From Algoriphagus sp. (GTDB lineage: Bacteria > Bacteroidota > Bacteroidia > Cytophagales > Cyclobacteriaceae): 35,071 nucleotides of DNA. A program made the position numbers and the translations under genes. The notes below the pieces were generated by a model. It saw nothing but the letters and a program-made list of their open reading frames with translations. It was not told where the DNA came from and made no database searches. The stretch's first letter is position 1; each line of letters begins with the position of its first letter. Positions 1-35,071 of the stretch are shown here, piece by piece. The stretch covers positions 1-35,071 of the forward strand of contig JALRIY010000002.1 of the NCBI GenBank assembly GCA_023255285.1, given 5' to 3'.

Positions 1-1416
1 TTTGACTAGCTCAATTAAATCGGTAAGCTGGGCATCTGGATGGATTGGTAGTAAATCCTTTTCAATGACTTGAGTGATCGAAATGTTATCCAACAACTCT
101 TCATCTTGGGTTTCTGGTAGGTATTTGCCTTGTGCTTTTAGCTGTAAAGTGTAGACGCTGTGTTTCTGAAAATAGGTTTTTGTGATGAAAGAGATGGCTG
201 AGACAAACATGAGTGGAACAAATAGTTCGTAACCCCCAGTGATTTCTGCAATTAAGAATATTGCAGATAGTGGTGAATGCTGGACCCCAGCCATTACTCC
301 ACACATGGCCACTAATACAAAATGTGCGATTGGTAGGTCTAAGTGAATTCCTAGTAAATTTTTGGAATAAGCAAAGACAAAGCCGGTAATACCACCTACA
401 AAAAGGGAAGGCGCAAAAATTCCCCCACTCCCTCCAGCTCCAATAGTGATTGCTGAAGCAATTGGTTTCAATAAAATAATCCCGATTAGGAATAATAGAA
501 GGGTTTTAGTTTCTCCCAAACTAGAGAAAAAGAGACTTTTCTCTAGAACTTCAGTGGCATTTCCATCAATTAATACATTCAATGTTTGGTATCCCTCCCC
601 ATAGATAGGAGGAAACAAAAATACCATAAATCCTAAAAAAGCTCCACCGTAGGTAATCCGCATCCAATGACTTCCTAGAGCTCCCATCAGTCGCTCTGTT
701 GCCACCACCATTTTACTGAAGTAAAGTGATACCAGCCCTGAAATAATACCTAAAAGTAAGTAATAGGGCATATGGGCTGCCTGAAAACTATCCTTTAAAT
801 AGAAGTTGAATAATGAATCTTCCCCAATTAGCAGCATGGAAGTAAGTGAACCAGTCACAGAGGCGATAAGCAACGGAATAAAGCTTGCGGTACTTATTTC
901 CATCAATATTACTTCAATAGCAAATATTACTGCCCCGATAGGGGCTCCAAAAATTGCAGAAATGGCTCCTGCAGCTCCACAACCAATAAGTAAGGTTCTT
1001 TTTTTAGCATTTAAATGCATCAACGCCCCCACGTTCGAACCAATTGCTGACCCTGTCATGACCATAGGAGCCTCTAGCCCTACAGAGCCGCCAAAACCTA
1101 CCGTGAAGGAGGAGGTAAGCACTCGACTAAAGATTTTTACCCGAGGAAGGAGGCTTGATTTTTTGGAAATTGAAAACAGCACATCTGGAATTCCATGGCC
1201 CCCGAAGTCCTTTAATACGTATTTTCCAAGCAAAAAGGCAGTTGTGATGCCAATTAAAGGATAAAGGATGTACATAAAATTGGCATACGAAGGATAAAAA
1301 TCTTCTGTTAAAAAATTTTGAATCGTATGTACCCCTGTTTTCAGAAGGACGGCAGCAATTCCTGAAAATATACCAATACATCCGCTGAGAATCAGGATAA
1401 AAGTCTGATTACTCAT
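1..1416 (-). CDS. ClC-family chloride channel / H+-Cl- antiporter with C-terminal CBS domain, truncated by the window start
   Basis: Open minus frame from ATG at 1416 through position 1 without a stop, so absent from the ORF track. My translation starts MSNQTFILILSGCIGIFSGIAAVLLKTGVHTIQ and contains GHGIPDV, GGSVGLEAPMV and GCGAAGAISAIFGAPIGAVIFAIE (ClC signature regions), ending in a CBS-like stretch DNISITQVIEKDLLPIHPDAQLTDLIELVK. The frame stays open upstream to about 1510, so a TTG start near 1467 is possible. Confidence 0.9.
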   Translation of the reverse strand, partial: MSNQTFILILSGCIGIFSGIAAVLLKTGVHTIQNFLTEDFYPSYANFMYILYPLIGITTAFLLGKYVLKDFGGHGIPDVLFSISKKSSLLPRVKIFSRVLTSSFTVGFGGSVGLEAPMVMTGSAIGSNVGALMHLNAKKRTLLIGCGAAGAISAIFGAPIGAVIFAIEVILMEISTASFIPLLIASVTGSLTSMLLIGEDSLFNFYLKDSFQAAHMPYYLLLGIISGLVSLYFSKMVVATERLMGALGSHWMRITYGGAFLGFMVFLFPPIYGEGYQTLNVLIDGNATEVLEKSLFFSSLGETKTLLLFLIGIILLKPIASAITIGAGGSGGIFAPSLFVGGITGFVFAYSKNLLGIHLDLPIAHFVLVAMCGVMAGVQHSPLSAIFLIAEITGGYELFVPLMFVSAISFITKTYFQKHSVYTLQLKAQGKYLPETQDEELLDNISITQVIEKDLLPIHPDAQLTDLIELVK

Positions 1417-1512
1417 GTGCCTCAATCTAAATATGAGGAGGCGGGTGATAAAGTCATTTTTTGCCAAGAGCGTAAAGAGTATTAGCCCAACGAAGTTGAG
1501 CTTGTAAGTTTA

Positions 1513-2448
1513 CTATTTTTTGAGGAGTTGATGATCCAATGCAAGCAAAGATTTCAAGATTAACTCCACCGTGGATTTGTAAAATTCAGGATGTATTTTT
1601 TCAAAGGAATCACTCGGTTGGTGGTAGTCTACATGGTCTTCCACTCCAAAATACAAATGCGGAACTTTTTTCTCAAAAAAGGCCCCATGATCTGAAGATC
1701 TGGTCCAATCTTCTGCCCCTGTGCCTGGAATGTCGTGGCCAAAGCGAAGAGTTGAACCTGTTCCTAGTGGAATTTTTTCAAGAATGGACTTAAACTCAGG
1801 ATAATAATGGGTGCCAGATACAAAGACTTCCTTGGCCTCACTCCTTGAGAGCATATCCATATTTACATTCAACACGATTTGTTCCAGGGGATATGGAAAA
1901 TCATTGACCAAGGCTTTTGCCCCTTGAAGACCCATTTCTTCTGCATCCAAGGCGGCAAATAGCATCCCATGTTGAGGTCGATTTTTTGAAAAATAGGCTG
2001 CCAGTTCCAACAAGGCGGCAGTTCCTGAAGCATTGTCATCTGCACCATTGTAAATAGAATCTCCTGATGAATCAGGCCTACCAATCCCTACATGATCGTA
2101 ATGTGCGGTGACCACAATAACTTTTTTTGAGGTAGATCCAGGAATAAAGGCCACAATATTGCGTGCATCGAACACCATTTTTTTGGATCTGCGATCTTCA
2201 AAGGAAAAGGGTTGAATAAAATCAGGATAGAGCGGGGCTACTAGGGGCAAGGAGCTGAGCTCCATTAGAAGGTAATTTTGAGCCATAATACTACCTTTAC
2301 TCAAAGGTTTTCTCCCTTCAAGGGTATCAGAAGACAAGTATTCCAAATGGCGAAGGAGTTTGTTTCCATCAATTTCTTGGGCAAATGAGCCAACATAAGC
2401 GGCAAGAACTAAAATTATTGTGCCTAATTTGCGTTGTAGGGAATGCAT
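1513..2448 (-). CDS. Secreted M28-family metallopeptidase
   Basis: 311 aa; signal peptide; M28 motifs VVTAHYDHVG, NGADDNASGTAALLELA, LDAEEMGLQGAKA. Confidence 0.93.
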   Translation of the reverse strand: MHSLQRKLGTIILVLAAYVGSFAQEIDGNKLLRHLEYLSSDTLEGRKPLSKGSIMAQNYLLMELSSLPLVAPLYPDFIQPFSFEDRRSKKMVFDARNIVAFIPGSTSKKVIVVTAHYDHVGIGRPDSSGDSIYNGADDNASGTAALLELAAYFSKNRPQHGMLFAALDAEEMGLQGAKALVNDFPYPLEQIVLNVNMDMLSRSEAKEVFVSGTHYYPEFKSILEKIPLGTGSTLRFGHDIPGTGAEDWTRSSDHGAFFEKKVPHLYFGVEDHVDYHQPSDSFEKIHPEFYKSTVELILKSLLALDHQLLKK

Positions 2449-2516
2449 GGAATCAATAAAAAGGTGTAATGCTGCTGTAAAAATACAGTGCTTCAGATCA
2501 ATACCTCAGTTATTTT

Positions 2517-3503
2517 ATGAAATATATCTGTAGTCTTCTTTTGTTTGTTGCTTTATCACTCTTCGCGAAAGCCCAGGGAACGCTGCCTGCTACTTTTTTC
2601 CAAGGAAAGTCTGTGGTACTCGTTTCTAATGATCCTAGTGCTATCCCCTCGATGACTTGGCAGTCACTTTCAGATAGTATCCACCCGTATTTGGTAGGAG
2701 CCGGTGGGGATCCCATAGCCTACTATGAGCTGGAACAGGTGGCCTTGTCTGCTGAGCAACAGGGAGTTTATGCCAAAGCTTTTTTGCAGCGTCAGGTTCA
2801 AAACGTAATTCTAATCACCCGTCAAAAAGCACAAACTAGTATCCATGTCGGAAAATTTTCGGAGGACGCAAAACTCATTGCTGAAGAAAACCTTCTTGGG
2901 GTATCAGGGATTGATTGGAAATCCGTAGGCCAGCAATTTGCCACATATGGGGCCATGACCGATACTCAAAATTTATTAGTTTCAGAGGTAGCAGAATTTC
3001 CTGTTCTGCTCACTCAAGGAGCTAACCCAGGAAGTCAAAAGTTTATTTCTCGAAACCCTTTAAACTTAGAAGTTTTTCGGTTGGGCATTCCGCTAGAAGG
3101 AACATTTGCAGGCAATGACCCTATTCAAGCCTACCGCTACCAAACATTTGGTAAATCTGAGGAAAGTTTGTTGGTCGAACAAAGTGCGAAAAAGGAATTT
3201 TTAGAAGGAATTTTTTCGAGTGCCTATCCTCACCAAGTTGCTTGGCTGACTGCAGCAAAAAGTAATGCACAATTGCTTGCCGAGCAGATTCAATTTGTTC
3301 TGGTCAAAGTAGAAGGTCGACAGGCTGACTTGATGAAAAGTATGGGGCTTGAACCACTTACTGGTGAGGAGGGAAATAGAACAGTAGTGAAATACTATAT
3401 CCGATTTTTGGTCCGTGAAGAGCTTTATCTCGGCCCTACCTGGGATGCTCATCCGAATTGGCAAATTGCTTTGAAGCAATTTTTAGCTAACCTTAAAAAC
3501 TAA
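2517..3503 (+). CDS. Secreted protein of unknown function
   Basis: 328-aa ORF with Sec signal peptide (MKYICSLLLFVALSLFAKAQ); no family motif I recognise; divergent from the M28 gene. Confidence 0.85.
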   Translation: MKYICSLLLFVALSLFAKAQGTLPATFFQGKSVVLVSNDPSAIPSMTWQSLSDSIHPYLVGAGGDPIAYYELEQVALSAEQQGVYAKAFLQRQVQNVILITRQKAQTSIHVGKFSEDAKLIAEENLLGVSGIDWKSVGQQFATYGAMTDTQNLLVSEVAEFPVLLTQGANPGSQKFISRNPLNLEVFRLGIPLEGTFAGNDPIQAYRYQTFGKSEESLLVEQSAKKEFLEGIFSSAYPHQVAWLTAAKSNAQLLAEQIQFVLVKVEGRQADLMKSMGLEPLTGEEGNRTVVKYYIRFLVREELYLGPTWDAHPNWQIALKQFLANLKN

Positions 3504-3562
3504 GTTCAGAAATACCCAATCTTTCCGAATCCAGATCTTGTGTTGGTTCGGTCAAGATTGAT

Positions 3563-4132
3563 TTAGTGATTGGGATACAAGGTTTCATTTAGAAAAGGGA
3601 TCAATGCCAATACCATCGCTTGTTGGTAATAGGTTTCTCTAGTAACCAGCCCTTGGGTAAGTAGACCAACTGAACCACCTTTTTGCTTGGAGTTTTGAGC
3701 TTGAAAGATGAGGTCATCTGCATGTCCCAATTCTACACCTTCTTGAATCAGCGCCACTACGGGAGGAGGTAAATAAAAAGTTCCAGTCTTGGATTGGCTA
3801 CATTTGCCTGAATGGTGCATTACATAGATCCAGGCAAAAACATACATCCCTACCGGGTCCTCGTCTACCCCTCCTTCTATGCCTACCCAGAAGTCTGCTT
3901 CTGGTAACAAGTTTTTAGCATGGGTAGCTCGATTTCTGGCACCGAGAAGTGTTTCTGAATCAGAGCGTGGTTGGGCAGGAATGTCAGAATGAGCGTCCAC
4001 CCCTTCTACCTCCCACTCCCCTCCAAAGGCTTTAAAAAATGCCTCTCGGGTACAGCCAACTTTTACTGGGTTTTTGCTGCCCACGACGACTCGTGTGGAA
4101 GTGCTCTGGGGGTCTGCCTTTTTGGTCAACAC
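3563..4132 (-). CDS. yjjX: Inosine/xanthosine triphosphatase (DUF84/YjjX family)
   Basis: 189 aa; VVVGSKNPVKVGCTREAFFKAFG and FWVGIEGGVDE typical of YjjX. The start must be GTG (4130-4132) or the next codon TTG, immediately after the yebC stop. Confidence 0.88.
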   Translation of the reverse strand: MLTKKADPQSTSTRVVVGSKNPVKVGCTREAFFKAFGGEWEVEGVDAHSDIPAQPRSDSETLLGARNRATHAKNLLPEADFWVGIEGGVDEDPVGMYVFAWIYVMHHSGKCSQSKTGTFYLPPPVVALIQEGVELGHADDLIFQAQNSKQKGGSVGLLTQGLVTRETYYQQAMVLALIPFLNETLYPNH

Positions 4133-4840
4133 TTAAGCCATGTTGGTAAATACCTGGTTGACATCGTCATCCTCTTCCAAGCGATCAATAAGTTTATTGA
4201 TGAGTTCTTCCTGCTCTTCAGTCAATTCCGTAAGGGTGGTAGGGAAGCGCTGGAAATCTGCTGAAATAACCTCGATATTGCGGTCTTCCAATGCCTTCTG
4301 CATCAATCCAAAATCTTCGAATTCAGTGTAAGCAAAAATTTCACCCTCGTTTTCTGCAATTTCAGTAAGTCCAAAATCAATCAATTCCAATTCGAGTTCT
4401 TCCAGATCGAACGATGCTTTGGCAAAGCGGAATACCGCTTTTCGCTCAAACATAAAGCTTACCGATCCTGAAGTGCCTAACGAACCACCAGCTTTCGAAA
4501 AATAGGAGCGTACATTAGCCACAGTGCGGTTGGTATTATCAGTGGAGGTTTCTACGATGAAAGGAACGCCAAAGGGACCATATCCCTCGTAAACTACTTC
4601 TTCGTAATCTTTTTCATCCTTATTGGAAGCACGTTTGATGGCACCTTCAATTCGATCCTTCGGCATTTGAGCACCTTTGGCATTTTGAATCACCGTTCGA
4701 AGCTTGGCATTACTGGAAGGATCGGGGCCTCCGGCCTTTACGGCCATCACGATTTCTTTCCCTAATCGTGTAAAAACCTTGGACATTTTGTCCCAACGCT
4801 TGAACTTTCTTTCTTTTCGGAATTCAAATGCTCTTCCCAT
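4133..4840 (-). CDS. yebC: YebC/PmpR-family DNA-binding regulatory / translation-associated protein
   Basis: 235 aa; MGRAFEFRKERKFKRWDKMSKVFTRLGKEI, GGPDPSSNAKLR, IEGAIKRASN, YEGYGPFGVPFIVE. Confidence 0.96.
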   Translation of the reverse strand: MGRAFEFRKERKFKRWDKMSKVFTRLGKEIVMAVKAGGPDPSSNAKLRTVIQNAKGAQMPKDRIEGAIKRASNKDEKDYEEVVYEGYGPFGVPFIVETSTDNTNRTVANVRSYFSKAGGSLGTSGSVSFMFERKAVFRFAKASFDLEELELELIDFGLTEIAENEGEIFAYTEFEDFGLMQKALEDRNIEVISADFQRFPTTLTELTEEQEELINKLIDRLEEDDDVNQVFTNMA

Positions 4841-5154
4841 GGAGTTGCTGTTTATAGATTACAAAAATAGCATTTTCTTTTCTTGGATAAAGTGCAAATT
4901 TTTAAAGTTGAGTGTATTCTAGGAGGAAAAACTACTCAATTTAACTATCCGCAATTTTACTAGTAGCCAAATGAAAATAAGGTTTGAAGTTCATTTTAAT
5001 GAGCTATGGTCGATTTTCCATAGGGGTTGGTATTCCTATGGAGCCACTGTCATGCCCGTGGGGAATCAGGTTATTAATTTAAAATGAGATGTAGGGTTGA
5101 ATTAAACCTATTCCCTAAGCTGGAGTCTAATTTTTGAAACAAACCAATTATATC

Positions 5155-5562
5155 ATGAAAAAATGGATTTTAGGAGTAGCCGTATTGATCGGTATGAATT
5201 TCGGACTTGCCGCGCAGCAACACAGGAATTTTTCACATCGGAGTCCGGCTGAGCACCCTCAGCTAATGATTCAACGAATGGCAGAAGAACTCAAGTTGAC
5301 TGATGAACAAAAAAAGCAGGTAGAACAACTCATGCTTGAAAATGCAACTCATCAAGAAGAACTTTTGAAAAAAAGGGAAACAGAGTTGGAGGTTTTGAAG
5401 GAGTTTCGAAAGGGACAAAAACAAAAAATGGACGCAATTCTTACCGAAGAGCAAAAACAAATTTTGGAAAAACGAAAAGCAGTCATGGGTCCTAGAGAAA
5501 AACACACTTCTTCTGGGGACCACCCTAGAGGTAGGGGACCGAGGTCCAGAAGAGCACACTAA
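5155..5562 (+). CDS. Small periplasmic Spy/CpxP-like (LTXXQ-type) protein
   Basis: The ORF track begins at 5134, but MKKWILGVAVLIGMNFGLAAQ (ATG 5155) is a better signal-peptide start. Contains LKLTDEQKKQVEQLM and ILTEEQKQILEKRKAVMG, with an Arg/Gly-rich tail. Confidence 0.8.
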   Translation: MKKWILGVAVLIGMNFGLAAQQHRNFSHRSPAEHPQLMIQRMAEELKLTDEQKKQVEQLMLENATHQEELLKKRETELEVLKEFRKGQKQKMDAILTEEQKQILEKRKAVMGPREKHTSSGDHPRGRGPRSRRAH

Positions 5563-5594
5563 AAAAAGGGCCAGTTTTTTCTGGCCCTTTTTTT
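5561..5594. terminator. Bidirectional intrinsic terminator between convergent spy-like gene and gltD
   Basis: AAAAAAAGGGCCAG-TTTTTT-CTGGCCCTTTTTTT: perfect 14-bp inverted repeat with A- and T-tracts, so it can work on both strands. Confidence 0.92.
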
Positions 5595-5608
5595 AATTTA
5601 TCTAAGTT

Positions 5609-7084
5609 TTATAATGATTCTCGTTGTTCTTCAACTTCGTACAAGGAGGCATCTTTTCGAGGAAGGGAGGAGGAGCCCATCAAATACTCGTCAACCATTA
5701 CTGCAGCCTCTCGGCCTTCAGAGATAGCCCATACAACCAAAGATTGACCCCTTCTCATATCTCCAGCAAGAAACACCTTTGGGTTGGTACTAACATAATT
5801 TTTAGATTTTGGGAGTTGATTTTCAAGTAATTCTACTCCAAAATCAGACAACAGGTTTTGTTGTCCTGGACCAACGTAGCCGATTGCAAGAAAGGCTAGA
5901 TCGCATGGAAGTGTGCGTTCGGTTCCCTCAATTACTTCATAAGTCATTCGACCCCCCGTCTCTTTCCATTCAATATCTACAAGTACCATCCCCGTTAGTT
6001 CCCCTTGTTCGTTGCCAACAAATTCTTTTGTCAATACGGCAAATAAACGTTCCGCACCTTCTTCATGCGAACTTGAAGTGCGTAGGGTCATGGGCCATTC
6101 TGGCCAAGGATTTGTGGTAGTACGCTTTATTGGAGGTTTAGGGAGTAATTCCAACTGGGTTACTTGCGAAGCACCATGTCTTCTTGAAGTGCCGATACAA
6201 TCACTTCCAGTATCTCCACCCCCAATCACTAAAACCTTCTTTCCTTTTGCTGAGATGGGGTTTGTTGCTGCTTCTCCACCAATCACCTGGTTTTGCTTTC
6301 CAAGAAAATCCATGGCAAAATGAACCCCTTTTAAGCTGCTTCCTGGAATGTTTAAGGCCCGTGGTTGTTGGGCTCCAATAGTCAAGACTACTGCATCATA
6401 CTCTTTTAAAATCTCTGCTGCTTGGATGTTTATTCCTATTTCTGTTTGAGGGCTAAAACGGACACCTTCTTCTTCCATCAAGGTAATTCTCCGGTCAATT
6501 ACCCATTTTTCCAATTTGAAATCCGGAATACCGTATCGGAGAAGTCCACCGATTTTAGTATTTTTTTCAAATAAAGTTACCTCATGACCTGCTTGATTTA
6601 ATTGATCTGACGTGGCCAAGCCTGCAGGTCCTGAGCCAATTACCGCTATACGTTTTCCCGTACGTTTTTTTGGAGGATTAGGGGTAATGAGACCAAGTTC
6701 ATATGCTTTTTCAGCAATATTTTTTTCAATTAATTCAATGGTAACAGGGTCTTTGTTGATCCCTAAAACGCAACTCGCTTCACAAGGGGCAGGACAAATC
6801 CTACCTGTAAACTCCGGAAAGTTATTGGTGCTCTTCAAGATGCGGATGGCTTGGGCCCAATTGTTCTCAAAAACCGCTTCATTAAATTCAGGAATCACAT
6901 TTCCAAGGGGACAGCCGTGATGGCAAAAGGGAACCCCACAGTCCATGCAACGAGCAGCTTGATTATGCAATTGCTTGTCTGAAAATGGAGTATAGATCTC
7001 CTGGTAGTCTCCTAGGCGTTCTTTAGGGTCCCTGCTCGTTGGAGTTTCTCTGCTGAAGTGTAAGAATCCGTCTTTTGTACCCAT
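5609..7084 (-). CDS. gltD: Glutamate synthase small subunit (GltD)
   Basis: ORF track 5609..7093 uses TTG; ATG at 7082-7084 is preferred. Contains CMDCGVPFCHHGCPLGN, GRICPAPCEASCVLG, IGSGPAGLATSDQLNQAGHEVTLFEK, VIGGGDTGSDCIGTSRRHGA. Confidence 0.97.
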   Translation of the reverse strand: MGTKDGFLHFSRETPTSRDPKERLGDYQEIYTPFSDKQLHNQAARCMDCGVPFCHHGCPLGNVIPEFNEAVFENNWAQAIRILKSTNNFPEFTGRICPAPCEASCVLGINKDPVTIELIEKNIAEKAYELGLITPNPPKKRTGKRIAVIGSGPAGLATSDQLNQAGHEVTLFEKNTKIGGLLRYGIPDFKLEKWVIDRRITLMEEEGVRFSPQTEIGINIQAAEILKEYDAVVLTIGAQQPRALNIPGSSLKGVHFAMDFLGKQNQVIGGEAATNPISAKGKKVLVIGGGDTGSDCIGTSRRHGASQVTQLELLPKPPIKRTTTNPWPEWPMTLRTSSSHEEGAERLFAVLTKEFVGNEQGELTGMVLVDIEWKETGGRMTYEVIEGTERTLPCDLAFLAIGYVGPGQQNLLSDFGVELLENQLPKSKNYVSTNPKVFLAGDMRRGQSLVVWAISEGREAAVMVDEYLMGSSSLPRKDASLYEVEEQRESL

Positions 7085-7085
7085 T

Positions 7086-10000
7086 TTAAGCAACTGTTTT
7101 TTCGTGTTGTAGTAATTTTTTTGCGAGAACCGCCTTGTAGTCTCTTGGAATAACTTTGATAAACCTGGCTTTTGCTTGTTCCCAGTTATCTATAAACTGC
7201 TTTGCTAAGGCACTTTTTGTCAAGGCATAGTGTCGTTTGAGGTAACTTGAGAGCAAGTCATAATCTTGTTCCTCCAAGGGGTCGATGTCCACCAATTCGG
7301 GGTTGATTTCCGTATGATAGTCTTGGAGAATATAGGCAATTCCTCCACTCATTCCTGCCGCAAAATTTCTTCCAATTTCGCCGAGATTAATTAGCAATCC
7401 TCCAGTCATGTATTCGCATCCATGATCACCTATTCCTTCGATGACTGCTTTTACCCCTGAATTTCGTACACAGAAGCGTTCCCCCCCTTTTCCGTTGATA
7501 AATGCTTCCCCAGAGGTTGCGCCGTAGAAGGCAACATTGCCAATGAGAATATTTTCTTCCGCTAGGAATCGCGCATTTCTACTAGGATAGACGATAAGTC
7601 TTCCACCTGAAAGACCTTTGCCAAAGTAGTCGTTGGCTTCCCCTTCCAATTCAAAATTTACCCCTCTAGCTAAAAATCCACCAAAGGTTTGGCCCGCGGA
7701 ACCCATAAATTTGAAATGGATGCTGTCCTCTGGAAGCCCTACACTGCCGTAGATTTTTGAAATTTCATTGGAGAGCATCGCTCCAACGGATCGATCTGTA
7801 TTTTTGATTTCAAAATGCCCAGTGACCTGTATTGCTTGCTCGAGCGCGGGAGTGGCTGTGGCAATTAATTTACGATCCAAAACATCTTCCAGAGCAACCT
7901 CTTGGTCAATTTGCTTGAAGATTCCCACATGGCTAGGGACCTCTACTTTATGGAAGATAGGAGACAGGTCAAGCTTGTCCCATTTCCAATGCTTCAGATG
8001 TGTACTGGCTTGCAATACTTGACTTTGCCCCACCATCTCGTCAATAGTTCGGAAGCCAAGAGAAGCCATAATTTCACGTAAGTCTTGAACGATAAACTTG
8101 AAGTAATTGATTACATGTTCGGGATCTCCAGTAAATAACCTACGTAGCTCAGGGTCTTGTGTTGCTATCCCTACTGGACAGGTATTTAAATGGCATTTAC
8201 GCATCATGATGCACCCTTCGGCTACCAAAGCTCCAGTAGCGACTCCCCATTCCTCTGCTCCGAGGAGTGTAGCAATGGCCAGGTCCCTCCCTGTACGCAA
8301 TTGTCCATCTGTTTGAAGGACTACGCGACTTCTTAGGTTGTTTTTGACTAGGGTCTGGTGTGCTTCTGCAAGTCCTAGCTCCCAAGGAAGTCCTGCATGT
8401 CGAATAGAACTGAGCGGGGAAGCGCCTGTACCACCATCGGCACCAGAGATCAAGATCACATCCGCCATGGCTTTAGCCACCCCAGCAGCTACGGTACCTA
8501 CTCCTGCTTGAGATACAAGCTTCACATTAATGCGGGCTGTTCGATTTGCGTTTTTTAGATCGTAAATCAGCTGCGCCAGATCTTCAATCGAATAGATGTC
8601 GTGGTGTGGAGGTGGAGAAATTAATCCTACACCTGGAGTTGCATGTCGCACTCGTCCAATCCAGTCATCAACTTTATGTCCAGGGAGCTGTCCTCCTTCA
8701 CCCGGTTTGGCTCCTTGTGCCATTTTAATTTGAAGTTCTGCAGCATGCGTTAGGTAATGGGAAGTAACACCAAATCTCCCAGAGGCTACTTGTTTGATAG
8801 CAGATCTTTCCCAGTCTCCATTTTCCTTTCTTTCGTAGCGCACTTCGTCTTCTCCCCCTTCCCCAGAATTGCTTTTGGCACCGATTCGGTTCATCGCAAT
8901 AGCCAGCGTGGTATGGGCTTCATGGGAGATGGAACCAAAGGACATAGCTCCAGTAGCAAAGCGCTTCATGATTTTTTCTGTAGGCTCTACTTCATCAAGT
9001 GATACAGGGATTTGCTTTTTAAATTCAAACAATCCTCTCAAGGTCATTGCATCTTGACGTTGCTCGTTAATTTTCTGAGCAAATTTTCTATACAGCTCAT
9101 AGTCACCTAAGCGGGTAGATTTTTGAAGTAGGTGGATGGTCTCGGGATTGAACAAGTGCTTTTCACCTCTCCTTTTCCATTGGTATAATCCTCCTGCCTC
9201 CAATACGCCTTCTTGAGGGAGGTAGGCAGCGCGGTGGCGAATCAATACTTCTTCTGCTAGTTCATCAAAGGAAATTCCACTTATTCGGGAAGCAGTTCCT
9301 TTAAAACAGCGGTCCATCACCTCAGGTCCAAGGCCGATTGCCTCAAAAATCTGAGCACCTTGGTACGATTGTAGTGTGGAGATTCCCATTTTGGAAAGCA
9401 CTTTGAGTAGCCCTTTTCCAATGCCTTTCTGGTAATTACTAAGCGCAGTTTTTTCATCTTTTGCCCCTGGGAGATCCCCTTTTCTAAAAAGCTCAACCAG
9501 CGATTCAAGTGCTAAATAGGGGTTGATGGCAGATACCCCATACCCAATGGCTGTAGCAAAGTGATGTACTTCACGGATATCTGCTGATTCTAGGACCAGT
9601 CCTGCCCGCGTACGGATTTTTTTCTTGACTAGGTGCTGGTGTACAGCTCCTATGGCCAATAGGGAAGGAATCGGAGCGAGCGTGTCACTACTTTCTCTGT
9701 CGGAAAGGATCAACACATTCTTTCCTTCCAAGAGGATAGCGTCCTCTGCTTGCTGGCAGAGTAAATCTAAGGCAGCAAGGAGTCTACCTGGCTGATGGTC
9801 TGCAATAAAATGACCAAATAAGCGCTTGGAGCGGTAACCTAAGTGTTCCAAACGCGTGATTTTTTCCAAATCCTCATTTAATAAAACAGGCTGGGAAATG
9901 TGAATTTGTTTGGTGTGCTGTGGACTTTCCTCCAAAATATTGTGTCCTTCTCCTATTCGAGTAAATAGGGACATAACTAATCGTTCACGAATAGGGTCAA

Positions 10001-11579
10001 TGGGAGGATTGCTTACTTGAGCAAAAAGTTGTTTGAAGTAATTCGAGATATGCTGACTTTGTTTGGAAAGCACCGCCAGCGGCGTATCTGCGCCCATAGA
10101 CCCAACTGCCTCTTGACCTGCATTCCCAAGGGGACTTAGAACTATTTTCAGTTCCTCAGAGGTATAGCCAAAGATGGTTTGTTGTTTTTGGATTTTTTCA
10201 GTGAGGTACGGGTAACTCAGTTCTTCCGGAGCAGGAACTAGTCGTAATTTGGTCCGCTGTTCATTTACCCATTTTTCGTAAGGTTGTTGGCTACAGATTT
10301 CACCTTTTATTTCTTCATCCACAAGGACTTTCCCTTTTTCAAGGTCTGCCCAAAGCATACGTCCCGGACTAATTCGCCCTTTTTGAGTGATCGTTGCTTC
10401 TCGGATTGGAAGAGCTCCTGCTTCTGAAGATAGAATCAAACGTTGGTCTTTCGTAATGAAATACCGGAGTGGGCGAAGCCCATTGCGATCTAGGGTAGCC
10501 CCCACAGATTTACCATCTGTGAATAGAAGAGCGGCGGGACCATCCCAGGGCTCCACCAAAGAGGCGTGGAATTTATAAAAGGCGGCTCTGTCCTTATCCA
10601 TCACTTCATTGTCCTGCCAAGCCTCAGGAACCAACATCATCATGGCATGTGGTAGACTTCTTCCGCTTAAGGTTAGTAGCTCAACCATAGCGTCCAAGTT
10701 GGCTGAATCAGAGTTCAGTTTATTGGTGATTGGCATGAGCATGGCCAACTCTTCCGGCGTAAACAAGGAGGACTTCATCAAAGCCTCTTTGGATTTCATT
10801 TTATTCAGGTTACCACGAATGGTATTGATTTCCCCATTGTGAGAGAGGTAACGAAACGGTTGAGCAAGCCTCCAATTTGGGAAAGTGTTGGTCGAGAAGC
10901 GGGAGTGAACGATCGCAAAAGCAGATGCAATGCGTGGGTTTTGTAGGTCTTTGAAAAAAGGCAATACCTGATCCGTTCGGAGCTGTCCCTTATATACTAA
11001 GGTGAGGGAACTAAAGCTGGCAAAATAAAAGGCTTGATTTACTCCTGGAATAGACGCATTGATTGTTGAGCTAGCGTAATTTCGAAGCACGTATAACTTA
11101 CGTTCTAAGTCAAGACCTTGCAGTCCATTTTTGTGTCGGACAAATACCTGTTCAATGATAGGCATGACTTCTAGGGCACTTGAACCAGGGATGGTTTCGT
11201 CCACTGGAACTTTTCGATAGCCAATCAATTCGAAGTCCAGCTCGTCAATTAGTTCGTTTAGAAGGGCTTTTGCTTTGGCATATAGTTGTTTGTTGTTCGG
11301 GAAAAAAGTCATCCCAAGTCCAAATTCTCCTGGTGGAGGTAATTGGATTTCCGTACGAGCAGTAACATCCTGAAGAAACTGATGGGGGATTTGTATAGAT
11401 ATACCTGCTCCGTCGCCCGTTTTGGGATCAGACCCGCGTCCACCACGGTGTTCCATGTTACTCAACATGTACAAAGCACCACTAATGGTTTCGTGAGTAG
11501 GCTCATTCGTGAGATCCACTACCGCTCCAATACCACAGGAATCGTGTTCAAACTCCTGCCGATATAACCCTTGCTGCAT
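7086..11579 (-). CDS. gltB: Glutamate synthase large subunit (GltB)
   Basis: ORF track 7086..11603 uses TTG; ATG at 11577-11579 gives [21 protein letters not shown], with the class II amidotransferase Cys after a short propeptide. FMN/3Fe-4S region [24 protein letters not shown]. The stop is separated by one nt from the gltD ATG (TAAAATG). Confidence 0.98.
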   Translation of the reverse strand: [1497 protein letters not shown]

Positions 11580-11857
11580 TCTTAATTGATTTAATAGGTT
11601 CAAAAATTTTCAAAATGTACAAAATTTACTTATTTCTTTAAAATATGCGTAATGAAAAAAGCACATAAATGTCAAAATGTTCAAAAAAATCAACTTTTTT
11701 ATAAAAAGCGAAATGCCAATTGAATTTAAATCAAATCAAAAAATTGGGGAAATGATCACTTTTTTAAACAAATGACTTGTGATTTGAACTTGATTTTTTC
11801 AAAATGATTAATTTATTCTCTTTTTGAGGGTGAATTTAAATTCATCAATTTTTTTTT

Positions 11858-11890
11858 AAAAAAATGGGGGCATTTGTTCAAAAGCTCCCA
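11858..11890 (-). terminator. Probable intrinsic terminator downstream of the gldE-like gene
   Basis: Minus strand TGGGAGC-TTTTGAACAAAT-GCCCCCA-TTTTTTT: 7-bp stem with one A-C mismatch followed by a T-run. Confidence 0.6.
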
Positions 11891-11951
11891 ATATTATTTT
11901 GCCAAGTCGGCGTAACTACCAAATAAAAAAGAGGTAGTACTGAAAAATGAG

Positions 11952-13301
11952 TTAATCTGTAAAAGGAGATGTGCTATCTTTCTCTGGGTTAGAGAGGTGA
12001 ACTTTCACTTTTTTGATTTTGCGAGCATCCACTGCAAGAATGGTAAATTCAAAGTTTTCGTACCGTATTTTGGCACCGTTCTTTGGAAGTTTTGTGTTGA
12101 GTTCAAGTAAAAGTCCTCCAAGTGATTCATTTTCTCCTTTTACCTCTTCAAAAAGTTGCGGGTCCAGGTCTAGTTTTTTACAAAAATCATGCAAGGACAC
12201 CTTTCCTTCAAAAATAAAGGTGTCAGCATCAAGTTCTTGAAAAAACAATGTATCCGTATCGTCGAATTCGTCGTTGATTTCACCGATTATCTCTTCGATT
12301 AAATCTTCAAAGGTAACCAATCCAGAAGTGCCGCCATATTCATCTACGACAATCGCCATGTGCACCCGCATTTTTTGAAAGTCTTTAAGTAAAGTGTCGG
12401 CTTTCTTATTTTCAGGGACGAAGAAACTTTTTCGAATCAAGGTTTTCCAATCGAAAGTTTCGTCCTTGTCAATGTGTGGGAGTAAGTCTTTGATATAGAG
12501 GATCCCTATTATATGGTCTATAGTTTCTTCGTAGACGGGGATTCGGGAGTATCCGCTCTTATTTACCTTGTCCATTAATTCATGGAAATCAATTTCTACG
12601 TCTACTGCAGAAATTTCCATCCTACTTTTCATTAATTGACGAACGCTTAGTGTTCCAAAATTCACGATTCCCCGCAAGATTTCTTTTTCCTCTTCTGGGG
12701 TATCTTCGGTAGTTAGTTCTAGTGCTTGATGGAGTTCATCTACGGATAGGGTGTATCCTTTTTGTTGAACTCGTTTCTCTATGACATTGCTAAATACAAT
12801 TAATAAGCTAGAAAATGGCTTAAGGATCTGGGTAAAGAAAAATAAAGGGGAAGCCAGTGCTTGGGCAAATTGGCCTTTGGCTTGGTTTGCATAGACCTTT
12901 GGCACGATTTCACCAAAAAAAACAATAGCAAAAGTGACGCCTACAGTTTGAAAAAGGATGATCACTACGCCTGTGGCATTTGTTCCGAATAAGGTCCAAG
13001 TCACAAAGGTAGTGAGGGTGACGATAGCGATATTAATTAGGTTGTTTAGAATCAGGATGGTACTTAGAAGGACTTTTGGCATGGCCAACAGGCTCGTGAT
13101 GACGCTCCCTTTTTCAGGATTTTTTTGATTCAGTTCAATTAGATCGTCTTTCCCTAAAGAAAAAAATGCCACCTCTGAACCAGAAACTAGGGCTGAGGCG
13201 ACTAGTAGAAGCAGGAGCGCAAGGCTGTTGACTAAAAAATAAGAGAATGTGTAGGAAGTAACCTGGGCCAACAGAAAGTAACTCGGGTAGGGATCATCCA
13301 T
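11952..13301 (-). CDS. gldE: CNNM/CorC-type transmembrane CBS protein, probable gliding-associated GldE
   Basis: ORF track starts at TTG 13325; ATG 13299-13301 (MDDPYPSYFLLAQ) likely. DUF21-like membrane domain, CBS pair (MKSRMEISAVDVEIDFHELMDKV, MAIVVDEYGGTSGLVTFEDLIEEIIGEI) and CorC_HlyC domain. Adjacent to ssb and mutY, as known for gldE in Bacteroidota. Confidence 0.85.
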   Translation of the reverse strand: MDDPYPSYFLLAQVTSYTFSYFLVNSLALLLLLVASALVSGSEVAFFSLGKDDLIELNQKNPEKGSVITSLLAMPKVLLSTILILNNLINIAIVTLTTFVTWTLFGTNATGVVIILFQTVGVTFAIVFFGEIVPKVYANQAKGQFAQALASPLFFFTQILKPFSSLLIVFSNVIEKRVQQKGYTLSVDELHQALELTTEDTPEEEKEILRGIVNFGTLSVRQLMKSRMEISAVDVEIDFHELMDKVNKSGYSRIPVYEETIDHIIGILYIKDLLPHIDKDETFDWKTLIRKSFFVPENKKADTLLKDFQKMRVHMAIVVDEYGGTSGLVTFEDLIEEIIGEINDEFDDTDTLFFQELDADTFIFEGKVSLHDFCKKLDLDPQLFEEVKGENESLGGLLLELNTKLPKNGAKIRYENFEFTILAVDARKIKKVKVHLSNPEKDSTSPFTD

Positions 13302-13371
13302 GTGTTCGTGAAAATAGGTGTTCAAAGGTAATCAAATCCCCTGATTCGTGTACAGGGGATTTGAATTTCCA

Positions 13372-13815
13372 TTAAAAAGGTAGATCATCGTCTCCCTCGT
13401 CAAGGGAAACTTGAGGGGCGGTTGCTACTGGGGCTGAATTTGCTGCAGGTGCTGCTGCAGGAGAATTACTTTGCATTCCATCTGGTTTGCCTCCAAGCAT
13501 GGTAAAACTCAAAACTCGGATTTTCATTCGCTTTCGATTTTGCCCTTGTTCATCGGTCCATTTATCTGATTTGATTTTTCCTTCGACGTAAATTTGTGAA
13601 CCTTTCTTTAAGTATTTCTCCGCGATTTTTGCTTGTTGGTCCCACAATTCTAAATCGTGCCATTCGGTTTGTTCTACTCTATTTCCAGATCTATCCTGGT
13701 ACGCTTCTGAGGTTGCAAGGCTGAGATTGGCTACAACTTTCTCCCCTTCGAGGTATTTCACTTCAGGGTCGGCACCAAGGTGACCTACTAAAATGACTTT
13801 ATTTACTCCTGCCAT
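13372..13815 (-). CDS. ssb: Single-stranded DNA-binding protein
   Basis: 147 aa; MAGVNKVILVGHLGADPEVKYLEGEKVVANLSLATSE, WHDLELWDQQAKIAEKYLKKGSQIYVEGKI; acidic C-terminal tip DEGDDDLPF. Confidence 0.97.
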   Translation of the reverse strand: MAGVNKVILVGHLGADPEVKYLEGEKVVANLSLATSEAYQDRSGNRVEQTEWHDLELWDQQAKIAEKYLKKGSQIYVEGKIKSDKWTDEQGQNRKRMKIRVLSFTMLGGKPDGMQSNSPAAAPAANSAPVATAPQVSLDEGDDDLPF

Positions 13816-13861
13816 ACTGTTTTTGTTTTGATAGTTAAAAAGTTTAGAAAACTGAAAGTAA

Positions 13862-14914
13862 TCAATTCTCTCGATCAGTCAAATAGCGAAGGATCAATTT
13901 AGGCTTGGGTAAACCGTCAATTTCTTGTTCAACTACTAGATCAAACCCCTCATTTTGGCACCAATCTCTTAAATTGGGAAGGTTTTCTTCGGAAAGTGAG
14001 CATTCCCAAAAGCTGGCAAGTATCCGTTGGTGTGACAAAAGATGTCGGTATTTTTTAGGAAATAGGGTTGTTTCTGATTGAAGATTCCCCTGCCAGGGGA
14101 AGGTTTGAGGAGATTGAGGAAAATCGTACAAGCCTGTCCATATGTCTCCCTCACCTCTTTTACGCACCACCAGATGGCCGGCACAGGTAATGACGAGATA
14201 GTTGAGTATTCGTTCCTTGACTTTGGTCTTATTTATTTTTACTGGCAAGGAGTTAATGAGTTCATTTTGATAGGCAAAACAAGAACGGGTTAGTGGACAG
14301 GTATCGCAGTTTGGGTTAGTTGGAGTACAACAACGGGAACCAAAATCCATCATGGCCTGATTAAATTCTCCCGGCGCATTCACAGGGATAAGTTGATTGG
14401 CGAGTGCCTCAAATTCTTTTTTCCCGCTGCTACTGTTAATATCAGTTGCAATGCCAAAATACCGAGCGAGCACCCGAAATACATTTCCATCTACCACAGC
14501 CTGTACTTCTCCAAAAGCAAAGCTAGAGATAGCGGCAGCCGTATAGCTCCCTACTCCTTTGAGTAGGATAAGTGTTGCATACCGGTCAGGAAATTTTCCA
14601 TCCAATTTTTCGACGATGTAGTTGGCACAAGCATGCATGTTGCGTGCCCGGCTGTAATAGCCAAGTCCTTGCCAGAGTCTCAAGACCTCTTCTTCGGGGG
14701 CTGCTGCTAGTTGATGTACAGTGGGATAGGCTTTTGAAAAAGCTTCGAAATAAGGCAATCCTTGTGCAACCCGTGTTTGCTGAAGAATGATTTCGGATAG
14801 CCAAATTAGGTAGGGATCTTGGGTTTCTCGCCAAGGCAAATGCCGAGGATTTTCTCGGTACCAAGAAATAATTGAGTTTGAAAACCATTGATTTTCAGGT
14901 GATTTACTCTTCAT
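13862..14914 (-). CDS. mutY: A/G-specific adenine DNA glycosylase MutY
   Basis: ORF track 13862..14938 uses TTG; ATG at 14912-14914 preferred. PWRETQDPYLIWLSEIILQQTRVAQ, VDGNVFRVLARYFGI, 4Fe-4S motif CCTPTNPNCDTCPLTRSC, C-terminal NUDIX-like domain. Confidence 0.96.
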   Translation of the reverse strand: MKSKSPENQWFSNSIISWYRENPRHLPWRETQDPYLIWLSEIILQQTRVAQGLPYFEAFSKAYPTVHQLAAAPEEEVLRLWQGLGYYSRARNMHACANYIVEKLDGKFPDRYATLILLKGVGSYTAAAISSFAFGEVQAVVDGNVFRVLARYFGIATDINSSSGKKEFEALANQLIPVNAPGEFNQAMMDFGSRCCTPTNPNCDTCPLTRSCFAYQNELINSLPVKINKTKVKERILNYLVITCAGHLVVRKRGEGDIWTGLYDFPQSPQTFPWQGNLQSETTLFPKKYRHLLSHQRILASFWECSLSEENLPNLRDWCQNEGFDLVVEQEIDGLPKPKLILRYLTDREN

Positions 14915-14985
14915 TGGAGGAGGATTAATAAAATACAAACCAAGGTATTTTTTTTGAATATCTTTTTTAATTGCATTGGTTCTTG

Positions 14986-14993
14986 TACATTTG
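14986..14993 (+). promoter_or_regulatory. Candidate Bacteroidota -7 element TACATTTG upstream of the HU gene
   Basis: Matches TAnnTTTG, about 66 nt upstream of the HU start; no well-spaced -33 TTG found. Confidence 0.45.
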
Positions 14994-15059
14994 CAATCCC
15001 AAAAATACTTGGTTAATAGGTTGTTAAGCTTATTTCGAAATTTCTAAATTTTAATCACA

Positions 15060-15368
15060 GTGACCAAAGCAGAAGTAATTACTAAAATTTCCGAAAAGAC
15101 CGGAATTCAAAAAGACGATGTAACTCAAGCAGTAGAGGCATTTTTCAAGGTAGTGAAAGATTCCATGGCAGATGGGGAAAACATTTATGTCAGAGGATTT
15201 GGAAGTTTCATCAACAAAAAAAGAGCAAAGAAAATTGCCCGAAACATTTCAAAGAATACGGCAATAGTTATTGAAGAGCATCACATACCTGCATTTAAGC
15301 CTTCCAAGGTATTTGTAGAAAAAATTAAAAACAGTAAGAAAATCAAACAATTGGCAGCTCAAGTATAA
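15060..15368 (+). CDS. HU/IHF-family DNA-binding protein
   Basis: 102 aa, GTG start; TKAEVITKISEKTGIQKDDVTQAVEAFFKVVKDSMADGENIYVRGFGSFINKKRAKKIARNI. Confidence 0.96.
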   Translation: MTKAEVITKISEKTGIQKDDVTQAVEAFFKVVKDSMADGENIYVRGFGSFINKKRAKKIARNISKNTAIVIEEHHIPAFKPSKVFVEKIKNSKKIKQLAAQV

Positions 15369-15383
15369 GGCTGAGCGCGGGGG

Positions 15384-16202
15384 ATGAAGAAAAAGCAGCT
15401 TATTCTAATTGGAGTCGGAGTACTCACAGTTGCTAGCTTGTATCTATTACCAAAGGTAGTAGTAGACAACGAGGCTACTGGAGCTAAAATGGAGTCAGAG
15501 GCAACTGCTTCTACTTCTATTTCCGAATCGCATACGAATGAGTTATCCTCCAAAAATAGAATTCAAGCGAATCAGTTGATTATCACTTTCCAAACGGCTC
15601 CAACCCAAGAAGAGAAAGTGACTGCGGCACAGATTTTAGCTGGGATTTATAAAGAGGAAGGGATATTTGATAGTGCTGCTTACTATTGGTCTGAAGCGAG
15701 TACCCTTTTGCCAAGTGATTTATTTATTGCCGAGGAAGCGGGAAAGGCAAATTACGATGCTTTTTCTTTTGCCTTGGACAAAAACAAAGTAGAAGCCCTG
15801 GCAGACAAAACCAGGAGCTTTCTTAGTAGGGTGTTGGAAAAAGATCCCACCCGTTTGGATTTGAAATCTAAAATAGCCATGACCTATGTCTCTTCGTCGA
15901 ATCCCATGCAAGGAATCACCTTATTGCGTGAGATATTGGAAGAGGATCCGAAAAATGAAGAAGGCTTATTTAATATGGGAATTCTTTCCATGCAGTCGGG
16001 TCAATACGAACGTGCTATTCTTCGGTTTGAAGAGTTGGTACAGTTCCATCCTCAAAATATCCAAGGTCAATTTTATCTTGGGGTAAGCTATTTCGAGTCC
16101 AAAGAAAAAAATAAAGCGAAAGCACAGTTTGAGCTAGTGAAGAACATGACCGAAGATCCTATGATTTTAGGAAGTATTCAAGGCTACTTAGACCAGCTAT
16201 AA
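15384..16202 (+). CDS. Membrane-anchored tetratricopeptide-repeat protein
   Basis: 272 aa; N-terminal hydrophobic segment LILIGVGVLTVASLYLLPKVVV; TPR-like EEGLFNMGILSMQSGQYERAILRFEELVQFHPQNIQGQFYLGVSYFESKEKNKAKAQFE. Confidence 0.88.
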   Translation: MKKKQLILIGVGVLTVASLYLLPKVVVDNEATGAKMESEATASTSISESHTNELSSKNRIQANQLIITFQTAPTQEEKVTAAQILAGIYKEEGIFDSAAYYWSEASTLLPSDLFIAEEAGKANYDAFSFALDKNKVEALADKTRSFLSRVLEKDPTRLDLKSKIAMTYVSSSNPMQGITLLREILEEDPKNEEGLFNMGILSMQSGQYERAILRFEELVQFHPQNIQGQFYLGVSYFESKEKNKAKAQFELVKNMTEDPMILGSIQGYLDQL

Positions 16203-16232
16203 CAAATTATCAACACTTTAAATTGTACAACT

Positions 16233-16322
16233 ATGCCTTGCGGTAAGAAAAGAAAAAGACATAAGATCGCTACGCACAAGCGTAAGAAGAGACTAAGAAA
16301 AAACAGACATAAGAAGAAGTAA
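16233..16322 (+). CDS. 29-aa AURKAIP1/COX24-type basic micro-protein
   Basis: ATG 16233 to TAA 16322: MPCGKKRKRHKIATHKRKKRLRKNRHKKK. 17 of 29 residues are K/R and 3 are H. Resembles the COX24 C-terminal / AURKAIP1 family; not in the supplied ORF track because of its size. Confidence 0.85.
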   Translation: MPCGKKRKRHKIATHKRKKRLRKNRHKKK

Positions 16323-16382
16323 TTCCTTCTTTTTGAGCTAGTAGAAGTAAAGTACGTTCATTAACAGTAGTTTAAAGAAAAT

Positions 16383-17954
16383 TTGAGTACGGAATTGTTA
16401 ATCGATTCTGCTCAAAATGGAAGTCGAATAGCCTTATTGCAAGAAAAGCAGCTGGTAGAGCTCCATTCCGAAGGGATGGATAACCAGTTTAAGGTGGGCG
16501 ACATTTATTTGGGTACGGTCCGCAAAATTGTCAATGGCCTCAATGCCGCGTTTATCGACGTTGGCTATGAAAAAGATGGCTTTTTGCATTACCAAGACCT
16601 TGGTCCAAATAGTAATAGCTTGTTCAAGTTTACCAAAATGGTACGCAACAACAACTATTCCAACCACCTGTTGAAGGGCTTTGAAAACGAACCAGAAATA
16701 GAAAAAGTCGGGAAAATCGACAAAATTCTAGCGAAAACCAATCAGGTATTGGTGCAAGTTGTCAAAGAACCTATCTCAACTAAAGGCCCTAGACTATCCT
16801 GTGAGCTCTCTCTACCCGGGCGATATCTCGTGCTTGTTCCCTTCTCTGACACCGTCAATGTGTCCAAGAAGATACGCAGCAACGAAGAGCGCAAAAGGCT
16901 GCTCAGACTAATCAATTCGATCAAACCTGCCAACTTTGGAGTAATCATCCGAACCGTGGCCGAAGGACAGTCCGTGACGGAACTGGATAAAGACCTTCGA
17001 AATCTTCTCACCAATTGGGAAGAGGGTATGAGCAAATTGCTGAAAGCCAAAAGTCGGGACAAAATCATTGGAGAGATGAGTATGGCTTCCTCACTTGTGA
17101 GAGACCTACTCAACGAATCATTCGATGCAATCACCGTAGAAGAAGAATCTACTTACGATCAGATCCGTTCCTACATCAGGTCTATAGCGCCTGAAAAAGA
17201 AAAAATTGTCAAACTTTACAACGGTAAAGTCAAGCTATTTGAAAGTTTTGGAATCGAAAAGCAAATCAAAAGCTTGTTTGGACAGTCCGTAAGCCTACCC
17301 CAGGGTGGCTATGTGATTATAGAGCACACCGAAGCCCTGCACGTCATTGACGTCAATAGTGGCAACAAGTCCAACCAAGAAAGTGACCAGGAATCTACAG
17401 CACTTAAAACCAACCTGGTGGCTGCTAAAGAAATTGCTAGACAGCTCCGCCTCCGTGATATGGGAGGTATTATCGTGGTCGATTTTATCGACATGAAAAA
17501 AGCCGAAAACAAAAAGGCAATTTTCGATGCCATGATGCTGGAGATGAAATTTGACAGATCCAAGCATACCGTTTTGCCCTTAAGCAAATTTGGGCTAATG
17601 CAAATCACCCGACAGCGCGTGCGTCCTGAAGTCAATATTGTGACCAAGGAAACCTGCCCTGCTTGCAATGGTACCGGCAAAATCCAAGCGTCTATTCTAG
17701 TCGCTGATAAGTTGGAAAAGGATTTGGAGCACATGGCCACCATCCAAAACGTGGATAAAATCCACATCGGCTTGCATCCTTATCTGCACGCCTACTTTAC
17801 CACTGGCCTGATTAGCCGACGTGTAAAGTGGTTTTTTAAATATTACAAATGGATAAAACTGATCAAAGATTCTTCGCTACCCGTGACGGAATACAGATTT
17901 CTAGATGAATCTGGAGAAGAAATTGAATTAAAAGTAAAAAGCGAGACTGAGTAA
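16383..17954 (+). CDS. rng: Ribonuclease E/G family protein (RNase G-like)
   Basis: 523 aa, TTG start; S1-like N-terminus (GDIYLGTVRKIVNGLNAAFIDVGYEKDGFLHYQDLG), GGYVIIEHTEALHVIDVNSGN, RDMGGIIVVDFIDM, zinc link CPACNGTG. Confidence 0.96.
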   Translation: MSTELLIDSAQNGSRIALLQEKQLVELHSEGMDNQFKVGDIYLGTVRKIVNGLNAAFIDVGYEKDGFLHYQDLGPNSNSLFKFTKMVRNNNYSNHLLKGFENEPEIEKVGKIDKILAKTNQVLVQVVKEPISTKGPRLSCELSLPGRYLVLVPFSDTVNVSKKIRSNEERKRLLRLINSIKPANFGVIIRTVAEGQSVTELDKDLRNLLTNWEEGMSKLLKAKSRDKIIGEMSMASSLVRDLLNESFDAITVEEESTYDQIRSYIRSIAPEKEKIVKLYNGKVKLFESFGIEKQIKSLFGQSVSLPQGGYVIIEHTEALHVIDVNSGNKSNQESDQESTALKTNLVAAKEIARQLRLRDMGGIIVVDFIDMKKAENKKAIFDAMMLEMKFDRSKHTVLPLSKFGLMQITRQRVRPEVNIVTKETCPACNGTGKIQASILVADKLEKDLEHMATIQNVDKIHIGLHPYLHAYFTTGLISRRVKWFFKYYKWIKLIKDSSLPVTEYRFLDESGEEIELKVKSETE

Positions 17955-17968
17955 GTCTCGCTTTTTTT
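17941..17968 (+). terminator. Intrinsic terminator of rng, overlapping the CDS 3' end
   Basis: GCGAGACT-GAGTA-AGTCTCGC followed by TTTTTTT; 8-bp perfect stem. The rng stop TAA (17952-17954) sits at the loop and 3' arm junction. Confidence 0.9.
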
Positions 17969-17994
17969 TATGGTTTTGTGAACAAGAGATTCGG

Positions 17995-18339
17995 TTAAAA
18001 GGGGAGTTTGTCCTCGTCTGAAGCTTCGTAAAAAGTATCTACATCAGGAGGGCCTACTGGCAGTCCTCCACCCTGGCTGCGGTCTACCTTGTAGGCTTTT
18101 ACCTCAGTGTACCAGCGCCCATTGTATTCCCTGCTTTCTACATCTATTCCAAGGGTAACTTGCTCCCCTACTTTCAAGCCAAACTGGTCTATTTTATCCC
18201 CCCAGATGGAAACACATACTTTTTTGGGATATTGACCTCCTGTTTCGACAATATATTCTTGCTTGCGCCAAGCATTTCCACTTTTTGAGCTCCCACTCAC
18301 TTCCGGTAATAGGGAGGTTACTTTTCCACTTAAATCCAT
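17995..18339 (-). CDS. DUF3127 domain protein (OB-fold-like, candidate ssDNA-binding) with SSB-like C-terminal tip
   Basis: 114 aa; MDLSGKVTSLLPEVSGSSKSGNAWRKQEYIVETGGQYPKKVCVSIWGDKIDQF and LGIDVESREYNGRWYTEVKAYKVD typical of DUF3127; C-terminus ASDEDKLPF. Confidence 0.9.
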   Translation of the reverse strand: MDLSGKVTSLLPEVSGSSKSGNAWRKQEYIVETGGQYPKKVCVSIWGDKIDQFGLKVGEQVTLGIDVESREYNGRWYTEVKAYKVDRSQGGGLPVGPPDVDTFYEASDEDKLPF

Positions 18340-18698
18340 TCTTCTTTTTTCTAATTAAGAGTACGAAGGTAAGCAAAGCCTTTTACTTTTTTCAAACCTT
18401 CATTTTCATCTTTTTGTTAGGAGCATTTCCTGAATTCGCGGCAAATACACATCTACTCCAAAATCTGAGTTTCCATAACAAATAAAAATACGAAATTAAT
18501 ACAAAAAATAAAATAAAATATAATAAATAACATAAAATACAATATTAATTAGCGAAACTTAAAAATAAGTTGCCTATTTTAATTATTTGGCCTTAGTTTT
18601 GAGCCCTTTTAAAAATAATTTCTAAGCGTTTACTCATCTTTTCACCTAACCCGATACTATGGCCTAGACTTTTACGTTGTATATAAACCAACTTAAAA

Positions 18699-19301
18699 AT
18701 GAGTAAGCAATTAGGTCCAGATGACAGTGTGTTGATCACCTTGTATCGCAATGGCAATGAAGCTGCCTTTAATCAATTAGTAGATCGGTATCAGAGTAAG
18801 GTATTTACTACACTCTTTTTGATTGTAAAAGATCAAGATGTAGCAGAAGACTTGCTACAAGATGTTTTTGTTAAGGTAATCCATACCTTGAATTCAGACA
18901 AGTACAACGAAGAGGGTAAATTTCAGCCTTGGTTGCTGCGCATTGCACATAACCTCGCCATCGATCACTTTAGAAAGGCTAAAAGATACCCGACCATCCT
19001 CTTGGAAGATGGGAGCAATCTACTTAATTCCCTAAACTTTGCTTCAGAGTCTTCTGAGCAGCAGCAGATCAAGGAAGAAACCTTGGTTTGGGTGCGTAAT
19101 TTGATTGATGAGCTTCCAGAGGCACAGAAAGAAGTAGTTATTATGCGGCATTACTTAGACTTGAGTTTTCAGGAAATTGCCGAACAGACTGGCGTCAGTA
19201 TAAATACAGCTTTGGGAAGGATGCGCTATGCACTCAACCATATTCGAAAAAAAATGAAACAACAAACTAGTGCCTATGCAAAAACAATTTACCCCAAATG
19301 A
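18699..19301 (+). CDS. ECF-type RNA polymerase sigma factor (sigma-70 family)
   Basis: 200 aa; FNQLVDRYQSKVFTTLFLIVKDQDVAEDLLQDVFVKV (region 2), LPEAQKEVVIMRHYLDLSFQEIAEQTGVSINTALGRMRYALNHIRK (region 4). Confidence 0.95.
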   Translation: MSKQLGPDDSVLITLYRNGNEAAFNQLVDRYQSKVFTTLFLIVKDQDVAEDLLQDVFVKVIHTLNSDKYNEEGKFQPWLLRIAHNLAIDHFRKAKRYPTILLEDGSNLLNSLNFASESSEQQQIKEETLVWVRNLIDELPEAQKEVVIMRHYLDLSFQEIAEQTGVSINTALGRMRYALNHIRKKMKQQTSAYAKTIYPK

Positions 19302-19509
19302 CCTGATCAGATATATCTATCAGGAAATGCCGGAGGTAGAACAAGAACTCTTAATGCAAGCCTTGCACAGCGATAATGCCTTGATGCAAGAATATATTCA
19401 ACTGCTGAGCACCGTGGAGTTTTTGGAGCAAGTCAACTTGCAACCTTCCGAAAAAGTAGTGAAAGCCATTAAAAAAATGGCTCAGTCTACGAGACTTCCA
19501 CAAGTCTGA
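19276..19509 (+). CDS. Small acidic-helical protein overlapping the ECF sigma gene; candidate soluble anti-sigma or regulator
   Basis: ATG 19276 lies within the sigma 3' end (26-nt overlap, different frame). MQKQFTPNDLIRYIYQEMPEVEQELLMQALHSDNALMQEYIQLLSTVEFLEQVNLQPSEKVVKAIKKMAQSTRLPQV. Followed by a terminator. Confidence 0.75.
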   Translation: MQKQFTPNDLIRYIYQEMPEVEQELLMQALHSDNALMQEYIQLLSTVEFLEQVNLQPSEKVVKAIKKMAQSTRLPQV

Positions 19510-19517
19510 ACTAAGGT

Positions 19518-19547
19518 AACCCCGCATTTTGGCGGGGTTTTCTTTTG
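19518..19547 (+). terminator. Intrinsic terminator downstream of the sigma/79-aa gene pair
   Basis: AACCCCGC-ATTTTG-GCGGGGTT followed by TTCTTTT; 8-bp perfect stem. Confidence 0.88.
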
Positions 19548-19675
19548 CTATACTTATCCTAGCATTTTTTTCGTGGGATGCCCCAGTTGATTTTTGTGAG
19601 TAGCCGATTTTTCACAAGTAACTCGAGAAATTAGGTGATGAAGTTCAGTTGCCTGAGCTGTGGTCTATGGACCAT

Positions 19676-21097
19676 TTAAAACCACTTCATCATTGTAGCA
19701 ATCAACTTCTTAACACGAATGCCGTATGGTGGACGCAATAAGGTAACGTTATTGAATCCAATACGCTGTTTCAATACGCCCTTTTCATTGCTAAAGGCCA
19801 AAAAGCCGTACTTGCCGTGAGACTTGCCAATCCCACTGTTATTGACCCCTCCAAAAGGGAGTTCACTATGCAGAAAATGAAGCACGCAATCGTTGATAAC
19901 CACATTTCCAGAACTAGTCTCAGTCATTACCCGCTTTGCTTGCATCTCGTCTTTGCCAAAAAAGTAGAGTGCCAATGGCTTGGGTTGGGATTGGATCAGT
20001 GCTAGGGCATCGTTGAGATGACTGTAAGTGACAATTGGTAGGATAGGACCAAAAATTTCCTCTTTGAAGACGAGCATGTCTTCGCGAATAGCTGAAATCA
20101 AGGTAGGTGCTACATACCTGGATGCTTCATCCAACTCTCCACCTGCTTCTACCTGAGCACCTTTTTGAAGTGCATCTTCCAATAACTCCCGAATTCGTTC
20201 AAAATGTCTTGCATTGATCAAACGAGCATAGTCCTGGCTTTGCATGATTCCCTTTCCATTGGTATCGTAGTAGCGAGTCAACACCTCGCACGCATGGCCG
20301 ATAAAGATTTCCTTTTTGTCCTCAGGCACTAGGATGTAATCTGGAGCAATGCAGGTTTGCCCGCAGTTAACAAACTTCCCCCAGATCAATTTTTCTGCAG
20401 CATCTTTTAGGTCAGCCGAAGTATCTAGAATTACGGGAGATTTACCTCCTAATTCCAGGGTCACCGAACTCAAATGTTGTGCAGCAGCACGCATCACAAT
20501 TTTTCCAATCGTTGGGCTCCCAGTAAAGAATATATGGTCAAAAGGCAAAGACAATAGTTCTGAGGCCACTTCTTTTTCTCCCAAGCAAACCGCTACTTCA
20601 TGAGGTGCAAAAAGTTCGCTCACGAGGTCCTGTACTAGCTGTGCAGTATGTGGTGCATGTTCTGAGGGTTTCAGAATGGCTGTACAACCTGCCGCTAGTG
20701 CAGCTACCAAAGGTCCAATGGCAAGGTTAAAGGGAAAGTTCCATGGAGATATCAACAAGGCTCTCCCTTTGGGTTCAGCTACGACAGAAGCAGAGGTTCC
20801 AAACATCGGCAATGGGGTCGGCTGAGATTGTGGTTTCATCCATGTTACCAAGTTTTTTAGGCAATATTTAATTTCTGCCGTGACTGGAAAGATTTCATTG
20901 AGATCAACTTCTGGCGCTGGTTTGTTGAAATCTAGCCACAGCGCTTCCCGAATAGCTTCTTGGTGGGAATTAATCCAATTTAACAACTTAATTAGCCGTT
21001 CCTTTCGTTCTTGCAGAGTGGACTTCCTCCAGGCTAATGCGGTGGGTAATTGACTAGCAAAAAGGTCAGAGGGGCTTGATGGAAGGGTAGAAAGCAT
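19676..21097 (-). CDS. NAD(P)-dependent aldehyde dehydrogenase family protein
   Basis: 473 aa; LISPWNFPFNLAIGPLVAALAAGCTAILKPSE, FFTGSPTIGKIVMRAAAQHLSSVTLELGGKSPVI, catalytic GKFVNCGQTCIAPDY; class 3 ALDH-like C-terminus. Confidence 0.96.
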   Translation of the reverse strand: MLSTLPSSPSDLFASQLPTALAWRKSTLQERKERLIKLLNWINSHQEAIREALWLDFNKPAPEVDLNEIFPVTAEIKYCLKNLVTWMKPQSQPTPLPMFGTSASVVAEPKGRALLISPWNFPFNLAIGPLVAALAAGCTAILKPSEHAPHTAQLVQDLVSELFAPHEVAVCLGEKEVASELLSLPFDHIFFTGSPTIGKIVMRAAAQHLSSVTLELGGKSPVILDTSADLKDAAEKLIWGKFVNCGQTCIAPDYILVPEDKKEIFIGHACEVLTRYYDTNGKGIMQSQDYARLINARHFERIRELLEDALQKGAQVEAGGELDEASRYVAPTLISAIREDMLVFKEEIFGPILPIVTYSHLNDALALIQSQPKPLALYFFGKDEMQAKRVMTETSSGNVVINDCVLHFLHSELPFGGVNNSGIGKSHGKYGFLAFSNEKGVLKQRIGFNNVTLLRPPYGIRVKKLIATMMKWF

Positions 21098-21205
21098 GGA
21101 TTGATGGGATAAAGTAGAGGTAAGCCTTTCACTAAGTCAAGTTACAAGAAAAATAGGATAGTTAGGAATAGCAGAATGTGCTCAGCAGATTGGAATAGCG
21201 AGCGT

Positions 21206-21934
21206 TTAGGTGGTTTTGGAACTGTCTTGGATGAGGAGATTGAGTTGAGTTAGTTCCTTTTCACTTAAATCTCTCCATTTGCCTACTGCTAGGTCCAACT
21301 GAATATGCATGATTCGAATCCGCTTTAGTTGGGTTACTTGGTAACCCAAATGAGCACACATTCGTCGAATCTGTCGATTTAAGCCTTGAGTGAGGATGAT
21401 CCGGAATTTAAACCGGTTGATTAACACTACGGTGCAAGGAGCAGTGATAGTACCTAGGATTGGAATACCCAAACTCATCTTTTGTACAAAGCTTGGGTGA
21501 AGGGGCTTGTCTACTGTTACCACATACTCCTTTTCATGGTTGTTTTTTGAACGGAGAATTTTATTAACAAGATCCCCTTCGCTCGTCAACAGAATCAAAC
21601 CCTCGCTGTCTTTGTCCAGTCTACCAATAGGAAAAATACGTTCAGAATGACCAATAAAATCGATGATGTTGTCTTTTTCTCCTAGGGTATCTGTTGTTGA
21701 AACAATACCTACGGGTTTATTAAAAGCAATGTAAACATGCTGCTGCTTTGGCTTTCCGATCAATTGCCCATCTACCCTAACTTCATCCGTGGGGAAGACT
21801 TGGGTGCCTAATTCTGGGATTTTTCCATTGATGGTGATTCGTTTTTGTTCTAAAAGACCATCTGCAGCTCTACGAGAGCAAAAACCGACTTCACTTAAGT
21901 ACTTGTTGATCCGAATAGAGGTGGGCTGGCTCAT
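21206..21934 (-). CDS. rluF: 23S rRNA pseudouridine synthase RluF-like
   Basis: S4-like N-terminus (RINKYLSEVGFCSRRAADGLLEQKRITING), GRLDKDSEGLILLTSEGDLVNKIL, GLNRQIRRMCAHLGYQVTQLKRIRIMHIQL. ATG 21934 preferred over GTG 21946. Confidence 0.9.
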   Translation of the reverse strand: MSQPTSIRINKYLSEVGFCSRRAADGLLEQKRITINGKIPELGTQVFPTDEVRVDGQLIGKPKQQHVYIAFNKPVGIVSTTDTLGEKDNIIDFIGHSERIFPIGRLDKDSEGLILLTSEGDLVNKILRSKNNHEKEYVVTVDKPLHPSFVQKMSLGIPILGTITAPCTVVLINRFKFRIILTQGLNRQIRRMCAHLGYQVTQLKRIRIMHIQLDLAVGKWRDLSEKELTQLNLLIQDSSKTT

Positions 21935-22002
21935 AGCTAAGTTCACTACCTAAACCTCTTAGTAGGGGAGGCAAACATGATTGAAAGATACAGTTTTTTA
22001 GA

Positions 22003-23295
22003 CTATTCCTGTTGTGAATGAATGGTGGATGCTAGAAGTCTATCGTCCACTGAGGGATCAATTTGAGCCAATAATTTTATTCCTTCCGCCTTTTTTTGGT
22101 TAAATGCTTGTAGGTTGGCTTGTTCAATGGGTTCGGAAGGAGGAATTCTTTCTTTTAGCCAATCGACTTGTTTGCCATTTTTCCAAAATCGGAAACAAAG
22201 GTGAGGGCCAGTGGCTAATCCAGTGCTGCCTACGTATCCTATGATTTGGCCTTGGGTAATACGCGTTCCTTTTTTAATTCCTTTTCCAATTTTTGAAAGG
22301 TGGAGGTATTGAGTGGTGTAGGTGGAATTGTGTTTTATTTTAACAAAATTTCCATTTGCTGACGTATACCTCGCCTCAATTACGGTGCCATCACCCACAC
22401 TTCGGATCTCCGTTCCAGTAGGGGCAGCATAATCGGTGCCTAGATGAGCCTTCACTCTTTTTTGAACGGGATGAAATCGGTTCAAATTATAGCGAGAACT
22501 AATGCGGGTATATTTAAGTGGATCACGAAGGAATGCTTTTTTAAAACTCTTACCTTCTTGGTCAAAGAAAGTAATCTGTCCATTTTGTTCAAATGGAATG
22601 GCATGCATGGCTACACCTCTGTGATTGAAGTAAGCGAGGTGGATTCCGGATAGCGATACGACCTGGTCCTCAATGATATTTTCTTCAAAGATAACTTTGA
22701 ATACATCCCCTTTTTGGAGGCTTTGAAAGTCCACCGACCATCCGTAAAGGTCTGCAAATTCATCGATTAGTTGGGGAGAAATCCCCTTATCCACCATGGC
22801 ATTGTAGAGGGAACTCTCAATCTTTCCTCCTACTGTTCTTTTCCGGGTTTGGGCAGGTTTCTCAGCTCTATACAAGTAGGCAGAATCCAAGTTGAATACG
22901 ACAAATTCTGCTGGATTGGGCTCATAGATAAAAAATTGTGCTTTGGAGGAGTTGGGGGCACTGAGTATGGTATATTTTTTATTTGCAGCTATCCTTCGTA
23001 CATCAAATACCTCTTTAGATTTTTTGGCTAGCTCATCAATGATTTGGTAAGGGATATTGAAGGGGGACAAGAGCGTAGATAAAGTTTCATTTTTAGTGAC
23101 TCTACCTTCTGTTATGGTAAAGTCGGTCACATTGATGCCATACAAAAATTTTTCTTGAGCGGTGGAATCCTCCTGCGGTAAGGAGTTTGGTTCATTCGAA
23201 AAAAGTTGGGAAAATCGTCCTTCTTGCTTTTGGTAAATCAAAATCAGGAGGATAGAAAGAAAAATGGTAATGTAGCCAATCCAATTTTTTTTCAT
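22003..23295 (-). CDS. M23-family peptidoglycan metallopeptidase
   Basis: 430 aa; N-terminal TM; KAHLGTDYAAPTGTEIRSVGDGTVIEARY, TTQYLHLSKI, GYVGSTGLATGPHLCFRFWKNGKQVDW. Confidence 0.94.
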   Translation of the reverse strand: MKKNWIGYITIFLSILLILIYQKQEGRFSQLFSNEPNSLPQEDSTAQEKFLYGINVTDFTITEGRVTKNETLSTLLSPFNIPYQIIDELAKKSKEVFDVRRIAANKKYTILSAPNSSKAQFFIYEPNPAEFVVFNLDSAYLYRAEKPAQTRKRTVGGKIESSLYNAMVDKGISPQLIDEFADLYGWSVDFQSLQKGDVFKVIFEENIIEDQVVSLSGIHLAYFNHRGVAMHAIPFEQNGQITFFDQEGKSFKKAFLRDPLKYTRISSRYNLNRFHPVQKRVKAHLGTDYAAPTGTEIRSVGDGTVIEARYTSANGNFVKIKHNSTYTTQYLHLSKIGKGIKKGTRITQGQIIGYVGSTGLATGPHLCFRFWKNGKQVDWLKERIPPSEPIEQANLQAFNQKKAEGIKLLAQIDPSVDDRLLASTIHSQQE

Positions 23296-23543
23296 CTGGG
23301 GGAATTCAGGAGACAGGAACTAATTTGGGACTTCAAACAAGGGAAAAGAACCCTTTTTTCCAAGAATTTTCACCATAAAGTAGCAAAGGGAAGGGATAAT
23401 TTAACTCTTTTTAAAGGCTTACAACTGTTGAAAGAAGTGCCATTTGCTGAATTCAGAGCGCCTGCCTAGTAGGTAAAAAGAAAGAATTTCAGTCTGAAGT
23501 AGGGATTCTTCCCCTATCCTTATCGTTCTGTGTTGCATTTATT

Positions 23544-23551
23544 TATCTTTG
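23544..23551 (+). promoter_or_regulatory. Candidate -7 element TATCTTTG upstream of aspS
   Basis: Matches TAnnTTTG, 24 nt before ATG 23576. It overlaps the track's TTG start (23549), which argues for the ATG. Confidence 0.45.
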
Positions 23552-23575
23552 ACCTCCCAAAAAAAGGAATTAGTC

Positions 23576-25330
23576 ATGTTAAGAACACATACCTGTGGCG
23601 AACTTCGCCTTCACCATGTCCAACAACAAATCACTTTGGCCGGCTGGGTACAGCGGGTTAGAAACAAAGGAGGACTTATATGGGTGGATTTAAGAGACCG
23701 CTATGGGGTAACCCAACTTATTTTTGAGGAAGGATCTACCGACAAGGCATTGTTGGAGAAAGCGGCTCAGCTAGGAAGAGAATTTGTGGTTCAAGCAGCT
23801 GGAATTGTTTTGGAAAGAACATCCAAAAACGATAAAATGCCAACTGGGGACATTGAAATTAAAGTGGAGGAATTAACTGTGTTGAATCCTGCTAAAGTTC
23901 CTCCTTTTATTATTGAAGACGAAACTGATGGAGGTGATGAGCTGCGGATGCGCTATCGGTACCTAGACCTCCGCAGAAATGTGATTCGAGAAAAACTTCA
24001 GCTCCGCCATCGACTAATGCAGGAAACTCGGACCTACATGGACAAGCAATCTTTTATCGAAGTAGAAACACCAGTTTTGATCAAATCAACTCCGGAGGGA
24101 GCGCGGGATTTTGTGGTTCCTAGCCGAGTGAATCCAGGGGAATTTTATGCCTTACCTCAGTCTCCACAGACTTTCAAGCAATTGTTGATGGTCAGTGGAT
24201 TTGACCGCTACTTTCAAATTGTAAAATGCTTTCGAGACGAGGATCTTCGTGCGGATAGGCAGCCTGAATTTACGCAGATTGACTGTGAGATGGCCTTTGT
24301 GAATCAAGAGGATATTCTTAGCACTTTTGAGGGACTTATTAAGCACTTGTTTTTATCGGTTAAGGGAGTAGATCTAGGTCAGGTACCACACCTAACCTAT
24401 GCAGATGCGATGAAGTACTATGGGAATGACAAGCCAGATTTGCGTTTCGACATGAAATTTGTCGATCTGACTGCCCTGGCGAAAGGCACAGGGTTTGCCG
24501 TCATTGATCAGGCAGAGATTGTGCTAGGTATCTGTGCCAAAGGTGCAGGAGAGTATACGCGCAAGCAATTGGATGAACTGACGGACTGGGTAAAGCGTCC
24601 ACAAATTGGAGCGAAAGGATTGATTTATGTGCGGTACCAACTTGATGGATTGCTCAAATCAAGTGTGGACAAATTTTACGGGCAAGATCAATTGAAGACC
24701 TGGGCAGATGCTTGCGGTGCTGTGCCGGGAGATTTGATTCTTGTGCTCAGTGGAGACGAGAAAACCACCCGCAAGCAGTTGTCTGAACTTCGCTTGAAGA
24801 TGGGTGAAGACTTAGGTTTGCGTGATCGTACTGTATTTGTGCCACTTTGGGTGGTGGACTTTCCGCTCTTGGAGTGGGATGATGAATCCCAACGTTTTCA
24901 TGCGATGCACCATCCGTTTACTTCTCCGAAGCGAGAAGATATTCCCTTGTTGGAAACTGATCCTGGATCTGTACGAGCAAATGCGTATGATTTGGTCATC
25001 AATGGAGTCGAAATTGGAGGGGGGTCGATACGAATTCACGACCGTGCTACGCAGCAATTGATGTTTACCCATCTTGGGTTTTCAGATGCTGAGGCACAAA
25101 AGCAGTTTGGGTTTTTGATGGAAGCCTTTGAATATGGCGCTCCACCACATGGAGGTATTGCCTTTGGTTTTGACCGACTTTGCGCCATCTTCGGGGGATC
25201 AGACTCCATTCGAGATTACATTGCCTTCCCTAAGAATAACTCGGGGAGAGATGTGATGATTGATTCACCGAGTACGCTTGCCGATGCACAACTGGAGGAA
25301 TTGTCTATTCGAGTGGCGTTGAAAAAATAA
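23576..25330 (+). CDS. aspS: Aspartyl-tRNA synthetase
   Basis: [108 protein letters not shown]. Confidence 0.98.
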
Positions 25331-25334
25331 TTTT

Positions 25335-26024
25335 TTATTTAGTTCCGACGAGGTAAGAACGAATTCCCATTACAATCAGAAGTTGAGCAGTAGCATAGGT
25401 ACCCATAATAAGGATGCCTGCCTCTGGAAAATCTGAATAAAATCGCGCCATCGCTAAAATTCCATCTGAACATAGAAAGAGTAAGGCCCCTATGAATACC
25501 TGCCAGAATGAGGCAGGATTGGTCTTTTTGAAGCGAGCACGAGCCGTGGTCACCATCCCAATAATAACAAAAAGATAGGCAATAACCGGAATTTTCAAGC
25601 CTCCCAGGTTGGGATAGATGAAATAGAATATCCAACCTGCTACAAGATAAATGGGGAGATTGTAGGTAAATAAACGAATAAAGTGCCAAGAATCAGGACG
25701 GGCTTCTGGCTCCTGCGCAAGTCGAAATCCGATGATGTAACAAACATGAGCCATTAAAAAAGCCCCTAAGCCATAAATAAATAATTCCGGCCACAGCAAG
25801 AGAATGTCACCCAACCAAGAGAAGAAAAGGGCAGCCAAAATGGTTTTAGCTAAAATGGTTTTGGCAATGGGGGCGCTTATAAAATAAAAATAGCCTAGCA
25901 AGGCAGCTAGAATGATAGGTTTTGAAAAGCTACGTAGCCCTTCATTTTGTTCCAAAATAAAGTATAAATCTACCAGTGTAGCAAGTAAGAAAAGGTAAAG
26001 CCAAACAATATTTTTATCTCTCAT
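25335..26024 (-). CDS. YhhN/TMEM86-like membrane protein (lysoplasmalogenase family)
   Basis: About 230 aa, multiple TM helices; FSKPIILAALLGYFYF, LAALFFSWLGDILLLW, FLMAHVCYIIGF typical of YhhN family. Confidence 0.85.
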   Translation of the reverse strand: MRDKNIVWLYLFLLATLVDLYFILEQNEGLRSFSKPIILAALLGYFYFISAPIAKTILAKTILAALFFSWLGDILLLWPELFIYGLGAFLMAHVCYIIGFRLAQEPEARPDSWHFIRLFTYNLPIYLVAGWIFYFIYPNLGGLKIPVIAYLFVIIGMVTTARARFKKTNPASFWQVFIGALLFLCSDGILAMARFYSDFPEAGILIMGTYATAQLLIVMGIRSYLVGTK

Positions 26025-26511
26025 CAAAGTACGAGCCTAGTTGAAGTGGGAAAGTTCAACAAGATTCAAAATTTATCCAAAGAAAAGAAAGGGAGCCAAT
26101 TGATTTAAAAAATGGGTTAGGATGATCCAGCACCTTGTCAAGAGCTAAATTTTTTTGAATGAGTACGAATAATCGTTTATAGATGACAGCTAATTTCAAC
26201 TCTAACTTCAGAGCTAATTTAATTTTTTGGCTGGGAATAACTGGCTTATCGCAGCCAGAGGGCGGGAAGAAGCTTATTTGATTAAGGTTACCAAAGTTTT
26301 TTGTCATCAGTGAAAAAGCTAAAACAAATGGAATTCATTTTTAGTTTCTTTGGTAATTATTGATTTGAACTACTCAATTCCCAATAAAAAAAGGAATAAT
26401 TAACCAAAACAGATAAATAGTTTGTTTTCAATGTTAAGTTTTCGTTAAAAAATGTGAAATTTGACAAGCAAAAATTAACCTATATCCTTACTGTCCCTTG
26501 AAAGGGTAGTT

Positions 26512-26519
26512 TAACTTTG
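26512..26519 (+). promoter_or_regulatory. Candidate -7 element TAACTTTG upstream of the TonB-dependent receptor
   Basis: TAnnTTTG match 48 nt upstream of ATG 26567; upstream TTG at 26498 is closer than the usual spacing. Confidence 0.45.
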
Positions 26520-26566
26520 CAAGGATTTTAATTCAACAAAACCAACTTATACCAAAAACAAATCTT

Positions 26567-29500
26567 ATGAGGCAAAATTTACTCAAGAATTTGATGGCTC
26601 TATTCCTGCTCGTGTTGAGCTCGGGGCTAGCAATGTCACAGGGAGTTACTACTTCCGGTATTACCGGTACAGTAACTGAGGCCAACGGACAGCCTTTACC
26701 GGGCGCAAACGTGGTTGCTACACACCTTCCTTCTGGTACTCGCTATGGTGCAGTATCTAACGTAGAAGGTAAATATTCAATTCCAGGTATGCGTATTGGA
26801 GGTCCTTACAGACTTTCTGTATCTTTTATCGGTTTTTCTACCCAAGAAATAGATGGTCTAAATCTTTCCTTAGGTACATTTTCAAATGTGAATGTCTCTC
26901 TAAAAGAAGATGGTCAGGAACTTTCTGAAGTTTTGATCACAGCCGATCAAAATAGCCTCTTCTCTAACGAACGCACAGGTGCCAATACAGCGATAGACAA
27001 CAGAGCCCTAAACAAGCTTCCAACCATCTCTAGAAGTATCAACGACTTCACTCGTTTGTCCCCACAATCCAACGGGCAATCTTTCGCTGGACAGGATTCA
27101 AGATTGAACAACATCACTGTAGATGGATCGTATTTTAACAACTCTTTCGGTTTGGGCTCTGGTTCTAACCCCGGTGGTAGAACTGGTGTATCCCCGATCT
27201 CTTTGGACGCGATCGAACAAATCTCCGTAAACGTAGCGCCATATGACGTGAGACAGGGTAATTTCACGGGTGCTGGTGTAAATACCGTAACACGTTCAGG
27301 TACGAACGAATTTTCAGGTTCTGCTTATTATTTCTGGAGAAATAACAACAATGTAGGAACCAAAGCTGGTGAAAACACTTTCAACCCAGGTGACTTTACG
27401 TACAAGCAAATTGGTTTCCGCGTAGGTGGTCCGATTATCAAAGACAAGTTGTTTTTCTTTGCTTCATTTGAAGACGAATCAGAAGCTAGACCAGGAACTA
27501 CTTGGAAGGCAAATCGTGGTGAAGCAATTGAAGGTAACGTCACTCGTGTATTAGCTTCAGACTTGGATGGATTAAGCAGCTACTTGAGCTCAAAGTACAA
27601 CTACGAAACAGGCCCTTACGAAGGATATGATAATGAAACATTGGGCACCAAGTTTTTGATTAAATTGGATTACAACATCAACGACAAAAACAAGTTGAGC
27701 TTGCGTTACAATCACCTAGATTCTTCTACGGATGTACTGATGTCAGGTTCTTCTTCCTTGGGTAACGGTGGACGTAACCGTAATCCAAATGCTTTGAACT
27801 TCCAAAATTCAAACTACAGCATCTTGGAAAATATACGATCTGTAGTAGCCGAATTGAACTCTCGTATTAGAAGCAATATATCAAACAATTTGATTGTTGG
27901 TTACACGTACCAGGACGAAAGCCGTGGATTTAAAGGTGAGTTTTTCCCATTGGTGGATATCTTGAAGGATAACTTGACCTATACTTCTTTTGGTTTTGAG
28001 CCATTCACGCCAAACAACGAATTGCGCTACAAGACTTTCCAAATTCAGGAGAACTTGCAAATTTTTGCAGGAAATCATACTATCACCACTGGTTTCAGCT
28101 ACGAAAATTACCAGTCTGAAAACGTGTTCTTCCCAGGTTCTCAATCTGTATATGTTTACAGATCTTTGGAGGACTTTTACAAGGATTCTGATAATTTCTT
28201 AGCGAACGGTAACTCTGCGCCTTCAGGTGTCAACTTGAGAAGATTCCAAGTACGTTGGAACAATATTCCAGGATCTGAGAAGCCTGTTCAGCCATTGGAA
28301 GTGAACTATGTAGGTGCATTTATTCAAGACGAATGGCAAGCAAGAACAAACTTGAAATTAACAGCAGGTTTGAGAGTAGACGTGCCTTATTTTGAAGAAA
28401 CTGCTCTTCGCAACGAAGAAATGGAGGATTTCTTTTTCAGAAATCAAGAAGGAGCTTACATCAACTACAGAACCGATCAGCTTCCAGGAGCCAACTTGCT
28501 TTGGTCTCCAAGAGTTGGTTTCAACTGGGATGTATTTGACAACCAGAAAACGCAAGTTAGAGGTGGTTCAGGGGTATTTACCGGTCGTCCTGCTTACGTA
28601 TGGGTATCCAACCAAGTGGGTAATAATGGTATCTTGACAGGTTTTGCACAGTTGGATAATACGACTGCCAGACCATTCAATCCAGATCCAAATGCATACA
28701 AGCCTACTGAAGTAACAGGTCAGCCTGCTTCTTCTTACGAGCTTGCTCTATCTGAGAAGGATTTCAAATTCCCACAAGTGTGGAGAACCAACATTGCAGT
28801 TGATCAGCAGTTGCCAGCCGGCATCATTGCTACTGGAGAATTTATTTACAATCAGGATGTAAATGGTATTGCATATCACAATGCGAACCTTCCTGTACAC
28901 CAAAGCCAATATGCAGGCAATGACAACCGTCAAAGATGGACAAACAATCGAATCAACTCAAAAATCCCAAATGCAATAACTTTGAGTAACCAAGCAATTG
29001 GATATTCTTGGGTAGCTTCTTTCTCCTTGGAGAGACCATTTACCAATGGATTGTTTTTGAAAGCAGCTTATAGCTATGGGGAAGCAAAAAATACGGTAGA
29101 TCCAGGATCTATTGCTTCTGGATCATGGTTCAACAATCCAATATCCGGTGATCCAAACAATCCAGGTTTAGGCTTTTCTTCCAACTTTATGGGTCACAGA
29201 ACATTTGTAACTGCTTCCTATTCCAAAGACTTCTTCAAGTTTGGGAATACTTCTATCTCTATTTTCTGGGAAGGTAGAACGATTGGAAACGGTAGCTATG
29301 TATTCTCTTCGGATATGAATAACGATGGTGGTAGATCAAATGATTTAATTTACATCCCAGCGACTAAGGAAGAAATGAACTTCCAACAGTTTACTTCTAG
29401 TGGGAAGACCTTTACTGCTCAGGAACAAGCAGATGCTTTTGAAGCCTATATCTTGCAGGATGAGTATTTGAGTGCGAATCGTGGCAAATATGCAGAAAGA

Positions 29501-29830
29501 GGTGCGGTCATCATGCCAATGGTATATCGTGCAGATTTTTCCTTTGCTCAGCAGTTGTTTACCAACTTCAAAGGCAAAAAGAACAGCCTTGAATTCCGAG
29601 TGGATATCCTGAACGTAGGTAACCTTTTGGATCCAAATTTTGGAGTTGGTCAAACGTTTAACTCTACACAATTGTTAGCTGGAGGTTCTCCAACTGCAAG
29701 TGCCGATGGCAAGCCACAGTACAGATTGAGAAACTTTGGTACTAGCTTGATCTCCGAAACGTTTAGACCTACTGCAGGAGTTTCAGACGTTTGGAGCATG
29801 CAGTTTGGATTGAGATATATCTTCAATTAA
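26567..29830 (+). CDS. Oar-like TonB-dependent outer-membrane receptor with CarboxypepD_reg-like N-terminal domain
   Basis: 1087 aa; signal peptide; ITGTVTEANGQPLPGANVVATHLPSGTRYGAVSNVEGKYSIPGMRIGGPYRLSVSFIGF, plug-like DSRLNNITVDGSYFNNSFG and VAPYDVRQGNFTGAGVNTVTRSGTNEFSGSAYYFWRN; ends in WSMQFGLRYIFN. Confidence 0.94.
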   Translation: MRQNLLKNLMALFLLVLSSGLAMSQGVTTSGITGTVTEANGQPLPGANVVATHLPSGTRYGAVSNVEGKYSIPGMRIGGPYRLSVSFIGFSTQEIDGLNLSLGTFSNVNVSLKEDGQELSEVLITADQNSLFSNERTGANTAIDNRALNKLPTISRSINDFTRLSPQSNGQSFAGQDSRLNNITVDGSYFNNSFGLGSGSNPGGRTGVSPISLDAIEQISVNVAPYDVRQGNFTGAGVNTVTRSGTNEFSGSAYYFWRNNNNVGTKAGENTFNPGDFTYKQIGFRVGGPIIKDKLFFFASFEDESEARPGTTWKANRGEAIEGNVTRVLASDLDGLSSYLSSKYNYETGPYEGYDNETLGTKFLIKLDYNINDKNKLSLRYNHLDSSTDVLMSGSSSLGNGGRNRNPNALNFQNSNYSILENIRSVVAELNSRIRSNISNNLIVGYTYQDESRGFKGEFFPLVDILKDNLTYTSFGFEPFTPNNELRYKTFQIQENLQIFAGNHTITTGFSYENYQSENVFFPGSQSVYVYRSLEDFYKDSDNFLANGNSAPSGVNLRRFQVRWNNIPGSEKPVQPLEVNYVGAFIQDEWQARTNLKLTAGLRVDVPYFEETALRNEEMEDFFFRNQEGAYINYRTDQLPGANLLWSPRVGFNWDVFDNQKTQVRGGSGVFTGRPAYVWVSNQVGNNGILTGFAQLDNTTARPFNPDPNAYKPTEVTGQPASSYELALSEKDFKFPQVWRTNIAVDQQLPAGIIATGEFIYNQDVNGIAYHNANLPVHQSQYAGNDNRQRWTNNRINSKIPNAITLSNQAIGYSWVASFSLERPFTNGLFLKAAYSYGEAKNTVDPGSIASGSWFNNPISGDPNNPGLGFSSNFMGHRTFVTASYSKDFFKFGNTSISIFWEGRTIGNGSYVFSSDMNNDGGRSNDLIYIPATKEEMNFQQFTSSGKTFTAQEQADAFEAYILQDEYLSANRGKYAERGAVIMPMVYRADFSFAQQLFTNFKGKKNSLEFRVDILNVGNLLDPNFGVGQTFNSTQLLAGGSPTASADGKPQYRLRNFGTSLISETFRPTAGVSDVWSMQFGLRYIFN

Positions 29831-29850
29831 TTCGTATTCCATTGCTATGG

Positions 29851-29882
29851 AAAGCGCTCCGAACCTCGGGGCGCTTTTTTTT
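29851..29882 (+). terminator. Intrinsic terminator of the TonB-dependent receptor gene
   Basis: AAAGCGCTCCGA-ACC(wobble)-TCGGGGCGCTTT then T-run; 12-bp stem with one T-G wobble. Confidence 0.9.
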
Positions 29883-30023
29883 GTTTACTCACTAGTTACC
29901 ATCCAAGTTCATGTAAGCAAGTACGTTGGCGCATGTTCGAGAAAGGGATATCCCAATTATTTTCCATTGATGGCATCGATTTGCCTTCCTTATGTTTTCT
30001 AAAGGACTGCTGAAAAACAATGG

Positions 30024-30031
30024 TATATTTG
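30024..30031 (+). promoter_or_regulatory. Candidate -7 element TATATTTG upstream of the hydrolase-efflux operon
   Basis: TAnnTTTG match 41 nt upstream of ATG 30072; it makes the track's GTG start at 30039 unlikely. Confidence 0.45.
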
Positions 30032-30071
30032 TCTTCCTGTGGAGGGGTGCTTAATCAGGATTTGTTACCAT

Positions 30072-30857
30072 ATGTTATACTATAAGCAATTTTTGCATTC
30101 TACAAGTAGGGAGTGGGTGGTATTTATCCACGGTGCAGGAGGAAGTTCTGCGGTATGGTTTAAGCAGCTTCGAGACTTTCAAAAAGATTACAATCTTTTA
30201 TTGATTGACTTGAGAGGCCATGGGAAATCAGTGACTATGCCACAAGCAATTTGGTCACAACAGTACACTTTTGAGGCAGTTACGCGTGATATTGTGGAAG
30301 TATTAACACATCTTAAATTACCTCCGGCGCATTTCATGGGGGTTTCATTGGGAACTATTTTGGCGAGGCAATTGGCAGAACTCGAACCAGGACGCGTAAA
30401 ATCCTTGATTTTGGCTGGCGCAGTGACACGTTTGACCGTACAAAGCCGCCTTTTAGTTTTTTTTGGCAATGCATTCAAGCGAGTAATTCCTTATATGTGG
30501 CTATACCGGTTATTTGCTTTTATAGTAATGCCACGTAAGCAGCATGCTGAGTCTAGAAATTTGTTTATTCATGAGGCCCAAAAATTATGTCAAAAAGAAT
30601 TTATCCGCTGGTTTAAATTGACCAAAGACATCAATCCATTGCTTCGTTATTTTAAGGAAAAAGATTTGGGCATTCCAACTCTTTACATTATGGGAGATCA
30701 GGATGTGATGTTCCTAGAGCCTGTAAAAAATCTAATTCGCTTTCATAAAAATTCGATTCTTGAGGTATTAAATCAATGTGGCCATGTGGTTAATGTTGAA
30801 AAACCAGAGGAATTTAACCAACGCTCGCTGGCGTTTATAAAAAACCAACAGTACTAG
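30072..30857 (+). CDS. Alpha/beta hydrolase fold protein
   Basis: WVVFIHGAGGSSAVWFKQL, LLIDLRGHGKS, nucleophile elbow GVSLGT, PTLYIMGDQDVMF, catalytic His in NQCGHVVNVEKPEEFN. Confidence 0.92.
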   Translation: MLYYKQFLHSTSREWVVFIHGAGGSSAVWFKQLRDFQKDYNLLLIDLRGHGKSVTMPQAIWSQQYTFEAVTRDIVEVLTHLKLPPAHFMGVSLGTILARQLAELEPGRVKSLILAGAVTRLTVQSRLLVFFGNAFKRVIPYMWLYRLFAFIVMPRKQHAESRNLFIHEAQKLCQKEFIRWFKLTKDINPLLRYFKEKDLGIPTLYIMGDQDVMFLEPVKNLIRFHKNSILEVLNQCGHVVNVEKPEEFNQRSLAFIKNQQY

Positions 30858-30868
30858 TTCTTTTTACA

Positions 30869-31942
30869 ATGAAAAAACAAACCAAACTATTTCTTGTAGT
30901 AGGGATTCTTGCCTTGCTTGCTGCTGCCTATTTTTATCCTAGGTTAGGGAATCAAGAAGGAGAAAGTCCTGCCAAGTCAGGGCCTAAGGGGCCAGGTGAG
31001 CCTTTGGCAGTAGAGGTGATCCAATTGAAGAAGGAAACTTTGAATAACCAGCTTCAGGTTTCTGGAACTATTTTACCCAACGAGTCTGTAGCAATCAAGT
31101 CAGAAATTAGTGGGCTTGTTTCAAAAATAAATTTCAAGGAAGGAGAATACGTAACTAAGGGCACGCCACTCTTGTACCTAAATGACAACGAGCTTCAAGC
31201 ACAATTCCAACGGCTTCAGTACACACAAAAATTATTTCAAACCCAGGAATCTAGGCAAAAGCAACTTTTGGCAAGAGAGGCGATAAGTCAAGAAGAATAC
31301 GATATAGTACTTAACCAATACAATACAGCACTATCAGATATCAAATTGGTCCAAGCACAGCTTGAAAAGACTGTTATTCGTGCTCCATTTAGTGGCAGGT
31401 TAGGCCTACGTCAAGTATCGGAAGGGGCAGTAATCAATAGTTCAAATGTAATCGTAAGTATTGTCAATATTGATCCCATTAAACTAGAGTTCTCTATCCC
31501 AGAACGGTATGCAGGAATGGTCTCGGTAGGCTCTCCTATTTATTTTAGTAGTGAAGCTTCTAACGAAGAAGTAGTAGGAAAAGTCTATGCTTATGAACCC
31601 CAAATTGATGCAGCAACACGTACCATCAAATTGCGCGCACAAAGTCCCAATAGTGAAGGTAAATACCTTCCAGGGATGTTTGTAAAAATTCGATTTGTTC
31701 TGGATGTTCAGGAGGATGCCCTTCTCGTTCCAGCCGAATCTGTTATTCCTGAATTGTCAGGATACAAAGTATTCGTGGTAGGTGCGGATGGGAAAGCAGA
31801 ACAGCGACTCATTGAAATCGGTAAGCGTACCGATACACAAGTTCAGGTAGTCTCAGGCCTCAAGGAGGGAGATTTAGTCCTCACTACAGGGGTAATGCAA
31901 GTACGTCAAGGAATGCCAGTTAAGCCTACTCAAATAAATTAA
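30869..31942 (+). CDS. RND efflux periplasmic adaptor (membrane fusion protein)
   Basis: 357 aa; SGTILPNESVAIKSEISGLVSKINFKEGEYVTKGTPLLYLND, VIRAPFSGRLGLRQVSEGAVI, EPQIDAATRTIKLRAQ. Confidence 0.95.
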   Translation: MKKQTKLFLVVGILALLAAAYFYPRLGNQEGESPAKSGPKGPGEPLAVEVIQLKKETLNNQLQVSGTILPNESVAIKSEISGLVSKINFKEGEYVTKGTPLLYLNDNELQAQFQRLQYTQKLFQTQESRQKQLLAREAISQEEYDIVLNQYNTALSDIKLVQAQLEKTVIRAPFSGRLGLRQVSEGAVINSSNVIVSIVNIDPIKLEFSIPERYAGMVSVGSPIYFSSEASNEEVVGKVYAYEPQIDAATRTIKLRAQSPNSEGKYLPGMFVKIRFVLDVQEDALLVPAESVIPELSGYKVFVVGADGKAEQRLIEIGKRTDTQVQVVSGLKEGDLVLTTGVMQVRQGMPVKPTQIN

Positions 31943-31947
31943 CTCAC

Positions 31948-34900
31948 ATGGCTAGTCTCTCCAGTATCAGTATAAGAAGGCCAGTATTGGCAATGGTCAT
32001 GTCACTTGTCATCCTGCTATTTGGTGGGATTGGCATTTCGCTGTTGGGGGTACGCGAATACCCTTCTGTTGATCCTCCAGTGATTAATGTGAGTACTTCT
32101 TACGTGGGCGCCAATGCCGATGTCATCTTGGCTCAAATAACAGAACCACTTGAGGAACAGATTAATGGAATTCAAGGGATTAAATCCCTAACCTCTACGA
32201 GTTCGGATGGGCGTAGCAACATTACGGTAGAATTTGAGGTGGGAGCAGACTTAGAAGCTGCCGCAAACGATGTGCGGGACAAGGTTTCTGGCGCTCAGCG
32301 TAATTTACCACCTGATGCAGATCCTCCCGTCGTTTCAAAGGCAGATGCGGATTCCCAACCCATTATTGGAGTGAATGTTAAAAGCTCTAAAAGAAGTTTG
32401 CTTGAGCTTTCTGAAATTGCAGACAATGTATTTAAGGAGCGCCTACAAACTATCCCTGGTGTAAGTAGGGTACAAATATGGGGCGAAAAAGAATATGCCA
32501 TTCGCTTGCGTATGGACCCACTCAAAATGGCATCCTATGGCATCACTCCCATGGATGTGCTTGCCAAGATTCAAAGCGAAAATGTGGAACTTCCTTCTGG
32601 AAGAATCGAAGGACAGACCATTGAATTATCTGTGCGCACGAAAAGCAGGCTTAGTTCGCCACAAGAATTCAACGAGTTGATAATTAAAGAAAGCGAAACA
32701 AACTTAGTTCGGTTTCAGGATATTGGTACTGCGGAACTTTCGGCCTTAAATGAAAAGACCCTACTTCGTAGAGATGGAGTACCGATGGTGGCTGTTGTGC
32801 TTGTTCCCCTTCCTGGCTCCAACAACATTGAAATTGCCGATGAATTTTACAAGCGATTGGAGTTTATCAAAAAAGATCTCCCTGCAGATGTAAGCGCAGA
32901 GTTAGGTTTTGATGGAACTTCCTACATTCGGCAGTCCATTCAAGAGGTTCAAGAAACGATACTTACGGCCTTTATTCTCGTGGTTGCTATAATTTTCCTT
33001 TTTTTAAGGGATTGGCGAACCACTTTTATACCTGTTGTCACCATTCCGATTTCACTTATTGGCGTGTTTTTCATTATGTATTTGATGGATTTTTCCATCA
33101 ATGTACTTACTCTACTCGGAATTGTACTTTCCATTGGTTTGGTGGTGGATGATGCCATTGTCGTACTCGAAAACATATACTCTCGAATTGAAAAAGGGGA
33201 AAAGCCCATGGAGGCTGCTGCCAAAGGTTCTGAAGAAATATTTTTTGCAGTACTTGCTACTACGGTTGCCTTGGCAGCAGTTTTTCTGCCTGTAATTTTC
33301 TTGACAGGAACTACAGGGAGATTGTTTCGAGAATTTGGAATTGTTGTGGCTGGCTCTGTAATTATTTCCTCCTTTGTTGCACTTACCATGACCCCCATGC
33401 TGAGTGCAAAAATGCTGAAGTTGCGAACAAAGCAAAATGCGTTTTATCGGTTTACAGAACCATTCTTTGTTTGGTTAAACGAGCGCTACGATGCTGCTTT
33501 AAGTAGATTTATGACCGTTCGTTGGGTTGCTTTCCCAATCATTGGTCTAATGATGTTTGGGATTTACTGGCTTTTTTCAAACATTCAAACCGAGTTGGTT
33601 CCTATCGAAGATCGCTCAGAATTGCGTATCAACATGTCTGGCCCTGAGGGGGCAACCTTCTCATTTATGGACAAGGTTATCAGTGACCTAACCAATCAAC
33701 TCACGGTGGATTTAGCTGAAAATGAGCGAGAAGGCTTAACCAGTATGACCTCACCTGGATTTGGTACGGCCAATACCAACTCCGGATTTATACGAATTTA
33801 TTTGACAGACCCTGCAGTCCGTACGAGGACACAACAGGAGATCTTCACCCAAATTAACGGATCACTTAAAGGAGTGACAGCTGTTCGGGCGTTTGCCCAG
33901 CAACCTGTTTCTATTGGTGATCGACGAGGGGGATTGCCTGTTCAATATGTAATCCAAGCCCCAACGTTAGAAAAATTAAAGGAAGTAATTCCTCCCTTCT
34001 TGGAAAAAGCATCCCAAAACCCTGCCTTTATCTTTACAGATATCAATTTAAAGTTTACCAAACCTGAACTTGAGATAGAAATCGATCGTGAGCGGGCAAG
34101 AAACATGGGGGTATCGGTACAGGAAATTGCACGAACCTTGCAACTTTCTTATTCGGGACAACGATTTGCATATTTCATTAGAGGAGGCAAGCAATACCAG
34201 GTAATCGGTGAGATGCAACTTCAAGATCGAAATGAGCCTATAAATCTTCGCATGCTTTATGTGAGAGGTGATAATGGACAGCTCATTCAATTGGATAATT
34301 TGGTACGCGTGGTGGAGAAAAGTACTCCCCCTCAGTTGTACCGATTCAATCGTTTTGTAAGTGCCACTATCTCCGCAAATTTAGCCGATGGGGTGACCAT
34401 AGGCGTTGGATTGGAAGAGATGGATAAGATCGCAGCTGAAGTATTGGATGATTCGTATGCTACTGACGTTACCGGACCTTCCAAAGAATTTAGGGAAAGT
34501 TCCAACAGTTTGTTGTTTGCCTTTATTTTCGCCTTGGTTCTGATTTATTTGGTTCTTTCGGCTCAATTTGAAAGTTTCACGGATCCATTAACCATCATGT
34601 TTACAGTACCTTTAGCGATTTTTGGTGCATTGGCGACTCTTTGGCTATTTGGGTTTACCTTAAATATTTTTAGTCAAATTGGGATTATCATGCTTATTGG
34701 TTTGGTTACCAAGAATGGAATTTTAATTGTTGAATTTGCCAATCAACGTAAAGAACAGGGGATGGATGCAGAACAAGCGATTTTTGGAGCTGCAGTCGCC
34801 CGATTTAGACCAATTTTAATGACTAGTTTATCCACTATTTTGGGGATTCTTCCAATTGCCTTGGCTTTGGGAGCAGGTGCTGAAAGTAGGGTGCCTATGG

Positions 34901-35013
34901 GAGCTGCGGTAATCGGAGGGCTTACATTTTCTACCGTATTGACGCTATTCATCATCCCTGCAGTGTATACCTTCCTTACCTCTAAAAAAGGAGTTTTAGC
35001 AAAAACCGCATGA
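31948..35013 (+). CDS. RND multidrug efflux permease (HAE1 family)
   Basis: 1021 aa; ISIRRPVLAMVMSLVILLFGGIGISLLGVREYPSVDPPVINVSTSYVGANADVI, TM4 LGIVLSIGLVVDDAIVVLENIYSRIE, C-terminal GLVTKNGILIVEFANQ. Confidence 0.97.
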   Translation: MASLSSISIRRPVLAMVMSLVILLFGGIGISLLGVREYPSVDPPVINVSTSYVGANADVILAQITEPLEEQINGIQGIKSLTSTSSDGRSNITVEFEVGADLEAAANDVRDKVSGAQRNLPPDADPPVVSKADADSQPIIGVNVKSSKRSLLELSEIADNVFKERLQTIPGVSRVQIWGEKEYAIRLRMDPLKMASYGITPMDVLAKIQSENVELPSGRIEGQTIELSVRTKSRLSSPQEFNELIIKESETNLVRFQDIGTAELSALNEKTLLRRDGVPMVAVVLVPLPGSNNIEIADEFYKRLEFIKKDLPADVSAELGFDGTSYIRQSIQEVQETILTAFILVVAIIFLFLRDWRTTFIPVVTIPISLIGVFFIMYLMDFSINVLTLLGIVLSIGLVVDDAIVVLENIYSRIEKGEKPMEAAAKGSEEIFFAVLATTVALAAVFLPVIFLTGTTGRLFREFGIVVAGSVIISSFVALTMTPMLSAKMLKLRTKQNAFYRFTEPFFVWLNERYDAALSRFMTVRWVAFPIIGLMMFGIYWLFSNIQTELVPIEDRSELRINMSGPEGATFSFMDKVISDLTNQLTVDLAENEREGLTSMTSPGFGTANTNSGFIRIYLTDPAVRTRTQQEIFTQINGSLKGVTAVRAFAQQPVSIGDRRGGLPVQYVIQAPTLEKLKEVIPPFLEKASQNPAFIFTDINLKFTKPELEIEIDRERARNMGVSVQEIARTLQLSYSGQRFAYFIRGGKQYQVIGEMQLQDRNEPINLRMLYVRGDNGQLIQLDNLVRVVEKSTPPQLYRFNRFVSATISANLADGVTIGVGLEEMDKIAAEVLDDSYATDVTGPSKEFRESSNSLLFAFIFALVLIYLVLSAQFESFTDPLTIMFTVPLAIFGALATLWLFGFTLNIFSQIGIIMLIGLVTKNGILIVEFANQRKEQGMDAEQAIFGAAVARFRPILMTSLSTILGILPIALALGAGAESRVPMGAAVIGGLTFSTVLTLFIIPAVYTFLTSKKGVLAKTA

Positions 35014-35071
35014 AAAAAGGAACACTTTTGCTCGTATGGATCTTGAGCATAACCGGGGCTTGGGCACAAAT
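35010..35071 (+). CDS. Start of a secreted/outer-membrane protein, probably the TolC-type OMF (truncated by the window end)
   Basis: ATGA overlap with the RND stop; MKKGTLLLVWILSITGAWAQ signal peptide. OMF identity inferred from operon position only. Confidence 0.7.
   Translation, partial: MKKGTLLLVWILSITGAWAQ

Follow-up and report, generated by a model that had tools for sequence, protein, structure and literature searches.

The single-stranded DNA-binding protein SSB is regarded as near-universal in bacteria. Proteins that dock on its C-terminal tip (SSB-Ct) take up the terminal Phe in a buried site, where its carboxylate is anchored, and in E. coli the deletion of this one residue is lethal (PMC10164576). 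A second protein family, DUF3127 (PF11325), already carries an SSB name in phages: PHROGs places its phage members under phrog_4932, 'single strand DNA binding protein', and several phage records use that name for the DUF3127 protein. In our literature search DUF3127 was met only in a phage SSB annotation, and a mention of PF11325 was not found. The SSB label of the family in phages is known and is not new here, and the preliminary description of this DNA, which spoke of an 'undescribed' factor, was only partly right. What is new is the evidence that Bacteroidia have, as part of their core gene set, an SSB-like protein with a tip, and that this protein is kept where the tip of the canonical SSB, or the SSB itself, is lost.

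A small OB-fold protein with an SSB-like tip

The window, by which we mean the whole stretch of 35,071 nucleotides of Algoriphagus sp. that was analysed, holds the genes of both proteins, with the following features:

13372..13815, minus strand: canonical SSB gene, 147 aa, in a mutY-ssb-gldE cluster (PF00436, 113 bits; gene order)
13375..13401, minus strand: SSB-Ct tip of this SSB, DEGDDDLPF (sequence)
17995..18339, minus strand: DUF3127 (PF11325) gene, proposed SSB-like protein, 114 aa (PF11325 and phrog_4932 matches)
18076..18339, minus strand: predicted OB barrel, residues 1-88 (AlphaFold pLDDT; best PDB matches in Foldseek are SSBs and PriB)
18022..18075, minus strand: variable, predicted disordered linker, residues 89-106 (pLDDT about 50; no conserved linker positions)
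17998..18021, minus strand: SSB-Ct-like acidic tip SDEDKLPF, residues 107-114, ending at the C-terminal Phe (sequence and homologue conservation)

The window SSB ends ...SLDEGDDDLPF, and the DUF3127 protein ends ...YEASDEDKLPF. In profile searches the latter matches PF11325 with an E value of 4e-31 (107 bits), while phrog_4932 spans residues 1-114, tip included (E 3e-19); its nearest named relatives, with identities of up to 97%, are mostly labelled Algoriphagus. A six-frame scan of the window's own genome, a 2.6-Mb draft that is 81% complete, located [DE]-x-L-P-F-stop at 15 sites, at which only SSB and DUF3127 lie in gene-sized frames, the other frames measuring at most 47 aa. The same genome also encodes a second, tail-less SSB of 115 aa that ends KKPKEK (contig C500, L231:1986-2330, plus strand), so that a tail-less SSB, a tipped SSB and DUF3127 co-occur there.

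Conservation of the tip

Homologues were collected from named genomes and from genomes sampled across the phylum, yielding 180 DUF3127 proteins; a first iterated HMM had pulled in SSBs through the shared tail, and a set filtered by loci was used instead. The C-terminus reads LPF in 148 of the 180 proteins and [LIVMA]PF in 172, and the tip is present in 26 of 28 sampled families. As a control, the same loci supplied 1,310 further frames with a minimum length of 120 aa, among which none ends in [LIVMA]PF and three end in PF. In an alignment of 79 sequences, identity in the body drops below 20%, and the only columns conserved at 90% or more are G5, G58, P113 and F114. Positions -4 and -5 are acidic in 80-84%, and the linker is unconserved. 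Among 77 Cytophagales-type copies, the tip is written with all six Leu codons, all four Pro codons and both Phe codons, and this free synonymous use implies that the residues are conserved rather than the DNA. The preliminary description had drawn attention to an acidic LPF tip like that of SSB, and had taken its conservation among homologues as one point on which the proposal would stand or fall. The sequence, the genome scan and the homologue counts bear out the tip itself, and its conservation holds as well.

In three families (f23, f25 and f28), LPF has become IPF or VPF in both DUF3127 and SSB (L132 with L166, L135 with L170 and L192 with L173 are examples), which suggests that the docking pockets may have changed too. 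These parallel shifts bear on the reading that the shared LPF is a coincidence or another C-terminal signal, for instance one for protein turnover, unrelated to SSB partners. The loss of the tip in family f13 speaks for such a reading; it is set against an acidic-hydrophobic-P-F motif at the exact C-terminus throughout the phylum, with free codon choice and no occurrence among the 1,310 controls, against the joint shifts from L to I or V, and against the retention of the tip in phage copies. We consider this reading, coincidence or other signal, extremely improbable.

The eight proteins that lack [LIVMA]PF comprise two that end in PPF or QPF, two from family f13, three tail-less paralogues and one half of a frameshifted gene. 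In family f13 (L185, L190) DUF3127 ends VDDE or EDEA, without PF, whereas the SSBs of the same genomes keep DDLPF. Short, tail-less DUF3127 paralogues (L197, L198, L199, L366) were seen three times in genome G395, once in G352 and once in G408, in which no canonical SSB was detected; these are possibly mobile or division-of-labour copies. In G077 (L202), a frameshift that could be an assembly error splits DUF3127 into two frames, the second of which still ends DELPF.

Fold and relatedness to SSB

The SSB-like OB body that had been proposed from the sequence is supported by predicted structures and by profile comparison. AlphaFold models the window protein as an OB barrel, in which most of residues 1-88 have pLDDT values of about 93-96, followed by a disordered tail, with predicted strands at residues 2-10, 14-17, 23-33, 40-46, 60-72 and 75-87. 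In Foldseek, the best PDB matches of this model are bacterial SSBs and PriB, which also account for most of the matches listed. A second model, made for the DUF3127 protein of a genome of family f6 in which no canonical SSB was found (see below), is likewise a confident OB barrel, and the best 50 PDB matches listed for it are all SSBs.

At the level of sequence profiles, hhalign aligns DUF3127 with SSB over 103 collinear columns with a probability of 97% (P 1.8e-11) when tails are included, and gives a weak signal (P 9e-4, probability 22%) for the cores alone, with tails and linkers removed. The first match of the DUF3127 profile among PDB sequences is the D. radiodurans SSB (E 0.003). Every one of the 79 aligned members matches the phrog_4932 SSB profile, and 41 of them also match the phrog_44 SSB profile. 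PF00436 finds no match in the window protein at E values up to 1 and gives weak matches in relatives only (0.06, for example). The preliminary term 'paralogue' of SSB is plausible in view of the remote profile similarity, yet PF00436 itself does not recognize the protein; common ancestry of the two families is likely, and is not proven by sequence.

The fold also bears on a narrower role, in which DUF3127 would be a PriB-like primosome factor or a recombination-specific one, serving a single pathway (replication restart or phage-type recombination) through one or two SSB partners, without a general SSB function. PriB stands among the best Foldseek matches of the window protein, and an artificial fusion of PriB with the SSB tail shows improved ssDNA binding and has a stimulatory effect on PriA (PMC8509808). 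Against this, PriB itself is tail-less (PMC8509808), and no PriB appears among the best 50 matches listed for the f6 model, all of which are SSBs.

Distribution, chromosomal setting and phage homologues

DUF3127 occurs in 223 of 396 genomes of the phylum sample and, as counted from the scan table, in 97 of 99 genomes of the window's own class, Bacteroidia. It is a core gene of this class and patchy outside it, being often absent from the other classes. Most Bacteroidia still keep a tipped canonical SSB, which is what a PriB-like factor of restricted function would lead one to expect. No repair operon was found around chromosomal DUF3127 genes, whose neighbours are varied housekeeping genes that differ between families: what we take to be a sigma factor gene and rng lie nearby in Algoriphagus relatives, and presumably a flavin-reductase-like gene and aat in other families. 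Two genomes outside f6 carry as their only detected SSB a tipless one, ending NPEDNE in G007 (L180) and GGSHTE in G059 (L183), together with a DUF3127 protein that ends DDLPF or EDLPF.

Phage copies have the tip as well. The DUF3127 proteins of all six annotated phage records end in LPF, and among the complete, non-identical copies in IMG/VR the tip is found in 33 of 38. Genes for RecT, Erf, exonuclease VIII, DnaA, NinG or a primase-helicase lie nearby in three of the six records.

A different reading would make DUF3127 a regulator or decoy that binds ssDNA weakly and whose tip competes with SSB for partners, restraining them away from ssDNA. A tip conserved though the body falls below 20% identity would fit this picture, and the tip alone would be enough for competition. 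The phage copies, however, lie among recombination and replication genes and are placed with SSBs by PHROGs, and SSBs are the best fold match. The f6 genomes described next, which keep DUF3127 in the absence of a detected canonical SSB, also argue against a decoy, since a mere competitor would have no rival there. A decoy thus seems very unlikely.

Loss of the SSB tip, tail or gene in family f6

Within family f6, the tip or the whole tail is missing from many canonical SSBs. The best SSB of genera g12, g43 and g48 stops at the barrel (...EILLLGGK) and has neither linker nor tip, whereas the DUF3127 protein there closes with DDLPF. In a sample of 80 genomes, 14 genomes from eight genera have a single SSB whose frame, with 117 aa or less, leaves no room for a tail, as read from the sequence in six of them and judged by frame length in the others. 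In further f6 SSBs the tail is present and its tip is decayed or absent (DSFED, SMDLDD, SLKNP, NKDSN, EHSEEI). All 56 chromosomal f6 DUF3127 copies read, by comparison, end D[DGN]LPF. The tip is absent from 27 of 38 best-scoring f6 SSBs versus 0 of 56 f6 DUF3127 proteins (Fisher 4e-15, with kinship ignored), a comparison of best-scoring genes rather than whole genomes, as a second SSB occurs in some of the genomes whose best one is tail-less. In two f6 loci (L296, L302) the tail-less SSB adjoins an HRDC-like protein and hisS. The f6 SSB and its gene order presumably resemble those of Weeksellaceae (Chryseobacterium and relatives), which we take as a lead only.

Six genomes of the 80-genome sample lack an SSB scoring over the PF00436 cut-off. 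A more sensitive SSB profile was built from 43 sequences, with which positives score 1e-28 to 1e-51. One of the six, G411, was rejected as an SSB-less case, as this profile found a divergent SSB with a tip. In the draft assemblies of the other five (G397, G400, G408, G409 and G425), neither PF00436 nor the 43-sequence profile detects a canonical SSB. DUF3127 is present in all five and is itself the best match of the SSB profile there. Completeness is 99% for G397, G408 and G409; G400 (79%) and G425 (93%) are weaker cases. The f6 genera without a detected SSB are g173, g184 and g185.

In G397 (1.96 Mb), an unfiltered search of 81% of the genome returned no SSB, the remaining 19% being covered by the profile searches only, and within the searched 81% DUF3127 is the sole tip-bearing frame longer than 50 aa. 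No ssb lies at the hisS locus or at the gldE-like gene of this genome, which are the sites of ssb in relatives. A 5-kb masked (N) stretch (G397:C1:75001-80000), directly beside DUF3127, could still hold an SSB. G397 retains homologues of PriA, RecQ and RecG; its RecG lacks two pocket arginines of the E. coli protein, and the pocket residues of RecG and RecQ are not clearly conserved.

A general role of DUF3127 in f6 is suggested by the loss of the canonical SSB there, and this counts against a PriB-like or recombination-specific factor, which we regard as unlikely overall.

Proposed role

Our preferred reading is that DUF3127 is a diverged protein of the SSB type which takes part in the docking network of SSB and which, within f6, probably replaces the tipped SSB. 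We hold it to be quite likely that the family consists of ssDNA-binding proteins with a working SSB-Ct and a general role, where ssDNA binding and partner docking are inferred. In the mechanism that we propose, the OB barrel would bind ssDNA, and the short disordered linker would extend the tip from the barrel. The terminal Phe of the acidic-(L/I/V)-P-F tip would then dock the same genome-maintenance partners as the SSB tip, in their SSB-Ct pockets, which agrees with the published needs of these pockets and with the lethality of the Phe deletion in E. coli (PMC10164576). Most Bacteroidia would have two docking hubs bound to ssDNA, the canonical SSB and, as the second, DUF3127. In f6 DUF3127 may by now serve as the principal SSB with a tip, since in that family the tip, the tail or even the gene of the canonical SSB is often gone. 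Taken by itself, such a takeover, in which DUF3127 would stand in for the tipped SSB, is an evenly balanced proposition.

Of the two relations to the SSB interactome suggested at the outset, competing for it or sharing it, competition is not favoured; sharing or takeover is better supported by f6, where SSB loses tip, tail or gene and DUF3127 keeps its tip. A broader version would make DUF3127 the second general SSB of Bacteroidia and the essential tip-bearing SSB of f6, with DNA coating by a tail-less SSB and partner docking by a tipped DUF3127 in some lineages, and DUF3127 as the only SSB in a few. This we advance tentatively, its chances lying slightly short of even.

If these proposals are true, the docking hub of SSB can be divided between two proteins or shifted to a second one. 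A DUF that almost all Bacteroidia have would gain a function, the phage copies would be explained, and natural cases would be at hand in which to ask for which SSB functions the tip must sit on the DNA-coating molecule itself.

Comparison with known systems

A close parallel is the bacterial SSB (PF00436, TIGR00621; E. coli SSB, B. subtilis SsbA), with which DUF3127 shares an OB barrel, a disordered linker, an acidic P-F tip and a collinear profile alignment. It differs in lacking a PF00436 match, in its shorter barrel (about 88 residues versus about 105) and in its low identity, 11-23% in the listed structural alignments. The phage SSBs of PHROG 4932 belong to the same family over the full length, tip included (79 of 79 members), and most phage copies bear the tip; their label, however, is a predicted phage function, which is carried over here to a gene of the chromosomal core of Bacteroidia and to genomes in which no canonical SSB was detected.

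PriB (primosomal replication protein N) is likewise a small OB protein structurally close to SSB. PriB has no SSB C-terminal tail (PMC8509808), whereas DUF3127 has a linker and a tip and is like a natural counterpart of the PriB-SSBc fusion. The SsbB and SsbC proteins of Gram-positive bacteria resemble DUF3127 in being second SSB-like proteins alongside a main one (PMC3128108, PMC5945547). They are closer paralogues of the main SSB (33-38% identity for SaSsbC), whereas DUF3127 is far more diverged. DUF3127 also differs from them in that, within f6, it is the second protein that bears the better-conserved tip.
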